DNA from: Flaviaesturariibacter aridisoli
GTDB lineage: Bacteria; Bacteroidota; Bacteroidia; Chitinophagales; Chitinophagaceae
Assembly: GCF_004343705.1 (NCBI RefSeq)
Contig: NZ_SKFH01000029.1
Location: 1-64,000 of the forward strand
DNA: 64,000 nucleotides
Direction of reading: 5' to 3'
Part shown: in pieces, positions 1 through 64,000 of the stretch
Numbering within the stretch: position 1 is the first letter of the stretch
How the letters are laid out: every line of letters begins with the position of its first letter
Translations under genes and position numbers: made by a program
The notes under the pieces: model-generated
Seen by the model: the letters and a program-made list of their open reading frames with translations, nothing else
Database searches by the model: none
What the model was told of the DNA's origin: nothing

Positions 1-132
1 CGGCTTTTTTTATGCGCATATGCATTGAAACCCTTACTGGGCGCGGGTTGTATCGTTCGTTCTTTTTCCAGGAATGCCCGGCTTCACCCCCGGTATTCCC
101 CATTTGACCCCCGATACAACCCATCCCGTCTA

Positions 133-169
133 TTGTTGACACGGATCACGTTTTGGTGACTATACTTTT
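133..169 (+). promoter_or_regulatory. Candidate promoter of the first PL14-like lipoprotein gene
   Basis: A TTG at 136-138 and TATACTTTT at 161-169 resemble the Bacteroidota -33 (TTTG/TTG) and -7 (TAnnTTTG) elements at a plausible spacing. Transcription would begin near 177, giving a leader of about 45 nt. The -7 match is imperfect, so this is an inference. Confidence 0.4.
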
Positions 170-176
170 ACCACAT

Positions 177-222
177 GCCGCAAGGCAGTAACCTAACCTA
201 TCACCATTAACCTTTATCTCCG
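177..222 (+). promoter_or_regulatory. 5' leader shared by the two paralogous lipoprotein genes
   Basis: This leader (GCCGCAAGGC, then AACCTAACCT and TCACCATTAACCT just before the ATG) is repeated almost base for base at 2241-2285 before the second paralog, while sequence further upstream is not. This suggests either recent duplication or a selected untranslated-region function such as a translational enhancer or regulator site. Confidence 0.5.
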
Positions 223-2034
223 ATGAAACAACACCGCGTTTCTAGCATGGCCGTACTATGCCTGGCCCTCAGCTCCACGATCATCAGTTGCCAGAAAGAA
301 GACCTCACGTCGCCCACGGCAACATCCACTCCGGGTACCGGAACAATTGACACAAGTACCGAACCCCTGGCCGCTGGTATGACCGCGACCAATTCGCTCG
401 CCACTACGGCGACGACGACCCCGAACAGCGCCTTTTCGCTGCCGTATTATCGCAGCGTCAATTGGGACAGCCGCAGCAACGGAAATTTCGGTCTGGCGGA
501 ATCCAAAGTTGATCTCGGCCCGACAGCCTACTGGAATGTGACCGCCGCCTCGCAGTCGCAGACCTACAACAAAATGCTGCAGACGACCCTGCTGAAGAAC
601 ACCCTCACCGCAGGTTCTGTGATTTCGAAAGTGGACATTCCCGATGCTCCCACGTACAGCATTTCCTACGACATGCAGTTTGCGCCTGATTTCGATTTCA
701 GTCTTGGCGGGAAGATCGGCTTCGGTCTCCTGCTGGGTGACGGCAACACCGGCGGCGATCCGGGTTGGGACGGCAACGGCGGCTCCCTGCGCCTCGGCTG
801 GGAAAAGAATTCGGCAGGTGCCATCGTGCTTCGTCCCGATGTGTACTACAAAGACCAGCCCGGCTCTTTCGGTAACAACTTCGGCAAGCAATACCCGGCA
901 ACCGGCTCGCTCCAGAAAGGTACCTGGTACAAAGTGACCATGAACATCAAGAGCAACACCGGCACGAGCACCAATGGTTCGGTACAGCTCCTGATCAACG
1001 GTACCACCGTGCTGGACCAGGCCATCCGCTGGACGACCAACGATGCCAAGCGCCTGATCAACAACATTTGCTTCGAGAACTTCCGCGGCGGATCTACCAC
1101 GTCGTACCAGTCGACCACCGATGGTAAAGTGTTCTTCGACAACGTCGTTATCAGCTCGAACATTCCCAGCGCTACAGCTCCTGCCCCCGCACCGGCACCT
1201 GCTCCCGCACCGGCACCCGCTCCTGCTCCTGCTCCTGCCCCCGCACCGGCACCCGCTCCTGCGCCCGCACCGGCTCCGGCTCCCGCACCCACGACGGGCC
1301 TTTCCACCCGCATTGTGAACTGGGACAACCGTGCCAACGGTGCCTACGGTCTGACGCAAGCCGTTGCTGACTTCGGTGCCGCCAACTACTGGCAGCAAAA
1401 CAGCTCCTCGCAAAGCCAGGTGTACAACGGCATGCTGAAGACCACGCTGCTGGCCAACTCGCTCACGTCGGGCGGTGTGCTTTCGCGCTCCAACATCAGC
1501 ACCGGCTCGCAGTATGAACTTTCGTTCGACATGCAGTTCGGCTCCAACTTCGACTTCAGCTGGGGTGGTAAAGTAGGCTATGGCCTGTTCCTCGGCGACG
1601 GTAACACCGGTGGTGACCCGGGTTGGGACGGCAACGGCGGCTCCGTGCGTTTGATGTGGTACAAGAACACCAGCACCAGCCCTGTGATCCTGAAGCCTTA
1701 CGTTTACTACAAAGACCAGCCCGGTACCTACGGCAACGACTTCGGCAAAGTGTACCCCGCCGGTGGCGCCTCAATCCAGAAAGGTACCTGGTACCATGTG
1801 AAGATGTTTGTAAAGAGCAATACCGGCTCCAACACCGACGGCCGCGTGCAGGTGGTGATCAACGGCACCACGGTATTGGACCAGGCCATCCGCTGGACGA
1901 CCAACGATGCGAAGCGCCTGATCAACACGCTTTGCTTCGAAACCTTCCGCGGCGGCGCTGAAACCTACTGGCAGTCGTCCACCAACGGCGACATCCTGTT
2001 CGACAACGTGAAGCTGGTGAAACTGGCCAATTAG
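223..2034 (+). CDS. Secreted lipoprotein with two PL14-like polysaccharide lyase domains
   Basis: 603 aa. The N-terminus is a lipoprotein signal ending in SSTIISC (Cys23). Two copies of a beta-jelly-roll domain follow (about 75-312 and 357-603), joined by a Pro-Ala linker (about 317-354). Each copy has the pattern seen in polysaccharide lyase family 14 (alginate or glucuronan lyases): DFDF, GGK, DGNGGSxRL, then a xVYYKDQ strand. The Lys, Ser-x-Arg and Tyr-x-Tyr residues resemble the PL14 active site. In domain 1 the first Tyr is Asp (RPDVYY); in domain 2 it is Tyr (KPYVYY). A paralog lies directly downstream. The fold call rests on motif memory, and a non-catalytic glycan-binding role is possible. 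Confidence 0.7.
   Translation: MKQHRVSSMAVLCLALSSTIISCQKEDLTSPTATSTPGTGTIDTSTEPLAAGMTATNSLATTATTTPNSAFSLPYYRSVNWDSRSNGNFGLAESKVDLGPTAYWNVTAASQSQTYNKMLQTTLLKNTLTAGSVISKVDIPDAPTYSISYDMQFAPDFDFSLGGKIGFGLLLGDGNTGGDPGWDGNGGSLRLGWEKNSAGAIVLRPDVYYKDQPGSFGNNFGKQYPATGSLQKGTWYKVTMNIKSNTGTSTNGSVQLLINGTTVLDQAIRWTTNDAKRLINNICFENFRGGSTTSYQSTTDGKVFFDNVVISSNIPSATAPAPAPAPAPAPAPAPAPAPAPAPAPAPAPAPAPAPAPTTGLSTRIVNWDNRANGAYGLTQAVADFGAANYWQQNSSSQSQVYNGMLKTTLLANSLTSGGVLSRSNISTGSQYELSFDMQFGSNFDFSWGGKVGYGLFLGDGNTGGDPGWDGNGGSVRLMWYKNTSTSPVILKPYVYYKDQPGTYGNDFGKVYPAGGASIQKGTWYHVKMFVKSNTGSNTDGRVQVVINGTTVLDQAIRWTTNDAKRLINTLCFETFRGGAETYWQSSTNGDILFDNVKLVKLAN
1170..1290 (+). repeat. Pro-Ala-coding simple repeat (interdomain linker)
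   Basis: A run of GCNCCN codons, with longer repeated blocks such as CCCGCACCGGCACCTGCTC, encodes about 19 Pro-Ala pairs between the two domains. The paralog has a much shorter Pro/Thr linker at the same place (about 3297-3357). Such a tract is prone to length change by slippage in 6-bp steps, which would keep frame. Confidence 0.85.
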
Positions 2035-2057
2035 ATTAGAATTCCTTAACATAAAAA

Positions 2058-2084
2058 GCCGCTGCAACCCGCAGCGGCTTTTTT
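2058..2084 (+). terminator. Rho-independent terminator
   Basis: GCCGCTGC (2058-2065) pairs with GCAGCGGC (2071-2078) across a 5-nt loop, followed by six T. It lies 24 nt after the stop of the first lipoprotein gene, so the two paralogs are probably transcribed separately. Confidence 0.9.
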
Positions 2085-2285
2085 CATGATATCGGTCGAA
2101 CCCATATCCAGCGCAGGTTTCCGGGGAAACGCGCGTTTTTGAAAAGAGTTCGTCCCGTAAAAAGTCCTTTTGGTCCCGTAATGAGCCCGCCCTGTCTAAA
2201 GCCACCGGGAAACCGCTATCGGGCGGTGTAATTTAGTTGTGCCGCAAGGCTATAACCTAACCTTTCACCATTAACCTACCTTCCG

Positions 2286-4094
2286 ATGAAACAACACCGC
2301 GTTTCGCGACTGGCCGTTCTTTGCCTGGCCATGAGCACCACTATCATCAGCTGCTCCAAGTCTGACCTTATCGATGGTGCACAGCCGGCTCCTTCTACGA
2401 CGGACAACAGCGGCAACATCACGCCCGACAGCGGTGTGCTGGTTCAGGGTATGACCTCGGCCAATGCACTTGCGGCCGCTTCGGTTACTACTTCTACGTC
2501 GACGCTTCCCACCTTCGCACTTCCTTACGCACTGAGCGTAAACTGGAACAACCGTTCCAACGGCGATTATACACTGGCCCAGGCCAACGCCGATTTTGGC
2601 CCTACTGCTTATTGGCAGGGTGCGGCTGTACAAAGCCAGGCCTACACAGGCATGCTGCGCACGACGCTCCTCAAGAACACCCTCGCTTCGGGTGGTGTTT
2701 CCTCCCGGATGGATATCCCCGACGCCACGATGTATCGTCTTTCTTTCGACATGATGTTCGCTTCGGATTTTGACTTCAGCCTCGGTGGCAAGGCCGGTTT
2801 CGGCCTCCTCGTGGGCAATGGTAATATGGGTGCCACGTCGGGTGCCGACGGCAACGGTGGCTCGTTCCGCCTTACCTGGGGCAAGACGTCCGCCGGCGCG
2901 GTGGTGCTGAAGCCCAATGTATACTACAAAGATCAAACGGTAGCCGGGGGCAATGACTTCGGTAAGGTGTTCCCCGCCAGCGGCAGCATCCAGAAGAACG
3001 TTTGGTACAAAGTGAGCATGAACGTAACCAGCAACAGCGGCTCCAACACCAATGGTTCTCTGCAGCTGATCATCAACGGGGTAACCGTGCTGAACCAGGC
3101 CATCCGCTGGACCACCAACGATGCCAAGCGTTTTGTAAGCGCTGTGGTGCTCGAATCGTACCGCGATGGCGCCAACACGTCTTTCCAGTCGGCCACAGAC
3201 GGGAATATCCTTTACGACAACGTTGTTGTGAAATCGCTTTCGACGGTTGGACCTACCGTGACGTCGACCACCTCCGGCTCCACTTCGTCGACTTCCCCTG
3301 CAGCCCCCCCGCCGGCCCCCGCACCGGCTCCTGCACCTACGCCTACAACTACCACGGGTATCTCCACCCGCACGGTAAACTGGGATGGCCGCGCCAACGG
3401 TGCCTACGGTCTGACGCAAGCCGTTGCTGACTTCGGCAACGCCAACTACTGGCAGCAAAACAGCTCCTCGCAGAGCCAGGTGTACAACGGCCTGCTGAAA
3501 ACGACCCTGCTGGCCAATTCGCTCACATCGGGCGGTGTGCTGACGCGCTCCAACGTAGCCCCGGGTTCGCAGTATGAACTGTCGTTCGACATGCAGTTCG
3601 GCTCCAACTTCGACTTCAGCTGGGGTGGTAAAGTAGGCTATGGTCTGTTTATCGGCGAAGGCAACACCGGTGGCGACCCGGGCTGGGACGGCAACGGCGG
3701 CTCGGTGCGTTTGATGTGGTACAAGAACACCAGCACCAGCCCTGTGATCCTGAAGCCTTACGTTTACTACAAAGACCAGCCCGGTACCTACGGCAACGAC
3801 TTCGGCAAGGCCTATCCTGCAGGTGGCGCCTCGATCCAGAAAGGTACCTGGTATCATGTAAAGATGCTCGTGAAAAGCAATACCGGCTCCAACACCGATG
3901 GCCGCGTGCAGATCCTCATCAACGGCACTACGGTATTGGACCAGGCCATCCGCTGGACGACCAACGATGCGAAGCGCCTGATCAACACGCTTTGCTTCGA
4001 AACCTTCCGCGGCGGCGCTGAAACCTACTGGCAGTCGTCCACCAACGGCGATATTTTCTTCGACAATGTAAAGCTGGTTCAGCTGGCGCTTTAA
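2286..4094 (+). CDS. Secreted lipoprotein with two PL14-like domains, paralog of the upstream gene
   Basis: 602 aa, same architecture: signal with Cys23 in TTIISC, domain 1 (about 80-320), a short Pro/Thr linker, domain 2 (about 360-602). Domain 2 is nearly identical to domain 2 of the upstream gene, while domain 1 is clearly more diverged, as expected after gene conversion of the 3' half. Domain 1 carries Asn where the first active-site Tyr would be (KPNVYY); domain 2 keeps KPYVYY. Export to the cell envelope or surface is inferred from the lipobox. Polysaccharide substrate is unknown. It has its own terminator. Confidence 0.7.
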   Translation: MKQHRVSRLAVLCLAMSTTIISCSKSDLIDGAQPAPSTTDNSGNITPDSGVLVQGMTSANALAAASVTTSTSTLPTFALPYALSVNWNNRSNGDYTLAQANADFGPTAYWQGAAVQSQAYTGMLRTTLLKNTLASGGVSSRMDIPDATMYRLSFDMMFASDFDFSLGGKAGFGLLVGNGNMGATSGADGNGGSFRLTWGKTSAGAVVLKPNVYYKDQTVAGGNDFGKVFPASGSIQKNVWYKVSMNVTSNSGSNTNGSLQLIINGVTVLNQAIRWTTNDAKRFVSAVVLESYRDGANTSFQSATDGNILYDNVVVKSLSTVGPTVTSTTSGSTSSTSPAAPPPAPAPAPAPTPTTTTGISTRTVNWDGRANGAYGLTQAVADFGNANYWQQNSSSQSQVYNGLLKTTLLANSLTSGGVLTRSNVAPGSQYELSFDMQFGSNFDFSWGGKVGYGLFIGEGNTGGDPGWDGNGGSVRLMWYKNTSTSPVILKPYVYYKDQPGTYGNDFGKAYPAGGASIQKGTWYHVKMLVKSNTGSNTDGRVQILINGTTVLDQAIRWTTNDAKRLINTLCFETFRGGAETYWQSSTNGDIFFDNVKLVQLAL

Positions 4095-4151
4095 TCAGCT
4101 CCACGGATTTTCTATCAAATAGGATTGACTTCTTTTCTGCATAGGTAACAG

Positions 4152-4176
4152 GCCGCGTCGCAAGACGCGGCTTTTT
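4152..4176 (+). terminator. Rho-independent terminator
   Basis: GCCGCGTC (4152-4159) pairs with GACGCGGC (4164-4171) across a 4-nt loop, followed by TTTTT. It closes the PL14-like pair. A TTG that opens a longer frame for the next gene lies inside this hairpin (4175). Confidence 0.9.
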
Positions 4177-4336
4177 GCCGCAGCGCCGGGATTCCGGCAA
4201 GCCCTTCCGAGAATCCGTGCAGAGCCTTACTTTTACACTAAGCTCGGCGACGATGGCCATGCCGATTTCGGCGCGCAGCAACGGCTGCGTAATTAGGACG
4301 CAAAATGCTTTTCCGGATTTGATCGCGAAACAACAT

Positions 4337-4852
4337 ATGATGCGGATGCTTAAGGCGGGATGCTACGCCTTGCTGTTGCTGCTGCTGGCGCCGCCGGCGA
4401 AAGCACAGACGCGCGAATACCAGGTAAAGGCCCTGTTCCTCTATAATTTCGGGCAGTTCGTGGACTGGCCCGCGGACGCGCCGGGCGGCAATGCGCCCTT
4501 CGTGATCGGTGTGGTCGGCAATGATCCCTTCGGCCGCTTCCTCGACGACGTGGTGCGCGAGGAGCAATTCGAAGGCCGCCCGATCGTGGTGCAGCATTAT
4601 GAACACCCGTCGGAGATCCGCAGCTGCCATATCCTTTTTGTTGGAAGCCATGTGCGCGAATCGTTGGCTGCCGTAGCCGGGCGGCCCGTGCTGACGGTGG
4701 GGGAGGGCGACGATTTTATAGAGGCCGGCGGAATGATCCAATTTTTTAACGAGCAAAACCGCATCCGCTTCCTCATACGGCCCTCTGCCGCAAAAGCTGT
4801 AAAATTGACCATCAGTTCCAAACTCCTGCGCCTCGCGAAAATCACCGATTAA
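4337..4852 (+). CDS. YfiR-like periplasmic protein (DUF4154)
   Basis: 171 aa. The start at 4337 gives a classical signal peptide (MMRMLKAG, Leu-rich core, PPAKAQ); a longer frame from a TTG at 4175 starts inside a terminator and was refused. The mature part has the YfiR pattern: FLYNFGQFVDWP near the N-terminus, a VGNDPFG turn, CHILFVG and GGMIQFFNEQNRIRFLI near the C-terminus. In Pseudomonas, YfiR is a periplasmic repressor of the diguanylate cyclase YfiN. Here the partner is a histidine kinase whose ATG follows the stop codon directly. Only one Cys remains in the mature chain, so a redox switch based on disulfides as in YfiR is unlikely. Confidence 0.85.
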   Translation: MMRMLKAGCYALLLLLLAPPAKAQTREYQVKALFLYNFGQFVDWPADAPGGNAPFVIGVVGNDPFGRFLDDVVREEQFEGRPIVVQHYEHPSEIRSCHILFVGSHVRESLAAVAGRPVLTVGEGDDFIEAGGMIQFFNEQNRIRFLIRPSAAKAVKLTISSKLLRLAKITD

Positions 4853-6784
4853 ATGGCCGCTCCGTATACACCCATACAACGAAAGCTGATGCGCGTCATC
4901 ATGGGCACCTGCGGGTTGATGCTGGTGGTGACGTTTGCGTCCCTTTTTGTCTTTGAATACGTGAGCTACCGCAACATCGCCCGCCGGGAGCTGCAGGAGC
5001 TGGCGGAGGTAGTGGCGGCCAATACGGCCTCCTCACTGGCCTTTGATGTGCCCGAAGATGCCGCGCAGGTATTGGGAAGTCTGCGCAAGCAAAAAAGCCT
5101 GCAAGCCGCCTGGTTGTATAAAGCCAACGGAACTCTCTTCGCCGGACACGGTCTGAAAGACGGGCTTCCCGCCACCGACCCGGGCATACGCGTCTTCCGG
5201 TTCAACGGCCGGTACCTCGAATGCTTCGAGCCGGTGTCGGAAAACGGGCGTCGCCTGGGCACCCTCTACCTCCGCACCGACCTCTCGGTGATGTACAACC
5301 GCCTCGCTCTTTACGCCGCCTTCGCCCTGCTGACGACGGGCCTCGCCGCCCTGCTGGCCTTTTTGTTTTCCCGACGCCTGCAGCGCTCGATCTCCCGCCC
5401 GATCCTCGACCTGGCGACCACGGCAAGCACCGTGTCGGAGCAGAAGAATTACGCCGTCCGCGCCACCCACCAGGGCAACGACGAAGTGGGACAGTTGACG
5501 CATGCATTCAACGGGATGCTCGCCCAGATCGAGGAACAGAACGCCGAGATCAACCAGCTGAACCAAAACCTCGAGCAAAAGGTGGACGAGCGGACCGGGC
5601 AGCTACGGCAAAGCAACCGTACGCTGCAGGAGCAGCGGGATTTTATCGACAAGATCATCAACGCCTCTATCGACCTCATTGCGGTGTTCGACAACCAGCT
5701 CCGCTACCTGGTGGTCAACGATACGGCTTGCCGCAACTTCGGGCGTGCCCGCAGCGAGATGCTCGGCCGCAGCCTGCGGGAGGTGTTCCCGAACCTCGCC
5801 GATGCCCGCGTGGAGCAATTGCTGCAACGGGCGCTCCTCGGTGAGCTTATCCAGGACGACAGTTACCAGTCGCAGGTGTCGGACCGCGTGCTCCAGAATT
5901 TTTATATCCCGCTCGCCAACGATGCCGGCCAGGTGGACCGTGTGCTGCTCATCGGCCACGACATTACCGAGGTGATGCGCAGCCAGCGCCAGCTGCAAGC
6001 GCTTAACGCCGACCTGGAAAAGTCGAACCGCGACCTGGAGCAATTCGCCTACATCGCCTCGCACGACCTCCAGGAGCCGCTGCGCAAGATCCAGACCTTT
6101 GCCGACCTCAGCTTCCGCAACATCCAGCACCCGCAGATACTGGAGCGTTACCTGGGAAAGATCGGCTCCTCCGCGGCCCGGATGAGCAACCTGATCCGCG
6201 ACGTGCTCAACTTCAGCCGGCTGTCGCGTGCCGGCAGCGACACCTGGGAGCCGGTGGATCTCAATGCCATCCTCGATGGCATCCGCAACGACCTGGAACT
6301 GCTGATCGAGGAAAAAGCCGCGGTCATAACGGCAGGCCCGCTGCCGGTGATCATGGGCAACCCGCTGCAGCTGGGCCAGTTGTTCCAGAACCTGCTCACC
6401 AACGCACTTAAATTTACCGAGCGTCAGCCCCGCATCTCCATAACCGCTACGACCATTGAGGCACCGGCGCCGAACCCGGCGGTGCACCTGCGGCCCGGCA
6501 TCGCGTATGCGGAGCTGCGGTTTACCGACAATGGCATCGGCTTCGAGGCCGAATATGCCGACAAGATCTTCGCCGTCTTCCAGCGCCTGCATACGAGCAG
6601 CCAGTACGCCGGTACCGGCATCGGGCTCGCCCTGTGCAAAAAGATCGTGGAGAACCACGACGGTGCCATTGCCGTTGAGAGCCTGCTGGGCGCCGGCACC
6701 TCCTTCCTGGTCTACCTGCCGCTGAGCCCGGTTGCGGCAACGCCCAGCGCCCCGCCGGCGCAGGGGAAACAAAATGCAGGGTAG
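4853..6784 (+). CDS. CHASE8-type hybrid sensor histidine kinase paired with YfiR-like protein
   Basis: 643 aa membrane kinase. TM1 about 15-37; a periplasmic segment of about 110 residues that resembles CHASE8; TM2 about 151-172; HAMP about 173-226; coiled coil about 226-265; PAS about 266-378; HisKA with phospho-acceptor His404 in IASHDLQEPL; HATPase with N box (NLLTNALKF), DNGIGF and GTGIGLAL. No receiver domain is present despite the usual word hybrid in homologues, so a separate response regulator is needed; none is nearby. The gene abuts the YfiR-like gene (TAA-ATG with no gap), strongly implying co-translation and that YfiR gates the periplasmic domain. Confidence 0.9.
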   Translation: MAAPYTPIQRKLMRVIMGTCGLMLVVTFASLFVFEYVSYRNIARRELQELAEVVAANTASSLAFDVPEDAAQVLGSLRKQKSLQAAWLYKANGTLFAGHGLKDGLPATDPGIRVFRFNGRYLECFEPVSENGRRLGTLYLRTDLSVMYNRLALYAAFALLTTGLAALLAFLFSRRLQRSISRPILDLATTASTVSEQKNYAVRATHQGNDEVGQLTHAFNGMLAQIEEQNAEINQLNQNLEQKVDERTGQLRQSNRTLQEQRDFIDKIINASIDLIAVFDNQLRYLVVNDTACRNFGRARSEMLGRSLREVFPNLADARVEQLLQRALLGELIQDDSYQSQVSDRVLQNFYIPLANDAGQVDRVLLIGHDITEVMRSQRQLQALNADLEKSNRDLEQFAYIASHDLQEPLRKIQTFADLSFRNIQHPQILERYLGKIGSSAARMSNLIRDVLNFSRLSRAGSDTWEPVDLNAILDGIRNDLELLIEEKAAVITAGPLPVIMGNPLQLGQLFQNLLTNALKFTERQPRISITATTIEAPAPNPAVHLRPGIAYAELRFTDNGIGFEAEYADKIFAVFQRLHTSSQYAGTGIGLALCKKIVENHDGAIAVESLLGAGTSFLVYLPLSPVAATPSAPPAQGKQNAG

Positions 6785-6811
6785 TGGTACAATTGTTTAG
6801 GCACTACGGGT

Positions 6812-7603
6812 ATGCTATTGCAGGTTCAGGCATACCAGGTAGCCGACAGCATTGATATCAAAGGATTTCGCAGCTTGTTTACGGCCGATTTGCACTACAG
6901 CGATGCAGATGAGTTATTCTACCGCCTCGCGGGCAACGAATTCGTATACATATTCAAATATGGCGTCGTGTGCTTCCTGAACTGCGACGCGGTGCGGATC
7001 GGGCACCTGCTCCAGCTCGTTCGCGGACTGGCCAAGAATCCGCAGGACGAGCCGCTCAACGAAGATTTTATCGTGGAAACCCACGCTACCGAGAACCGGA
7101 TCAGCTATAGCAAGATCGAGGTGATGCGTACGGATGTGGAAGTGCTGCGCCTGGTGATGCTCAATGTGTCGCAATCGGTGGCACTCGATTATTTTTCCGA
7201 CCATACCTCGGCTTTGCTGCGCGAAACGAACCGGCATACGGCACACCTGGAGCAAAAAGGCCGGCTCTTCATTTCGGGCCGTAAGCTCCAACGCTTTATC
7301 GCCCGCACGCTGATGCTCCGCAACAACATCGTGGAAAACCTCTACATCTTCGATTCGCCGCCCGAAGTGTGGGAAGACGAGGAGCTCGGCCGCGTGGACG
7401 TGGGTCTCAAACGGACCTTCGACCTCCAGGAGCGCTCGCGCTACATCGTGGAAAGCCTGCAGATCGTCAAAGATAACCTCGACCTGTTCCGCGACATCAT
7501 GAAATACCGCCACAGCAATACGCTGGAATGGATCGTCATCATCCTTATCGCCATCGAGGTGATGCCCTTCATCTGGTCGCTCATTACCGGCGGTGGTCAT
7601 TAA
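6812..7603 (+). CDS. RMD1/DUF155 family membrane-anchored protein
   Basis: 263 aa. It shows features of the RMD1 (DUF155) family, known from yeast Rmd1 and mitochondrial RMND1: FVYIFKYGVVCFLN in the N-terminal half, ENRISYSKIEVMRTDVEVLRLVMLNVSQSVALD in the middle, a DLQERSRYIVESLQIVKDNLDLFRDI coiled segment, and one C-terminal transmembrane helix (about 240-258, IVIILIAIEVMPFIW). The bacterial role is unknown. It starts 27 nt after the kinase gene and may be read from it, though TACAATTG at 6791-6798 could be part of a separate promoter. Confidence 0.8.
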   Translation: MLLQVQAYQVADSIDIKGFRSLFTADLHYSDADELFYRLAGNEFVYIFKYGVVCFLNCDAVRIGHLLQLVRGLAKNPQDEPLNEDFIVETHATENRISYSKIEVMRTDVEVLRLVMLNVSQSVALDYFSDHTSALLRETNRHTAHLEQKGRLFISGRKLQRFIARTLMLRNNIVENLYIFDSPPEVWEDEELGRVDVGLKRTFDLQERSRYIVESLQIVKDNLDLFRDIMKYRHSNTLEWIVIILIAIEVMPFIWSLITGGGH

Positions 7604-7632
7604 AAAACGCCGCGGGTGGCGGCGCTTTTTTT
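7603..7632. terminator. Bidirectional terminator between convergent genes
   Basis: CGCCGC (7608-7613) pairs with GCGGCG (7619-7624). A-run (7602-7607) on one side and T-run (7626-7632) on the other let the same hairpin end the RMD1 gene on the plus strand and the hydrolase gene on the minus strand. Confidence 0.85.
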
Positions 7633-7636
7633 CAGG

Positions 7637-8512
7637 TTACTTCGTTTGTCCTGATGCGGCAGTTAACGCTGGCTCGCCTTGTGCCACGAAGCGCAGCAGG
7701 TCGTCGTTGAGGCGGTCCTTGTGGGTGTAGAACAAGCCGTGGGGCGCGCCTTCATACACGATGTATTCGCTATTGTCGATCATCCTGGCCGTGCGCGCGC
7801 TGCTTGCATCGATGGGCACTGTTTTGTCGGCGTCGCCATGGATGATGAGGGTCGGCACCGTGATCGCCTTCAGGTCGGCGCGGAAGTCGGTATGCGCAAA
7901 CGAGAGCGCGCACTGCACCGTAGACCGCTGCGAAGCGTGCGACGCCAACATGCGGTAGTAATCCAGCAGGGGCGTGCTCACGGGGTGGCTCAAAAGTCCC
8001 GCTCCGAAAAACTTCTTGCCGAATTCATCGAGGAAGGCGATGCGGTCGCTGCGGATGCCTTCGAGCATTTCGGCGAAAACGCTTTCGGGGACGCCATCGG
8101 GGTTATCGGCGCTGCGGCCCAGGTAAGGCGTCACGGCGCTGATCAGCACGAGGCGGCTGACGCGGTCGCTGCCGTAGCGGCCCAGGTAACGCACGGCTTC
8201 GCCGCCACCCATGGAAAAGCCCACGAGCGTGACGTCGCGAAGGTCCAGTTCCGTTAATACGGCGTGCAGGTCATCGGTGAGGCTATCATAGTCATAGCTG
8301 TCCCAGGGCTTGCTCGACTTACCGAAGCCGCGCCGATCGTATTTGACCACGCGCAGCCCGGCGTTGACCAGCGGGTCGAGCTGGTACTCCCACATTTCCT
8401 TGCTTAGGGGCCAGCCGTGCAGCAGCACTACGGGGCGGCCTTTGCCATAATCGCAATAGGAGAGCTGGATTTCTTCACCGGTCTGCTTGTCAGTTGTTTT
8501 CAGAAGTTTCAT
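7637..8512 (-). CDS. Alpha/beta hydrolase (non-heme chloroperoxidase / arylesterase-like)
   Basis: 291 aa. Canonical alpha/beta hydrolase: HGW oxyanion turn near residue 33, YDRRGFGKSS, nucleophile elbow GFSMGG (Ser about 100), acid in HGDADKTVP, and catalytic His in GAPHGLFY. The overall pattern fits the cofactor-free haloperoxidase/perhydrolase group, which act as esterases. No signal peptide, so cytoplasmic. It is convergent with the RMD1 gene and stands alone. The exact substrate cannot be told from sequence. Confidence 0.88.
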   Translation of the reverse strand: MKLLKTTDKQTGEEIQLSYCDYGKGRPVVLLHGWPLSKEMWEYQLDPLVNAGLRVVKYDRRGFGKSSKPWDSYDYDSLTDDLHAVLTELDLRDVTLVGFSMGGGEAVRYLGRYGSDRVSRLVLISAVTPYLGRSADNPDGVPESVFAEMLEGIRSDRIAFLDEFGKKFFGAGLLSHPVSTPLLDYYRMLASHASQRSTVQCALSFAHTDFRADLKAITVPTLIIHGDADKTVPIDASSARTARMIDNSEYIVYEGAPHGLFYTHKDRLNDDLLRFVAQGEPALTAASGQTK

Positions 8513-8657
8513 ATTCGTATCGTTTAATGAACCTTTTTATTTCCGAAAAACCGTTCCGGTCGCAACTGTATAGACCGTAGCTTGGCGGCAGCCAAAAACC
8601 TTGTACAAACACGGATCCACGGAAGGGTCTGTGCGCGGTTTTTGCTACACTGATCCT

Positions 8658-9089
8658 ATGAGGCATTCATTTTTATATCGCACGACGCTGCTGGCCCTGC
8701 TGATGGGCCTTGGATTTTCCTGTAAAAAAAGCGACGCGACCGAAGGTCCCGTCAACGTGGGCGGCTACCTTGAATCGGGTAACTGGCGTGTGAGCTCGTT
8801 TAGGGACAGCGGCCAGGATGAGACCGCCCACTTTTCGGGCTATACGTTCACCTTCGCGGCCAACGGCGCCGTGGTAGCGACCAATACCGTCACCACGGCC
8901 ACCGGCTACTGGGGTTCGGGTATCGACGACGGCGTGTCTAAAGTGCACCTCTTTTTCCAGACCCCGCCCGACTTCCAGGACCTCAACGACGACTGGGACG
9001 TCCGCAACGCGTCCGTGACGCGCATCGAGCTCGCCGACAGCAGCGGCGGCGGGAGCGGCGTGGATGTGCTGGTGCTGGAGCGGGATTGA
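8658..9089 (+). CDS. Small lipoprotein, lipocalin-like size, function unknown
   Basis: 143 aa from the ATG at 8658, which gives a lipoprotein signal (LLALLMGLGFSCKK, Cys about 18); the longer frame from 8601 would bury it. The mature part (ESGNWRVSSF, FSGYTFTFAANGAVVATN, GYWG, FQDLNDDWDV) resembles small extracytoplasmic beta-barrel proteins that Bacteroidota carry in many copies, but no family can be named with certainty. Its TGA stop is the first three bases of the left inverted repeat of the DUF559 cassette. Confidence 0.75.
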   Translation: MRHSFLYRTTLLALLMGLGFSCKKSDATEGPVNVGGYLESGNWRVSSFRDSGQDETAHFSGYTFTFAANGAVVATNTVTTATGYWGSGIDDGVSKVHLFFQTPPDFQDLNDDWDVRNASVTRIELADSSGGGSGVDVLVLERD

Positions 9090-9123
9090 CCCACCCCCGG
9101 CCCCTCCCGAAGGGAGGGGTGCC
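9087..9123 (+). repeat. Left inverted repeat flanking the DUF559 gene
   Basis: 37-nt repeat that begins TGACCCACCCCCGG and contains an internal hairpin (CCCCTCCCGAAGGGAGGGG). The reverse complement occurs at 9698-9735 with two or three differences. The first TGA is the stop codon of the upstream lipoprotein. Confidence 0.9.
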
Positions 9124-9156
9124 CCTGCGGTAGATTACTACTGTGTCGATATGTAT

Positions 9157-9567
9157 TTAGGATTGTGGAGTGTGGGGGTTCAGGAGGTGTTTCGTTATTA
9201 CCTGAAGGACCTGGTGCATTCTCTGTAGCACTTCTTCATTCCTAAATCGGATGACGCGAAAGCCCAGTGCTTCGAGGTCGTCGGCCCGCTCTTTATCGCG
9301 TTCCATTTGTTCCAGTGTCAGGTGATAATCGCCATCAACCTCAATAATCAGGCGCCTGTCCAGGCAAACGAAGTCAACGATATACCGGTCGATAATAAAT
9401 TGCCGGCGGAATGCGCAGCCGCAGATCTTATTGCCTTTTAGTTTCTGCCAAAGCGCTCGTTCTGCCTTGGTTGGTCCTTGCCGATGTTGTTGGGCGAAGG
9501 ATAATCTTCCGACAAATTGGCTCGCGCTTGCATGATAATAGCCATGACGCTTTTTTGGTGCTTCCAT
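9157..9567 (-). CDS. DUF559 endonuclease-fold protein
   Basis: 136 aa using the ATG at 9565-9567 (MEAPKKRHGYY); a frame extension to 9660 exists but is not family-like. It shows the DUF559 pattern of the very-short-patch-repair/restriction endonuclease fold: PTKAERALWQKL, FRRQFIIDRYIVDFVC, LIIEVDGDYH (Glu-x-Asp metal site), ERDKERADDLEALGFRVIRFRNEEVL. DUF559 proteins are often alone and lack a known partner. Here the gene sits inside a pair of 37-nt inverted repeats between two convergent genes, which suggests the gene and repeats travel as one unit. Confidence 0.88.
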   Translation of the reverse strand: MEAPKKRHGYYHASASQFVGRLSFAQQHRQGPTKAERALWQKLKGNKICGCAFRRQFIIDRYIVDFVCLDRRLIIEVDGDYHLTLEQMERDKERADDLEALGFRVIRFRNEEVLQRMHQVLQVITKHLLNPHTPQS

Positions 9568-9697
9568 ACCACCAAATAAGCGCGGCGCAATGGTACATCC
9601 CGGTGAAAAAGACCAGGCAAACGATGTTTTTTCAACCCTTGGAGCCGGTGTTTTCACCAATGAAAACGGTCACCTGGAAGTAGGAATACACCACGGA

Positions 9698-9735
9698 GGC
9701 ACCCCTCCCCCTCGGGAGGGGCCGGGGGTGGGTCA
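9698..9735 (+). repeat. Right inverted repeat flanking the DUF559 gene
   Basis: Reverse complement of the 9087-9123 repeat (GGCACCCCTCCCCCTCGGG, then GGCCGGGGGTGGGTCA). Its outer TCA is the TGA stop codon of the minus-strand outer membrane gene. The internal hairpin may also work as a terminator. Confidence 0.9.
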
Positions 9736-10488
9736 GAGCTTCACCGAAAACCCCAGCGCCACGAAATTCACCGGTGCCGCGCTCGTGAGACCCGCGCCGG
9801 TGGAGAGGTCTACTTTTCCCTTTTTGCCGATGAAGTAGGAAAGGCCCGCATCCACGCTGTGCTCGGGGAGGGCGCCGCCCTGCACAAAGCCGTACACTTC
9901 GGCGAAGGCTTCCCAGTGCTTGCCCAGCGTCACTTCGGGCGAGAGGGTGTACAGCCACTGCGGCTTCGTGTCTTCACCGCTCCATTCGGCGCCGATGTTG
10001 TAGTTGAGGCGCCATTGCTGGTTGATCTCGTTTTCGAGCAGCAGGCGGATGCGCGGCTCGGCGTAGGTGGGACGAAAGGCTTCCGAAGCAAATTTCGGGA
10101 TGCCCACCTGTGTGTACAGCGCCGCTTCGGGGAGGAGCCCTTTGCCTTTCCAGAGGCCGGCTTTGAAGCCCAGCTCGATGGGACGGAGGCCCGTCTCGGT
10201 CCTGCCGCCGTCGCGGTGCCGCTCGGTGAGGGGCTGCACTTCGGCGCGCAGCTCGAAGCCTTCGAGCAGGCCATAGCGCAGCACGGTGCGCGGCTCGAAG
10301 TAGTCGACGGTTTCGGGATCGGCCACTTCGCGGCGCAGGCCCAGCTCGATCTGGAAGGCGTGGCGGTCCACGGTTTGCGCCGACTGCGATTCGCTCGGAC
10401 GGTCGGCTTCGAGGTGCTCGTCATCCTGCGCGGTGGCCTGCAAGGTGGTCAGCAGGCAAACGATGGGTATAAATATCCGGGGGCGCAT
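9733..10488 (-). CDS. Outer membrane beta-barrel protein, phenol-degradation MetA-like transporter family
   Basis: 251 aa from the ATG at 10488, chosen because it begins a signal peptide (MRPRIFIPIV ... ATAQ); an alternative ATG lies at 10521. The mature chain begins LEADRPSESQSAQTV and alternates short polar and hydrophobic strands (RTVLRYGLLEGFELRAEVQP, GFKAGLWKG, IGAEWSG, VDAGLSYFIG), ending FVALGFSVKL with a hydrophobic C-terminal strand. This is the pattern of the MetA-pathway putative transporter family. Ligand unknown. It is divergent from the GT39 gene (short intergenic gap). Confidence 0.78.
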   Translation of the reverse strand: MRPRIFIPIVCLLTTLQATAQDDEHLEADRPSESQSAQTVDRHAFQIELGLRREVADPETVDYFEPRTVLRYGLLEGFELRAEVQPLTERHRDGGRTETGLRPIELGFKAGLWKGKGLLPEAALYTQVGIPKFASEAFRPTYAEPRIRLLLENEINQQWRLNYNIGAEWSGEDTKPQWLYTLSPEVTLGKHWEAFAEVYGFVQGGALPEHSVDAGLSYFIGKKGKVDLSTGAGLTSAAPVNFVALGFSVKL

Positions 10489-10524
10489 AGGCGTGTTTCC
10501 CCGGTCACACACTAATTTCATTCC

Positions 10525-12018
10525 ATGCTTCCTACCGGCTATGCGCGCAAAGCGCTGGCAATGATCCTGGTCCTGGCGCTGTTTCGTCTCTGGCTGGCCT
10601 TCGGGCTCGAGCTGGGCAACGACGAATCGTACTACTGGATGTACAGCCGCCAGCTGAAGCCCAATTATTTCGATCACCCGCCGATGGTGGCCCTGCTGAT
10701 CCGGCTGTGCACCTTCAACGGCTGGCTGCAGTCGCCGGGGGCGCTGCGGCTGGGTGCCGTGCTCAGTGCGGCGGGAGCTGCCTGGCTCTTGTTCCAGGCC
10801 GTGCGCACGCTTCACAGCGCCCGCGCCGGCTTCTACGCCTCGGTGCTCTACCAGGCCTCCTTTTATGCCGGCGTCACCGCCGGTGTATACATCATGCCCG
10901 ACTCGCCGCAGATGCTGTTCTGGACCGGCGCCTTGTGGATGCTCGCGCGCATTTTGCGCAACGAGCGCGACTGGAACAACTGGCTCCTCTTTGCCGTGCT
11001 TGCCGGCGCCTCCATCATGAGCAAAGTACACGGCGCTTTTCTCTGCAGCGGCCTCGCGCTCTTCGTGCTGTTCCACCGCCGCTCCTGGCTGCGCCTCCCG
11101 CAGCTGTATGTCGCTGCGGCCCTCGTGCTGCTCATCGCCAGCCCCATCCTGGCCTGGAACATCCGCAACGATTTCATCACCTACCGCTTTCACAGCCGCC
11201 GCGTGGCGGTGGATCATTTCAACCTGCGCTTCTCCTATGCGTTGAAAGAAGCCATCGGGCAGCTCGTATTCAACAACCCGGTCAACGTGGTGCTGGTGAT
11301 CGGGGCGCTGCTGCATTGGAAGGCGCTCCCGTCCGAAAGCCGCAGCCGGCTCCCATTGTTCAACTGGATCGCGCTGCCCCATGCGGGCTTCCTGCTGTTC
11401 GTGGCCCTCTTCCGCGACACCACGCTGCCGCACTGGAGCGGGCCGGCCTATGTAACGCTGCTGCCGCTGGCCGCCGCCCGCCTCGCCGAAGGGCCACGCC
11501 GCCGCTTCCTGCCCCGCGCGGTGGTGGGCGCTGCCACTACCTATGTGCTTACCCTCTTTGCCTGGATGGCCGTCGTGCAGCATTACCCCGGAACCTACGG
11601 CAGCAAAGACCCGAAAACCCTCGGAACCGGCGACATCTCACTCGATCTCTATGGCTGGCAGGAAGCAAGTGTTGCCTTCAACCGGCTGTACGAGCAGGAG
11701 CTGCGGGCGGGCCGTATTTCTACGGGCACACCCATCGTCGCTTCCTACTGGTGGGGCGCCCACGTGGAGTATTATTTCTGCCGTCCCAACGCCATTCCCT
11801 TCCGCGCGGTGGGGCCGGTGCGCGATATCCGCGAATACTACTGGCGCCCCGAAAGCAGCGGCCCCTTGCCGGCGGCCGCCTTCTGCATCCTCGCCTCCGA
11901 CGAGCACTATGAATTACCGTTGGAAGGGTTCTCCCAAAAGAAGATCGCCTACCGGATCACCGTCACCCGCAGCGGTAAGCCGGCCCATACGTTTGTGGTG
12001 TGGAAGCTTTTCCGGTAG
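10525..12018 (+). CDS. GT39 (ArnT/PMT-like) integral membrane glycosyltransferase
   Basis: 497 aa, about 10-12 transmembrane helices. The N-terminal loop holds the family-39 signature: GNDESYYWMYSR (acidic pair in the first loop) and FDHPPMVALLIR. Such enzymes transfer a sugar from a polyprenyl-phosphate donor to protein or lipid A at the outer face of the inner membrane. The C-terminal globular part (about 370-497) is periplasmic by analogy. Acceptor unknown. No cell-wall cluster surrounds it. Start ATG is 37 nt from the divergent gene's start. Confidence 0.88.
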   Translation: MLPTGYARKALAMILVLALFRLWLAFGLELGNDESYYWMYSRQLKPNYFDHPPMVALLIRLCTFNGWLQSPGALRLGAVLSAAGAAWLLFQAVRTLHSARAGFYASVLYQASFYAGVTAGVYIMPDSPQMLFWTGALWMLARILRNERDWNNWLLFAVLAGASIMSKVHGAFLCSGLALFVLFHRRSWLRLPQLYVAAALVLLIASPILAWNIRNDFITYRFHSRRVAVDHFNLRFSYALKEAIGQLVFNNPVNVVLVIGALLHWKALPSESRSRLPLFNWIALPHAGFLLFVALFRDTTLPHWSGPAYVTLLPLAAARLAEGPRRRFLPRAVVGAATTYVLTLFAWMAVVQHYPGTYGSKDPKTLGTGDISLDLYGWQEASVAFNRLYEQELRAGRISTGTPIVASYWWGAHVEYYFCRPNAIPFRAVGPVRDIREYYWRPESSGPLPAAAFCILASDEHYELPLEGFSQKKIAYRITVTRSGKPAHTFVVWKLFR

Positions 12019-12020
12019 GG

Positions 12021-12062
12021 GGGTCTTAAGGTTTTTAGGGTTTTTAGGGTTCTGAAGGTTTT
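12021..12062 (+). repeat. Degenerate 9-10 bp tandem repeat
   Basis: Successive AGGTTTTTAG-like units (AAGGTTTTTA, GGGTTTTTA, GGGTTCTGA, AGGTTTTGC) follow the GT39 stop. The same word family recurs at 29019-29110 about 17 kb away. Confidence 0.6.
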
Positions 12063-12106
12063 GCGAGGATTGGAGAGATGGCAACCGGATGCTGACAGTT
12101 GCACTG

Positions 12107-12144
12107 ACGCCAAAAGGCGCCGCGCAAGCGACGCCTTTTGGCGT
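12107..12144. repeat. Perfect 13-bp inverted repeat (bidirectional terminator-like)
   Basis: ACGCCAAAAGGCG (12107-12119) and CGCCTTTTGGCGT (12132-12144) around a 12-nt spacer lie between the convergent GT39 gene and the 229-aa minus-strand gene. No clean U-run follows, so it is a hairpin or repeat element more than a classical terminator. Confidence 0.7.
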
Positions 12145-12167
12145 AAACCACAAACTCCAACCTGCTC

Positions 12168-12857
12168 TCATCCCTCCGCCGCCTCCGGCTCCTTCTTCTT
12201 CCGTCCTGGTGCATACAGCAGGTCGAACGAAAAGAAAGCCCCGGCAGCACCGGCGTCGGCGGGGTAGCGGGCGCCCACTTCGTGGAGGGTTTTGCAGAGC
12301 GCCACTTCGAGCACCCGGCGCGCGGCGCGCAGGGCGGCGGCTTTGTCGTCGGCGCTGCCGGATTGTCCCTGTTGCTGGCCGCGCACGCGGAGCCAGCCTT
12401 GCGGGAAGGCGATGAGCTCGTCCGAAAGGTCCGCGCCGAGCAGGTCGGCGTGTTGGGCCGCCGCTACTGCCGATAATTGCATCAGGGCGTGCGCATTGCC
12501 GCGGTTGATGTCGTTATAGCCGTCGAGCCCCTGCGGGAAGAACTCCAGGTACACCGGGTGTCCTTTCCGGATCTTCTTCGAACCCAGCGTGTCCTCCGTT
12601 TGCCGGATCGTGTCGAGGTAGGCGTCAGTATAATCATCCACCGATACGGTGCGGCCTTTCAGCACGGCGCGGGCGGTCACCACGCCACCCAGCAGGTCGC
12701 GGTACGATTCCACGGGCAGGTTCAGTGCCGAAGCAATTTCGGGCAGGGCCTCCCTCAGGGCGGCCAGCGTGGCCTCGCCGAAAAGGAGCATGCGGTAATT
12801 GGAGATGTTCGGGTCGTTGAAAAAGTTTCCGAATAATTTAATTGGATTGATAATCAT
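12168..12857 (-). CDS. Conserved hypothetical cytoplasmic protein
   Basis: 229 aa, not recognised. No signal peptide or membrane segment. The first two thirds look helical (MLLFGEATLAALREALPEIASALNLP, YRDLLGGVVTARAVLKGRTVSVDDYTDAYLDTIRQTEDTLG), with DINRGNAHALMQLSAVAAAQHADLLGADL in the middle and a charged tail (GRKKKEPEAAEG). Codon use resembles neighbours, and the frame is intact, so it is probably expressed. Upstream lies the long 42-bp repeat array; its promoter must be near or inside that array. Confidence 0.6.
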   Translation of the reverse strand: MIINPIKLFGNFFNDPNISNYRMLLFGEATLAALREALPEIASALNLPVESYRDLLGGVVTARAVLKGRTVSVDDYTDAYLDTIRQTEDTLGSKKIRKGHPVYLEFFPQGLDGYNDINRGNAHALMQLSAVAAAQHADLLGADLSDELIAFPQGWLRVRGQQQGQSGSADDKAAALRAARRVLEVALCKTLHEVGARYPADAGAAGAFFSFDLLYAPGRKKKEPEAAEG

Positions 12858-12943
12858 AACGAATGTTTTTTGAAGTGGTCAATGAATGGAAAAGCGGTTC
12901 GTTGCAGGATGATCGGCCGGGCAGGTACGGTCCCGGGACGGCT

Positions 12944-13229
12944 TCACAGTTTTGTGAGGAGGGCTGCGGGGCGGCGGAATGCCGGTCACAGTTTTGTTAA
13001 GGACATAGTTCCGTCGCCGGATGCCGGTCACAATTTTTCGAGTGCCGTGGATCGCTTGCCGAATGCCGCTCACAGTTTTGTGAGGGGCATGGATCGGCAC
13101 CGTGATGCCGGTCACAATTCTGTGAACACTATGGATCCTTTGCCGGATGCCTGTCACAGTTTTGTGAGTGGCGCAACCCGGTGGCGGAAGACCCCTCACA
13201 ATTTTGTGAGTACCCCGGTCGCATGCTGA
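12944..13229. repeat. Tandem repeat array, 42-bp period (about seven units)
   Basis: Units start at 12944, 12986, 13028, 13070, 13112, 13154 and 13196. Each begins with a near-palindrome TCACARTTTTGTGA and has a conserved end GGATGCCGG; the middle varies. Units differ by many substitutions but never by length, so period is kept at 42 (2 x 21). Both strands have an open frame over the array (heptad-patterned peptides such as HKTVTGI on the minus strand), so the reading direction is uncertain. The rest of this gene-free interval (12858-12943 and 13230-13445) holds nothing recognised. Confidence 0.9.
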
Positions 13230-13445
13230 TGGAGTTAATGGGTAAAAGCACGTGTGAAAATTTGTGTGCAGCGCCATAGATACCGTTTTGCTTGGGCGGT
13301 GCTTTTCGTGGGGCGGCTAGCAGCTGGTTTTCGAAGGAAGCTGGAGAAAGCTTAAAAGTAGCGGCCCGTTTCCGGGAAAACAATAGAGGAAATACGGAGA
13401 TTGGCAGGGTAGAAATACGGTGGGCGGGTTTAGCGGGTTAGGGGT

Positions 13446-14342
13446 TCAGGTGGTTTTGGCCGGCCGGTTGGCCCACAGCAACCCGGTCCCGATCAGGGCA
13501 AAGGCCACGGCCGTTGGCGGCGTGATCCGCTCGCCCAGCAGCCATACCGCTTCCAGCGCGCTGAGTACCGGGATGCCGTTGCCGAACAGCGCCGTACGCG
13601 CGGGCCCGACGCGCCGGATGGATTCGTTCCAGAGCAGGAAGGCCAGCACGGACGCGCACAGCGCGAGGTAGGCAATGGAGCCGGCGGTTACCGGCGTGAG
13701 CGCAAACGGACCCGTCTTTTGGTATTCCCAGAGATAGGCGGGCAGCAACAGCAGCGTACCGGTAGCAAACAGCAGCAGCAGGTAGGCACGCGCGGAAAGG
13801 CCCTGTGGCCGGCGGCGCACCTGCAACGTATACAGCGCGAACGAAAATCCGGCTGCGAGGATCCAGGCGTCGCCGCGGCTAAGCTGCAAGGCGGCGAGTG
13901 TGCGGAGCTGGCCCTGCGTGATCAGCACGAGCAGGCCCGCCAGGCAAAGCGCCGCCCCCGCCCAAAGGCGGGGCGCCGGCCGCTCGCGGAGGATCAGCGC
14001 CGAGAGCAGCAGCACGAAGAGGGGCGCCGCCGTAGTGCCGATAAGGGCCAGGTGGATGGCCGGCACTTCGTGCCCCGCGATGTAAATGAAGGTGTTGAAG
14101 AGCGTGATGCCCGTGAGCGCCGTTCCGAGCACGTGGAGGGCGCGGCCCCGCAGCGCCGCCCGCTCGCGCCACAGCGGGCCCAGGGCCACCGGGAGCAGCA
14201 GGAGGGTGGCCAGCAGCCAGCGCCAGAAGGCCAGCGCTACCGGCGGTACCGACGCATGCAGCGCCCGGGCGATGATGAAGTTGCCCGACCAGAGCAGCAC
14301 GGCTGCCAGCGCACAGAGGATGCCGCGTTGCACGGAGGTCAT
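13446..14342 (-). CDS. EamA-family (DMT superfamily) transporter
   Basis: 298 aa with ten predicted transmembrane helices in two EamA repeats (about 7-140 and 155-290). Typical features: LLWSGNFIIARAL at the N-terminus, FNTFIYIAGHEVPAIHLALIGTTAAPLFVLLLS, and EAVWLLGERITPPTAVAFALIGTGL near the end. Family members export amino acids, nucleosides or sugars across the inner membrane; the substrate cannot be read from sequence. Next gene on the same strand lies 15 nt upstream, so it is likely the second gene of a small operon. Confidence 0.9.
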   Translation of the reverse strand: MTSVQRGILCALAAVLLWSGNFIIARALHASVPPVALAFWRWLLATLLLLPVALGPLWRERAALRGRALHVLGTALTGITLFNTFIYIAGHEVPAIHLALIGTTAAPLFVLLLSALILRERPAPRLWAGAALCLAGLLVLITQGQLRTLAALQLSRGDAWILAAGFSFALYTLQVRRRPQGLSARAYLLLLFATGTLLLLPAYLWEYQKTGPFALTPVTAGSIAYLALCASVLAFLLWNESIRRVGPARTALFGNGIPVLSALEAVWLLGERITPPTAVAFALIGTGLLWANRPAKTT

Positions 14343-14357
14343 GCGGTGAAAGTAGCG

Positions 14358-15071
14358 TCAATCGGCAAAAGCCTGCCCGTAAAAAAGGACGAAGCGCTTT
14401 TTGGAAGCGTCCCAGGCCAGGCATTCCCAGTCGTTGTACACGAGGCCGGTGGCCAGCGCCAGCACCGGCTTGCTGATGAAATTCCGCCCGTCGGGATAAA
14501 GGGAGAAGCAGCCTTCGCGGGGCAGCAGGTTTTCATTTTTTCGGAACGGCCCCACCTGGAGGAAGTCGTATTCGCCGAGCCCGGCGGGCTCTTTGAGCAG
14601 CGATTCTTTCAGGTAGGCCAGTTCGCCCGACAACCGGTCGTCGATGCTTTCGGCGGCGGAGTAGCGGCAGTGGGCGGCCGTGAGCGCATTAAATACCGGG
14701 AAGTCGTTGTACAGCCAGCCGTAGCGGCGGTCGGCGCCGGAGTAGAGCAGGTAGCCGAGGCGCTCCTCCTTGCCGTCGTAGACCACGAAGGCGGCATCAC
14801 CGGCGTGGCCAAACAGGGGGCCGGCGGCCGATTCGAGCACGCGCAGGCCGGGGCGAACGAGAAACCAGGCGCGGTGCGCCGGTGCCAGCAGCTTCAGGGT
14901 TCGTTGTTGCGCCCTTGCAAAGACACCGGCGCTGTCGAGGGTGCGCAGCGTTCGCTTCAGGGCGGCGCGCGACTCCTGGGCGGCCTTGCCGGTGGCGGCA
15001 AGCTGCTGCGCGCCCGCGCGCGGGGCTGCTGCGAGCAGGAGGAGAAACAGGATTGGGGTTATTCGGGGCAT
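14358..15071 (-). CDS. Exported protein of unknown function
   Basis: 237 aa. A clear signal peptide (MPRITPILFLLLLAAAPRAGAQ) implies export. The mature part is soluble, with an Arg/Lys-rich helical start, then FVVYDGKEERLGYLLYSGADRRYGWLYNDFPVFNAL and EGCFSLYPDGRNFISKPVLALATGLVYNDWECLAWD. No family recognised. It lies 15 nt before the EamA transporter on the same strand and may be co-transcribed with it. Confidence 0.65.
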   Translation of the reverse strand: MPRITPILFLLLLAAAPRAGAQQLAATGKAAQESRAALKRTLRTLDSAGVFARAQQRTLKLLAPAHRAWFLVRPGLRVLESAAGPLFGHAGDAAFVVYDGKEERLGYLLYSGADRRYGWLYNDFPVFNALTAAHCRYSAAESIDDRLSGELAYLKESLLKEPAGLGEYDFLQVGPFRKNENLLPREGCFSLYPDGRNFISKPVLALATGLVYNDWECLAWDASKKRFVLFYGQAFAD

Positions 15072-15146
15072 GGCATCGGGTTACGTGGGTACTGAGCAGC
15101 GAAAGGCAAGCCAAAGTTAACCCGCAACGGGCAGCAACGGGCCCTG

Positions 15147-15755
15147 TTACCACAGGAGCTTGCGGAGGTCCACCACCCGGTGATCGCCGCCGGGGTCAAC
15201 GGCAAAGGGGCCGGCGGCAACGGTCGCCTGTGTAAACGGTGCGCTGCGGCGGAAAAGGTAGCTCCATTCGAGGTACATCCGCTCGTGGTGCCCATCGGCT
15301 TTGCCGTTGAGCCGTATTTCTACCGGCTCGCCGGGGCGAAGCTTGCACAACGAAAAGGCCGTTCGCTTCGGCTTCACGTAGGTCGGCGGGATCAGCAGCA
15401 CGGTCCATTCGTCCGGCAGGTCGGCACGGAAGACGTCGAGCTTGAAGGAGCGCGCGCCGGTATGGGCTTCAAAGCCGGCGGGGTAGAAGGTACGCTGGTT
15501 GGTGGAAGGGTGGTCGGATACGAGCAGGAGCAGCCGGGTGGTTTGCGGGTCGATAGCGGCGGACACCTCGGTGCCGATGACCAGTCCCCCCGGCGCCGCG
15601 GTGCCGAACGGCGATTCGAAGGGTGTCCACTCCACCTCCCCGCGCCGCTCGCTCAGCGGCACTTCGTTCTTTCGGTACAGCCGCGTGCTGCGCCATACTT
15701 CCAGTACTTCTACGGGTTTGCGGAAGAGGATTGTCTGGGATTGGATACGCGCCAT
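15147..15755 (-). CDS. Conserved hypothetical protein of unknown function
   Basis: 202 aa, no signal or membrane segment. Many short beta-strand-like stretches (TRLLLLVSDH, EWTVLLIPPTYV, EPVEIRLNG, RMYLEWSYLF) suggest a beta-rich soluble protein; no family is recognised. Its ATG directly abuts the T-run of the catalase terminator (T-run 15756-15760 on the minus strand), so there is no room for a leader unless there is read-through or the mRNA is leaderless. No other ATG occurs until the last quarter of the frame. Confidence 0.55.
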   Translation of the reverse strand: MARIQSQTILFRKPVEVLEVWRSTRLYRKNEVPLSERRGEVEWTPFESPFGTAAPGGLVIGTEVSAAIDPQTTRLLLLVSDHPSTNQRTFYPAGFEAHTGARSFKLDVFRADLPDEWTVLLIPPTYVKPKRTAFSLCKLRPGEPVEIRLNGKADGHHERMYLEWSYLFRRSAPFTQATVAAGPFAVDPGGDHRVVDLRKLLW

Positions 15756-15783
15756 AAAAAATCCCGGCGCTGCTGCCGGGATT
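15756..15783 (-). terminator. Catalase gene terminator
   Basis: On the minus strand AATCCCGGC (15783-15775) pairs with GCCGGGATT (15768-15760), followed by a T-run. The T-run ends immediately before the ATG of the next gene. Confidence 0.85.
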
Positions 15784-15802
15784 CAAATATCCGATGTTTG
15801 GA

Positions 15803-17407
15803 TCAATAAGGCTTCGCTTGCTGGCTGGCCTGCTGGGCCTGCTCCAGGGCGTCTTCGGCACCGACCACGCCGATCGGGCCTTTCTGCGGATTGCGGGCCT
15901 GCTGCAGCCCTTCCGACACGCGGCGCCCGTAGTCGGCGTCGCACTGGGAGAGGAGTTCCACCATGCGGTCCTGGATGATCTGCTTGCAGGGCGCGAGCGT
16001 GGTCACCAGGTTTTTGACCAGCTCGTCGCGCTCCCAGTCTTCGAAGGCGCGGTAGCGCTCGCCGGCCTGCCCGAAGTTGTTCTGCTTCTGGATCTTTTGC
16101 CGCACGAGGTGGGCGTTGTAATGGGGGGTGTGCTCCTTGCCGGCGCGCTTCGCCTCGGTCAGCGTGTTCTGCGAGGAAGGCTCGTAGTTCACGTGCGGGT
16201 TGCTGCCCTCCACGATATCCTGGCGATAGGCCATCTGCCCGTCGCGCTGGTTGGTGGCCACTTTCACCCGCGGCGCGTTGATGGGCAGCTGCAGGTAGTT
16301 GGTGCCCACGCGGTAACGCTGGGTGTCGCTGTACGAAAAGGTGCGTCCCTGGAGCAGCTTGTCGTCGGAGAAGTCGAGGCCGTCCACGAGTACGCCTGTA
16401 CCGAAAGCGGCCTGTTCCACCTCTGCGAAATAGTTCACCGGGTTGCGGTCGAGCACCATGCGGCCCACGGGCAGGAAGGGAAACTGGTCCACGGGCCAGA
16501 TCTTGGTGGCGTCGAGCGGGTCGAAGTCGAGCTCGGGATGATCGTCGTCGCTCATGATCTGCACGCAGAGCTCCCACTCGGGAAATTCGCCGCGCTCTAT
16601 GGCCCGGTAGAGGTCCTGCGTGGCGTGGTTGAAGCTCTTGGCCTGGATGGCCTGCGCTTCCTCCTGTGTGAGATTCTTTATGCCCTGCTTCGGCTCCCAG
16701 TGGTATTTGATGAGAACGGCGTCGCCATCGGCGTTCACCCACTTGTAGGTATTCACCCCAGAGCCCTGCATCTGGCGGTAGGAGGCCGGGATGCCCCAGG
16801 GTGAGAAGAGGAAGGTGATCATGTGCATCGCCTCGGGTGTGTTGGAAATGAAGTCGAAGATGCGCTCGCCGTCCTGCTGGTTGAATACCGGGTCGGGCTT
16901 GAAGGCGTGTACCACGTCGGGGAACTTCATCGCGTCGCGGATAAAGAAGATCTTGAGGTTGTTGCCTACGAGGTCCCAGTTGCCGTCTTCGGTATAAAAC
17001 TTCACGGCGAAGCCACGCGGGTCGCGGAGCGTTTCGGGCGAATGGCCCCCGTGGATGACGGTGGAGAACCGTACAAATACGGGTGTGCGCTTGCCTTTTT
17101 CCTGGAACAGTTTCGCCCGGGTATACTTAGCTACCGGATCGTTGCCGACTGTGCCGTACGCCTCGAAGTAGCCGTGGGCGCCGGCGCCGCGGGCGTGCAC
17201 CACGCGTTCGGGGATGCGTTCGCGGTCGAAGTGCGAGATCTTTTCCAGCAGGTGGTAGTTCTCCAGCGTCATTGGTCCGCGGGGCCCGATGGTACGGGTG
17301 TTCTGGTTGTCGGATACCGGGTGGCCCTGGCGGGTGGTGAGGTTGGATGGCTGCGAATAACCATCGCCGTTGCCGGTGCCGTTTCCGGGCTTTTGTTCGT
17401 TGCTCAT
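15803..17407 (-). CDS. katA: Monofunctional heme catalase
   Basis: 534 aa from ATG 17407. Diagnostic segments are all present: [19 protein letters not shown] with the distal His, [29 protein letters not shown], the Asn in [25 protein letters not shown], and the proximal heme-ligand region [22 protein letters not shown]. It dismutates H2O2 in the cytoplasm. The start at 17407 was preferred to 17425 because a strong promoter ends at 17427, so transcription would start near 17421. A hairpin terminator follows. Monocistronic. Confidence 0.97.
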
Positions 17408-17426
17408 GGTAAAGGGTTTGTCCAAC

Positions 17427-17457
17427 TAAATATAACGCGCCGCCAGACGCCGGGCAA
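17427..17457 (-). promoter_or_regulatory. Catalase promoter (TTG - 20 nt - TATATTTA)
   Basis: Read on the minus strand, TTG (17457-17455) and TATATTTA (17434-17427) are separated by 20 nt, close to the Bacteroidota housekeeping consensus. Predicted transcription start about 17421, leaving a leader of about 13 nt before ATG 17407. Confidence 0.65.
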
Positions 17458-17471
17458 GCGCTGAGGTTGGC

Positions 17472-18329
17472 TTATTGGAAGCGTTGTTCCCGTTCAATGG
17501 CACGCCAGGGCTTCCGGAAGAACCCGTCAACGACCTCGTTGAACAGGTCGTGGTAAACAACCGGGGTGGAATGCCCCGAGGCGGGTAGGATCCAGAGGTA
17601 GGCGCGGGGGATGGACCGGGCGATCAGCAGCGTGTGTTCGGTGCGGATCACGTCGTGGTCGCCGCCGATCACCAGCGTCGGGCAGCGGACGCCTGCAAGG
17701 GCGGCCGGATCGATCCGGGGTTCTTCCGCCAGCAGGCGTGCCAGCTTGCGGCCGGTGCGCACTTCGGGTGATTCTTTCTGCATGCGCAGTCCTTCCTGGT
17801 ACTGTTGGGCCCAGCGCCATACCCAGGGGTCAACGGCGCTGCTGTCGGGCTGCAGGTTTGCGCCGGTGATGGCCAGCTTCTTTACTTTTTCCGGGTGACG
17901 CAGGGCAAGCAGTAATCCATTGATGCCGCCATCGCTCCAGCCTATGACGTAACAGGAGTCGAGCTGGAGCTTGTCGAGCAGCGCGGCGAGGTCGTCGGCC
18001 ATCATTTCGTAGCTGAGCGAGTCGCCCGGGTCGGCTGTTTTGCCCTGTGCGCGGCTGTCGGCCAGGATCACCCGGTAGTGCTTTTCGAAATAGGGAATCT
18101 GGCACAGGAAGTTGTTGATCGATCCGCCGTTGCCATGTATGATCAGCAAGGGAGCGCCGGTGCCGTAGGTTTCATAATACATGCGCAGGCCCCGGATGTC
18201 GGCATAGTGGCCGGCTTTCGGATTGCGGCCATAGATCGTACTGTCGAAGGGCGATTGGGCGTGAAGGGCAGCGGGTAAGCCGAGCAGGAGCAGGAGCAGC
18301 AGGAGCAGGCGGGTAAGCATACGTGTCAT
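17472..18329 (-). CDS. Exported alpha/beta hydrolase
   Basis: 285 aa from the ATG at 18329, which starts a signal peptide (MTRMLTRLLL, Leu run, ALHAQ); the frame upstream is not protein-like. Hydrolase fold: HGNGGSINNF, SRAQGKTADPGDSLSYEMMADDLAALLDKL, nucleophile elbow GWSDGGINGL (Ser about 142), acid in GGDHDVI and His in GHSTPVVY. Exported hydrolases of this type act on esters in the periplasm; the substrate is unknown. It lies 41 nt downstream of the TPR gene on the same strand, and may be co-transcribed. Confidence 0.85.
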   Translation of the reverse strand: MTRMLTRLLLLLLLLLGLPAALHAQSPFDSTIYGRNPKAGHYADIRGLRMYYETYGTGAPLLIIHGNGGSINNFLCQIPYFEKHYRVILADSRAQGKTADPGDSLSYEMMADDLAALLDKLQLDSCYVIGWSDGGINGLLLALRHPEKVKKLAITGANLQPDSSAVDPWVWRWAQQYQEGLRMQKESPEVRTGRKLARLLAEEPRIDPAALAGVRCPTLVIGGDHDVIRTEHTLLIARSIPRAYLWILPASGHSTPVVYHDLFNEVVDGFFRKPWRAIEREQRFQ

Positions 18330-18370
18330 TTGGGTGCAGCAACAAGGTACGCCCAATCGCCGTTCGGTTG

Positions 18371-19387
18371 CTACTTGTCCGGCGTCAGCTGGTAGCGCGC
18401 CAGGATCCTGTCGAATTCGGCTTCCTGCCCGGCGCTTTTCATCGACCGGTAGGCCTGGCTGATGAGGCTTTCGGCATCGCTCCGGTAGGGCGACTTCATC
18501 TTGATGTACAGCAGGTAGGCCTGGCACAGGTTGTCGAGCGCGGCGGGATAGTCTTTCTTGATGGTGAGCAGGATCTGCCCGATGCCGTAGTAGGCTTCCG
18601 GGTCGCCGGGATAGCGGGAGAGCAGGAGCTGGTAGGCGGCGACGGCTTCATCGGCGCGGCCCAGGAGGCCGAGGGCAACCGGGAGATTCATCAGTGGCGT
18701 GCGGCCCATCGAATCTACCTTGATCGAGGTGCGGTAGGCGTTGACCGCTTTCTCCAGCTTATTGCTGCGGCGGTAGCAAAGACCCAGGTTGTCCCAGGCG
18801 AAGGCAAACTCTGGGTCGGTCTGGACGGCTTTTTCCAGCCACTTGATGGCCTCCGGGTAATTCTGCGCCTCCATGAAGCCCGTTCCCTTCGTATAAGCCT
18901 CGCGGGATTTCTTGTTGTTGGAATAGGAGCTTTCACTGGTCACATCGTCATTCGTCACCAGCAGTCTTTTGAGCGAAGCGCATTCGTTGCGCGTCCTGTT
19001 CTCGACGATGTAATAATAGGTGCGGAAGCCGGGATCGTTGGGGTCGGTGCTGACGATGATCTCTTTGCCCGGCTGCTCCATCGAATGGTACACCTTCATG
19101 GCGCCCTGGTAGCCGATCGAGGCCTGTGCGAGGCAGGAGTGGATCGCATTGAGCAGTTCCTGCTTTTGCTTGCCCAGCTTCGCTACCGAGTCGACGCAGG
19201 TGCAGGCCCCGGCAGCGGATTCATTGAGAAACCGGGCGGTGTCGATCTTCAGCTGCGCCAGGATCTGTTTCGTTGCAGCTTCATCGAGGGTGTAGGAAGT
19301 ATCGCTTGTAGTAACGGTGGCCGTGGTTTGGGCGCCGACGGCACAAGAGGCGCCGAGTAGCGCCAGCAGGAGCAGCTGTTTTCTCAT
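18371..19387 (-). CDS. Exported tetratricopeptide-repeat protein
   Basis: 338 aa from the ATG at 19387 (signal MRKQLLLLALLGASCAVGAQ, with LGASC that could act as a lipobox). The N-terminal 130 residues are helical with ACTCVDSVAKLGKQKQELLNAIHSC. Residues about 175-330 contain four or more TPR-like units (YPEAIKWLEKAVQTDPEFAFAWDNLGLCYRRSNKLEKAV and similar). TPRs mediate protein-protein contacts. The role is unknown; it may assist the exported hydrolase gene downstream. Confidence 0.75.
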   Translation of the reverse strand: MRKQLLLLALLGASCAVGAQTTATVTTSDTSYTLDEAATKQILAQLKIDTARFLNESAAGACTCVDSVAKLGKQKQELLNAIHSCLAQASIGYQGAMKVYHSMEQPGKEIIVSTDPNDPGFRTYYYIVENRTRNECASLKRLLVTNDDVTSESSYSNNKKSREAYTKGTGFMEAQNYPEAIKWLEKAVQTDPEFAFAWDNLGLCYRRSNKLEKAVNAYRTSIKVDSMGRTPLMNLPVALGLLGRADEAVAAYQLLLSRYPGDPEAYYGIGQILLTIKKDYPAALDNLCQAYLLYIKMKSPYRSDAESLISQAYRSMKSAGQEAEFDRILARYQLTPDK

Positions 19388-19481
19388 TACATGCAGTTTA
19401 GATGGAAAAGATAATTCATTCCGGCCATTCCTGAAGCGCAGGCCGTGCTGCTTATTGTATTCGCTGATTGCTGCGGATGGC

Positions 19482-20063
19482 CTACCAGCGGGCTGATGCG
19501 CCCCCGCCTTGCCGGGGCCGGCGGGTCCGTCGCTGTTGCTGCCGGTATTCGATGATGCGCTCTTGCTGCGCCCCGGCGCACCAGGGATCTTCGGCGGCGG
19601 TAGGTCCCCACTCGCTGCCGGTGTAATGATCTTGCTCGTAGTGATCGTGGTAGTACTTGCTGCCGATGCCGTAGTACACGCCGTTGCGGGTATGCATCTC
19701 GCGGTAGCGTTTTTTATAAACGGCGGCCCAGAGGCAGAACCCGGCCGCGCCGCCAAAGATGACGATGCGGGCGAGCAGCCACATGCGGTCGTTGTAGCGC
19801 TTTTCACCGGGCGTAAAGCCGTCCGCATCGCGGGGCTCTTCCTTTTGGCTTACAGCGATCACGGTCCCGACGCCGGTTCCTTCGGGTGTCGGAATGGTGT
19901 CGCTACCTTCGGTGACCACGTTTTCCCAGCCTTCCGGGTGCTCACCCGCCATCACCTGGTCGATGACGCGGTTGAGGGAGTCGTTGCTGATGGAGGATTG
20001 CGCGCGGGTATTCGCCGCGTAAAGCAGCAGCAGGAGCAGGATGGCGTTACGAAGGAAGGTCAT
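19482..20063 (-). CDS. Exported membrane-anchored protein of unknown function
   Basis: 193 aa from ATG 20063: a signal peptide (MTFLRNAILLLLLLYAANTRAQ), a mature stretch that is serine/threonine rich, then one transmembrane helix about residues 98-115 (LLARIVIFGGAAGFCLWAAVY) and a charged, Tyr/His/Gln-rich C-terminus (SKYYHDHYEQDHYTGSEWGP). The start overlaps the 3' end of the upstream gene by 17 nt, which suggests translational coupling. No homologue family recognised. Confidence 0.6.
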   Translation of the reverse strand: MTFLRNAILLLLLLYAANTRAQSSISNDSLNRVIDQVMAGEHPEGWENVVTEGSDTIPTPEGTGVGTVIAVSQKEEPRDADGFTPGEKRYNDRMWLLARIVIFGGAAGFCLWAAVYKKRYREMHTRNGVYYGIGSKYYHDHYEQDHYTGSEWGPTAAEDPWCAGAQQERIIEYRQQQRRTRRPRQGGGASARW

Positions 20064-20463
20064 GCGGGTTGGTTTTCGGCCGGAGCATCCAGTAGTGCCG
20101 CCACATGCGCAGCGCCACGGCCAGGCTAAAGATAGCCGAAAGGATCCCAGCCTGCGCAAAGGGGTTCCCGGAAAGATACACGCCGAAAAGCCGCAGCACG
20201 GCCCCGATAAGAAAGGCCGCGATGAGGATCATCGGGGGCATGATGACCAGGTATTCGGTGGCTACCTTGCCGGTTACGAAGTGCTGCAGGATAAAGAAGA
20301 GATAGGTGGCCAGCAGGGTGCCGCCGATCAGGTTGCGCATCGTATAGCCGAGGGCATCAGGACTGTCCTCGGGCGTGTTGGTGGCGTAGCGGACGAGGAA
20401 GTACAGCGCGATGGCGTAGGCGGCGCAAAGCAGGAAAAAGAAGAGGGTTCGGGCTCCTTTCAT
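20047..20463 (-). CDS. Four-helix membrane protein of unknown function
   Basis: 138 aa with about four transmembrane helices (FFFLLCAAYAIALYFLVRY, GGTLLATYLFFILQHFV, YLVIMPPMILIAAFLIGAVLRLF, AGILSAIFSLAVALRMW). ATG at 20463; divergent from the aldehyde dehydrogenase gene. It overlaps the next minus-strand gene by 17 nt, forming a two-gene membrane operon. No family recognised. Confidence 0.65.
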   Translation of the reverse strand: MKGARTLFFFLLCAAYAIALYFLVRYATNTPEDSPDALGYTMRNLIGGTLLATYLFFILQHFVTGKVATEYLVIMPPMILIAAFLIGAVLRLFGVYLSGNPFAQAGILSAIFSLAVALRMWRHYWMLRPKTNPHDLPS

Positions 20464-20526
20464 GGGCGCAAGGTACGCAAAGCGGGGCAGGCCTGTTCCG
20501 GCAGCATCTTTGCACAAATCCCCGCC

Positions 20527-22131
20527 ATGAACAACGGCCAACCCGCGACTGATATCAATGCCGTGCTCGAAGCTTCTTTTGCGGCCTTCGGAGCCTACCG
20601 TGAGCGCAGCCTCGCCGACCGCGCCGCCTTTCTGGAAGGCATCGCCGGAGAGCTGGAGCGCGCTGCGGATGCCATAATCGAGACGGCCGCCCGCGAAACG
20701 CACCTGGCGCCGGAGCGCCTGCGTACCGAGCTGCAGCGGACGCAGTGGCAATTGTATTCCTACGGCCAGGCCTGTAAGGAAGGTGCCTGGCTGGATATCC
20801 GCATCGATACACCAGGAAGAGGTGCCGGTTTCCGGTCTCCGGTTTCCAGTTCAGAAACGACAAAGACCAACGCCAAAAATGTGAAGCCGGAATCCGGAAA
20901 CCAGCAACCCGAAACCGACGATCGGAAACCGGAAACCGCAAGCTGGAAACAGCATGCCCGCCAGAACGACCTGCGCAAGATGCTCGTGCCCCTGGGTCCG
21001 GTTGTGGTCTTTGGCGCTTCGAACTTTCCTTTCGCTTACAGTACTGCCGGTGGCGACACGGCCTGCGCGCTGGCGGCGGGCTGCCCCGTGATCGTAAAGG
21101 CCCACCCGGCACATGCGGCCACCTCGCGGCTCGTGGCCGAAGCGGTGGTCCGCGCCGCCCGCATGCAGGGCCTGCCCGAAGCGGTATTCCAGCACGTGGC
21201 GGGCGACCTTGCCGAAGGGCAGGCGCTCGTGCAGCACCCGCTCACCCGCGCTGTGGGTTTTACCGGCTCGCTGGCGGGCGGTCGTGCCCTGTTCGACCTC
21301 GCCAACGCCCGTCCGGAGCCCATCCCCGTGTTCGCGGAAATGGGCTCGGTCAACCCCGTATTTCTACTGCCCGGCTACGTGGCGGAAAATACCGAAGCGC
21401 TCGCGAAGCAGCTGGTGGCGTCGTTCACCGCGTCGGTGGGCCAGATGTGCACCAACCCGGGTCTGCTGATCGGGATCGAAGGGGAGTCGCTCAGCGCCCT
21501 GCAAAAGGCCATGGTTCACGAACTGGCCGTGGTGCCGCCGGCGGAAATGCTCCACCCCGGCATCGCCAAAGCCTTTCAGCACAAGCGCGCTGGCGCCCTC
21601 GATGTACAAGGTGTGAAAGTAGCCGGCACGCTTTCCTGCCCCGTCGGGCGCAACGAAAGCATCCCGACGCTGGCTACCGTGTCGGGCGACGACTTCCTGG
21701 CCAACCCGCTGTTGCAGGAAGAAGTGTTCGGTCCCTATTCGCTGCTGGTGCGCTGCCGCGACGAGGCGCAGTTGCTGGAAGTGGCACGTAGCCTCAAAGG
21801 GCAACTCACGACCACCATCATCGCCACGGAAAACGAACTGGCTGCCTGCGCCGGGCTCTTGCCGCTGTTGCATGAGCGCTGCGGCCGGCTGGTGCGCAAC
21901 GGAGTGCCGACGGGTGTGGAAGTAGTGCCGGCCATGATGCATGGCGGGCCCTATCCCGCCACAACCGACAGCCGCTTTACCGCCGTGGGTGCCGATGGTA
22001 TCCGCCGCTTTGCGCGGCCACTGTGCTACCAGAACTGGGAAGAGGCTTTGCTGCCACGAGAGCTGCAGTCCGCCAACCCGCTGGGCCTGTGGCGCACCGT
22101 GAACGGCGTGCAGACCCGAGATGCGGTTTAG
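20527..22131 (+). CDS. NADP-type aldehyde dehydrogenase (alpha-ketoglutaric semialdehyde dehydrogenase-like) with inserted segment
   Basis: 534 aa from ATG 20527. ALDH fold with VPLGPVVVFGASNFPFAYSTAGGDTACALAAGCPVIVKAHPAH (cofactor-binding), Glu in FAEMGSVNP, and catalytic Cys in SVGQMCTNPG. The pattern matches 2,5-dioxovalerate/alpha-ketoglutaric semialdehyde dehydrogenases, which oxidise sugar- or hydroxyproline-derived semialdehydes to 2-oxoglutarate. Unusual: residues about 97-142 (after DTPGRGAGF, before KQHARQ) are not family-like and are encoded by a 7-bp-period inverted repeat (20821-20953). The frame is kept. Substrate not provable from context. Confidence 0.85.
   Translation: MNNGQPATDINAVLEASFAAFGAYRERSLADRAAFLEGIAGELERAADAIIETAARETHLAPERLRTELQRTQWQLYSYGQACKEGAWLDIRIDTPGRGAGFRSPVSSSETTKTNAKNVKPESGNQQPETDDRKPETASWKQHARQNDLRKMLVPLGPVVVFGASNFPFAYSTAGGDTACALAAGCPVIVKAHPAHAATSRLVAEAVVRAARMQGLPEAVFQHVAGDLAEGQALVQHPLTRAVGFTGSLAGGRALFDLANARPEPIPVFAEMGSVNPVFLLPGYVAENTEALAKQLVASFTASVGQMCTNPGLLIGIEGESLSALQKAMVHELAVVPPAEMLHPGIAKAFQHKRAGALDVQGVKVAGTLSCPVGRNESIPTLATVSGDDFLANPLLQEEVFGPYSLLVRCRDEAQLLEVARSLKGQLTTTIIATENELAACAGLLPLLHERCGRLVRNGVPTGVEVVPAMMHGGPYPATTDSRFTAVGADGIRRFARPLCYQNWEEALLPRELQSANPLGLWRTVNGVQTRDAV
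20821..20953 (+). repeat. 7-bp-period inverted repeat inside the aldehyde dehydrogenase gene
   Basis: Left arm 20821-20848: GGTGCCG GTTTCCG GTCTCCG GTTTCCA. Right arm 20884-20953: AATCCGG AAACCAG CAACCCG AAACCGA CGATCGG AAACCGG and so on. Arms are complementary in word type. It is in frame with the gene and adds about 45 residues in the loop before the cofactor-binding domain. Confidence 0.85.
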
Positions 22132-22247
22132 AAAAAGAAAACCGCTTACAGCGGGGCAGGCTTCGGACCGGCAAGCGGGAGCCGCAGGTGGTTATGGTTT
22201 CTTATGATTTTGCGGACGCACGCTTGGCTCGAGTAGCTCACCATGAG

Positions 22248-22275
22248 GTTTGTGGCTTGAGCGAAGTCGAAGGCT
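22248..22275 (+). repeat. CTGAGCG-type dispersed repeat half-site
   Basis: TTGTGGCTTGAGCGAAGTCGAAGG matches one arm of the dispersed element seen at 32756-32901 and 47022-47078. Only one arm is visible here, upstream of bshC. Confidence 0.55.
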
Positions 22276-22343
22276 GCGTTAATCTTAAGAATCATATCAG
22301 ATCTGCTTTCTTTCTCTCTCCTGTTCCTGTTTACTTTTGGGCC

Positions 22344-23960
22344 ATGTTTACTGCCGATACGGTTGCTTACGCCGCTACAAACCAGTTTTCCCGCATCGTG
22401 ACGGATTACCTTGCCGGCGCCGAAACCCTGGCGCCTTTTTACACGCACCGTCCGGACGTGGAGGGGCTGAAAGCCGCCCTGGAAGCGCGCAAGGCGGCAC
22501 CCGGGCATCGCGCGGTACTCGTGGAAGCCCTGCGCCGCCAGTATGCATCAACGTTTTCCAAAGAGGCCGTGTCGGCCAACATCGAAGCCCTGCTCGACGA
22601 GCGCACGTTTACCGTGACCACGGCGCACCAGCCCAACCTGCTCAGCGGGCCCCTGTACTTCGTGTACAAGATCCTGCACGCCATCCGGCTCGCTACGCAG
22701 CTGGAAAAAGACCTTCCCGGTCATCGCTTTGTGCCGGTATTCTATATGGGCTCCGAAGACGCCGACCTGGCCGAGCTCAATCATTTCACGGTGCAGGGCA
22801 AACGCTATGTGTGGAATACACAGCAAACCGGCGCCGTAGGCCGCATGCGGATTGACAAGCAGTTGCTGTCGTTGCTCACGGAGCTCGAAGGGCAGCTCGC
22901 TGTGGCCCCGAAAGGAGCGGAGCTGATGGCGCTGTTGCGCCGCTGCTATACCGAAGGACGCAGCATCCAGGACGCTACGTTTGCATGGGTGCACGAACTG
23001 TTCGGACGCTACGGCCTCGTAGTGCTGATTGCCGACGATCCATCGCTCAAGGCGCTGATGAAGCCTGTGTTCGAGGCCGACCTGTTCCGGCAGGAAGCCG
23101 CGGGCATCGTAGCCGCCACTTCGGAGCGCCTGCAGGCACATTACAACGTGCAGGCGCATCCGCGTGAGATCAACCTGTTTTACCTGAAAGACGATATCCG
23201 TGCCCGCATTGAACAGCGTGGCGACGAGTTCTTTGTTGTCGGCACCGACATCCGGTTTTCCGCAACGGAAATGCTTGCCGAGCTCGAAAGCCATCCTGAA
23301 CGCTTCAGCCCGAACGTGATCCTGCGCGGGCTCTACCAGGAAACGATCCTGCCAAACGTGGCCTTTATCGGCGGCGGCGGCGAGCTCGCTTACTGGCTGC
23401 AGCTGAAAGAGCTCTTTGCCCATTACGCGGTTCCTTTCCCGGCACTGGTGCTGCGCAATTCCTTCCTGCTCCTCGACGAGCGGCAGCAGGAACTGGCCGC
23501 GTCGCTGCAACTTGATACGGAATCCTTGTTTCAATCGGAGCTGGATCTTATGAATCGCCACCTCAAGCTCCAGGGGCGCAAGCCGGAGCTGAATGGCGAA
23601 GTGTCGGAGCTCCGGCAGCTTTATGAAAAGCTGGCGGGCGGAGCGGTACAGATCGACGTCACGCTCGGGCGCCATGTGGCTGCCCTGCAGGCGCGCGCGC
23701 TGAACCAGCTCGAGGCGCTGGAGAAGAAAATGCAACGGGCCGCGCGCAAAAAGGAAGATGCCACCGCGCGGCAACTGCACAAGCTGAAGGAGCAGCTGTT
23801 TCCGAAAAACGGCTTGCAGGAACGCGTGGAGAATGTAAGCTCCTGGTACGCGCAGGAAGGGCCCGCATTCATCGAGGCTTTATTGGAACATTCGGGTGCG
23901 CTGGAGCAGCGCTTTACCGTGCTGTATCGAAGCCATTCGGCCAGCGGCCTTGCAGGGTAG
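22344..23960 (+). CDS. bshC: Putative cysteine ligase BshC (bacillithiol synthesis)
   Basis: 538 aa from ATG 22344 ([12 protein letters not shown]). BshC adds cysteine to glucosaminyl-malate, the last step of bacillithiol synthesis, in the cytoplasm. Hallmarks: [41 protein letters not shown], the C-terminal coiled coil ([32 protein letters not shown]) and [23 protein letters not shown]. bshA and bshB are not in the window, so the pathway is scattered. Its 3' end overlaps the convergent purE gene by 47 nt. Confidence 0.93.
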
Positions 23961-24468
23961 CCACCTTCTGATTTACCTCCGCTTCGAGCTGCAGCTTGTA
24001 CTCGGCCATCCTGTTTCCGACCGTTTCATCGAAGGCGCCGATCAGCTGCGCGGCAAGTATGCCGGCATTCTTGGCCGCGTTGAGCGCCACCGTGGCCACA
24101 GGCACCCCGTTGGGCATTTGCAGAATGGAGAGCACCGAGTCCCACCCGTCGATTGAATTGGAAGATTTGATCGGCACGCCGATCACCGGGAGCGGCGTGA
24201 GGGAGGCCACCATCCCGGGCAGGTGCGCGGCGCCACCGGCCCCTGCGATGATCACCTTCAATCCGCGCCCACGCGCACCCTGCGCATATTGAAACATGCG
24301 CTGTGGCGTCCGGTGCGCCGATACGACCGTCAGCTCAAAGTCGATCCCGAATTGCTGCAGGATGTCCGCCGCTGCCTGCATTACCGGCAGGTCGGAGTCG
24401 GAACCCATGATGATGCCAACGAGGGCCGTTTGTTGCTGGTGGTTTGTAGTTGGTGGTTGGGTGTTCAT
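23914..24468 (-). CDS. purE: N5-carboxyaminoimidazole ribonucleotide mutase
   Basis: 184 aa. PurE converts N5-CAIR to CAIR in purine synthesis. Motifs: [47 protein letters not shown]. The catalytic His and the GSDSD loop are intact. The first 15 residues ([15 protein letters not shown]) precede the normal PurE start and are encoded by the left arm of a 7-bp-period repeat (24433-24465), so the gene has gained an N-terminal tail from the repeat, or starts at a non-ATG codon further in. The C-terminal 15 codons overlap the end of bshC on the other strand. purK is 6 kb away. Confidence 0.93.
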
Positions 24469-24551
24469 ATTCGATCAGGTTGACTGGTGCCTAAACTTCC
24501 TGCAAGATCGATCGAAAGAACTACAAACCACACACTTCGAACTACAAACTT
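24433..24551. repeat. 7-bp-period inverted repeat at the purE 5' end
   Basis: Plus-strand left arm (24435-24466): GTTTGTT GCTGGTG GTTTGTA GTTGGTG GTTGGGT. Right arm (24516-24551): AACTACA AACCACA CACTTCG AACTACA AACTTGT. The left arm codes the purE N-terminus; the right arm sits at the end of the TolC gene. Confidence 0.85.
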
Positions 24552-24554
24552 GTT

Positions 24555-25877
24555 CTACCGGACAATGTCTCCACGCAGCTGCATCAGTTGGATCTCCGAC
24601 AGCTTCGTGTTGTAGCGGGCCTGGATGATGCGGAATTGCGCGTCGGAAAGGTTTTGCTCTGCCGTGCGCAGCTCAATGAAGTTGGTCACACCAAGACGGT
24701 AGCGCTCGCGCACGATGCCGAGGTTTTCGCGCACGAGGGCCATGTTCTGCTCTTCGAGCTTCAGGGTGCGGCGCGCGGCGTCATAGGTAACGTAGGCGGC
24801 GCTGATACCGGCCTGTATGTTCGACAGGTCGCGCTGGTAGGTAAGCTGTTGGTAGTCCATCTCGGCCTGTGCCAGCTGGATGTTGCGGCGTACGGAAAAG
24901 CCGTTGAACAGGGGAATGGTGGCGGTCAGTCCGTAGTTGAGCCCGGAGTTGCGGTTCAGCACCGGCTGGGTGATTTCGTTGACCACCGAGCCGCTTTTGG
25001 CGCGGTTGAAGTTATAGGCTGACGTGAAGGAAACCGTGGGCCAGCGGCTGGCGCGGGCATCGCGAAGCGTGAGCTCCGCGAGGCGGATGTTGGCACGGCC
25101 CAGCTGCAGGCGCGGGTTCACCTGGTCGAGCCCGCTGCGGGCGGAATCGAGGAGGATGTTTTCGTTGAACGTGATCACCGTATCGGCCACCTGCACGGGC
25201 GCCGGCTGGCCGTTGTTGAACAGGTAACCGAGCTGCGCGCGGTACACGTCGAGCTGGCCCTGCTGCGCCAGCAGGTTGCTGCGCTGGGCATTGACGTCGA
25301 TCTGCGCCTGCAGCACGTCGGGCTTTACGCCGGTGCCGATGTCGAATTTGTACTGGGAAATGCGCAGGCGGTCGCTGGCCAGTGCGATGCTTTCCTGGAG
25401 CGCCTTGATCTGTTCCTGCTGGCGCACGATGCCATAGTAATTGCGCATCACGTCGGCCACGGTGCTGACCACCTGGTTGCGGATCTGCAACTCGCCCACG
25501 CGCAGCAATTCATTCACCCGGTCGTGGGCAATGAACATGCGGAAGCCGTCGAACAGCGTCCAGTTCAGGTTGACGGAGGTATTGAGCGTAGTCTGCTGCA
25601 CCTTGCCGCCGCGTGTTTGCCCGTTTTTAAGCTCCTGCAGCTGCCGCGCGTTGTTTACGATGAGGCTGCCCTGGGCGTTGACCGTGGGCAGGAAGGAATA
25701 TTTGACGTACGACTGGTTGATGGCGGCCACGGTGGAGTCGTTCCGTGACAGCTGGATGTCGTAGTTGTTCTGCAGGGCGATGGCGATGGCCTCTTCGAGG
25801 GTCAAAGGGTGCTCCTGGCCGAAGGCCGCGCCGCCGCTGCACAGGAAAAGGGCTACAATCAGTTTCTTCATAGTCAT
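24555..25877 (-). CDS. TolC-family outer membrane efflux protein
   Basis: 440 aa from ATG 25877, with a signal peptide (LIVALFLCSGGAAFGQ) and two OEP repeats. It begins HPLTLEEAIAIALQNNYDIQLSRND; the second half contains GLNYGLTATIPLFNGFSVRRNIQLAQAEMDYQQLTYQRDL. TolC forms the outer membrane exit duct of tripartite pumps. The stop of the RND pump gene overlaps this ATG by one base (TGATG), so translation is coupled; adaptor and pump lie upstream, so the pump complex is complete. Confidence 0.93.
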   Translation of the reverse strand: MTMKKLIVALFLCSGGAAFGQEHPLTLEEAIAIALQNNYDIQLSRNDSTVAAINQSYVKYSFLPTVNAQGSLIVNNARQLQELKNGQTRGGKVQQTTLNTSVNLNWTLFDGFRMFIAHDRVNELLRVGELQIRNQVVSTVADVMRNYYGIVRQQEQIKALQESIALASDRLRISQYKFDIGTGVKPDVLQAQIDVNAQRSNLLAQQGQLDVYRAQLGYLFNNGQPAPVQVADTVITFNENILLDSARSGLDQVNPRLQLGRANIRLAELTLRDARASRWPTVSFTSAYNFNRAKSGSVVNEITQPVLNRNSGLNYGLTATIPLFNGFSVRRNIQLAQAEMDYQQLTYQRDLSNIQAGISAAYVTYDAARRTLKLEEQNMALVRENLGIVRERYRLGVTNFIELRTAEQNLSDAQFRIIQARYNTKLSEIQLMQLRGDIVR

Positions 25878-28800
25878 CAATGCACGGTTTGAGTCGTCGC
25901 TTTCTTTTGCGCTTCTTCGTCCATCAGGTCGAGGGTGTTGCGCTTTTTCTCGCTGGAAAGGAAGGTATAAATCGCAGGCACCACGAAGAGGGTGAAGATG
26001 AGGGAGATCATGATGCCGCCTACGATCACGATGCCCAGCGGGATGCGGCTCGTGGCGGCGGCGCCCAGCGACAGGGCGATGGGCAATGCGCCCAGCGCCA
26101 TGGCCAGGCTCGTCATCAGGATCGGGCGCAGGCGCTGCTGGGCGGCGTGGATGGCCGCTTCCAGTTTGTTCATACCTGCCAGGCGGCTTTGGTTGGCGAA
26201 TTCGACGATCAGGATACCGTTCTTCACCACCAGGCCAATGAGCATGATGATGCCGATCTGCGAGAAGATGTTGATCGTTTGCCCGAAGATCCACAACGAC
26301 AACAGGGCGCCGGCGCCGGCCAGCGGGATCGTGGTCATGATCGTGAGCGGGTCGATGAAGCTCTCGAACTGCGCCGCAAGGATGAGGAAGATGAGGCCCA
26401 CGGCCAGCAGCAGCGCAAAGCCGATACCGCCGGAGCTTTCCACGTAGTCGCGCGAAGTGCCGCTCAGTGCCGTCTGGAACGTCGGGTCGAGCAGGTGGCC
26501 GGCGATGCGCTGCATTTCCTTGATGCCGTCGCCAAGGGTTTGCCCCGGTGCCAGTCCCGCCGAAATGGTGGCCGACTTAAAACGGTTGAAGTGGTAGATG
26601 GTCGAAGGTGTGGTGGCTTCTTCGATGCTTACCAGGTTGTCGAGCGAGACCATCTGGCCGCTTTTGCTCCGGACAAACAGGTTGCGCAGGTCGCTGGGAT
26701 CGTCGCGGTCGGCGCGCTCCACCTGGCCCATCACCTGGTATTGCTTGCCGCGCATCGTGAAATAACCGAGGCGCTGGTTGGAAAGCGCGAGCTGCAGGGT
26801 GCGCGATACGTCTTCCACGCTTACCCCTAATTCATTCGCCTTGAGTCGGTCTACGGTGATGCGGAGCTCCGGTTTATTGAACTTCAGGTCGGCGTCCACC
26901 TGCTGCAGGACCGTGCTTTTATTGGCTTCCTCCAGGAAACGCGGGAGAACCTGCGCCAGCTTGTCGAAGTCGTTGTTCTGGACCACGAACTGCACCGGCT
27001 GTCCGCCGCGGCGGTTCACGGCAATGGTTTGCTCTTCGATGGCCACCACGCGGCCTTCATTGAATTTGCCGAGATTTTTATTCACCATCGCCACGATCTC
27101 CTTCTGCGAACGCGAGCGATCGGTCGGGTCTACCAGCGCCACGCGCACGAAGCCCGAGTTGGTGGCGCCGCTGGCGAAGCCGGGAGCCGTCAGCGACAGG
27201 ATCGTGTTCTTTTCCGGAACGGAGTCGAGCATGAAGTCGCTGAGACGGTTGATATAGCGGTCCATGTAATCGTACGAGGTGCCTTCGGGGGCGGACACCT
27301 GGAGGCGAAACTGGCTGCGGTCTTCCATCGGCGCCAGCTCGGAGGGAAGGGTCATCCAGAGCCAGACCGCGATACCCGCGGCGGCTGCTACGATGAACCA
27401 GGCCACAAAGCGCACGCGGATAAAACCGCGTACGGCGCGGCCGTAGCTGCGCTCCATCCACTGGAAGAAAGGTTCCGTTTTACGGTAAAACCAGCCGTGG
27501 TTGTGGAGCGTGTCGGCACGGGTCAGCTTGACGTTGAGCACGGGTGTCAGCGTCAGCGATACGAACGCGGATATCAGCACGGCGCCCGCCACTACGATGC
27601 CGAACTCCCGGAAGAGACGGCCCACAAAACCTTGGATGAAGATGATCGGGAGAAACACAAACGCGAGCGTGATGGAGGTGGAGATCACCGCGAAGTAGAT
27701 CTCCTTGGAGCCCTCCAGTGCCGCACGCCACTTGTCCATACCCTGCTCCATCTTCTTAAAAATGTTTTCCGTCACCACGATGCCGTCATCCACCACGAGG
27801 CCCGTGGCCAGCACGATGCCGAGCAGCGTCAGCACGTTGATGGTAAAGCCGCAGACGTACATGATAAAGAAGGCGCCGATGAGCGATACGGGTATGTCGA
27901 TCAGCGGGCGGAAGGCGATGGCCCAGCTGCGGAAGAAGAAGTAGATAATGAGGATCACGAGGCCCAGCGAGATGAGCAGCGTTTCTTCCACCTCGGATAT
28001 GGAGCGCTTGATAAACTTCGTCTGGTCGAGGGCGATGTTGAGCGTGATATCGGCCGGCATGTCGGCCTTCAGCTGGTCGTAGCGTTTGTAGAATTCGTTT
28101 GAGATTGCCACGTAGTTGGAGCCGGGCTGGGGGATGATGGCCAGGGCGATCATCGGGATGCCGCTCTCGCGCAGCTGCGATTCTTCGTTCTCCGGGCCCA
28201 GCTGCGCTTCGGCCACGTCGGCGAGGCGCACCACCGAATTGGAATCGCTTTTCACCACTACATTGTTGAAATCCTCTTCTGTGTTGAGGCGTCCGAAAGT
28301 GCGCACCGTGAGCTCTGTGGCATTGCCCGAGATCTTACCCGAAGGCAGCTCCACGTTCTCGCGCGACAGGGCCTGCGAGACGTCGGTGGGCGTGAGGCCG
28401 TACGAGGCAAGGCGGTCGGGCTTCAGCCAGATGCGCATCGCGTAGCGCTTTTCGCCCCAGATCTGGATGGCGGATACGCCGGGGATCGTTTGCAGGCGCT
28501 CCACCAACACGTTGTTGGCCCACTCGGAGATCTCCAGCTGGTTGCGGGTATTGCTCTGCACCGTCATGGAGATGATCGGGTCGGAGGAGGCGTCGGCCTT
28601 GCTCACTACCGGAGGCGCGTCGAGGTCGGCGGGCAGCTGGCGGGTGGCCTGCGACACTTTGTCGCGCACGTCGTTGGCAGCTGCTTCAAGGTCGATGCCC
28701 AGCTCGAATTCCACGTTGATATTGGAGGAGCCCGCATTGGACGAAGAGGTGATGTTCTTGATGCCCGCGATTCCGTTGATGGCCTTCTCGAGCGGCTCGG

Positions 28801-28990
28801 TGATCTGCGTTTCGATGATATCGGGGTTGGCGCCGCCGTAGGAGGTGCGCACGTTAATGTTGGGCGGATCGATGGCGGGGTAGTCGCGCACGCCCAGCGA
28901 CTGGAAGCCGATGATGCCGAACACCACGATGATGATGTTGAGCACGATGGCCAGCACGGGACGCCGTAGCGACAGTTCACTGATGTTCAT
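25877..28990 (-). CDS. RND multidrug efflux permease (HAE1/AcrB family)
   Basis: 1037 aa. Standard HAE1 architecture: TM1 (LAIVLNIIIVVFGIIGF), large periplasmic loop, TM2-6 with the proton-relay Asp pair in GLVVDDGIVVTENIFKKM, second loop, TM8-12, and the GLVVKNGILIVEFANQ motif in the second half. N-terminal substrate loop begins GVRDYPAIDPP. Its length matches the family. It drives proton-coupled export with the adaptor gene at 29100 and the TolC gene. Substrate unknown; multi-drug or dye export is typical. No local regulator was seen. Confidence 0.96.
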   Translation of the reverse strand: MNISELSLRRPVLAIVLNIIIVVFGIIGFQSLGVRDYPAIDPPNINVRTSYGGANPDIIETQITEPLEKAINGIAGIKNITSSSNAGSSNINVEFELGIDLEAAANDVRDKVSQATRQLPADLDAPPVVSKADASSDPIISMTVQSNTRNQLEISEWANNVLVERLQTIPGVSAIQIWGEKRYAMRIWLKPDRLASYGLTPTDVSQALSRENVELPSGKISGNATELTVRTFGRLNTEEDFNNVVVKSDSNSVVRLADVAEAQLGPENEESQLRESGIPMIALAIIPQPGSNYVAISNEFYKRYDQLKADMPADITLNIALDQTKFIKRSISEVEETLLISLGLVILIIYFFFRSWAIAFRPLIDIPVSLIGAFFIMYVCGFTINVLTLLGIVLATGLVVDDGIVVTENIFKKMEQGMDKWRAALEGSKEIYFAVISTSITLAFVFLPIIFIQGFVGRLFREFGIVVAGAVLISAFVSLTLTPVLNVKLTRADTLHNHGWFYRKTEPFFQWMERSYGRAVRGFIRVRFVAWFIVAAAAGIAVWLWMTLPSELAPMEDRSQFRLQVSAPEGTSYDYMDRYINRLSDFMLDSVPEKNTILSLTAPGFASGATNSGFVRVALVDPTDRSRSQKEIVAMVNKNLGKFNEGRVVAIEEQTIAVNRRGGQPVQFVVQNNDFDKLAQVLPRFLEEANKSTVLQQVDADLKFNKPELRITVDRLKANELGVSVEDVSRTLQLALSNQRLGYFTMRGKQYQVMGQVERADRDDPSDLRNLFVRSKSGQMVSLDNLVSIEEATTPSTIYHFNRFKSATISAGLAPGQTLGDGIKEMQRIAGHLLDPTFQTALSGTSRDYVESSGGIGFALLLAVGLIFLILAAQFESFIDPLTIMTTIPLAGAGALLSLWIFGQTINIFSQIGIIMLIGLVVKNGILIVEFANQSRLAGMNKLEAAIHAAQQRLRPILMTSLAMALGALPIALSLGAAATSRIPLGIVIVGGIMISLIFTLFVVPAIYTFLSSEKKRNTLDLMDEEAQKKATTQTVH

Positions 28991-29018
28991 GGTATCCGTT
29001 TAAGGGTTGGGTGTTGTC

Positions 29019-29110
29019 GAAGGTTTTTAAAGTTCTTAGGGTTCTTAAGGTTTTGAAGGTTGTATTCCGACCACAAAAACCCTGAAAACGTTCAGAACCT
29101 CAAGAACCTT
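29019..29110. repeat. 9-bp-period inverted repeat between pump and adaptor genes
   Basis: Left arm 29019-29063: GGTTTTTAA AGTTCTTAG GGTTCTTAA GGTTTTGAA. Right arm 29073-29110: AAAAACCCT GAAAACGTT CAGAACCTC AAGAACC. The right arm contains the TGA stop of the adaptor gene and its last codons, so the arm lies partly in the coding sequence. Confidence 0.8.
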
Positions 29111-30182
29111 TTTTTTCCGGCCGGTTGACCACTTTTCGCACAAAGGCCTTTGCATTCGGCTTCAGCCCGAGGATGCCGGTTATGGCCACCGTATCGCCGG
29201 GTTTGAGCCCGGAGGTGATCTCTACGAAGCTGGAGTCGCGGATGCCGGTGCTGACGTCTACAAAGCGCACCTTGTTGCTGTCGATGAGGTATACTTTCTT
29301 GCCACGGGCCTGGGGCACGATCGCCTGCGTGGGGATCATCAGGGCGTTGGGGTTCGGCTCGAAGGCGATCCGGATGCGGGCAAAGGATCCCGGTACGAGG
29401 CCGGCTTCCACGCCGCGCACTGCGGCGCGCATCGTGAGCGTGCGGGTGGCGCCGGTGATGCCCGATTCGGTGGCGATCACCTGGGCGGCGTAGCTGCGCT
29501 CGCTGTTCTCCGTATGAAACTGTACGAAAGAGCCCGCTTTCACCCGGCTGATGTATTGCTCGGGGAGGTTGAAGTCCACGCGCATACCGGTGGTCTTTTG
29601 TATCGTGGTGAGTACCGACTGCTGCGTTACGAAAGCGCCGGGGCTGACCATCTTGAGGCCCAGTTTGCCGGTAAAGGGTGCCCGGATCTCGGTTTTGCGG
29701 ATGTTGGTGCTGAGCACGGCCAGGTCGGCCTGGGCGTTGGAGATCTGCAGGCGGGCCACATCGAGGTCCTGCTTGCTGATGCCGCCGATCTTTTCGAGGG
29801 CCGCGTAGCGGTTGACGGTGGTCTGGGCCTGCTGGAGCTGCACCTGCAGCTTGCGGCGCTGGGCCAACAGGTCGGCGTCGTCGAGCTTGGCAATGAGGGC
29901 GCCCTGCTGCACGATCGCGCCTTCACGGATATTGAGGTGAACGATACGGCCGGTCACTTCGGGATGGATCTCGGTAGATTCACCGGCTACAAGGGTGCCG
30001 GGCACCTCGATGTTTTCACTGACCGTCCGGGTTTCTACCAGGAAGGCGTCCACGCGGGCGGGGGGACGGGCACCGGCTTTTTGCTGGGCCGAGGCGTCTT
30101 TTTTGCGTTCCGAACTGCAGGCGCCCAGCAGCAGGAAGGCGGCCAGGGGCAGGAACAGCGACTGTTTTTTCAAGGGGATCAA
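29100..30182 (-). CDS. RND efflux periplasmic adaptor lipoprotein
   Basis: 360 aa. Lipoprotein signal LPLAAFLLLGACSS (Cys about 22), lipoyl/biotinyl half-domain VTGRIVHLNIREGAIVQQGALIAKLDDADLLAQ, helical hairpin (RRKLQVQLQQAQTTVNRYAAL), then the other lipoyl half, beta-barrel and membrane-proximal domains. There is no ATG at the start: the frame opens with TTG at 30182 or 30173 (MKKQSLF). It bridges the pump and TolC. Followed by the pump gene 109 nt later, with a repeat between. Confidence 0.9.
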   Translation of the reverse strand: MIPLKKQSLFLPLAAFLLLGACSSERKKDASAQQKAGARPPARVDAFLVETRTVSENIEVPGTLVAGESTEIHPEVTGRIVHLNIREGAIVQQGALIAKLDDADLLAQRRKLQVQLQQAQTTVNRYAALEKIGGISKQDLDVARLQISNAQADLAVLSTNIRKTEIRAPFTGKLGLKMVSPGAFVTQQSVLTTIQKTTGMRVDFNLPEQYISRVKAGSFVQFHTENSERSYAAQVIATESGITGATRTLTMRAAVRGVEAGLVPGSFARIRIAFEPNPNALMIPTQAIVPQARGKKVYLIDSNKVRFVDVSTGIRDSSFVEITSGLKPGDTVAITGILGLKPNAKAFVRKVVNRPEKKGS

Positions 30183-30280
30183 TGGTTTATGCGTAAGGCT
30201 AAAGTAATTCAGGCTGCAATCTACGTTGGAACACCGGCCTGAGGACGCCGTTTAACCTTAATTAACGGCCACCGGGAGCT

Positions 30281-31405
30281 TTAACGGCTGACGACGCGTA
30301 AAGTTTGACGCACCTTGTTGGCTTTGTGGATGAGGTCCTGTTTTTCATCGCTCAGCACCGTCACGTGGCCCATTTTCCGGCCCGGGCGCGTTTCGCTTTT
30401 TCCATACAGGTGCACAAAGGCGTTGTCGATCTTCAGCACTTCTTCCAGCCCTTCGTACACGGCGGGACCGCTGTGCCCGTCGGCGCCGATCAGGTTGATC
30501 ATTACCGAAGGCAGGATCGCCTTGGTGTTGCCCAGGGGATAGCCCAGGAGGATGCGCCACAGCATGTCGAACTGCGAGCTGTAGTGCCCCTCGATGCTGT
30601 GGTGGCCGCTGTTGTGCACCCGCGGTGCCGTTTCGTTTACCAGCACCTCGTTGTGGTCGTCTACCAGCAGCTCCACGGCGAAGAGCCCGGGCGAGGCCAG
30701 GTGGCGCACCAGCGACAGGGAGATCGCTTCGATCTTCCAGAGCACTTCGGTAGGAATGTCGGCCGGCGACAATTGATAATCGAGCAGGTTGAGGTCGGGG
30801 TTGAACACCATTTCCACGGGCGGGTAAAGGGCGGTCTTGCCCTGGCTGTCGACGGCCACCAGCTGGGCAATCTCCTTGCGGATCTTTACCATTTTTTCCA
30901 ATACGCCCGGAGCGTCGAAGCCAAGTGGGAGGTCCTTCTTTTCGTGGAGCAGCTGCACGCCCTTGCCGTCGTAGCCGCCTTCGCCGATCTTATGCACCGC
31001 CGGCAGAAAGGCGTGCTGTGCCTCCAGCGCCGCCCGGTTTTCCGTGATGACGAATGCGGCGGTCGGGATGCCGTGCTCAGCATAGAACTGCTTTTGCCGG
31101 ATCTTATTCTTGATGATGCGCAGCACTGAAGGCTTCGGGATGACGCGAACGCCTTCCGCTTCCAGCCGCTCGAGTGCTTCGATATTGACGTTCTCCATCT
31201 CGATGGTGATGGCGTCGAGGCCCAGGCCGAAGGCGTATACATCGTCGAAATTGCGGATATCGCCCTGCCGGAAGTGGTGACAAAGGTGTGCCGATGGACA
31301 ATCCGGGTCGGATTCGAGTACAAAGGTTTCTACGGGATAGTTTGCGGCTGCCTGCAACAACATGCGGCCGAGTTGTCCGCCGCCGAGAATGCCCACTTTC
31401 TGCAT
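30281..31405 (-). CDS. purK: N5-carboxyaminoimidazole ribonucleotide synthase
   Basis: 374 aa from the ATG near 31405 (MQKVGILGGGQLGRM), the conserved PurK start; upstream residues are not family-like. ATP-grasp enzyme that carboxylates AIR with bicarbonate and ATP, followed by PurE. Features: GILGGGQLGRMLLQAA, VIPKPSVLRIIKNKIRQKQF, EGGYDGKGVQLL, APRVHNSGHHSIEGHYSSQFDMLWRILLGYPLG, and LYGKSETRPGRKMGHVT. It is monocistronic and 6 kb from purE. Confidence 0.96.
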   Translation of the reverse strand: MQKVGILGGGQLGRMLLQAAANYPVETFVLESDPDCPSAHLCHHFRQGDIRNFDDVYAFGLGLDAITIEMENVNIEALERLEAEGVRVIPKPSVLRIIKNKIRQKQFYAEHGIPTAAFVITENRAALEAQHAFLPAVHKIGEGGYDGKGVQLLHEKKDLPLGFDAPGVLEKMVKIRKEIAQLVAVDSQGKTALYPPVEMVFNPDLNLLDYQLSPADIPTEVLWKIEAISLSLVRHLASPGLFAVELLVDDHNEVLVNETAPRVHNSGHHSIEGHYSSQFDMLWRILLGYPLGNTKAILPSVMINLIGADGHSGPAVYEGLEEVLKIDNAFVHLYGKSETRPGRKMGHVTVLSDEKQDLIHKANKVRQTLRVVSR

Positions 31406-31467
31406 GGAGCGAAGATACGCGGCGACGGGGTTCAGGGATAGGTCTGGATTTTGCGGCATTGTTCAAC

Positions 31468-32727
31468 ATGCACCCCTTGAACACCTCCAAGGACTTCAAC
31501 GCCCTGCTGGCCGATGCCGACGACCGCCCTGTAGTGATGCTCGGCGAGGCCAGTCACGGCACCCATGAATACTATACCTGGCGCACGGCCCTGTCGAAGC
31601 GGCTTATTGAAGAGAAGGGTTTTCGCTTTATCGCCGTCGAGGGCGACTGGCCCGATTGCTACAAGATCAACCGCTATGTGAAAGGCTACCCGGATGCCGG
31701 CGACAGCATTCACGCCGTGCTCCGCAGTTTCGACCGCTGGCCGACCTGGATGTGGGCCAACTGGGAGGTGGCGGCCCTTGCCGAATGGCTCCGCGACTGG
31801 AACAGCCACCGGCCCATGGAGCAGCGGGTGGGGTTTTATGGGCTCGACGTGTATAGCCTCTGGGATTCGATGCGCATCCTGCAGGAGTACCTGGAAGGCG
31901 AGGACCCGGCGCTGGCGAAGGCGATCCGCGGCGCGTTGGGTTGCTTCCAGCCTTATGAAGACAACGAGCACGCCTATGCGCGTGCTTCCCTGACGAAGCA
32001 CAGTTGCCGCGACCGCGTGCTGGAACTACTGCGCGAAGTGCGCGAAAAGGCACTGCAATACAGCGAGGACGCAGAGGCGGCCTTCAGCGCCGAGCAGAAT
32101 GCGCTCATTGCCGTCAATGCCGAAAGCTACTATCGGAGCATGATGAGTTTTGACAACGAAAGCTGGAACGTGCGCGACCGGCATATGATGGAAACGCTCC
32201 GCCGGCTGATGGACTTCCACGGGCCCGAAGCGAAGGGCATTGTGTGGGAGCACAACACCCATATCGGCGATGCCCGCGCCACGAGCATGCGCCAGGCCGG
32301 GATGATCAACATCGGGCAGCTGGCGCGCGAGGAATACGGCTTGAACCGCGTCTACCTGTGCGGCTTCGGTTGCTATGAAGGCAGCGTGGTGGCAGGAGAG
32401 GAGTGGGGCGCGCCGCACGAAGTGATGCCCGTGCCCGAGGCACGTGAAGGCTCCATCGAACACTGGCTGCACCGGGAAAGCACGCAGTCGCGCTACCTCC
32501 TTTTCAACACGGAAGACATCCGGGCGCTGTACGACCAGTCGGTGCAGCACCGCGCCATCGGCGTTGTGTACGATCCCGACCGTGAGCGCTATGGCAACTA
32601 CGTGCCCACTGTGATGGCCGAACGCTACGATGCGTTCATTTTCATCGACCGCACCGAAGCGCTGCATCCGCTGCATACCCATGATGCGGCGAACAAGATC
32701 CCCGATACCTACCCGTTTGGCCTTTGA
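31468..32727 (+). CDS. Erythromycin esterase family protein
   Basis: 419 aa from ATG 31468 (MHPLNTSKDFN). Family signature with Glu-His pair GEASHGTHEYY (about 26-36), EGDWPDCYKINRY, GFYGLDVYSLWDSM and HNTHIGDARA. EreA-like proteins hydrolyse macrolide lactones, but most environmental members are of unknown function; resistance cannot be claimed. Divergent from purK, 62 nt apart. Cytoplasmic. Confidence 0.9.
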   Translation: MHPLNTSKDFNALLADADDRPVVMLGEASHGTHEYYTWRTALSKRLIEEKGFRFIAVEGDWPDCYKINRYVKGYPDAGDSIHAVLRSFDRWPTWMWANWEVAALAEWLRDWNSHRPMEQRVGFYGLDVYSLWDSMRILQEYLEGEDPALAKAIRGALGCFQPYEDNEHAYARASLTKHSCRDRVLELLREVREKALQYSEDAEAAFSAEQNALIAVNAESYYRSMMSFDNESWNVRDRHMMETLRRLMDFHGPEAKGIVWEHNTHIGDARATSMRQAGMINIGQLAREEYGLNRVYLCGFGCYEGSVVAGEEWGAPHEVMPVPEAREGSIEHWLHRESTQSRYLLFNTEDIRALYDQSVQHRAIGVVYDPDRERYGNYVPTVMAERYDAFIFIDRTEALHPLHTHDAANKIPDTYPFGL

Positions 32728-32755
32728 GCAAAAAGGACCGCCGGGCGGTCACGTA

Positions 32756-32901
32756 GTCACACTGAGCGAAGCGAAGTGTCCGTGCCAACGACCGAAAACG
32801 ATCTCCACCATTGCGGTGTTCCTTAAAAACAGCAATCGTCCGCCTTATTCGACCAGTCCTAACAGCGTAATTCAATGACTCCTCGCTTCGCTTAGCGTGA
32901 C
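32756..32901. repeat. 146-bp MITE-like inverted-repeat element (CTGAGCG family)
   Basis: Imperfect terminal inverted repeats of 21 bp: GTCACACTGAGCGAAGCGAAG (32756-32776) and the complement of CCTCGCTTCGCTTAGCGTG at 32881-32901, three mismatches. The 104-bp interior shows no coding potential. The same word family appears at 22248 and 47022. Confidence 0.75.
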
Positions 32902-32927
32902 AAAGGCCGCGCGGAGCGCGGCCTTTG
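32901..32927. terminator. Bidirectional hairpin between convergent genes
   Basis: CAAAGGCCGCGC (32901-32912) pairs with GCGCGGCCTTTG (32916-32927) with a 3-nt loop. No long T-run follows on either side, so it works as a hairpin attenuator or weak terminator between the esterase and hpd genes. Confidence 0.7.
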
Positions 32928-32969
32928 TGCCTTCGATATTCAAAGTTCCTTGTTGCTGGTTCGGTAATC

Positions 32970-34103
32970 CTAGAGATTGCCGCGGGCTTCCTGCTCGCGC
33001 TCGATCGCTTCGAAGAGCGCCTTGAAGTTGCCCTTGCCGAAGCTCTTGGCACCTTTGCGCTGGATGATCTCGAAGAAAAGCGTGGGACGGTCCTGCACCG
33101 GCTTGCTGAACAGTTGCAGCAGGTAGCCTTCGTTGTCGCGGTCCACCAGGATGCCGAGCTCTTTGAGGGGTTCGAGGTCTTCATCGATGTGGCCCACGCG
33201 GTCGATCAGGTCGTCGTAGTAGGAGCTGGGCACTTTGAGGAATTCCACGCCGCGGCTCATGAGGTCGCGCACGGTGGTCACAATGTCGGCCGTGGCCAGG
33301 GCCACGTGCTGCACGCCTTCGCCGTCGAAGAACTCGAGGTATTCTTCCACCTGCGACTTCTTCTTGCCTTCCGCTGGCTCGTTGATCGGGAATTTTACAA
33401 AGCCATTGCCGCTGCTCATCACCTTGCTCATGAGCGCCGAATATTCGGTGGAGATGTCTTCGTCGTCAAAGGAGAGAATGTTCTTGAAGCCCATGACTTC
33501 CTCATAGAATTTAACCCAGGGGTTCATCTGGTTCCAACCCACGTTGCCCACGCAGTGATCCACGTAAAGGAGGCCGGTGTCGGTGGGGGCGAAGTGCGGG
33601 TTGCTCCAGGGGCGAAAGCCCGGCATAAAAGCACCGTTATAGTTGCGGCGCTCTACAAATAAATGCACCGTATCGCCGTAGGTATGAATGCCGCTCAGTA
33701 CTACCTCGCCATGCTCGTCCTGCAGGCGCTGGGGCTCGAGGTAGCTTCTGCCGCCCCGCTTCGTGGTTTCTTGCCAGGCGGCGGTGGCATCGTCCACCCG
33801 GAGGGCCAGGTATTTAACGCCGTCGCCGTGCTTGTACACGTGGTCGGCGATAACATTGTTGGCACGGATGGGCGTGGTGAGAACGAAGGTGAGCTTGTGT
33901 TGGCGCACCACGTAGGAGGCGCGGTCTTTCACACCCGTTTCGGGACCGGCATAAGCCACGGCCTGGAAGCCGAAGGCGCTCATGTAGTAGTGGGCGGCCT
34001 GCTTGGCATTGCCCACGTAAAATTCCACATAGTCCGTACCCTGCAGGGGCAGGAAATCCGTTGTGGCAGCGGCGGCTGCCTGAGGCGCGGTAGCAATCGA
34101 CAT
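32970..34103 (-). CDS. hpd: 4-hydroxyphenylpyruvate dioxygenase
   Basis: 377 aa, with two vicinal-oxygen-chelate domains. Iron ligands: His in YVDHCVGNV, His in VQHVALAT, Glu in TLFFEIIQR. It converts 4-hydroxyphenylpyruvate to homogentisate in tyrosine degradation. The next enzymes (homogentisate dioxygenase and so on) are not in the window. Non-conserved N-terminal Ala run (SIATAPQAAAAATT). A -7 element TAACTTTG lies 22-29 nt upstream of the start. Confidence 0.96.
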   Translation of the reverse strand: MSIATAPQAAAAATTDFLPLQGTDYVEFYVGNAKQAAHYYMSAFGFQAVAYAGPETGVKDRASYVVRQHKLTFVLTTPIRANNVIADHVYKHGDGVKYLALRVDDATAAWQETTKRGGRSYLEPQRLQDEHGEVVLSGIHTYGDTVHLFVERRNYNGAFMPGFRPWSNPHFAPTDTGLLYVDHCVGNVGWNQMNPWVKFYEEVMGFKNILSFDDEDISTEYSALMSKVMSSGNGFVKFPINEPAEGKKKSQVEEYLEFFDGEGVQHVALATADIVTTVRDLMSRGVEFLKVPSSYYDDLIDRVGHIDEDLEPLKELGILVDRDNEGYLLQLFSKPVQDRPTLFFEIIQRKGAKSFGKGNFKALFEAIEREQEARGNL

Positions 34104-34124
34104 GATCGTTTGTATTTACTGACG

Positions 34125-34132
34125 CAAAGTTA
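34125..34132 (-). promoter_or_regulatory. hpd -7 element (TAACTTTG)
   Basis: On the minus strand TAACTTTG matches the Bacteroidota TAnnTTTG consensus exactly, 22 nt before the hpd ATG. No clear -33 TTTG is seen at the right distance. Confidence 0.5.
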
Positions 34133-34214
34133 GCATCTTTGCGGCCGCGAAGATTTTGGACTTTTCTTTGCATTTGAAATGGGAACTTGCTTCCTCATCG
34201 AGCCTAGGTACCGC

Positions 34215-35396
34215 ATGCGTAAACTATTCCTGATCCTGACCGCCGTGATGGGCGCGCTGCTGGCGCAGGCCCAGGGCGATGTGCTGCCGGCCGTTCGCGC
34301 CGAAAGCTTCTCGTTCATCAACTACCAGAAAGGCTTTGCCCGCCCCGCGCAAGCGCTCAAGAACAAGCTCGACACGCTCCAGAAGCAATTCAACGCCAAG
34401 GGCCTTGCCTGGCCGGCGAAATACGTCTATATCCGCTCCTTTAAATACGACAGCCAACTGGAAGTGTGGGTGAAGAACGATCGCAAGGATGCGTTCAAGC
34501 TCTTCAAGACCTACCGCGTCTGCGCCCTTGCCGGCTCGCTCGGGCCGAAGCGGATGCAGGGCGATTACCAGGTACCCGAAGGCTTTTACTACATCAACGA
34601 ATTCAATCCCAACAGCAACTATTACCTGTCGCTCGGCCTCAATTACCCGAATGCGTCCGACCGTGTGCTCAGCGATTCGCTGCAGCCCGGGGGGGATATT
34701 TACATTCACGGCTCCTGCGTGACCGTGGGCTGTATCCCGGTGACCGACACCTATATCGAAGAACTCTATGTGCTCGCCTCCTTCGCCCGCGATGCCGGCC
34801 AGGAATACATCCCGGTGCACATCTACCCGATTCGCTACAACAACCGGAAAAGTGCCGAGTACCTCGCCTCGCTGACAAAGACAGACGCCGAACTCAAGCG
34901 TTTTGCCGATAACCTCGAAAAGGTCTACGACCACTTCGAAGCCACGCACCAGCTGCCGGTGATCATGACCAACGACAAGGGCGAATACATTTACAGCTCG
35001 CTGTCGAAGAAAACAGTGCCCCCGCCGCCGGTGAAAAAGATTCACCCGCCCCGCCGCACCCGCAACATCACGGCACTGGCCGATGCCGTGCACGAATGGC
35101 CGCAGTTCCCGGGCGGAAATAATGTATTTCTGGACTACCTGAAAAAAGTAGGTTTCGTATTGTCCGATGGATTGCCGGCAGGGCAGAAGAAAGCCTATGT
35201 GCAAGTCGAGTTCATCGTGGATGCCGACGGCGCCGCGGTCAATTTCCGGGTAACGAAGGGGGTGAACGCTGAATTCAACGAGGAGATCATCACCCTGCTG
35301 GAGAAGATGCCCTATTGGAAACCCGCTCTGCTCGACGGCCATGCGGTAGCGAAAAAGATCGTGCAGGGCTTCGCCATCGAGCCTCCGGGCCAATAA
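34215..35396 (+). CDS. YafK-type L,D-transpeptidase fused to a TonB-like C-terminal domain
   Basis: 393 aa from ATG 34215, which opens a signal peptide (MRKLFLILTAVMGALLAQAQ). Residues about 40-200 are an L,D-transpeptidase of the YafK/DpaA type: YIRSFKYDSQLEVW, then the catalytic block GDIYIHGSCVTVGCIPVTD (His and Cys). L,D-transpeptidases of this group act on peptidoglycan or cleave lipoprotein crosslinks in the periplasm. Residues about 275-393 resemble a TonB C-terminal domain (WPQFPGGNNVFLDYLKKVG, FRVTKGVNAEFNEEIITLLEKMPYWKPALLDG). A Pro/Lys linker (PPPPVKKIHPPRR) separates them. The combination is unusual. Divergent from hpd. Confidence 0.85.
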   Translation: MRKLFLILTAVMGALLAQAQGDVLPAVRAESFSFINYQKGFARPAQALKNKLDTLQKQFNAKGLAWPAKYVYIRSFKYDSQLEVWVKNDRKDAFKLFKTYRVCALAGSLGPKRMQGDYQVPEGFYYINEFNPNSNYYLSLGLNYPNASDRVLSDSLQPGGDIYIHGSCVTVGCIPVTDTYIEELYVLASFARDAGQEYIPVHIYPIRYNNRKSAEYLASLTKTDAELKRFADNLEKVYDHFEATHQLPVIMTNDKGEYIYSSLSKKTVPPPPVKKIHPPRRTRNITALADAVHEWPQFPGGNNVFLDYLKKVGFVLSDGLPAGQKKAYVQVEFIVDADGAAVNFRVTKGVNAEFNEEIITLLEKMPYWKPALLDGHAVAKKIVQGFAIEPPGQ

Positions 35397-35432
35397 CCCG
35401 GCACCAGCCGCTCTCCATGGAAAGCGAATGAA

Positions 35433-35464
35433 AAGCCCGGATCGAAAAGGATCCGGGCTTTTTG
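35433..35464. terminator. Terminator between L,D-transpeptidase and lysC
   Basis: AAGCCCGGAT (35433-35442) pairs with ATCCGGGCTT (35451-35460) across an 8-nt loop, followed by T residues. A-run upstream makes it usable in both directions. Confidence 0.85.
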
Positions 35465-35488
35465 TTTGGTCTGTTCACAACCGCCTGC

Positions 35489-36754
35489 TTACAACGCCTG
35501 CGAGCTGCTCAGGAGCACCTGGATCGTTTCGGGCGTTTGTTGTTTGAGGATGATGCTGCTGTCGCCGCAAAGCTCGCCGATGAGCCCGTCGTTGTAATGG
35601 CGGATCGTCAGCAGCGTGAGGCCGCGCGTGAGCTGTACGTCGAAAGTCTGTGCGGCGCGATGGGCAAGCGCTTCCACCTTTTCTGGGTGTTCGTCGATGA
35701 CGCAGAGGAAGCTCACCGCACCATTCTGGGTGAGGTTGGGCCGAAACTTCAGCTCTTCGAAAATGCGGTACACTTCGGCCGTGCCGCCTTCGCCGACGAA
35801 AGAGAAGTCTTTCGTGGCCAGTTCCACGAGCACCTGCTGGCGCTTGTAAACGATGATGGGCGGCAGCTCGCGGATGGGACTGTTGTGAATGATGGTGCCT
35901 TCGCCCGCGGGGTCGATAAAAGATTTGACGTAGAGCGGGATGCTCTTATTCTGCAGCGGCTTAATGGTCTTGGGATGAATCACCTGCGCACCGTAGTAGG
36001 CCATCTCGATCACCTCGCGGTAATTCAGCTCCCGGATCCATTGAGCATGCTCGTATTGCTTCGGGTCGGCATTCATCACGCCCTGCACGTCTTTCCAGAT
36101 CGTCTGACCCTCGGCGCCGAGCAGGTTGGCAAAAACAGCGGCGGTGTAATCCGAACCTTCGCGGCCGAGCGTGGTGCTCTCGTTGCCGTCGGTAGAGCCA
36201 ATAAAGCCCTGGGTGAGTACAATTCGATTTTGCTGCAGCGCGGGCAATACGAGCTCCTGCACTTTCTGGCCGGTGTAGTTCCAGTCAATCTGCGCGTCGC
36301 GGAAGTTGTCGTCGGTGCGGAGTATGTCGCGCACATCGAGCCATTGGTTGCCGACACCGTTGTCGTTCAGGTAGCGGCTGACAATAGCGGTAGACAACAG
36401 CTCGCCGACGCAAACTACCTGGTCGTAGTAATAGTCGTAGTCGCGTACGGGCTTGTCGTGCAGCAGCCACTCCACTTCGGTAAAGAAGTCGTTGAGGTAG
36501 GTCGTGTCTTCCTGTCCCAATGCAATCGCCATACTGCGGTGTTCGTCCTTTATACCTTCAAACAGTTGCAGGGCCTCGTCCTTATTGCCGGCGAAGAAGG
36601 CCTCGGTCACTTTTTCAAGCGCGTTGGTGGTCTTGCCCATGGCCGAGATCACCACCAGCAGTGTGTCCGTTGGATAGCGGCCCAGAATGGCACCCACGTT
36701 GCGCACCCGCTCGGGCGTGGACACAGAGGCTCCACCGAATTTGAAGACGTTCAT
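35489..36754 (-). CDS. lysC: Aspartate kinase
   Basis: 421 aa. Monofunctional aspartokinase: KFGGASV at residue 5, SAMGKTTNALEK, and the YYGAQVIHPKTIKPL catalytic segment, then two ACT domains (about 290-421). It phosphorylates aspartate, the first step to lysine, methionine and threonine. The ACT domains suggest feedback inhibition. No dap or thr genes are adjacent; monocistronic. Confidence 0.96.
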   Translation of the reverse strand: MNVFKFGGASVSTPERVRNVGAILGRYPTDTLLVVISAMGKTTNALEKVTEAFFAGNKDEALQLFEGIKDEHRSMAIALGQEDTTYLNDFFTEVEWLLHDKPVRDYDYYYDQVVCVGELLSTAIVSRYLNDNGVGNQWLDVRDILRTDDNFRDAQIDWNYTGQKVQELVLPALQQNRIVLTQGFIGSTDGNESTTLGREGSDYTAAVFANLLGAEGQTIWKDVQGVMNADPKQYEHAQWIRELNYREVIEMAYYGAQVIHPKTIKPLQNKSIPLYVKSFIDPAGEGTIIHNSPIRELPPIIVYKRQQVLVELATKDFSFVGEGGTAEVYRIFEELKFRPNLTQNGAVSFLCVIDEHPEKVEALAHRAAQTFDVQLTRGLTLLTIRHYNDGLIGELCGDSSIILKQQTPETIQVLLSSSQAL

Positions 36755-36788
36755 TCAGGAAAAGTTTGTGCAAAGAAAGGGAGAGAAC

Positions 36789-36899
36789 GTTTGTTGTTTG
36801 TCGTTTGTGGTCGGCCTACGGCTATACCCTGTTGTCGGCTATCGTAGCCCGGCGTCGCATTTTCGAACTACAAACCGCAAACTGCAAACAATAAACTGC
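36789..36899. repeat. 7-bp-period inverted repeat between lysC and a GNAT gene
   Basis: Left arm (36789-36812): GTTTGTT GTTTGTC GTTTGTG. Right arm (36865-36899): AACTACA AACCGCA AACTGCA AACAATA AACTGCT. The right arm abuts the stop codon of the GNAT gene at 36900. Its inner segment holds another imperfect repeat (GTCGGCC / GTCGGCT). Confidence 0.8.
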
Positions 36900-37193
36900 T
36901 TACAGCTGCTCCTCTTTCAGCACATCCTGATAATCCGCCTTCTTCTGGAACACCGCCGCGGCGAACATGCAGACCGGCACGATCTTCAGTTGGTGCTGCC
37001 GCGCATATTCCACCGCAGCTTCCACGAGTTGATACCCGACATTCTGCCCGCGAAAGTCTTCGTCCACTTCGGTGTGGTCGATAATGATGGTCGTCGGATC
37101 ATGGCGGATGTAGGTCATTTCGGCCAACACCTCCTCACCGTCGGGAAGAAAGAAAAGGCCGCGCTGTCCGTCTTGCTTATGCTGGATGATCAT
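36900..37193 (-). CDS. Short GNAT-family N-acetyltransferase (NATD1-like)
   Basis: 97 aa from ATG 37193 (MIIQHKQDGQRGLFFL). Family features: TIIIDHTEVDEDFRGQNVGYQLVEAAVEYARQHQLKIVPVC, with acetyl-CoA-binding RGQNVG. The group includes Escherichia YjdJ and human NATD1. Substrate unknown. Its minus-strand 3' end lies at the repeat arm near 36900. The start is within 70 nt of the trp promoter on the other strand. Confidence 0.9.
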   Translation of the reverse strand: MIIQHKQDGQRGLFFLPDGEEVLAEMTYIRHDPTTIIIDHTEVDEDFRGQNVGYQLVEAAVEYARQHQLKIVPVCMFAAAVFQKKADYQDVLKEEQL

Positions 37194-37221
37194 AGTGTTC
37201 TGTTTTTTTACCAAATATTTT

Positions 37222-37253
37222 TTTGGGCAAATGCCGTACCCGTCCCATATTTG
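37222..37253 (+). promoter_or_regulatory. trp operon promoter (TTTG - 20 nt - CATATTTG)
   Basis: TTTG at 37222-37225 and CATATTTG at 37246-37253, 20 nt apart, fit the Bacteroidota consensus with one mismatch. Transcription would begin about 37258-37260, at the ATG of the leader peptide, so the leader may be leaderless. Confidence 0.6.
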
Positions 37254-37259
37254 TGCCTG

Positions 37260-37319
37260 ATGAAAACCGTAATCAACAACAGCTGGTGGTGGCATACAAA
37301 CTCTTCGGGGGTTCTGTAG
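37260..37319 (+). CDS. trpL: trp leader peptide with three consecutive Trp codons
   Basis: 19-residue peptide MKTVINNSWWWHTNSSGVL. Three consecutive TGG codons lie 15 codons or fewer before the antiterminator strand. This is the classical leader arrangement: when charged tRNA-Trp is scarce the ribosome stalls at WWW and the downstream mRNA folds into the antiterminator. It precedes trpE by 70 nt. Confidence 0.88.
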   Translation: MKTVINNSWWWHTNSSGVL

Positions 37320-37376
37320 CCGTTTGCCGTGTTGGTAACCATATTATTCAGAGCCCCGCATTGTCGGGGCTTTTTT
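37306..37376 (+). promoter_or_regulatory. trp attenuator (antiterminator and terminator)
   Basis: The terminator is GCCCCG (37353-37358) with CGGGGC (37365-37370) followed by TTTTTT. The antiterminator is CGGGGGTTCTG (37306-37316), which can pair with CAGAGCCCCG (37349-37358) with one bulge and one G-U, thus hiding the 5' half of the terminator. The leader ORF stop (37317-37319) lies just past the antiterminator strand, so a translating ribosome would cover it and permit termination when Trp is plentiful. Confidence 0.85.
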
Positions 37377-37389
37377 ATTGTCTCAAACC

Positions 37390-38814
37390 ATGAAGAAGAT
37401 CCGGATCCACACCAAGGTCACCCGCAGCCTCGCCGACGTTCACACGTCGGTGGGCATCTACCTGCGCCTGCGCGACCGCTTCCGCGACACCATCCTGCTG
37501 GAGAGCACCGACAGCCACGCTGCGGAAAACAGCTGGTCCTTTATCGGCATCAATGCCATCGCCGGCATCGAAGTGCTGGATGCCCGCCAGGCCGAGCTGA
37601 AGGTGCCCGGCGGCGACCCGGAGCGCGTGCCCCTGAGCGGGCAGGAGCGCCTGCCGGATGTGCTGGGCCGCTTCCTGGACCGCTTCGACCCTGTGGCCGA
37701 CGATGCAGCTGCCCGCTTTGCGCAAGGACTCTACGGCTACTTCACCTTCGATGCCGTACAGCTCTTCGAGCAGATATCTTTCAAAAAAGGAACCGACGAC
37801 CCCGCCTGGATTCCGCCGGCCCGGTACCGCCTCTACCAATACGTCATCGCCATCAACCATCACCGCGACGAGCTGCTGCTCTGCGAAAACGAAGTGGCCG
37901 GCATTCCCAGCGAACGCGCCGTGCTGGAGTCGCTGCTCTTCAGCAAAGACGTGCCCGTGTTTCCCTTTGCGCGGAAAGCGGGGGAGGCGAGCAATATGGA
38001 CGACGAAGCCTACCGCACCCTCGTTCGTGCCGGCATCGGCCACTGCCACCGCGGGGATGTGTTCCAGATCGTGCTGAGCCGCCGCTTTGCGCAGGCCTTC
38101 CGCGGAGATGAGTTCAACGTATACCGGGCCCTGCGACACATTAATCCGTCGCCCTACCTGTTCTTTTTCGACTACGGGGATTACCGGCTGATGGGCTCTT
38201 CCCCCGAGGCACAGCTGGTGCTGCAAAAGGGACGTGCCGTAATGCATCCCATCGCCGGCACCTTCCGCCGCAGTGGCAATGATGCCGAAGACGCCCGGCG
38301 CGCCGAAGCGCTGCTGCAGGACCCGAAAGAAAATGCCGAGCACGTGATGCTCGTGGACCTCGCCCGCAACGATCTCAGCACAGTATGCAGCCACGTGGAA
38401 GTAACGCGCTACCGCCAGGTACAGTATTATTCGCACGTGATCCACCTCGTGAGTGAAGTGAGTGGCCAGGTGGAGGCTGGTGCTAACCCTTTCGAAGTCT
38501 TGTTCAGGACCTTTCCCGCCGGAACGCTCAGCGGCGCTCCGAAATACCGCGCCCTGCAACTGATCGACGGGCTGGAGCCCACGCCCCGCAGCTACTACGG
38601 CGGCGCCATCGGCTTCGTGGGTTTCGACGGCTCCTGCAACCACGCCATCATGATCCGCACCTTCCTCAGCCGAGGTAATACCTTGTACTACCAGGCCGGC
38701 GCCGGCGTGGTCGCCGCTTCCGATCCCGACAGCGAGCGCCAGGAAGTGGCCAACAAACTCAACGCCCTCCGCACCGCCCTGGAGCTGGCCGAAACCATCA
38801 ACCCCAATTCCTGA
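37390..38814 (+). CDS. trpE: Anthranilate synthase component I
   Basis: 474 aa from ATG 37390; a TTG at 37378 in frame was refused. Chorismate-binding enzyme: N-terminal Trp-feedback domain (LLESTDSHAAENSWSFIGI), then DEAYRTLVRAGIGHCHRGDVFQIVLSRRF, and active-site segments RALRHINPSPYLFFFDYGDYRLMGSSPEAQL, HPIAGTFRRSGNDAEDARR, FPAGTLSGAPKYRALQLID. It makes anthranilate with TrpG. First structural gene after the attenuator; TGA followed by trpG within 3 nt. Confidence 0.97.
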   Translation: MKKIRIHTKVTRSLADVHTSVGIYLRLRDRFRDTILLESTDSHAAENSWSFIGINAIAGIEVLDARQAELKVPGGDPERVPLSGQERLPDVLGRFLDRFDPVADDAAARFAQGLYGYFTFDAVQLFEQISFKKGTDDPAWIPPARYRLYQYVIAINHHRDELLLCENEVAGIPSERAVLESLLFSKDVPVFPFARKAGEASNMDDEAYRTLVRAGIGHCHRGDVFQIVLSRRFAQAFRGDEFNVYRALRHINPSPYLFFFDYGDYRLMGSSPEAQLVLQKGRAVMHPIAGTFRRSGNDAEDARRAEALLQDPKENAEHVMLVDLARNDLSTVCSHVEVTRYRQVQYYSHVIHLVSEVSGQVEAGANPFEVLFRTFPAGTLSGAPKYRALQLIDGLEPTPRSYYGGAIGFVGFDGSCNHAIMIRTFLSRGNTLYYQAGAGVVAASDPDSERQEVANKLNALRTALELAETINPNS

Positions 38815-38817
38815 CCC

Positions 38818-39405
38818 ATGAAAATACTCGTCTTCGATAACTACGATTCTTTTACGTACAACCTCGTGCACCTCGTGCGCACCCTCACCGATGCCCCGCT
38901 CGAAGTGCACCGCAACGACCGCATCCCGCTCGAAAAGGTCGCGGAATTCGACAAGATCATTCTCTCACCCGGGCCGGGCATCCCGTCCGAAGCCGGCCTG
39001 CTGCTGCCCCTGGTGCGCGAATATGCCGCCAGCAAATCGATCCTTGGCGTTTGCCTCGGCCACCAGGCCATCGGTGAAGCCTTCGGCGGCAGGATCGTGA
39101 ACCTGGCCTCGGTGTTTCACGGGGTGGCAACACCGGCGCAGGTCGTGAGCCGTGAGCCGTCAGCTGGGAGCGGTATGAGTCTTTTCAACGACCTGCCCGA
39201 CGTGTTCGAGGTGGGACGATATCACAGCTGGGTAGTAGACCAGGAGCGGCTGCCTGCTGACCTGCAAGTGACTGCAATCGATGAGGAGGGCTACATTATG
39301 GCGATGCAGCACAGGAAGTACGATGTGCAGGGTGTGCAATTTCATCCCGAAAGTGTGCTCACACCCAACGGAAGTACGATCATCAAAAACTGGTTAACCC
39401 AATAA
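38818..39405 (+). CDS. trpG: Anthranilate synthase glutamine amidotransferase
   Basis: 195 aa. Class I amidotransferase with Cys in GVCLGHQAIGEAFGG (Cys about 79), FDNYDSFTYN at the N-terminus, and catalytic His/Glu in GVQFHPESVLTPNG. It supplies ammonia to TrpE. Residues about 109-119 (VVSREPSAGSG) look like an insertion and are encoded by a 7-bp-period repeat (39145-39173), whose complement lies in the trpG-trpD gap. Frame is kept. Confidence 0.95.
   Translation: MKILVFDNYDSFTYNLVHLVRTLTDAPLEVHRNDRIPLEKVAEFDKIILSPGPGIPSEAGLLLPLVREYAASKSILGVCLGHQAIGEAFGGRIVNLASVFHGVATPAQVVSREPSAGSGMSLFNDLPDVFEVGRYHSWVVDQERLPADLQVTAIDEEGYIMAMQHRKYDVQGVQFHPESVLTPNGSTIIKNWLTQ
39145..39173 (+). repeat. 7-bp-period arm inside trpG
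   Basis: GTGAGCC GTGAGCC GTCAGCT GGGAGCG. Its complement GGTTCAC GGCTCAC GGCTTAC is at 39428-39448, immediately before the trpD start. The arm adds about 9-11 residues to TrpG. Confidence 0.8.
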
Positions 39406-39427
39406 AAGTTGCCGCGAACCTGCTCAT

Positions 39428-39448
39428 GGTTCACGGCTCACGGCTTAC
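39428..39448 (+). repeat. 7-bp-period arm before trpD
   Basis: GGTTCAC GGCTCAC GGCTTAC is the reverse complement of the trpG arm (39145-39173). It ends just before the trpD ATG (39450), so it takes up nearly all the trpG-trpD gap. Confidence 0.8.
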
Positions 39449-39449
39449 G

Positions 39450-40442
39450 ATGAAAAAGATCCTTCAATACCTCTTCGAACACAAGACCCTGCCGCGCACC
39501 GAGGCCCGCGAGGTGATGCTGGGCATTGCCGAGGGGCGCTACAACGAGGCCGAGCTGGCCGCGTTCATCACGGTGTTCCTGATGCGCACCATCACCATCG
39601 ACGAGCTGCAGGGCTTCCGCGACGGGCTGCTTTCGCTGGCCCTGCCGGTGAACCTGTCGGCCTACGCCCCGATCGACATCGTGGGCACCGGCGGCGACGG
39701 CAAGAACACCTTCAACATCTCCACGCTCGCCTGCCTCGTGGTGGCCGGTGCGGGGGTAAAGGTGGCCAAGCACGGCAACTACGGCGCCTCGTCCATCAGC
39801 GGCGCTTCCAACGTGATGGAGTCGCTGGGCTACCGCTTCCGGAACGATCCGCAGCAGCTTGAGCGCGAGCTGGCGACCACCGGCTTCACCTTCCTCCACG
39901 CCCCGCTCTTTCACCCGGCGCTGAAGGCCGTAGCCGGCATCCGGCGCCACCTCGGCTTCCGCACGTTCTTCAACATGCTCGGCCCGCTGGTCAACCCGGC
40001 GCAGCCGGCGTATCAACTTATCGGCGTTTACAGTCCCGAGCTGTTGCGGATCTATACCTACCTGCTGCAGCAACAAGACACGCCGTTCACGCTCATCCAC
40101 GGCCTGGATGGCTACGATGAAGTATCGCTTACCAACGATACGAAGGTCATCACCCAGGCCGGGGAGCAGGTGCTGTCCGCTTTCGAGCTGGGCAAGCGCA
40201 CGGTGCAGCCGGCCGACATCAGCGGGGGCGCTACCGTTGCCGAAGCGGCCCGCATTTTCCGGAAAATCCTCGACGGCGAAGGCACCTGGGCGCAAAACGC
40301 GGTGGTGCTGGCCAATGCGGCCCTCTCTTTGCATGGACGCGGTGGATATTCCAGCTACGACGATGCCTATGGCGCCGCCGTGGAAAGCCTGGAAAGCGGC
40401 CGCGCCCGACAGGTTTTGACCCAGTTAATCCGCCTGCAATGA
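39450..40442 (+). CDS. trpD: Anthranilate phosphoribosyltransferase
   Basis: 330 aa from ATG 39450 (MKKILQYLFE). Upstream residues of the frame are encoded by a repeat arm and were refused. Motifs: VGTGGDGKNTFNISTLACLVVAGAGVKVAKHGNYGASSISGASNVMESLG (PRPP and Mg binding). It joins anthranilate and PRPP. Its last four bases overlap trpC (ATGA). Confidence 0.96.
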   Translation: MKKILQYLFEHKTLPRTEAREVMLGIAEGRYNEAELAAFITVFLMRTITIDELQGFRDGLLSLALPVNLSAYAPIDIVGTGGDGKNTFNISTLACLVVAGAGVKVAKHGNYGASSISGASNVMESLGYRFRNDPQQLERELATTGFTFLHAPLFHPALKAVAGIRRHLGFRTFFNMLGPLVNPAQPAYQLIGVYSPELLRIYTYLLQQQDTPFTLIHGLDGYDEVSLTNDTKVITQAGEQVLSAFELGKRTVQPADISGGATVAEAARIFRKILDGEGTWAQNAVVLANAALSLHGRGGYSSYDDAYGAAVESLESGRARQVLTQLIRLQ

Positions 40443-41236
40443 GCATATTGGAACAGATCATCGCCCGCAAACGCGACGAAGTAGCCGAACGAAAGTTCAC
40501 CGCAACACCCACCGAGCTGCGCGAGCAGCCGCTGTACGAAGCCAGGCGCCGCTCCATGGCTTACGCGATCGAATTGCCCGGGAGTACCGGGCTAATCGCC
40601 GAGTTCAAGCGGAGGTCGCCATCCAAGGGCGCCTTCGTGCACGAGCTGGCTACGCCGGGCCTCGTGGTCAAAGCCTACGACGAATACGGGGCGGCCGGCA
40701 TCTCGGTGCTCACCGACGGCCCCTTCTTCGGCGGGTCGCTGCAGGACCTGGCCGACACGCGGGCCCTCGTGGAAGCGCCGCTGCTGCGTAAAGACTTCAT
40801 TATCGACCGCTACCAGCTCACTGAAGCCCGTGCCTGGGGCGCCGACGTGGTGCTGCTCATCGCCGCGGTGCTGAGCCCGCAGCAAGTGCAGGAGCTGGCA
40901 GCAGAAGCCCGCGAGCTCGGTTTGGAAGTGTTGCTCGAACTGCACCGGGAGTCGGAGCTGGGTCATATCTGTCACGACGTGACGATGGTGGGTGTGAACA
41001 ACCGCAACCTGGCCGACTTCAGCGTGGATCTCGACCATTCCGTGCGCCTGGCGCAGGGTATACCCGCGGGAAAGATCAAGGTAGCCGAAAGCGGCATCCA
41101 GACGCCCGAAGACGTACGGTACCTCCGCGAGCGGGGCTTCGAAGCCTTTCTGATCGGGGAACGGTTTATGAAGGACCCCGACCCGGCCGGTGCATTTGCC
41201 GCCTTTGCCGGCGCTCTCAAAAAAGAAACCTTATGA
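40439..41236 (+). CDS. trpC: Indole-3-glycerol phosphate synthase
   Basis: 265 aa. TIM-barrel enzyme that closes the indole ring. Motifs: AEFKRRSPSKG (Lys catalytic), GAAGISVLTDGPFFGGS, PLLRKDFIID, VGVNNRNLADFSVDL, ESGIQTPEDVRYL. Overlaps trpD and trpF by four nucleotides each (ATGA), so all three are translationally coupled. Confidence 0.97.
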   Translation: MSILEQIIARKRDEVAERKFTATPTELREQPLYEARRRSMAYAIELPGSTGLIAEFKRRSPSKGAFVHELATPGLVVKAYDEYGAAGISVLTDGPFFGGSLQDLADTRALVEAPLLRKDFIIDRYQLTEARAWGADVVLLIAAVLSPQQVQELAAEARELGLEVLLELHRESELGHICHDVTMVGVNNRNLADFSVDLDHSVRLAQGIPAGKIKVAESGIQTPEDVRYLRERGFEAFLIGERFMKDPDPAGAFAAFAGALKKETL

Positions 41237-41883
41237 AACTGAAAGTTTGCGGTCTGACCTCCACCGACCAGATGCAGGAAGCCTACGAAATGGGCGTCGA
41301 TTACGTGGGGCTCGTGCTCTATCCCGGGTCGAAGCGCTCGGCTTTGCCGCTGGTAGAGCGGGAGCGCACCCGGATCCGGGACCTCCAGGTGCCGAAGATC
41401 GGCGTGTTCGTCAACGAAACCTACGACAACGTGCTCCGACTGACCGAGGAGCTCGACCTGACGGCCGTGCAGCTCCACGGCAACGAAACGCCGGAGTTCT
41501 GCCACGGACTGCAGGAGCGCGTCAACATCATCAAGGCCTTCCAGATTTCGGCTGATACCGATATCGACACGCTTGTGAAGCCCTACCAGAAGCTATGCAA
41601 CTACTACCTGTTCGATACTGCCTCGGCAGGCTGGGGCGGCAGCGGAACCGGCTTCGACTGGAATATTCTGGAGACGGCGCTCGTGGACAAGCTCTTTTTC
41701 CTCAGCGGCGGTATTGGTCCCGAAGACCCGAACCGCATCCGGGAATTTTACCATCCCTTCCATTACGGGATCGATATCAACAGTCGTTTCGAAACGGCGC
41801 CGGGCACCAAAGACATGAAGCTGGTGCAGCAGTTTCTCAGCGACCTCAACGCCAACGAACCCGGGCGTGTCCAGGAAACCTGA
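41233..41883 (+). CDS. trpF: Phosphoribosylanthranilate isomerase
   Basis: 216 aa. TIM-barrel isomerase: KVCGLTSTDQMQEA with the catalytic Cys, YVGLVLYPGSKRS, VQLHGNETPEFC, FDTASAGWGGSGTGFDWNIL with the catalytic Asp region. It starts inside the end of trpC (ATGA). Confidence 0.96.
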   Translation: MKLKVCGLTSTDQMQEAYEMGVDYVGLVLYPGSKRSALPLVERERTRIRDLQVPKIGVFVNETYDNVLRLTEELDLTAVQLHGNETPEFCHGLQERVNIIKAFQISADTDIDTLVKPYQKLCNYYLFDTASAGWGGSGTGFDWNILETALVDKLFFLSGGIGPEDPNRIREFYHPFHYGIDINSRFETAPGTKDMKLVQQFLSDLNANEPGRVQET

Positions 41884-41892
41884 CGCCCGTAC

Positions 41893-41964
41893 AGACGCAC
41901 CATGTGCGTCTCCCTGTAAAGACGCACTATGTGCGTCTCCCTTTAAGACGCACTATGTGCGTCT
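41893..41964 (+). repeat. Three copies of a 19-bp palindromic repeat between trpF and trpB
   Basis: AGACGCACYATGTGCGTCT at 41893-41911, 41920-41938 and 41946-41964, 26-27 bp apart. The spacers (CCCTGTAA, CCCTTTA) are also alike. Each can form a hairpin. The intergenic gap is 96 nt, most of it these hairpins, inside the trp operon. Confidence 0.9.
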
Positions 41965-41979
41965 CCTAAAACCACCACC

Positions 41980-43197
41980 ATGAACACCGAACTGAACCCG
42001 CTTTGTTCTCCTTTTCCCGACGAGCACGGTTACTATGGCCGCTTCGGCGGCGCTTATGTGCCCGAAATGCTTTTTCCGAACGTGGAGGAGTTGCGCAGCC
42101 GGTACGTAGAAATACTGGAAGACGAATCGTTCCGCAAAGAGCTCGGCGCGCTGCTGCGCGATTATGTGGGACGACCCACGCCGCTCTTTTACGCAGCGCG
42201 GCTCAGCGCGAAGCTGGGCACGCAGGTATACCTGAAGCGCGAAGACCTTTGCCACACCGGCGCCCACAAGATCAACAACACGGTGGGACAGATCCTGCTG
42301 GCGCAGCGGCTCGGCAAAAAGCGCATCATTGCCGAGACCGGCGCGGGGCAGCACGGCGTGGCCACGGCCACGGTGTGTGCGCTCACCGGGCTGGAATGTA
42401 TCGTGTATATGGGGGAAAAAGACATTGCCCGCCAGGCCCCCAACGTAGCCCGGATGCGGATGCTCGGCGCAACCGTTGTGCCCGCTACCAGCGGCTCCAA
42501 AACACTCAAGGATGCCACTAATGAAGCGATCCGCGACTGGATCAATCATCCCACCGACACGCATTATATCATCGGCAGCGTAGTGGGGCCGCATCCGTAC
42601 CCCGACCTCGTGGCGCGTTTCCAGAGCGTGATCAGCGAAGAGATGCGGGTACAGCTGAAAGAACACAGCGGCTCGGAGCTGCCCACGCACGTGGTGGCCT
42701 GCGTGGGCGGCGGCTCCAATGCCGCGGGTGCGTTTTACCATTTTATCGGCGAGCCGGCGGTTGCGCTGGTGGCCGTGGAAGCGGCCGGTCACGGGGTGCG
42801 CAGCGGCAAAAGCGCCGCCACCACGCAGCTGGGCCGCGAAGGCATCCTGCACGGAAGCCGCAGCCTCGTGATGCAGACCGAAGACGGGCAGGTGGTGGAG
42901 CCGCACAGCATTTCCGCCGGCCTGGATTATCCGGGCATCGGCCCGCTGCACGCCCACCTGTTCCAGAGTGGCCGCGGGCAGTTCCTGAGCGCTACCGACG
43001 AAGAAGCGTTGCAGGCATCCTTCGAAGTGGCGCGCCTCGAAGGCATCATCCCGGCGCTGGAAACCGGGCACGCGTTCGCGGTTCTTCCGAAGCTGGGTTT
43101 GACCGAAAGCCATTGCGTCGTCGTATGCCTCAGCGGCCGCGGCGACAAGGACCTGGCTACCTACATGGAAGCAATGGAAGCATCGGTCAAAGGATAG
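41980..43197 (+). CDS. trpB: Tryptophan synthase beta chain
   Basis: 405 aa. PLP enzyme: [55 protein letters not shown] with the PLP lysine, and the C-terminal [11 protein letters not shown]. It condenses indole with serine. It is normally followed directly by trpA; here a 330-nt repeat-rich gap comes first. Confidence 0.97.
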
Positions 43198-43527
43198 TTT
43201 GTTTGAAATACAGGTTGCCACGCGGCGGTTTAACGATGACGCGCAAGCGATTTACGACCAAAAGCAAGCCTTAAACGATGGCGCGCAAGGTCCGGGTGTT
43301 GACGCGCAGCTCTTTAACGACCATGGACAAGGGCAAAATGCCCGTTTCAGATCGATTGTCGTTCATCAACGCTGCCTTAATGGCAATTTACACCGCCTTA
43401 ATGTCAATTTACAGGGCCTTAATGACCATTTACGAGGCCTTATCGATCGTGCGCAGGGCATTAATGCCCGTAAACGGCTTCGAATAGCCGGCTGTTATGA
43501 TATGTAAGTAATTGGAAACGAATTTAA
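43198..43527 (+). repeat. Tandem repeat array, 21-bp period, between trpB and trpA
   Basis: Twelve 21-bp units from 43226 to 43477 keep an uninterrupted frame in one reading (TTG at 43199 or later). Example units: GGCCTTAATGACCATTTACGA, CGCCTTAATGTCAATTTACAG, TGCCTTAATGGCAATTTACAC. Translation is heptads of form x-[LF]-N-D-x-x-Q. The rest of the gap (43478-43527) is not recognised. Whether it is translated is not known; a leaky ORF or an mRNA element between trpB and trpA are both possible. Confidence 0.88.
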
Positions 43528-44325
43528 ATGACTATGTCCAGGCTGAAAGACCTATTTGAGCAGAAGCAAAACCGCATCCTGAACGTCTATTGCACGGCCG
43601 GCTATCCCGAATTGGAAAGCACCGTGCCTGTGCTGCGCGCCCTGCAGGAAAACGGGGCCGACATCATCGAGCTGGGCATGCCCTACAGCGACCCGCTGGC
43701 CGACGGTCCGGTGATCCAGGCCAGCAGCGCGCGGGCCCTGGCCAACGGCATGAGCATCGAAACGCTTTTCCGGCAACTCGAAGGCGTCCGCGCGGAGCTG
43801 TCGGTGCCGGTAGTGCTGATGGGCTACCTCAACCCGCTGCTGCAATACGGCTTCGAGGCCTTTTGCGCCCGCGCGGCCGCCTGCGGGGTGGACGGGCTGA
43901 TCATTCCCGACATACCGCTGCACGCCTTTGAGCGCGAGTACCGCGACGTGGTCAAAAAGCACGGGCTGGACTTCATCTTCCTCGTGACCCCGGAAACACC
44001 CGAGGCCCGCGTGCGGAAGCTCGATGCGGCCAGCAGCGGCTTCCTGTACGCCGTGTCTTCCTCTTCGGTCACCGGTTCGGCAAAAGATTTCCCGGCGGTG
44101 GAGCGCTACCTCGAGCGCCTGCAGCAACTGCGGCTCAGCAACCCCGTGCTCGTGGGCTTCGGCATCCACGACCGCGACACGTTCAACAGCGCCTGCCGCC
44201 ATGCCAACGGGGCCATTATCGGCAGCGCTTATATCCGCGCACTTGCCGGGGCGGGTTCGGTGGAGGAGGGGACGAAGCGATTTTTGGAAGGAGTGCTGGG
44301 GAGAGGCGTGAATTCGAGTACTTGA
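43528..44325 (+). CDS. trpA: Tryptophan synthase alpha chain
   Basis: 265 aa from ATG 43528 (MTMSRLKDLF; ATG at 43534 is an alternative). TIM barrel with catalytic Glu (ELGMPYSDPLADGPVIQASS) and Asp within the same block, then YLNPLLQYG, GLIIPDIPLHAFE, SSSSVTGSA. Cleaves indole-3-glycerol phosphate. Its last codons (NSST, stop) fall in a repeat arm (44319-44341). Confidence 0.97.
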   Translation: MTMSRLKDLFEQKQNRILNVYCTAGYPELESTVPVLRALQENGADIIELGMPYSDPLADGPVIQASSARALANGMSIETLFRQLEGVRAELSVPVVLMGYLNPLLQYGFEAFCARAAACGVDGLIIPDIPLHAFEREYRDVVKKHGLDFIFLVTPETPEARVRKLDAASSGFLYAVSSSSVTGSAKDFPAVERYLERLQQLRLSNPVLVGFGIHDRDTFNSACRHANGAIIGSAYIRALAGAGSVEEGTKRFLEGVLGRGVNSST

Positions 44326-44408
44326 TTATTCGAATACATGAGTACATGAGGATAGAGGTATTGTTCCCCTCAGGTAAACTAGTAGTCATGTACGCTAATA
44401 ATCAAGTA
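44319..44408. repeat. Inverted repeat at the trpA 3' end
   Basis: Left arm TACTTGATTATTCGAATAC (44319-44341) and right arm 44386-44408, ending TAATAATCAAGTA, are near-perfect complements with a few mismatches. The left arm contains the stop codon of trpA and has 8-bp units (ATACATGA, GTACATGA). Confidence 0.8.
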
Positions 44409-44416
44409 ATCCCTCT

Positions 44417-44457
44417 CAGCCTGGGACACCTCCAGCGGCGGGGCTGCCAGGTGAGCT
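44417..44457 (-). other. Degenerate tRNA-Gly fragment (upstream side)
   Basis: CAGCCTGGGACACCTCCAGC, then GGCGGGGCTGCCAGGTGAGCT resembles the anticodon arm and D-arm of the tRNA at 44492-44564, but with the inserted hairpin GGGACACC..GGCGGGG. It matches the downstream fragment better than the tRNA itself. Not a functional tRNA. Confidence 0.6.
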
Positions 44458-44463
44458 GGAAAT

Positions 44464-44486
44464 AAAAAAGGAACCTTGTAGGTTCC
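44464..44486 (-). terminator. Terminator after tRNA-Gly
   Basis: On the minus strand GGAACC (44486-44481) pairs with GGTTCC (44475-44470) across a 5-nt loop, followed by a T-run. It ends the tRNA transcript. Confidence 0.85.
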
Positions 44487-44491
44487 TTTCG

Positions 44492-44564
44492 AGCGGAAGA
44501 CGGGACTCGAACCCGCTACCTACAGCTTGGGAAGCTGTCGCTCTACCAGGTGAGCTACTTCCGC
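44492..44564 (-). tRNA. tRNA-Gly (anticodon CCC)
   Basis: 73-nt cloverleaf on the minus strand. Acceptor GCGGAAG pairs with CTTCCGC; D-stem GCTC/GAGC; anticodon stem ACAGC/GCTGT around loop TTCCCAA (anticodon CCC); T-arm CGGGTTCGAGTCCCG. Discriminator T. CCA is not encoded. Followed by a terminator. Confidence 0.96.
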
Positions 44565-44577
44565 TTATTTTTTTAAG

Positions 44578-44628
44578 TACCTACAGCTTGGGACCCCGCC
44601 AGCGGCGGGGCTACCAGGTGAGCTACTT
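44578..44628 (-). other. Degenerate tRNA-Gly fragment (other side)
   Basis: TACCTACAGCTTGGGA (44578-44593), then an inserted hairpin CCCCGCCAGCGGCGGGG (44594-44610), then CTACCAGGTGAGCTACTT (44611-44628). These flanking words are identical to the 5' half of the true tRNA; the 10 nt between the two words in the tRNA are replaced by the hairpin. It lies 13 nt past the tRNA 5' end, as a direct repeat. Not foldable as tRNA. Confidence 0.75.
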
Positions 44629-44692
44629 TCTCCGGCCGACGAAGCCTTGGCGCAGGCGGCCGCAAACGAGTAATAACTTTGAGCAAATTAAC

Positions 44693-45283
44693 ATGAATCT
44701 CGCAATAATCAAATACAACGCCGGCAATATCCAATCCGTGCTGAATGCGCTGGAGCGGCTTGGTGCGCCGGCCACCGTTACCGACGATGCGGAAGCGCTG
44801 CGCCGCGCCGATAAAGTGATCTTTCCCGGCGTGGGGGAGGCCAGCACTGCCATGGCCAGCCTGCGCGCCAATGGCCTCGACGGCGTGTTGCGCGAGTTGC
44901 AGCAACCGGTGCTTGGCATCTGCGTGGGCATGCAGCTGCTCTGCACCCATTCTGAAGAGGCCGATACGGAAGCGCTGGGCATCATCCCCGTAAACGTTCG
45001 CCGCTTCCCGGCCGGCGCGCCCGGCGAGAAGGTGCCGCAGGTAGGCTGGAACACCATCCACGACCTGCGCTCGCCGCTTTTTAAGGGACTGCCCGAGGAG
45101 AGCTATGTATACAACGTGCACAGCTACTATGCGGAAGACAGTGCCTACACCATCGCCCGCTGCCACTACATCCTGGACTATGCCGCCGCCGTGCAGAAAG
45201 GCAATTTTTACGGCGTGCAATTTCACACAGAGAAAAGCGCCGCCACCGGCGACCGCATTCTTCAAAACTTTTTAGACCTCTGA
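44693..45283 (+). CDS. hisH: Imidazole glycerol phosphate synthase amidotransferase subunit
   Basis: 196 aa from ATG 44693 (MNLAIIKYNAGNIQSVLNAL). Class I amidotransferase with GICVGMQLLC (nucleophile Cys), and GVQFHTEKSAATG (His, Glu). It delivers ammonia to HisF. Overlaps hisA by one base (TGATG). Confidence 0.96.
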   Translation: MNLAIIKYNAGNIQSVLNALERLGAPATVTDDAEALRRADKVIFPGVGEASTAMASLRANGLDGVLRELQQPVLGICVGMQLLCTHSEEADTEALGIIPVNVRRFPAGAPGEKVPQVGWNTIHDLRSPLFKGLPEESYVYNVHSYYAEDSAYTIARCHYILDYAAAVQKGNFYGVQFHTEKSAATGDRILQNFLDL

Positions 45284-46002
45284 TGCAACTGATCCCTGCC
45301 ATAGACATCATCGACGGAAAATGCGTGCGGCTGACGCACGGCGATTACAACCAGAAAACCGTATACAACGAGCATCCGCTGGAAGTGGCGCGGCAATTCG
45401 AAGATGCCGGCCTGCAGCGCCTGCACCTCGTGGACCTCGATGGCGCCAAAGCCGGCGCCGTGCGCAACTGGAAAGTGCTGGAAACACTCGCCGGCAAAAC
45501 AGGCCTCGTGATCGATTTCGGTGGCGGCATCAAGTCGGAGCGCGACGTGCGCATCGTGTTTGAAAGCGGCGCCAGGCTGGCCACCGTAGGCAGCGTGGCG
45601 GTGAAGGATGAAAGTGAATTCCTGCTATGGCTGGAGCGCTACGGTCCGGAAGCCTTCCTGCTCGGCGCTGATGTGCGTGATGAAAAGATCACCGTAAGCG
45701 GATGGCTGGAAAAGACCGATATCTGGATCTACGACTTCCTGCAGCAGTACATCGACCGCGGCATCCGGCAGGCATTCTGCACCGATGTGTCGAAGGACGG
45801 CGCCCTGCAGGGTCCGGCGCTGGAGCTTTACAAGAACATCGTGGCAAAATTCCCCGAGCTGCACTTTATCGCCTCCGGCGGTGTGGCCTCCCTCGACGAC
45901 CTGCACCGCTTGCAGGAAGCAGGGTGTAAAGGCGCCATCATTGGTAAGGCGATCTACGAGGGGCGCATCACGCTGAAGCAACTGGCTGCTTTCCACAAAT
46001 AG
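45283..46002 (+). CDS. hisA: Phosphoribosylformimino-5-aminoimidazole carboxamide ribotide isomerase
   Basis: 239 aa TIM barrel. IPAIDIIDGKCVRLTHGDYNQK at the N-terminus with catalytic Asp8; VIDFGGGIKSERDV; ASGGVASLDDLHRL. Isomerises ProFAR to PRFAR. Coupled to hisH; followed by hisF after a 224-nt gap. Confidence 0.96.
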   Translation: MQLIPAIDIIDGKCVRLTHGDYNQKTVYNEHPLEVARQFEDAGLQRLHLVDLDGAKAGAVRNWKVLETLAGKTGLVIDFGGGIKSERDVRIVFESGARLATVGSVAVKDESEFLLWLERYGPEAFLLGADVRDEKITVSGWLEKTDIWIYDFLQQYIDRGIRQAFCTDVSKDGALQGPALELYKNIVAKFPELHFIASGGVASLDDLHRLQEAGCKGAIIGKAIYEGRITLKQLAAFHK

Positions 46003-46156
46003 AGGCATTCGGATGAAGAGAAAGAACGCAGATTTTATACGATTGGTAGGATATACACAGATAGAATGGCAGGTGGGAAGCATGCCTTTTTGAAACACCC
46101 TTTAGCTCAGTAGTGGATAAGATAGAAAATACGATTTACAAAATCTCCGCCGCGTA

Positions 46157-46222
46157 CTAATTACCAATAGACCAGTAGACCAAAACCAATTAACGAATCA
46201 ACCAGATAACTAATTAACTATT
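46157..46222 (+). repeat. 8-bp-period repeat before hisF
   Basis: AATAGACC AGTAGACC AAAACC AATTAACG AATCAACC AGATAACT AATTAACT. One-armed array directly before the hisF start at 46227. The remainder of the gap shows nothing recognised. Confidence 0.6.
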
Positions 46223-46226
46223 TCCC

Positions 46227-46985
46227 ATGCTCGCCAAACGCATCATACCCTGTCTTGATATCAAAGACGGACGCACCGTAAAGGGAACGCACTTCGTAAA
46301 CCTGCGTGATGCCGGCGACCCCGTGGAGCTGGCGGCGGAGTATGCCCGGCAGGGAGCGGACGAATTGGTGTTCCTTGACATCACGGCGACGGTGGAAAAA
46401 CGGAAAACGCTGGCGGAGCTCGTGCTGCGTGTGGCCAGGGCCGTCAATATTCCATTCACCGTTGGTGGAGGCGTGCGCAGCACCGACGACGTGGCCGTAT
46501 TACTACAGTCGGGCGCCGACAAGGTGTCGATCAACACCGCGGCGTATAACGATCCGCAGCTCATTGCGGACATCGCGCGGATGGCAGGCTCACAGTGCGT
46601 GGTGCTGGCCATCGACACCCGCCAGGAAGACGATGGCGAATGGTACGTGTACCTCCACGGCGGTCGCACCCGCACCGATACCCGGTGCATCGACTGGGCG
46701 CGGCGCGCCGTGAGCCTGGGCGCCGGCGAGATCCTGCTCACCTCGATGAACCATGATGGCACCAAGGCCGGCTTTGCGCTGGATATCACCCGGCGCCTAT
46801 CCGATGAACTGCCCGTTCCCATCATTGCTTCCGGTGGCGGCGGCACGATGCAGCATTTCGCCGATGCATTTACCGAAGGCCATGCCGATGCCGCGCTGGC
46901 TGCCAGTGTTTTCCATTTCAAGGAAATCGAGATCCCAGCGCTTAAAGACTTTCTTTCCCGGAAGGGCATCGTCGTGCGCAAATAG
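46227..46985 (+). CDS. hisF: Imidazole glycerol phosphate synthase cyclase subunit
   Basis: 252 aa TIM barrel. Catalytic Asp11 in [14 protein letters not shown] and Asp in [32 protein letters not shown]. Makes IGP and AICAR with HisH. Followed by a CTGAGCG-type repeat and the DUF2452 gene. Confidence 0.97.
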
Positions 46986-47021
46986 CGGAGGCTCATTAGC
47001 CCATTCTTCAATCACCCCATC

Positions 47022-47078
47022 CTTCGGCTATGCTCAGGATGACAGGAAAGCCAATTGTCTTGCTGAGCGCAGTCGAAG
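47022..47078. repeat. CTGAGCG-family inverted repeat
   Basis: CTTCGGCTATGCTCAGGATG (47022-47044) and its partner ending CTGAGCGCAGTCGAAG (47056-47078) form an imperfect hairpin with an 11-nt spacer. Same word family as 22248 and 32756. Lies between hisF and the DUF2452 gene; probably acts as a hairpin element. Confidence 0.75.
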
Positions 47079-47096
47079 CACCATTAAATTTGCGCT

Positions 47097-47885
47097 ATGG
47101 TTCAAGCCTATAATTTCCTGGGCAGCTGGCAGCTCTTTCCCGAAAAGGGTACCTACGAGTCGGGCAGCCGGCCCAGGAGCGGCATCTACAAAGTGGAAAG
47201 CCCTGAGGGCACCCGCGAGCTCCTCATCACGCACAGCTGGGTGTCGCTCGAAAACGAGGCGTTCACCGCATCCTACCGCGCTATCGCCGACGGCGACCTG
47301 CACCCCTTTCCCGACCGTACCCTGGCCGACGAAGCGCAGGTGACCTTTCCCGATTCCATCAGCTTCGAGCTACATTTTTACCGGGGCGGCCAGGTACTGT
47401 TGCACATCGTGCACGAGATACAGCCCAACGGCTACCTGAAGCTGACGGTGCAGGGTTTCAACAGCGACGGATCGCCCTACACGAACGTAGAGGTCTTTCA
47501 CCGGCAGATGAGCGTACTGCCTTACTCGGCTTCGGTGGCCGGCGCGCTGGTGAAGCCCAACGAAGAAGGCGTCATCCGGCACAAGGCGCTGACGGCAATG
47601 GAGGAGCAGACCAACATGCAGTTGGAGCAGATCCGCAAGCAGATCGAATTGCTGGCCCTGCAGGCGCAGGAGATCCACCAGCGCAAAGAGCTTTCGATGA
47701 TGATCTACAACGCGAAGATCTCCTTCAAGCCCGAGATCGGCCAGGTGTATCACCTGTACGAAAAGGTGGACGGCAGCCACATCATCTCGCTCATTTCCCC
47801 TAAAGAATGGGGCGCGGGCATGCCGTATAAAAGCAGCGTGGCCGCCGTGCAGTTATTAGCCGATCACACCTGGAAAGAATTGTAA
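47097..47885 (+). CDS. DUF2452-containing protein with N-terminal lipocalin-like region
   Basis: 262 aa. Residues about 1-145 form a beta-rich region (YNFLGSWQLFPEKGTYESGSRPRSG, SFELHFYRGGQVLLHIVHEIQPNGYLKLTVQG). Residues about 160-262 match the DUF2452 pattern: RHKALTAMEEQTNMQLEQIRKQIELLALQAQEIHQRKELSMMIYNAKISFKPEIGQVYHLYEKVDGSHIISLISPKEWG and LLADHTWKEL. DUF2452 function is unknown. It lies between hisF and pdxJ, both plus strand, with an array of ATTCATT words (47895-47923) before pdxJ. Confidence 0.7.
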   Translation: MVQAYNFLGSWQLFPEKGTYESGSRPRSGIYKVESPEGTRELLITHSWVSLENEAFTASYRAIADGDLHPFPDRTLADEAQVTFPDSISFELHFYRGGQVLLHIVHEIQPNGYLKLTVQGFNSDGSPYTNVEVFHRQMSVLPYSASVAGALVKPNEEGVIRHKALTAMEEQTNMQLEQIRKQIELLALQAQEIHQRKELSMMIYNAKISFKPEIGQVYHLYEKVDGSHIISLISPKEWGAGMPYKSSVAAVQLLADHTWKEL

Positions 47886-47894
47886 ACGATAGCT

Positions 47895-47923
47895 TCAACT
47901 TATTACTCATTATTCATTATTCA
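47895..47923 (+). repeat. 7-bp-period repeat before pdxJ
   Basis: ACTTATT ACTCATT ATTCATT ATTCATC, single arm, ending a few bases before the pdxJ ATG (47929). Confidence 0.65.
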
Positions 47924-47928
47924 TCTCC

Positions 47929-48645
47929 ATGACCAAGCTCTCGGTTAACATCAACAAGATCGCCACGCTGCGCAACAGCCGCGGGGGCAATAACCCCGAC
48001 GTGGTGCAGGCCGCCATCGACGTGCAGGCCTTTGGCGCCGACGGCGTTACCGTGCATCCGCGTCCCGATGAACGCCACATCCGCTATGCCGACGTGCGGG
48101 CCATCAAGCCGATCATAACCACCGAATTCAACATCGAGGGTAATTCGCGCGAGCAAAAGTTCGTAGACCTGGTGCTGGAAGTGAAGCCCGACCAGGTGAC
48201 GCTGGTGCCCGACGAGCTCGGACAGCTGACCTCGGATCATGGATGGGACACGGTGAAGCACCGCGAATACCTACGGGAGATCATCGGCGTGTTCAAAAAA
48301 GCCGGTATCCGTGTGTCCATCTTCGTCGACCCGGTAGTAGCAATGGTGGAAGGCGCCGCAAAGACGGGCACTGACCGCATCGAATTATATACCGAAGGTT
48401 ACGCGCACCAGTATGCGCAGAACCGCGAAGCGGCTGTGGCGCCCTATGTAGCTGCCGCCCGGCGCGCTGCCGAACTGGGCCTGGGCATCAACGCGGGGCA
48501 CGACCTCGACCGGAAAAACCTGCGCTTCCTGAAAGAATCACTCCCGCAGTTGGATGAAGTCAGCATCGGCCACGCGCTTATTTCCGATGCGTTGTACCTG
48601 GGGCTGGAGAACACGATACAGATTTACAAGCGACAGGTACAATAA
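47929..48645 (+). CDS. pdxJ: Pyridoxine 5'-phosphate synthase
   Basis: 238 aa TIM barrel. Motifs: VNINKIATLRNSRGGNNPDVVQAA, GADGVTVHPRPDERHIRYADV, EFNIEGN, TLVPDELGQLTSDHGWD, VSIFVDP and GLGINAGHDLDRKNLRFL. It joins 1-deoxyxylulose 5-phosphate and aminoacetone phosphate. Terminated by a strong hairpin. Confidence 0.97.
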   Translation: MTKLSVNINKIATLRNSRGGNNPDVVQAAIDVQAFGADGVTVHPRPDERHIRYADVRAIKPIITTEFNIEGNSREQKFVDLVLEVKPDQVTLVPDELGQLTSDHGWDTVKHREYLREIIGVFKKAGIRVSIFVDPVVAMVEGAAKTGTDRIELYTEGYAHQYAQNREAAVAPYVAAARRAAELGLGINAGHDLDRKNLRFLKESLPQLDEVSIGHALISDALYLGLENTIQIYKRQVQ

Positions 48646-48670
48646 AACGGGGCAGCAAAGCTGCCCCGTT
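48646..48670 (+). terminator. pdxJ terminator
   Basis: AACGGGGCAGC (48646-48656) pairs with GCTGCCCCGTT (48660-48670), loop AAA. No long T-run follows, but the minus-strand gene begins beyond it, so it is a good bidirectional terminator candidate. Confidence 0.75.
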
Positions 48671-48696
48671 CTGTCTCAGGATCCGCTACCAACGAT

Positions 48697-49734
48697 TCAC
48701 GACGCCTGCCAATCGTTCAGTTGCTTCTCGATATATTTCGACCAGCGTTTTTTCTTACTCTGTTGGCGCAGGAACAGCACGCCCAGCGTGATGGCAGCGG
48801 CGGCTACGCCGACCGCGGCGATAAAGGTATAGTTCGCCCGTGCCGGCGGCACGTAGGTTACGCCCGTTTCATTGGTCAGCGCCGGCTCATGCACGTAGCG
48901 GCCGTCTTCGGGCATGGCCAGGTCCCAGAAGTGGCGGGTGAGCTTATTGAGCGACTTGCGGGCCTCGGCGCCGTACATGCTTTGGCCGTGGCCGGTGGCG
49001 ATCACCTGGGGCTGCAACTGCGCCAGCAGCCGCACCGAGCGGGCCGCTGCACCCCAGTCGATGGTGAAATAGCGCGGTGGGCCTTGCAGCTCTTTTTTCT
49101 GCGTCATCACCGACAATGCAGAATTCTGGTTCGTTGTCGTCACGGCATCGCCGGCCACGAGCACGCCGTCGTGCTCGCGGTACAGGCTCACGTGGCCCGG
49201 TGCATGGCCGGGCGTATGCAGCCAGCGCCATTCGGGCATACCGGGCACGGTGCCGTCCTCATCGAGAAACTGCAGGTGATCTTCGGCGTTAATCGGCCCC
49301 CGCGGATAGGTAAACGACAGGTACGACATCAGTCCACCGCCCACGCTCGGATCGGCCGGCGGGTATTGCGAGCGGCCGGTGAGGTAGGGGCCTTCGAGCT
49401 TATGGCAATAAATGGGACAGCCCCATTCGCGCGCCAGCTCCAGCAGCGAACCTACATGGTCGAAATGCCCGTGGGTGAGCACGATCGCCGAGGGTCGGCT
49501 GTTGCGGCCGCCAAAAACGTTTTCCGCCAGCGACTTGATTTTGGCGGCGGAAGACTTCAGGCCTGCATCCACGAGGATCCAGTTGTTGGTGCCCCCGGTG
49601 TTCTGCAAGATGAAGCAATTGACAAATGTATCTTTCACGCGCCACACGCCCGGCGCCACCACGAACTGGTTTTTACCGATCTCGTGCTCTTCCGTTGCGG
49701 TTACAACGCGGTTTTGAATGGCCGTTCTGTTCAT
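48697..49734 (-). CDS. Membrane-anchored metallo-beta-lactamase-fold hydrolase
   Basis: 345 aa. MBL metal site LTHGHFDHVG (HxHxDH, about 88-93), second His in TPGHAPGH and Asp in GDAVTT. Residues about 305-325 (YTFIAAVGVAAAAITLGVLFL) form one C-terminal transmembrane helix, then a basic tail. MBL-fold enzymes of this type hydrolyse esters or thioesters; substrate unknown. Monocistronic. Confidence 0.88.
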   Translation of the reverse strand: MNRTAIQNRVVTATEEHEIGKNQFVVAPGVWRVKDTFVNCFILQNTGGTNNWILVDAGLKSSAAKIKSLAENVFGGRNSRPSAIVLTHGHFDHVGSLLELAREWGCPIYCHKLEGPYLTGRSQYPPADPSVGGGLMSYLSFTYPRGPINAEDHLQFLDEDGTVPGMPEWRWLHTPGHAPGHVSLYREHDGVLVAGDAVTTTNQNSALSVMTQKKELQGPPRYFTIDWGAAARSVRLLAQLQPQVIATGHGQSMYGAEARKSLNKLTRHFWDLAMPEDGRYVHEPALTNETGVTYVPPARANYTFIAAVGVAAAAITLGVLFLRQQSKKKRWSKYIEKQLNDWQAS

Positions 49735-49894
49735 ATGATTGTTTTCGTTATGGGATCAAATAACATACCACTGCACCGTTTCCCGCTTTGGCCTCCGCGC
49801 CGATCGCCACGCCTGCCGGGAACGAGGCGACCAGTATCAACGAAAAAGTAGCCAAACCGCGCAAGGACTCTTTGTGGGCGTCTCCTCGCTAAGC

Positions 49895-50734
49895 TCAGGG
49901 CGCCGGCGCAAAGGCCAGCACCCGGGCAGGTTGCCCTTTGCGCGCCTCTGTGCTGATGTACAGGGTGCCGTCGGAGGCAAAGCAAAGGCCTTCGGGTTGT
50001 GGCAACAGCCGCGGATCAATGACCTGGAACCCGCGCAGCTTCCCGCTTTGATCGAATACTGCCAGGCCCTTGGTGTCGCGCGTGGAAAGAACGAAGTAGA
50101 AACCACTCTGCGGGTGCACGGCTATGGCCGAAGGGTAAAAGCCGGCTTTGCTGCCGATGGCCTTTTTCAATTCCTTGTGATCGATCACGAGCACCGGGTC
50201 GGGCAGCAATTGCTTGCGAGCCGGGTCGAAGGCATAGATACTACGGGTGGATTTCTTCGCATCTTCCAGGCCGGAAGCATTCTTGCAGGCAATAAGCAAA
50301 TGCCCCGTCCTCGAATCGAAGCAAAGGCCTTCGGTATTGTTTTTCTTACTGAGCCGTGTGTCGAGCTCTTCGGTCTGCGGGGCGTTGCGCCAGTTGTGTA
50401 TGGCAAACAGGTCGCCATGGCTCCAGAGCACATAAGCCGTGCCGTTGACGAGGGCGACGTCCTCCACGTCGAATTTGGAGGTGCCGCTTTTTCGGAACGT
50501 AATGCGACGCTCGATGACCGGCTTTCCGGACAGGTTGAGCACATAAAGAGTCGGGGTCAGGTCCTCGATAGCCAACAGGTGCGTATTGTCGATAAAGCTG
50601 ATACCCGAAATTTCATCGAGGGAAGCGGGAAGATCCCAGCTGGCCTTGGGCCGATCGAGCCGGTAGCCGGTCTGGGCGCCCACGGAAAGGGACACACACA
50701 GGAGCAGGGCCATAAAAAAACGCGCAGGATTCAT
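49895..50734 (-). CDS. Exported SdiA-regulated-like beta-propeller protein
   Basis: 279 aa, signal peptide MNPARFFMALLLCVSLSVGAQ. Pattern LDEISGISFIDNTHLLAIEDLTPTLYVLNL, DVEDVALVNGTAYVLWSHGDLFAI, NTEGLCFDSRTGHLLIACK and QPEGLCFASDGTLYISTEA is like the SdiA-regulated/esterase-like propeller families. Function unknown; likely periplasmic. 29 nt before the TlpA gene on the same strand, so possibly co-transcribed. Confidence 0.75.
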   Translation of the reverse strand: MNPARFFMALLLCVSLSVGAQTGYRLDRPKASWDLPASLDEISGISFIDNTHLLAIEDLTPTLYVLNLSGKPVIERRITFRKSGTSKFDVEDVALVNGTAYVLWSHGDLFAIHNWRNAPQTEELDTRLSKKNNTEGLCFDSRTGHLLIACKNASGLEDAKKSTRSIYAFDPARKQLLPDPVLVIDHKELKKAIGSKAGFYPSAIAVHPQSGFYFVLSTRDTKGLAVFDQSGKLRGFQVIDPRLLPQPEGLCFASDGTLYISTEARKGQPARVLAFAPAP

Positions 50735-50763
50735 GCGCGTTTTCCTACAATACTCGTTCCGGT

Positions 50764-51906
50764 CTAATTACAACCGAGCAGCTCACACAGCTTCCGCTCC
50801 AGTTCCTCACCGCGCAGGTTTTTGCCCACGATGCGGCCGTTGGGGTCGATCAGGAAGTTCTGCGGAATGCCCTGCACGCCATACAGGCGGGCCACGGCGT
50901 TGTTCCACTGCTGCAGGTCGCTCACATGCGTCCATGTAAGCCCATCGTTATGGATCGCATTGATCCAGGCGTCCTTATTCTGGTCGAGGGACACGCCGAG
51001 GATCGTGAAGTTCTTATTCTGGAACTTTTGATAGGCCCGCACCACGTTGGGATTTTCAGCGCGGCAGGGGCGGCACCACGACGCCCAGAAATCGAGCAGC
51101 ACGTATTTGCCGCGCAGCGACGACAGCGCCACGGGCTTGCCCGTTGTGTCGGCCTGGGTAAATTCGATTGCTTCCGAGCCGACGGTGCCCACCAGGTTTT
51201 GGGCAATGTAGGCGCTTAAGTTCCTGCCGATGGCCGAATGCTGAACGCTGCTGTCGAGGCGGCGGAAGCGCTGGTCGAGCACGACCGGGTTGTCGAGCAG
51301 CTGGGCCGTATTGCCGAGCACGAACGGGGATACAAAGGAGCGGGGCTTTGCGGTGATATAGGAATCCACCAGGCCATCAACGATCCGCTTCACCGAATCG
51401 AAGGAGCGCACGAGCCGGTCGCGTTCCACCGGGTCTGCGGTCTGGTTTGCCTTCGTTACATACTGGTTGATCTGGTTGAACAGGGGCATGAACGCATTCT
51501 GGAACTGCACAAAATCCACCTGCGATTGCGAGCCGTCCACCTTCAGTTTCGAGTAGTCGGGTTCGACACGGACCTTTTTCGTCTTTGCAGCCGGGGTCTT
51601 CACCTTGGTCTTTTCCTCCATCGCGGGCGCGCTGAGCGTGATGGCGGAATTTTCTACGTAGAGGTACAGCGGGTCTTTCTGCCCGATGTTCAGCAGCACC
51701 AGCTGGGGCTCGGTCAGCTGGCCCACGAGCTCAAACTGTCCTTTGCTGCTGACGGCCGAAGCCAGCGTCGCATTGTTCTGGGTGTTGAGGCGAACAACGG
51801 TGCTGTCTTTCAGCCCCTGTATGTTGCCTTTGATGCGAAAGCCCTGTTGCGACCAGGCAAGCGATGGCAACAGGAGCAGGACGGTAAAAATGCGTTTTAT
51901 CATCAT
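50764..51906 (-). CDS. DUF4369-TlpA thioredoxin-like protein
   Basis: 380 aa. Signal peptide (MMIKRIFTVLLLLPSLAWSQ), an N-terminal DUF4369 beta domain (GFRIKGNIQGLKDSTVVRL), a helical middle, and a TlpA/AhpC-TSA domain with redox WASWCRPCRAENPNVVRAYQKF (CxxC) and GVSLDQNKDAWINAI. This architecture is common in Bacteroidota as periplasmic thiol-disulfide reductants. Overlaps hisIE by 4 nt (ATGA), so it is translated with hisIE. Confidence 0.9.
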   Translation of the reverse strand: MMIKRIFTVLLLLPSLAWSQQGFRIKGNIQGLKDSTVVRLNTQNNATLASAVSSKGQFELVGQLTEPQLVLLNIGQKDPLYLYVENSAITLSAPAMEEKTKVKTPAAKTKKVRVEPDYSKLKVDGSQSQVDFVQFQNAFMPLFNQINQYVTKANQTADPVERDRLVRSFDSVKRIVDGLVDSYITAKPRSFVSPFVLGNTAQLLDNPVVLDQRFRRLDSSVQHSAIGRNLSAYIAQNLVGTVGSEAIEFTQADTTGKPVALSSLRGKYVLLDFWASWCRPCRAENPNVVRAYQKFQNKNFTILGVSLDQNKDAWINAIHNDGLTWTHVSDLQQWNNAVARLYGVQGIPQNFLIDPNGRIVGKNLRGEELERKLCELLGCN

Positions 51907-52517
51907 TCAGGTTGGTGTCGTTTCTGTAAGACGTCTACAACGTCTGCCAAGGTACAATCCTTTGCTTGGATTAAGATCAGGTAGTGGAAAAGCAGGTCGG
52001 CGGCCTCGCCCAAAAATAACGCCCTGTTAACGTCCTTCGCCTCGATCACGAGTTCCACGGCTTCCTCGCCCACCTTCTGCGCGATCTTGTTGATGCCTTT
52101 CGAGCAAAGCTTCCGGACATACGAATTTTCGTCGGTACCGTTGCGGCGCAGCTCGATGATGTGCTCAAGGTAATAGAGGAAGTCGGCGCGGCTGTTCTTT
52201 TCGGTCCAGCAGGTGTCCGCACCTGTGTGGCAAACGGGACCGGTGGGGTCGGCCTTGATCAGCAGGCTGTCGCGGTCGCAGTCCACCAGGATCTGGCGCA
52301 GCTTGAGGTGAGTGCCGCTTTCCTCGCCTTTGGTCCAGAGGCGGTCTTTGGAGCGGCTCCAGAAAGTCACCAGCCCGGTCTGTTCCGTCAGCTGCAGGGC
52401 CTCTGCGTTCATGAAGCCAAGCATCAGCACCTTCTGGGTCTGGTAGTCCTGCACCACGGCCGGGATGAGGCCGTCTGCGTATTTGGAGAAATCAAGATTC
52501 TCGAGGGCTGTGTTCAT
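51903..52517 (-). CDS. hisIE: Bifunctional phosphoribosyl-AMP cyclohydrolase / phosphoribosyl-ATP pyrophosphatase
   Basis: 204 aa. N-terminal HisI (PRA-CH) with FWSRSKDRLWTKGEESGTHLKL and zinc ligands CDRDSLLIKADPTGPVCHTGADTCW; C-terminal HisE (PRA-PH) with KVGEEAVELVIEAK and LGEAADLLFHYLILIQAK. Second and third steps of histidine synthesis. Coupled by ATGA to the TlpA gene. The other his genes in this window are 5 kb away. Confidence 0.96.
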   Translation of the reverse strand: MNTALENLDFSKYADGLIPAVVQDYQTQKVLMLGFMNAEALQLTEQTGLVTFWSRSKDRLWTKGEESGTHLKLRQILVDCDRDSLLIKADPTGPVCHTGADTCWTEKNSRADFLYYLEHIIELRRNGTDENSYVRKLCSKGINKIAQKVGEEAVELVIEAKDVNRALFLGEAADLLFHYLILIQAKDCTLADVVDVLQKRHQPE

Positions 52518-52568
52518 GGAGGCAAAGGTATTGAAGCGGAAGAAGGTTTTTCGGTTACGAACCTTTTT

Positions 52569-53084
52569 CTACTTCAGCTCCTTTCTCAACCACTTGAAGA
52601 ACAGCGGCTGCCGCGGCCTGCCGAAGCGCGGATCATCCGGGAAGGGCTCTTCGGCGCCGGTTTCGGTATAGCCGTGCCGTTTGTACCAGGCAAGCAGCTC
52701 GGTGCGCACGGAAATGACGGTCATGACGATAGCGGTACAGCCAACGCTGCGGGCATGGTCTTCGGCTGCGTACAGCAATTGCTTGCCGATGCCGGCGCCC
52801 TGTAGGGTAGGGTCTACCGACAACATGCCGAGGTACAGGTCCGCGCCTTGCTTTTCGAGGTACACGCAGCCATGGATTGTGCCGTCGTCGGCAAGCGCGG
52901 TCAGCAGCATTGCGTTCGCCGTGCGGATCTTGTGCTCCAGTTCGCCCGTGTCGGTGCGTTGCTCGCCTTCGATGAGGTCGGCCTCATGGGTCCAGCCCGT
53001 GCGCGCATCGTTGCCTCGATAGGCGCGGTTGAGCAATCGGAGCAGGGCGGGAATGTCGGCTTCAGTAGCGGGGAGAAATCGCAA
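52569..53084 (-). CDS. GNAT-family N-acetyltransferase
   Basis: 171 aa. GNAT fold: RFLPATEADIPALLRLLNRAY at the N-terminus, acetyl-CoA loop MLSVDPTLQGAGIGKQLLYAAEDHA (QGAGIG), then TVISVRTELLAWYKRHGYTETG. Substrate unknown; related to MSMEG-like and Rim-like acetyltransferases. Monocistronic. Confidence 0.9.
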   Translation of the reverse strand: MRFLPATEADIPALLRLLNRAYRGNDARTGWTHEADLIEGEQRTDTGELEHKIRTANAMLLTALADDGTIHGCVYLEKQGADLYLGMLSVDPTLQGAGIGKQLLYAAEDHARSVGCTAIVMTVISVRTELLAWYKRHGYTETGAEEPFPDDPRFGRPRQPLFFKWLRKELK

Positions 53085-53182
53085 TGCTTTGCTGTTTTGT
53101 TCGGCGCAAAAATACGGCAGCCGGCACCAAAAGAAGAAGCCCTCAGTGAGGGCTTAATAAGGTTCCACTGCATAGCGAACTG

Positions 53183-53410
53183 CTAAGCGTAGCTGTTCAG
53201 CAGGATATAGAAACTGACACCCCAAAATGCCAGGAACAGAACGATCATCATGATCGTGGTACCCAGGTGAAACCCTTCATGGGATTCGTTTACCGCACTC
53301 ATTCGTTTCATCACGTCTTTCATAACATAGGTTTTTAATACACGTCGTTCTTCTTCTGTAAGAGGAAAAACGTGCCAATCCGTTTTCGGGTGATTTCGCT
53401 GGTTTTTCAT
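53183..53410 (-). CDS. Small single-helix membrane protein
   Basis: 75 aa from ATG 53410 (MKNQRNHPKTDWHVFPL); charged cytoplasmic part (EEERRVLKTYVMKDVMKRM), then one transmembrane helix (about 53-72, TTIMMIVLFLAFWGVSFYILL). Family unknown. Stem AAGCCCTC / GAGGGCTT (53137-53155) lies just beyond and may terminate it. Confidence 0.6.
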   Translation of the reverse strand: MKNQRNHPKTDWHVFPLTEEERRVLKTYVMKDVMKRMSAVNESHEGFHLGTTIMMIVLFLAFWGVSFYILLNSYA

Positions 53411-53542
53411 GATAAAATGTTTTAATAAGTGTGGAGGGCGAACCACAGGGAAATCTCAGATTCCGGGATCTCTGATTTCAGATTCATTCGTAGCCAAGAT
53501 AGTCGGGCATTGCCGGGTTTGCAAGAGGGGAACCCCGTATTT

Positions 53543-54010
53543 TTGATCGTGTTTTCCCGCAAAGAAGCATCGGAACTTCGCCAGGCTTTCTGGACCACCT
53601 TCGGACAATACCTGCAGCCTGTGCTGTCGGCCGAGGGCGCGCGCATCAACTGGGTCAACTACAAGACGGGCGAAAAGGACATCAGTTTCCGCATGGAAAC
53701 GGGCAACAGCGCCGCACAGATCGGCATTGTGCTCGCCCATAAGGACGCCGGCCTGCGCCAGTTGTACTACGAGCAGTTCGTACAATTACGGTCCGCCCTG
53801 GAGAATCATACCGGGGAAGAATGGAACTGGCAGCCGGAATACTACGATGAGTACGGCGGGCTAACGAGCCGCATTTACATCGAGCAGGAAGACCTGCTGG
53901 TGCTGCGCCGCTCGGATTGGCCGGAGCTGATCTCCTTTTTTAAACCACGGATCATTGCGCTGGATGCGTTCTGGAGCGAAGCAAAATATTTTTTTGAAGC
54001 GTTACGCTAG
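53543..54010 (+). CDS. DUF4268-domain protein
   Basis: 155 aa using the TTG at 53543 (MIVFSRKEASELRQAFW); an ATG-started frame at 53429 would add repeat-like residues. Pattern FWTTFGQYLQPVLSAEGARINWVNYKTGEKDISFRM, and YYEQFVQLRSALENHTGEEWNWQPEYYDEYGG, matches DUF4268, found near restriction-like and anti-phage genes but of unknown function. Divergent from the 75-aa membrane gene. No partner nuclease nearby. Confidence 0.75.
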   Translation: MIVFSRKEASELRQAFWTTFGQYLQPVLSAEGARINWVNYKTGEKDISFRMETGNSAAQIGIVLAHKDAGLRQLYYEQFVQLRSALENHTGEEWNWQPEYYDEYGGLTSRIYIEQEDLLVLRRSDWPELISFFKPRIIALDAFWSEAKYFFEALR

Positions 54011-54021
54011 CAGCAGGAGTC

Positions 54022-54132
54022 GTGAAGCGTGAAGCGTGAAAGGCAGACGCTTGCAAAGAGAACGGATGCCGCAGGCACCCGATCTTGCTTCCGCGCATCG
54101 CGGTTTCACGATTGACGCTTCACGCTTCACGA
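54022..54132. repeat. 7-bp-period inverted repeat between convergent genes
   Basis: Left arm (54022-54045): GTGAAGC GTGAAGC GTGAAAG. Right arm (54102-54132): TTCACGA TTGACGC TTCACGC TTCACGA. The arms flank the ends of the DUF4268 and thioredoxin-reductase-like genes; the middle is unrecognised. Could be a bidirectional terminator. Confidence 0.85.
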
Positions 54133-54135
54133 CCG

Positions 54136-55086
54136 CTACGCCGCCATCTCTCCCTTATCCGCTTTTAGCTTCGTGCGCTTTTTTTCCGCCAGCTCCTTGA
54201 TCAACTCTTTGTTGATGTTCACCGCCGCCTTCGCGCCTTCAGCCGCTGCTACCACCACGAAGTGCATGTCGCGCGAGGCGTCGCCGGCCACGTAAAGGCC
54301 CGTGATGTTGGTCTGCTGCGACCGGTTGGTGATCACGGCCCCCTTGCGGCCCACATCGCAGCCGAAGGCTTCGGCGAGGTTGCATTGCTGCGTGAACCCG
54401 TTGACGAAGAACAGCGCATCCATCGGTACCAGTTCCCCGTTGTTCAGGCGTACGCCCTGCAGCAAGCCGTCTGCCCCTTCCAGGCCCTGCAGGCTTTCCG
54501 TAATAATACGGATGCCGCTTGCTTCGAGATACTCGCGGGTGGACGGCTTGATGCGCGTATTGCCATCGGTGAAATAGGTCACGTCCTCGCTCCAGGTGTT
54601 TTTCAGTGCAAGGCAAAGCTCGGAGCCGTCTTTCGTTTTCGCGTATACGGCCAGCCGCTGGTCGCGCCACTCCCAGCCGTCGCAGTAGGGGCAGTGGTGC
54701 ACCGATTTTCCATAGAGCTCCTCGAAGCCCGGAAGCGTGGGCAGGTTGTCTTTGAGTCCCGTGGCTACCAGCAGCTTGCGCGACAGGTAGCAGGTGCCTT
54801 CGCTGTCGAATGCCTCGAAGAGACCTCCTTCGTTGCGGGCCGCGCGGACAATTGTTTTTCGCACTACGCGTACCCCGTATTTTTCCAATTCCGGGGCGCA
54901 CAGCTTCAGGAATTCCGCGGGTGGAATATGGTCGCGGGTGAGGTAGTTGTGCATACCGTGCGACCAGCGGTTGCGGTAGTGGCCGGTGTCGAACACGAGC
55001 ACGCTGCGGCGGCAGCGGCCCAGAACGACGGCGGCATTGAGTCCCGCGGGGCCGCCGCCGATAATGAGGCAATCGAGTACATCCAT
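54136..55086 (-). CDS. Thioredoxin-reductase-like FAD/NAD(P) oxidoreductase
   Basis: 316 aa. FAD-binding GGGPAGLNAAVVLGR (about 10-24), redox disulfide HCPYCDGWEW (Cys132, Cys135), and a C-terminal GLYVAGDASRD. NAD(P)-binding loop is less clear (AVYAKTKDGS). Family also covers ferredoxin-NADP reductases and TrxB-like. Role in thiol redox; no cognate thioredoxin is adjacent. The ORF is followed by a repeat arm. Confidence 0.85.
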   Translation of the reverse strand: MDVLDCLIIGGGPAGLNAAVVLGRCRRSVLVFDTGHYRNRWSHGMHNYLTRDHIPPAEFLKLCAPELEKYGVRVVRKTIVRAARNEGGLFEAFDSEGTCYLSRKLLVATGLKDNLPTLPGFEELYGKSVHHCPYCDGWEWRDQRLAVYAKTKDGSELCLALKNTWSEDVTYFTDGNTRIKPSTREYLEASGIRIITESLQGLEGADGLLQGVRLNNGELVPMDALFFVNGFTQQCNLAEAFGCDVGRKGAVITNRSQQTNITGLYVAGDASRDMHFVVVAAAEGAKAAVNINKELIKELAEKKRTKLKADKGEMAA

Positions 55087-55096
55087 AATTCCAGTC

Positions 55097-56530
55097 TTAA
55101 GCAGCTTCGGCTTCCCCGGTTTCCGTCGTGCCGAGTTCGGCTTCCTGGTGCTGCGCCGGGATCACTACGTTTTTGAATCCTTTCAGTTCGAGCTTGGCGG
55201 CAAGGGCTTTCTGGGCACCGCCTTCGCCGTGCACGAGGTATACGGCCCGCACCTTGTCGGCTTCCTGCCCGCTCACGAAGCGACAGAGGTCGTCGCAATC
55301 GCCGTGGGCGCTCATCCCCGGCAGCTGGCCGATCTCGGCTTTCACCGGCACCGGGTCGGAAAAGATCTCGACCTCCCGCTCGCCGCCGATCAATTGGCCG
55401 CCCAGCGATTTGGCGCTGCAGTAGCCTACCAGCAACACTCCGTTCTTCGCGTCGGCGAGGATGTTGTTGATATGGTGCCGCACACGCCCGGCATCCGCGG
55501 TGCCGCTGGCGGAGATGATCACGCAGGGTTCTTCGTATTCCACCAGCTTGCGGCTGTCTTCCACCGACTCCACGTAGGAGAGGCCCGGGAAGTCGAAGGG
55601 ATCGTCGTCTACCGCCAGCACCTGCTGCAGGCGCTCGTTGAACTGGTGGGTGTATTGCTTGATCGTTTGGGTCGCTTTCAGGCTCAGCGGGCTATCCACG
55701 AAGTACCGGATTTCGGGCAGGCGTTTTTCCAGCGAGAGCTGGTTCAGCGCGTACAGCACTTCCTGCGTGCGCCCGACGCTGAATGCCGGGATCACCAGTT
55801 GTCCGCCGCGCTCCACACATACCTTCTTGATCCAGGCCTGCAGGTTCTCGATCGTGTTGAAGCGGATGTCGTGGTGCTTGTCGCCATAAGTGCTTTCGAG
55901 GATGATGTAATCGGCGGGATGCGGCTCGGCCGGCGGTGGCAGCAGCACGGAGCGCTGGCGGCCTACATCTCCGCTGAAGAGGATACGGGTTGTTTCGCCC
56001 TCGTCTTCCACAACGAGGTTGATGGCGGCACTGCCAATGAGGTGGCCAGCGTCGGTAAAGCAGGCCTTCACGCCGCGCCCGACGGTGAACCATTCGTTGT
56101 AGTCGAACGTAAGGAAGCGCTCGAGGGCGGCCTTTACGTCGTCGGGGCCATACAGCGGCTCGTAGGGCGGCTGCCCGCGCCGCGCGCGGCGCTTGTTGAT
56201 CCATTCCGTTTCGTAGGTCTGTATCTCGGCGCTATCGAAGAGCAGGATCTCCGCCAGGTCTTTCGTAGCTGCGGTGCAAAAAATGGGACCGCTGAATCCT
56301 TCCTTCACCAGGCGTGGGATGAGACCGGAGTGGTCGATGTGGGCATGCGATAGCACGAGGGCTTCAATGGCTGACGCGTCAAATCCGAAATCGTGGTTGA
56401 GGTCGTCGGTGTCGCGGCCCAGCCCCTGGAAGAGCCCGCAATCGAGCAGGAACTGCCGCCCGTCGCTCAGGGTGATCTTGTGCTTGGTGCCGGTTACGGT
56501 GCCGGCTGCACCGTGGAAGGTTAGTTTCAT
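55097..56530 (-). CDS. Beta-CASP metallo-beta-lactamase-fold RNA-processing exonuclease-like protein
   Basis: 477 aa. MBL metal site LSHAHIDHSGLIPRL (HxHxDH) and second MBL segments (DAGHLIGSAAI). C-terminal beta-CASP/RMMBL features: FSVGRTQEVLYAL, SASGTADAGRVRHHINNIL, SAHGDCDDLCRFV. This is the CPSF/RNase-J-like family acting on RNA or DNA. Cytoplasmic. Head-to-tail with the thioredoxin-reductase-like gene (10 nt), so likely operon. Confidence 0.92.
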   Translation of the reverse strand: MKLTFHGAAGTVTGTKHKITLSDGRQFLLDCGLFQGLGRDTDDLNHDFGFDASAIEALVLSHAHIDHSGLIPRLVKEGFSGPIFCTAATKDLAEILLFDSAEIQTYETEWINKRRARRGQPPYEPLYGPDDVKAALERFLTFDYNEWFTVGRGVKACFTDAGHLIGSAAINLVVEDEGETTRILFSGDVGRQRSVLLPPPAEPHPADYIILESTYGDKHHDIRFNTIENLQAWIKKVCVERGGQLVIPAFSVGRTQEVLYALNQLSLEKRLPEIRYFVDSPLSLKATQTIKQYTHQFNERLQQVLAVDDDPFDFPGLSYVESVEDSRKLVEYEEPCVIISASGTADAGRVRHHINNILADAKNGVLLVGYCSAKSLGGQLIGGEREVEIFSDPVPVKAEIGQLPGMSAHGDCDDLCRFVSGQEADKVRAVYLVHGEGGAQKALAAKLELKGFKNVVIPAQHQEAELGTTETGEAEAA

Positions 56531-56563
56531 GCTGGACTATATCCAATATCCATACCCAAGTAA

Positions 56564-56684
56564 GGAATCTCAGATCTCAGAGTTAGGATGCCTGATTTGC
56601 TATAAAGCTTACCATAAAAAAACGGATCGCATCGCGATCCGTTTTAATTCAGACATCTGAAATCAGACATCCGAGATCCTAATC
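56564..56684. repeat. 7-bp-period inverted repeat around a terminator
   Basis: Left arm (56564-56600): AATCTC AGATCTC AGAGTTA GGATGCC TGATTTG. Right arm (56647-56684): TTCAGAC ATCTGAA ATCAGAC ATCCGAG ATCCTAA. Between them lies a hairpin terminator (56619-56645). Confidence 0.8.
56616..56645 (-). terminator. Terminator of the Gln/Ser-rich protein gene
   Basis: AAAACGGATCGC (56619-56630) pairs with GCGATCCGTTTT (56634-56645), loop ATC. Read on the minus strand a T-run follows. Confidence 0.88.
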
Positions 56685-56987
56685 CATGTCGTTCTGACCG
56701 AGGTTGCCCTCGTTGGAATCGTTCAGCTGTTCGCTGCGGCCTTCGATGCCTTCCTGGCGTTGCTGGCCACCGCTCAGCTCACGCGACTGGTAGTTCTCCC
56801 AGGAACTGCCGCGCTGCGGGTTCTGGTCACGGCTACCCGAAACATCCTGCTGCGAGCTCTGCTGGCGTTGTTCCTGCTGTTGGCCGCGGCCGGAAGAAAA
56901 ATTCTGGTCCTGCGACGATTCCTGCTGACGGCTGCCCATCGACTCCTGGCCGAACGAACTGCCTCTTTGTTGATTACCTCTTTCCAT
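56679..56987 (-). CDS. Low-complexity Gln/Ser/Arg/Gly-rich protein
   Basis: 102 aa, no hydrophobic segment; almost entirely Q, S, G, R, E, N, D (FGQESMGSRQQESSQDQNFSSG and so on), with no predicted fold. Probably an intrinsically disordered, hydrophilic protein. It has its own hairpin terminator, which supports expression. Function unknown; desiccation/stress-type hydrophilic proteins are an analogy only. Confidence 0.6.
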   Translation of the reverse strand: MERGNQQRGSSFGQESMGSRQQESSQDQNFSSGRGQQQEQRQQSSQQDVSGSRDQNPQRGSSWENYQSRELSGGQQRQEGIEGRSEQLNDSNEGNLGQNDMD

Positions 56988-57032
56988 AACTCACAATTTT
57001 GGACGGTAGCTACTTCCAAAACGATACCAAAA

Positions 57033-57767
57033 TCACACTTCGAATACGAAAAAGGGCAAATCCAGCTTGGAAAGGATGGGCTTTGCCACGTTAAAAACCG
57101 GTACGCCATCGTGGGTGCGCCCTTCGAGCGTGCCCACGTGCGCGTGCCCGTGAAAGGCTGCCAGCACACCGTGGCGGCCCAGCGGCTCGGCGAGGCGCGA
57201 GCAGCCCAGGAAGGGAAAGATCTGCTCGGGCTCGCCCAATACCGTTTCCTTGATGGGTGCGTAGTGCATCAGCGCGATCTTGCGCGCCACGTTGTGCTCC
57301 TGGTCGAGGCGGGAGAGGGCGCGCTCGAGGTGCAGGGCCTCGTCCACGGCCTCTTGTACAAAGGCCTTCATGGCACCTTCGCCAAACATCGACAGCACGT
57401 GCTTGTCGAAGCCGCCACCGAATCCTTTTACACCCGCGAAGCCCACGTCTTTCACGACGACGGCCTCGCCGTCGAGGATGTGCATGTCGGCCTTCATCAA
57501 TATGCTCCGGATCAGCTTGTGCCGGCCCTTTTCGTAGTCGTGGTTGCCCAGGACCGCCACGATGGGAACGGCGCATTGCTTCATTTCATTGGCCAATACT
57601 TCAGCCTCGCCCTCGTCGCCGGTGTCGGTCAGGTCGCCCACGATCACCAGCACGTCGGCCTGTCGCGACACTTCCTTGAAGAATTCGCCCCATTTACCGG
57701 TGTCGTTCTCCCGCACGTGGATGTCGCCCACGGCGGCTATGCGTACTTTCGATGCTTGCTCTGCCAT
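57033..57767 (-). CDS. Calcineurin-like metallophosphoesterase
   Basis: 244 aa. Metal motifs: GDIHVREN (DxH-type), VIVGDLTDTG, VLGNHDYEKG (GNHD), MHYAPI and FHGHAHVG (HxH). Acts on phosphomono- or diesters; substrate unknown. Its start is 1 nt from the stop of the nucleotidyltransferase gene, so the two are one operon. Confidence 0.9.
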   Translation of the reverse strand: MAEQASKVRIAAVGDIHVRENDTGKWGEFFKEVSRQADVLVIVGDLTDTGDEGEAEVLANEMKQCAVPIVAVLGNHDYEKGRHKLIRSILMKADMHILDGEAVVVKDVGFAGVKGFGGGFDKHVLSMFGEGAMKAFVQEAVDEALHLERALSRLDQEHNVARKIALMHYAPIKETVLGEPEQIFPFLGCSRLAEPLGRHGVLAAFHGHAHVGTLEGRTHDGVPVFNVAKPILSKLDLPFFVFEV

Positions 57768-57768
57768 A

Positions 57769-58521
57769 CTATACGGTTTTGATCGTCGTCACTTTGTAAT
57801 CCCATTCCTTGATATCAATCGCGTACTGCGTCTGGTCGATGATCGGCCCCCGGCACACTTTCTCCATCGCGGGTGGAATGTCGTATTGCTCGGCCGCGCG
57901 GCGCAGCAGCTCATCAAAGATCCATTTGGGAATGATGTCGTGGAATTCGCTGGGGTAGCAAAACTGGAAGGAGAGGAGCGCCGCCAGCAGGATATGCCAA
58001 TGCTGTTCCATCCGGAACATGAGGTGTTGCCAGTCGAGGTTCTTGCCCCATTTGAGTAAAATGTGGTTCACGTCGGCGCCGTCGTAGCGCTCACGGTTCT
58101 GTACGTACAACTTGCACCAGATGAGCTCTTCGGCGGGGATCATCTTAACGGCCACGTCGCAGAACGTGGTGTCGGGTGCGCGCTGGTACCAGGTATCGTC
58201 CACGCGGCAGATGTTGTTCACCGTATCGAAAATGAGGTCGATGAAGTAGGGGTCCTTGTGCACTTTGGCCAGCCAGCGTACGTCGTAGTTCTCCACGCGG
58301 TAGCCGCGCTCCTGGAAGAACTTGAGGATCTTGGGTACCTCGCTGGATTTGCAGAAAACATCGAGGTCTTTGGTGTCGCGGTAGATGCCCGTGTAATGAA
58401 ACATCGAAAACGCGCCGCCCAGCATCCATTGGGTGCCGGTCTCGTGGAGCAATTCCAGCGCTTCGCGGTAAAAGGCTTTCGATTCCTGCCGCTGCTCTTC
58501 CGTAAGGGTTACTATAGACAT
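57769..58521 (-). CDS. Nucleotidyltransferase-like protein
   Basis: 250 aa. GGAFSMFHYTGIYRDTKDLDVF (about 36-57) has the nucleotidyltransferase-fold GG...DxD pattern (GG at 36; TKDLDVF). The rest is helical with IPAEELIWCKLYVQNRERYDGADVNHILLKW. Similar proteins are annotated as family nucleotidyltransferases (DUF6036-type). Substrate unknown. Immediately upstream of, and joined with, the metallophosphoesterase. Confidence 0.75.
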   Translation of the reverse strand: MSIVTLTEEQRQESKAFYREALELLHETGTQWMLGGAFSMFHYTGIYRDTKDLDVFCKSSEVPKILKFFQERGYRVENYDVRWLAKVHKDPYFIDLIFDTVNNICRVDDTWYQRAPDTTFCDVAVKMIPAEELIWCKLYVQNRERYDGADVNHILLKWGKNLDWQHLMFRMEQHWHILLAALLSFQFCYPSEFHDIIPKWIFDELLRRAAEQYDIPPAMEKVCRGPIIDQTQYAIDIKEWDYKVTTIKTV

Positions 58522-58569
58522 TAATCCAATCTTTGAAGCAATGCCTTAAAACGCTGTGCCATGGTTCAA

Positions 58570-59060
58570 AAGGGGCGTCAGTAGCTGCCCGCCCCCCAGC
58601 AGAGGCGGGCTCGCCCGTTGCATCGAGCCCCTCCCGGCGCCTCCCCTTCACGGAAGGGAGGCACCCATCTCTGAAGTGACCTTCCCCACTTAATACACGA
58701 GTCAGGCCATCTTTGGACCGCGCCGACCGTTCTTTGAACCGCGCCGCCCCGCCTTTTAAGGGGGGACGCCCCCTCCTTGATGGGGGGCGGGGGGATTTCA
58801 TTACCCCGCCGACCCATCTCCGGGATAGGCCAACGTGCCTTCGACGGGGGGCGGCGAAGGATCTGTAGGGGTGGAGGGGGTGGCCAGACCGGGCGATCGC
58901 ACTTCCCTGATGGGCCAGGGTATCGCGGAACCCGGAAGCCCGCTACCGGGGAAGGGCAGAGGGGGCATCGGGGCCCCGCCGACTTGTTTCTGAACCGCGT
59001 CGGCGCGTTTTGGGAGCGGGTCGACGCAGCTTTGAGATGGGGGCGCCTGGAAGTGCCGCG
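58570..59060. repeat. Degenerate 21-bp-period GC-rich repeat region
   Basis: 544-nt gene-free interval (58522-59065). From about 58660 on, words recur every 21 nt: CATCTCTGAAGTGACCTTC, CATCTTTGGACCGCGCCGACC, GTTCTTTGAACCGCGCCGCC, and near the end CTTGTTTCTGAACCGCGTCGG then CGCGTTTTGGGAGCGGGTCGA. Units are much more degenerate than at 43226 and frames are interrupted. Hairpins such as GCCTCCCCTTC/GAAGGGAGGC (58639-58662) and GCCCGCC/GGCGGGC (58587-58610) also occur. No gene supported. Confidence 0.7.
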
Positions 59061-59065
59061 GGCGG

Positions 59066-59578
59066 TCAGCTGCGCTGTGCGGGCCGGCTCTCCTCGTAGG
59101 TGGGGCCGTACAATCCGGGCGGTTTCACGCCGGCGGCGCGCAGGTAGATCACCAGCTCGCCGCGGTGGTGGTAGAGGTGGTTGAACAGGAAGCCACGCGC
59201 CACCTGGATCCTTGGGGTTGGCGGAACGATGGTTTGCCCCTTGTTGCGCATCGTCCAGTTCCGGAACAGGTCTTCCTCGCAGATGCTGTGCAACGCTTCC
59301 CGCGCCTCCGAAACGTTTTTTTCAAATAACACGCGCGTGGCCTCAATATCCGATGGATCGGGCCGTTGCAGGTTTTCCGCCCCGGGGTCGTATGCATCCA
59401 GCTTCAGCGTGCCCGCATACCAATGATAGATGGTAGCGATATGTTGCGCAAGCTGGCCCATCGTCCAGCCGAAATCGGTGATCGTAAACCCCGTTTTGCC
59501 GGCAGGCACGGCCTCGAGGAGCTTCCGGGTATTTTTTACTTCGTGTTCGAATTCACCCTGCAGTGATTGAAGAAGCAT
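59066..59578 (-). CDS. DinB-family metal-binding protein
   Basis: 170 aa, four-helix DinB/YfiT fold: MGQLAQHIATIYHWYAG (metal His), NHLYHHRGELVIYLRAAG (two further His). Family members are thiol-dependent S-transferases or unknown; in bacillithiol-producing bacteria some are bacillithiol transferases, which would fit bshC (inference). Monocistronic; intergenic repeats upstream. Confidence 0.9.
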   Translation of the reverse strand: MLLQSLQGEFEHEVKNTRKLLEAVPAGKTGFTITDFGWTMGQLAQHIATIYHWYAGTLKLDAYDPGAENLQRPDPSDIEATRVLFEKNVSEAREALHSICEEDLFRNWTMRNKGQTIVPPTPRIQVARGFLFNHLYHHRGELVIYLRAAGVKPPGLYGPTYEESRPAQRS

Positions 59579-59623
59579 GGCCCTGGATTTGTAAATCGAA
59601 AGTTAGCAAAGGGACAGGCACAA

Positions 59624-59653
59624 AAAAGCCCCGACGGTACCGACGGGGCTTTT
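59624..59653 (-). terminator. ahcY terminator
   Basis: AAAAGCCCCG (59624-59633) pairs with CGGGGCTTTT (59644-59653), loop 10 nt containing GGTACC. T/A runs on both sides. Lies downstream of ahcY on the minus strand and upstream of DinB. Confidence 0.9.
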
Positions 59654-59671
59654 GACTTTTTGAATTTTGAC

Positions 59672-61000
59672 TTAGTAGCGGTACAGCTCCGGCTTGAACG
59701 GGCCTTCCTTACCGATGCCGAGGTATTCGGCCTGCTCGGTAGTGAGCTCGTCGAGTTCGGCGCCGACCTTTCCGAGGTGGAGGCGGGCCACTTTCTCGTC
59801 GAGGTGCTTCGGCAGCACATATACCTTGTTCTCGTACTGGCCGCCGTTGGTCCACAGCTCCAGCTGGGCCAGCGTTTGGTTCGAGAAGGAGTTCGACATC
59901 ACGAAAGAGGGGTGACCCGTGGCGCAGCCGAGGTTCACCAGGCGGCCTTCCGCCAGGATGATGATGTCTTTACCGTCTACATTGTAGATGTCTACCTGCG
60001 GCTTGATGGTGTCTTTGGTGTGTCCGTAAGCGTTGTTGATCCAGGCCATGTCGATCTCGATGTCAAAGTGGCCGATGTTGCAGACGATGGCTTTATCCTT
60101 CATCTTGCGGAAGTGCTTTTCCGTGATGAGGTCGCGGCAACCGGAAGCGGTGACGATGATATCCGCTTCGGCAACGGCGTTCTCCATTTTCTTTACCTCG
60201 AATCCGTCCATAGCAGCCTGAAGGGCGCAGATGGGATCGATCTCGGTTACGATCACGCGGCAGCCGGCGCCCTGCAGCGAAGCGGCGGAGCCTTTGCCCA
60301 CGTCGCCGTAGCCGCCAACAACGGCCACCTTGCCGGCCATCATCACGTCGGTAGCGCGGCGGATGGCATCCACCAGCGATTCCTTACAGCCGTATTTGTT
60401 GTCGAATTTCGATTTGGTCACCGAGTCGTTCACGTTGATCGCGGGCATCGGCAGGGTGCCTTTGGCCATACGCTCATAAAGGCGGTGCACACCCGTAGTG
60501 GTCTCTTCGGAGATGCCCTTTACGTACTGCACCAGCTCGGGGTATTTGTCCAGAACGATGTTGGTGAGGTCGCCACCGTCGTCGAGAATGAGGTTGAGGG
60601 GACGATCGGCACCGCCAAAGAACAGCGTTTGTTCGATGCACCAGTCGGCCTCTTCGAGGGTCTGGCCTTTCCAGGCGAAGACACCGATGCCGGCAGCGGC
60701 GATGGCGGCTGCGGCGTGGTCCTGCGTGGAGAAAATGTTACAGGAGCTCCACTTTACTTCAGCACCGAGGGCCACAAGGGTCTCAATGAGTACGGCAGTC
60801 TGGATGGTCATGTGCAGGCAGCCGGCGATGCGGGCGCCCTTGAGGGGTTGCGAAGGGCCATATTCTTCGCGGATAGCCATCAGGCCGGGCATTTCGGCCT
60901 CGGCGAGGCGGATCTCCTTGCGGCCCCAGTCGGCCAGGCTCATATCTTTCACCTTATAGGGAAGGCTGAAGTTGATGTTGGAACGGGTTACTGTTGACAT
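59672..61000 (-). CDS. ahcY: Adenosylhomocysteinase
   Basis: 442 aa from ATG 61000 ([21 protein letters not shown]). NAD-dependent S-adenosylhomocysteine hydrolase: [84 protein letters not shown] (Rossmann), and [14 protein letters not shown]-like region, with C-terminal KPELYRY as in all SAHHs. It clears SAH into adenosine and homocysteine. A -7 element TACCTTTG precedes it. Confidence 0.98.
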
Positions 61001-61019
61001 TATTACGGGATTTGAGGCG

Positions 61020-61027
61020 CAAAGGTA
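61020..61027 (-). promoter_or_regulatory. ahcY -7 element (TACCTTTG)
   Basis: Exact TAnnTTTG match on the minus strand, 20 nt before the ahcY ATG at 61000. No clear -33 TTTG at the standard distance. The leader would be about 13 nt. Confidence 0.55.
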
Positions 61028-61273
61028 CTGCTTTCCGGCCGAAGGCGCGTGCCGGTACGCCTTCATTTAGACCTGTTCACCTAGCCTTTTGCCCATTTTG
61101 CCGGAATAGGTTCCTTCAACCCCCCGCGAAGGGGTAGTTTCGTACACCCAATAATCCTGTGAAACCCTTACCCCGCAAGCATTTCGGCGAATAGGTCCTT
61201 TCCCTTAACCCGTCCTCGCCGAACCCTTAGCCAAGCCCGGGTGATCTCTAAGGATAACCCGAAAACCAACCTC

Positions 61274-64000
61274 ATGCGGAAACACCAATTCCACCTGCTG
61301 CTGGCACTGCTGTGCCTCGGCATCCTCCAGGCCCGGGCACAGGGCAACGGACGTACGCTTGCCCTCCAGGCCGACTTCAGCGCTACGCCCCGCAGCGGCT
61401 GTGCACCCCTCGTCGTTTCCTTTTCCGACCACACGACCGGCAGCGCCACACAATGGCATTGGGAGCTCGGCAATGGAGTGCTGTCCACGCAACAAAATCC
61501 CTCTACGATCTATGTCCATCCCGGCACCTATGCGGTCAAGCTGAAGGTGACGAATGCGCAAGGGGCGGACTCGGTTTTACGGACCGCCTATATAACGGTA
61601 TACGAAGCGCCCACGGTGGCTTTCGGCAGCCCGGACCTGCTGGGCTGCGCACCGTTTACCAGCACGTTTGCCGACAGCGGCAGCAGCAGCCTGCCCGTTG
61701 TGGAGCGCCGCTGGGACTTTGGCGACGGCACCCTGGGCGATGGAAGCACGCCGGCGCACACCTACCAGGCCGCCGGCCTGTACGGCGTTTCGCTCAAAGT
61801 GACGAACAGCGCGGGTTGCAGCAAAACGCTCACGCGGCCTCAATATGTGCGGGTGAGCGGAAAGCCGCAGGCGGCTTTCACCAACAGCGATCCATCGCGC
61901 TGTACCGTTCCGCATAGCGTGCAGTTTACGGCAACGGGCGGCGCTTCCAACCTGTATACCTGGGATTTCGGTGATGGCGCTACGGCCAGTGGCGCTGCTG
62001 CCAGTCATACGTACACAACCGCCGGCAGTTATACCGTCAGCCTTGTTGCCACAAACGCCAGCGGCTGCCGCGACACGATCCGAAAGACGGCGCTGGTGCA
62101 GGTAGGCGCTTCCGCCGCTTTCCAGGCGCCGGATACGGTTTGCGTGCACAGTGCCGTCGCGTTTATCAACCAAAGCAACCCGGTGGCACCGGTAAGCACC
62201 TGGACCTTTGGCGACGGCTCGGCGTCCGGCGAAGCTTTCCCGGTAAAAACGTTCGATGTGGCTGGAACCTATGCCGTAGAATTACGGAACGTGTATACCG
62301 ATTGCCGCGATTCGATCCGTCATACGATCGTGGTGAAGCCCGGTCCTGAAGCGCTCTTTACCACGGTGGATACGTTTTCCTGTACCGCGCCCTATTCCGT
62401 CCGTTTTTCGAACAGCAGTACCGACGCCCTGACCTACCGTTGGGATTTCGGCGATGGAAGTACTTCTACGGAAGTGTCGCCGGTGCACACGTATACGTCG
62501 ACCGGAACCTTTACCGTCCGCCTCATCGCAACCGGCTCCAGCGGCTGTGCCGACACGCTGGAGCGCACCGGTTACGTACGGGTGCAGGCGCCCCAGCTGG
62601 CCTTCGGCGGCTTGCCCGTGTCGGGTTGCGCTCCGCAAATGGCCACGCCCAACGTGTCGGTGAGCGGCGGCAGCGCCATCAGTAGCTGGAACTGGAGCTT
62701 TGGCGATGGCCGTAGTTCTACGGATGCGGTGCCCTCCCATACCTGGAACGCCGCGGGCAGCTATACCATCAGCGTAACCGTCACTACGGTCAATGGCTGC
62801 ACCGTCACCGATTCGCTGCCCGGTGCCGCGCAGGTGTTCAACAAGCCGCAGGCTTCCTTCGACCTGTCGCCCGGCGACGTATGCGCCTTCCAGGGTATCC
62901 AGTTCACCAATACAAGCACCAACGTGGATTCCGGCAGCACCTGGCTCTGGAGTTTTGGTGACGGTACGAACTCAACGAGCGAAGACCCTTACCACGAGTA
63001 CGATGGCGTGGGCTGGTTTTCGGTGCAGCTCATTGCCAGCAACGGCACCTGCCGCGATACAGTGAACCGGCCGAACGTGCTTTTTGTACGACCGCCTGTG
63101 GCCCGCTTTCTCGTGGAGCTGCAGTGCAGCGATCGCTACACACGGCGCTTCAACAACCGCTCCATCGGTGCGGTGACCTCCAGCTGGGACTTTGGCGACG
63201 GCACTACGTCCACCGAGCAAAACCCGGTGCACACTTATGCGGCCCCCGGCTCGTACCTGGTCAAGCTTCGGGTGACCAACGATACCTGCTACCACGTGCG
63301 GACCATCACGGTGGATGTTTATGACGAAAAAGCACAGTTCACGGCGAACGCCGGAAGTCTTTGCTACGGGCAGCCGTACCGCGTTACCGCCAGTAATTTC
63401 CATGCGGCGCACATCCGTGGCTGGAGCTGGGATTTCGGCGACGGCACTATGGAGTCAAGCGCCGGTGCGGCCAGCCATGTGTACACCCGTCCGGGAACGT
63501 ATACAGTGACGCTGACTATCACCGATCCGCTCGGTTGCACGAGCAGCTATGCGCAAACCGTTTCCGTTCGTGGTGCGATCGCGGATTTCACCCACAACGG
63601 CGCAGCCGCCTGCCTCACTAGCGGTGCTGTGCCCGTTCAGTTTTCCGACCACTCCGTGCCTGATGCCACAAACCCGATCGTTCAGTGGTGGTGGGATTTC
63701 GGCGATGGCGGCAAAGATTCTTCGGGCAACAACGCCATGACTCATACATATACGGCTAACGGCCAGTACATCGTCACCCTCCGCGTGACCGATGCGGGCG
63801 GTTGCATCGGGTACTTTACCCGCCCCGGCGCGGTGCAGGTGTCGCGACCCGTTGCGGCCTTTACTTCGACCGACACGCTCACCTGTACGAATAAGCCGGT
63901 GCGGTTTCAGAATGCATCGGCTGATGCGGGGGCGCTACGTTTCGAATGGAACTTCGGCGACGGCACGTTGGCGCAAAGCGCCGCACCCGTGCACGCCTAT
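61274..64000 (+). CDS. Large exported PKD-repeat protein (partial, 3' end beyond window)
   Basis: 909 aa visible, no stop. Start ATG 61274 begins a signal peptide (MRKHQFHLLLALLCLGILQARAQ). At least 11 PKD domains follow, each about 80-85 residues with the hallmark W[DSTNE][FL]G[DN]G (WELGNG, WDFGDG, WTFGDG, WSFGDG) and one Cys pair (for example SGC near the start and C near the end). PKD domains mediate surface adhesion or protein contacts. Bacteroidota carry long arrays of this type in gliding-motility adhesins and type IX secretion cargo; a C-terminal T9SS tag is likely beyond the window. Not proven. Confidence 0.85.
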   Translation, partial: MRKHQFHLLLALLCLGILQARAQGNGRTLALQADFSATPRSGCAPLVVSFSDHTTGSATQWHWELGNGVLSTQQNPSTIYVHPGTYAVKLKVTNAQGADSVLRTAYITVYEAPTVAFGSPDLLGCAPFTSTFADSGSSSLPVVERRWDFGDGTLGDGSTPAHTYQAAGLYGVSLKVTNSAGCSKTLTRPQYVRVSGKPQAAFTNSDPSRCTVPHSVQFTATGGASNLYTWDFGDGATASGAAASHTYTTAGSYTVSLVATNASGCRDTIRKTALVQVGASAAFQAPDTVCVHSAVAFINQSNPVAPVSTWTFGDGSASGEAFPVKTFDVAGTYAVELRNVYTDCRDSIRHTIVVKPGPEALFTTVDTFSCTAPYSVRFSNSSTDALTYRWDFGDGSTSTEVSPVHTYTSTGTFTVRLIATGSSGCADTLERTGYVRVQAPQLAFGGLPVSGCAPQMATPNVSVSGGSAISSWNWSFGDGRSSTDAVPSHTWNAAGSYTISVTVTTVNGCTVTDSLPGAAQVFNKPQASFDLSPGDVCAFQGIQFTNTSTNVDSGSTWLWSFGDGTNSTSEDPYHEYDGVGWFSVQLIASNGTCRDTVNRPNVLFVRPPVARFLVELQCSDRYTRRFNNRSIGAVTSSWDFGDGTTSTEQNPVHTYAAPGSYLVKLRVTNDTCYHVRTITVDVYDEKAQFTANAGSLCYGQPYRVTASNFHAAHIRGWSWDFGDGTMESSAGAASHVYTRPGTYTVTLTITDPLGCTSSYAQTVSVRGAIADFTHNGAAACLTSGAVPVQFSDHSVPDATNPIVQWWWDFGDGGKDSSGNNAMTHTYTANGQYIVTLRVTDAGGCIGYFTRPGAVQVSRPVAAFTSTDTLTCTNKPVRFQNASADAGALRFEWNFGDGTLAQSAAPVHAY

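Follow-up and report, generated by a model that had tools for sequence, protein, structure and literature searches.

In the window, the 64-kb stretch of DNA that was analyzed, a unit of 647 bp (positions 9088 to 9734) lies between two convergent genes. At either end stands GACCCACCCCCGG followed by a GC hairpin, the two copies being inverted relative to each other, and a single minus-strand gene encoding a DUF559 nuclease is located between them. The features of the locus are as follows.

8658..9089, plus strand: neighboring gene on the target side, which reads as a small lipoprotein of 143 aa without a Pfam match
9087..9089, plus strand: TGA stop codon of the lipoprotein gene, made with the GA end of the unit
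9088..9119, plus strand: left arm, consisting of the end GA, the head CCCACCCCCGG and then the hairpin CCCCTCCC-GAA-GGGAGGGG (self-comparison; repeat core found genome-wide)
9157..9567, minus strand: DUF559 nuclease gene, 136 aa from its ATG; a TTG at 9660 is the alternative start (Pfam PF04480, E 1e-33)
9702..9734, minus strand: right arm, an inverted copy with its head outward and a hairpin with a 4-nt loop (self-comparison)
9733..9735, minus strand: TGA stop codon of the outer membrane gene, made with the other end of the unit
9733..10530, minus strand: neighboring gene on the target side, a Phenol_MetA_deg-type outer membrane gene (Pfam), start uncertain

An earlier note on this DNA had described inverted repeats of 37 nt around the nuclease gene. 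They were recovered as 33 nt without gaps (9087-9119 and 9703-9735, 91% identity) or as 38 gapped columns (9087-9123 and 9698-9735, 94.7%). A search for CCCACCCCCGGCCCCTCCC with up to 3 mismatches returned two places only in the 64 kb, which were the two arms, whereas 0.01 would be expected by chance. Each arm contains an 8-bp GC stem, at 9101-9119 on the left (CCCCTCCC-GAA-GGGAGGGG) and at 9702-9721, with the 4-nt loop, on the right, in agreement with the hairpins noted before. The two further statements made at that time, that the outer ends of the repeats provide the stop codons of both neighbors and that the framed gene belongs to DUF559, also held: positions 9087-9089 and the complement of 9733-9735 both read TGA, and the Pfam match is the one given above. 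The extent proposed then, 9087-9735, described a real unit but requires trimming. The unit proper spans 9088-9734, because most other copies begin with GACC and have a T ahead of this only where a stop codon results. For the reading frame, 9157-9567 (ATG, 136 aa) is more probable than the version reaching up to 9660 (TTG, 167 aa), the start having been chosen by reading against the N termini of L032, L033, and L036.

The AlphaFold model of the window protein (pLDDT 78, with 80 residues at 90 or more) matched the folds of NGO0050 (Z 16.0), the homing endonuclease I-Bth0305I (Z 11.6 over 95 residues), and Vsr (Z 10.3); matches to TnsA (Z 7.0) and to Holliday resolvases (4.5 to 6.8) were too low to read. 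A sequence profile found NGO0050 at 2e-34 and I-Bth0305I (3r3p) at 4e-6. The fold predicted for DUF559 is that of Vsr and the homing endonucleases. Six residues (E67, D96, E107, D109, H113, and D122) were invariant in 40 DUF559 sequences, and they may correspond to the EDxHD motif. DUF559 is assigned to the EDxHD homing family in PMC9403480, and PMC3943268 concerns EDxHD enzymes. Values of dN/dS ranged from 0 to 0.25 in the 25 DUF559 pairs that gave a value, pairs which overlap, and internal stops were present in 4 of the 65 copies from relatives; judging by these sequences, DUF559 is under purifying selection. No Rfam match (structured RNA or intron) was obtained in window positions 8600-10600 or at four other loci, and no intein family appeared in the Pfam scans of the loci examined.

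Taken by itself, this protein could be an ordinary Vsr-like repair or defense gene of the host that lies by chance among terminator-like intergenic repeats. Such an origin, which we regard as very unlikely, would suit the Vsr-like fold and the weak PADLOC matches (HEase, 3e-5). It would also suit Caulobacter VsrA, a DUF559 protein that is linked to a cytosine methyltransferase and DNA damage in PMC12907096, and by analogy with which a host role for DUF559 is possible. The frequent position of the repeats 3' of stop codons and the existence of unpaired DUF559 loci, both described below, fit it as well.

The repeat is dispersed in the genome from which the window derives (4.37 Mb in 84 contigs). 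Its 19-nt core gave 42 matches with up to 3 mismatches, compared to 5 for the reversed pattern, and a degenerate pattern of three types gave 67 matches, compared to 1 for the control, so that the search for further copies suggested by the earlier note was positive. Types were distinguished by their heads, namely, T1 (CCTCAC), T2 (CCCAT), and T3 (CCCAC). Among the first 30 of the 42 copies, which were fetched and some of which are the two ends of one unit and hence nonindependent, 16 had an inverted partner (score of at least 14) within 700 bp downstream. This number falls to 15 without L006, which reached the score yet is an unrelated palindrome and was rejected as a repeat pair. None of the 30 had a partner upstream or further downstream. 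With partners downstream of 15 copies and upstream of none, the repeat is therefore polar, with its head outward.

Repeats free of DUF559, another point raised at the outset, exist both as lone copies and as gene-less inverted pairs. Six gene-less pairs of about 100 to 200 bp were found in the same genome (L002/L024, L007/L016, L011, L014/L015, L018, and L025), and the pairs of about 450 bp (L012/L029 and L028) are filled by tandem arrays, with no decayed DUF559 seen inside them. L028 is a T2 pair that encloses an array of GCCGATTTTGTCAACGGCAT-like units. The array filling L012/L029 resembles one at 12944-13209 of the window, where five exact palindrome units (TCACA..TGTGA, 14 nt) are spaced at multiples of 42 bp. 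In the relative G010, 18 of the 19 fetched loci were gene-less units with both ends, 166 to 239 bp in length, 17 of them with T1 at both ends, and none of these 18 copies showed a target-site duplication. By eye, the G010 loci (L253-L271) form a gene-less family of about 216 bp in which many members have a central terminator-like hairpin, and these units might serve as terminators between genes. When the repeat ends of the window's genome and G010 were considered together, GA preceded 42 of 65, and the stop of an open reading frame of at least 80 codons was close to 38 of 65, with TGA exactly at the border in 15 of those 38. A GTAG- or CGTC-like word occurred by either end in 6 of 30 repeat copies, at no common place.

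To quantify how regularly such repeats frame DUF559 genes, pairing was defined as an inverted match between the two flanks with a score of at least 14, and flanks shifted outward by 600 bp served as the control. Five of the six DUF559 genes in the window's genome lie within inverted pairs (scores of 49, 37, 32, 26, and 15), and the remaining one, L031, scores 11. Paired loci amounted to 43 of 65 in relatives (shifted control, 0 of 59), 58 of 78 in the named-genome set, which holds the best 80 of 530 relatives minus two duplicates (0 of 74), and 27 of 60 in a Bacteroidota-wide draw (1 of 57). The duplicates were L120 and L121, the same loci as L097 and L038; keeping both among these best 80 of 530 gives 60 of 80 and 0 of 76. 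Conversely, 22 of 65, 20 of 78 (best 80 of 530), and 33 of 60 DUF559 loci fell under the threshold. The 65 loci of relatives omit the weakest, mostly partial matches, among them L061-L065, and include L040 and L093, which are two domains of one leucyl-tRNA synthetase (LeuRS). L045 and L177 refer to a single locus, which is included in the relatives set, the named set, and the repeat-type tree. The draw covers 60 of 106 places, mostly the stronger matches, and nine places from G000 (the window's genome), G003, and G030 were not reused. In a weaker control, the left flank of one locus was compared with the right flank of another, and many of the loci thus combined share repeat types; a score of 14 was reached by about 5% of the combinations in relatives, 18% in the named set, and 2.7% in the draw. 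For relatives, the mismatched-flank scores had a 95th percentile of 14, a 99th percentile of 22, and a maximum of 82, and 27 of the 65 real loci reach 22.

Outside Bacteroidota, 8 of 39 matches in a plasmid collection were fetched, and 4 of these 8 reached a score of 14 (Pseudanabaena, 61; Sphingomonas, 26; Azospirillum, 25; Deinococcus, 20), with Synechocystis (10), Escherichia coli (L294, 10), Sinorhizobium (9), and Photobacterium (8) below it. A phage collection yielded 2 weak DUF559 matches, and a first scan of contigs with one protein as the query found no relative. Repeats at four deltaproteobacterial or Desulfobacterota loci (L156, L160, L184, and L185) appeared by eye to be oriented with the hairpin outward, near the DUF559 domain, the reverse of most Bacteroidota; a few Bacteroidota loci (L046 and L087) also have the hairpin outside by eye.

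The outer membrane gene next to the unit was sought in 58 genomes, the window's own included, and matched in 18. Seven of its 19 places were read closely, and in three of the seven, one being that of the window's genome, it adjoins the lipoprotein gene. In G010 (L068), a member of the same genus, four genes follow the order of the window, the outer two being a hydrolase and a glycosyltransferase-like gene by reading, and the stops of the lipoprotein gene (TAA) and the outer membrane gene (TAG) are 2 bp apart. In G016 (L067), also of the same genus, only the two genes matched; here, too, the stops are TAA and TAG, and they share 2 nt. Neither the repeat nor the nuclease is present at either junction, which is near zero in length in these two relatives compared to 647 bp in the window, and both stop codons differ. 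The earlier proposal of a cassette of about 650 bp at the junction of convergent genes is supported by these empty junctions, which lack repeat and gene alike. Relatives that kept the same stops without a repeat would have spoken against it; theirs are TAA and TAG, whereas both in the window are TGA. From this comparison, insertion in the window's lineage rather than precise loss in the relatives appears to be the simplest reading.

The cassette idea proved sound but too narrow, as the family also includes in-frame copies in housekeeping genes. The DUF559 domain was found within an open frame longer than 800 nt at 26 of 65 loci in relatives, 41 of 78 in the named set (best 80 of 530), and 17 of 60 in the draw; 16, 28 (from the same best 80 of 530), and 6 of these, respectively, scored at least 14. 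Inverted hairpins are translated on both sides of the in-frame domain, as in LTPGPSPKERG...SPLLWRGAGGEV of the LeuRS at L039. Nine of 10 hosts passed NCBIfam cutoffs (AroC, MetH twice, GMK, IspF, ArgB, IleRS, MiaB, and adenine deaminase), and a CCA-transferase-like host remained under its cutoff. DUF559 is located inside the enzyme in six of the nine passing hosts and beside it in GMK, IspF, and ArgB. In the latter three and in SpoU, where the nuclease is wholly N-terminal, two genes may share one open frame. The LeuRS host of Parafilimonas terrae (L177) was assigned by family model (939 versus 548 bits), as were tryptophan dioxygenase, IspG/GcpE, MetH, an M23 peptidase, a DEAD-box helicase (RecQ by reading), a MeaB/methylmalonyl-CoA-mutase protein, and a SpoU methylase. 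CinA, HsdR, HemE, and others were recognized as hosts by reading of the sequence. The window copy itself is intergenic, and the in-frame habit belongs to the family.

One strong LeuRS match was obtained in each of the 58 genomes (two in G028), and a LeuRS with an insert is therefore generally the sole LeuRS. An alignment of 27 LeuRS sequences, including 8 whose DUF559 domain had already been recognized, showed two loops with the unit. At residue 304, 7 sequences contain the unit and 2 a short insert derived from the repeat, and all others lack both. At residue 538, L212 and L093 have the full unit, L101 has a repeat pair with no gene, and L044 has a half. One LeuRS loop shows three states: empty, repeat-only, and full. 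In tryptophan dioxygenase and the M23 peptidase, the insert replaces a loop of about 20 residues of the relatives, with some alignment rows unanchored. The AlphaFold model of LeuRS with its insert (L177) had a pLDDT of 44, too low to interpret. Near residue 639, the LeuRS of L200 (G000:C1:97351-101200) and L204 (G001) carries an insert of about 100 residues (EHLLW...PIDFI...VAIEV), for which there was no Pfam match. It reads like another PD-(D/E)XK nuclease, and a second, different nuclease may be lodged in LeuRS.

These results bear on the view that DUF559 is a host gene found among terminators by chance. Against it stand the many in-frame copies within enzymes, where the inverted hairpins to either side are translated too, the empty alleles at the same site, and the gene-less pair in the same LeuRS loop as full units; copies of this kind are not terminators.

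Another candidate for the spread of the repeats is the RAYT-type transposase. Y1_Tnp genes occur in 42 of 58 genomes, including the repeat-rich ones (7 in G000, 4 in G010, and 3 in G016), and RAYTs that accompany REPs are a known precedent according to PMC3733652. RAYT (Y1) transposases, or recombination, could have spread the repeats, with DUF559 a passenger trapped between two copies. Of the 14 Y1_Tnp genes in the three repeat-rich genomes, 8 have an inverted pair (score of at least 14) of their own with another sequence, and none has T1-T3 repeats on both sides; a single T1 end is found about 250 bp to one side of L280. The presence of T1-T3 repeats was unrelated to that of Y1_Tnp (10 of 42 genomes with it versus 4 of 16 without, P = 1.0) but related to that of DUF559 (13 of 30 versus 1 of 28, P = 0.0005; with DUF559 at E of 1e-15 or less only, 12 of 24 versus 2 of 34, P = 0.0003), none of these values being corrected for phylogeny. 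In the phylum draw, T1 occurred in 11 of 49 genomes with DUF559 and 3 of 69 without (P = 0.004, likewise uncorrected for phylogeny); 3 of 14 T1-carrying genomes of the draw lacked DUF559 at E of 1e-15 or less. A trapped passenger would also hardly be expected in 45 to 74% of the DUF559 loci tested (best 80 of 530 in the named set included). RAYT was rejected as the owner of T1-T3 repeats on the framing and presence results, and we consider spread by RAYTs or recombination the least probable of the alternatives. The Y1_Tnp genes at L273, L275-L280, and L283 are framed by other inverted repeats, and RAYT-type and DUF559 systems share genomes.

The repeat type generally follows the DUF559 type. 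On a tree of 76 DUF559 domains (143 loci minus 43 scoring less than 14, 20 untyped, 2 of type T6, and 2 short), it required 25 changes compared to 42.9 after shuffling, and none of 200 shuffles was as low, a result to which near copies contribute. T2 considered alone showed no clustering, a value as low being reached in 76 of 500 shuffles. In G010, 17 fetched gene-less units have T1 at both ends, yet the single DUF559 gene found has T3 ends; the cognate link is therefore nonstrict, or the partner is absent from this 85%-complete genome.

A third alternative, which we judge unlikely, is homing only: DUF559 would cut the uninserted allele of one gene, repair would copy the unit, and the hairpins would be passengers acting in transcription end or homology. 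I-Bth0305I is the nearest solved fold apart from NGO0050, several species carry DUF559 in the same loops of LeuRS, MetH, AroC, and M23 peptidase or on the N-terminal side of GMK, IspF, and ArgB, and the gene-less family lacks target duplication, as homing would have it. Pure homing does not, however, lead one to expect scattered gene-less pairs, with 18 places in G010 and several in the window's genome, nor a repeat type that travels with the DUF559 type on the tree. On a DUF559 tree labeled by host gene, host labels cluster (25 changes versus 48.8 shuffled), but few columns were available and only 11 of 105 inner branches were starred, a resolution too poor for counting the invasions per site or for showing repeated homing at one site.

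We propose that the unit is probably the enzyme-coding full form of a selfish, REPIN/RAYT-like family of palindromic repeats whose enzyme is a DUF559 homing-type nuclease (Vsr/EDxHD fold) in place of a Y1 transposase. The likeness to REPIN/RAYT lies in the polar hairpins, their pairing, and the presence of a resident enzyme; the enzyme type and the in-frame habit differ. The anatomy, the gene-less pairs, the absence at the same site in two relatives, and the placement at 3' ends or in frame were seen directly in the sequences, and the nuclease itself may mobilize or cut the repeat. In such a mechanism, the nuclease would recognize the head and hairpin of its own repeat, or else a nearby target, and would nick or cut there. 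Repair templated by another copy would then introduce either the full unit or a gene-less pair at the new site, the target not being duplicated. Units would persist where harm is small, either at stop codons, with TGA completed by the GA end, or in loops of enzymes, with the repeats read through as peptide.

More broadly, and with greater doubt than confidence, we suggest that these units could form a class of mobile DNA of wide distribution, its polar hairpin repeats and gene-less pairs being spread through bacterial genomes by a nuclease of the Vsr/homing type rather than by a transposase, an integrase, or a self-splicing element. Such a unit could live as a translated domain in essential enzymes such as LeuRS, and DUF559 would be the engine in several phyla. 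DUF559 is a common, large family whose role in the cell is unsettled, and its link to the repeats offers a testable engine for them. The copies read in frame in LeuRS, IleRS, chorismate synthase, and others suggest that a mobile unit can reside unspliced within housekeeping proteins, and they are natural tests of the tolerance of enzymes to added domains.

Literature searches, with subscription papers mostly beyond reach, found no report linking DUF559 to these repeats and no named owner of these GC hairpin repeats. Several known systems are comparable. MITEs and insertion sequence elements share the inverted terminal repeats and the short gene-less derivatives. In contrast to them, the DUF559 unit contains no transposase, has hairpin ends, and showed no target duplication among 18 gene-less copies in G010; at the window site, the relatives are too diverged to judge duplication. 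EDxHD or Vsr-like homing endonucleases such as I-Bth0305I are similar in fold, in catalytic-core sequence, and in lodging in conserved genes, whereas no intron or intein was found with the DUF559 unit, which is framed by dispersed hairpin repeats and often forms a translated domain within its host enzyme. Rickettsia palindromic elements (RPEs) are not known to encode an enzyme, whereas the DUF559 unit often carries the nuclease gene. The two are alike in being palindromic inserts read in frame within functional genes, 9 of 10 host frames of the DUF559 family having passed NCBIfam cutoffs; PMC3733652 describes RPEs in frame in genes that likely encode functional proteins. Closest is the REPIN/RAYT (TnpA-REP) system, with its short polar palindromes, inverted pairs, framed enzyme gene, and many gene-less copies, often at gene ends. 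In REPs, one end carries a GTAG or CGTC tag, according to PMC3733652, whereas the DUF559 repeats have no such common tag. The enzyme in the window is DUF559 and not a Y1/HUH transposase (Pfam PF01797), the seven Y1_Tnp genes of its genome being located elsewhere. Unlike REPINs, DUF559 units also occur in frame in housekeeping genes, and the two systems coexist in one genome with different repeats.
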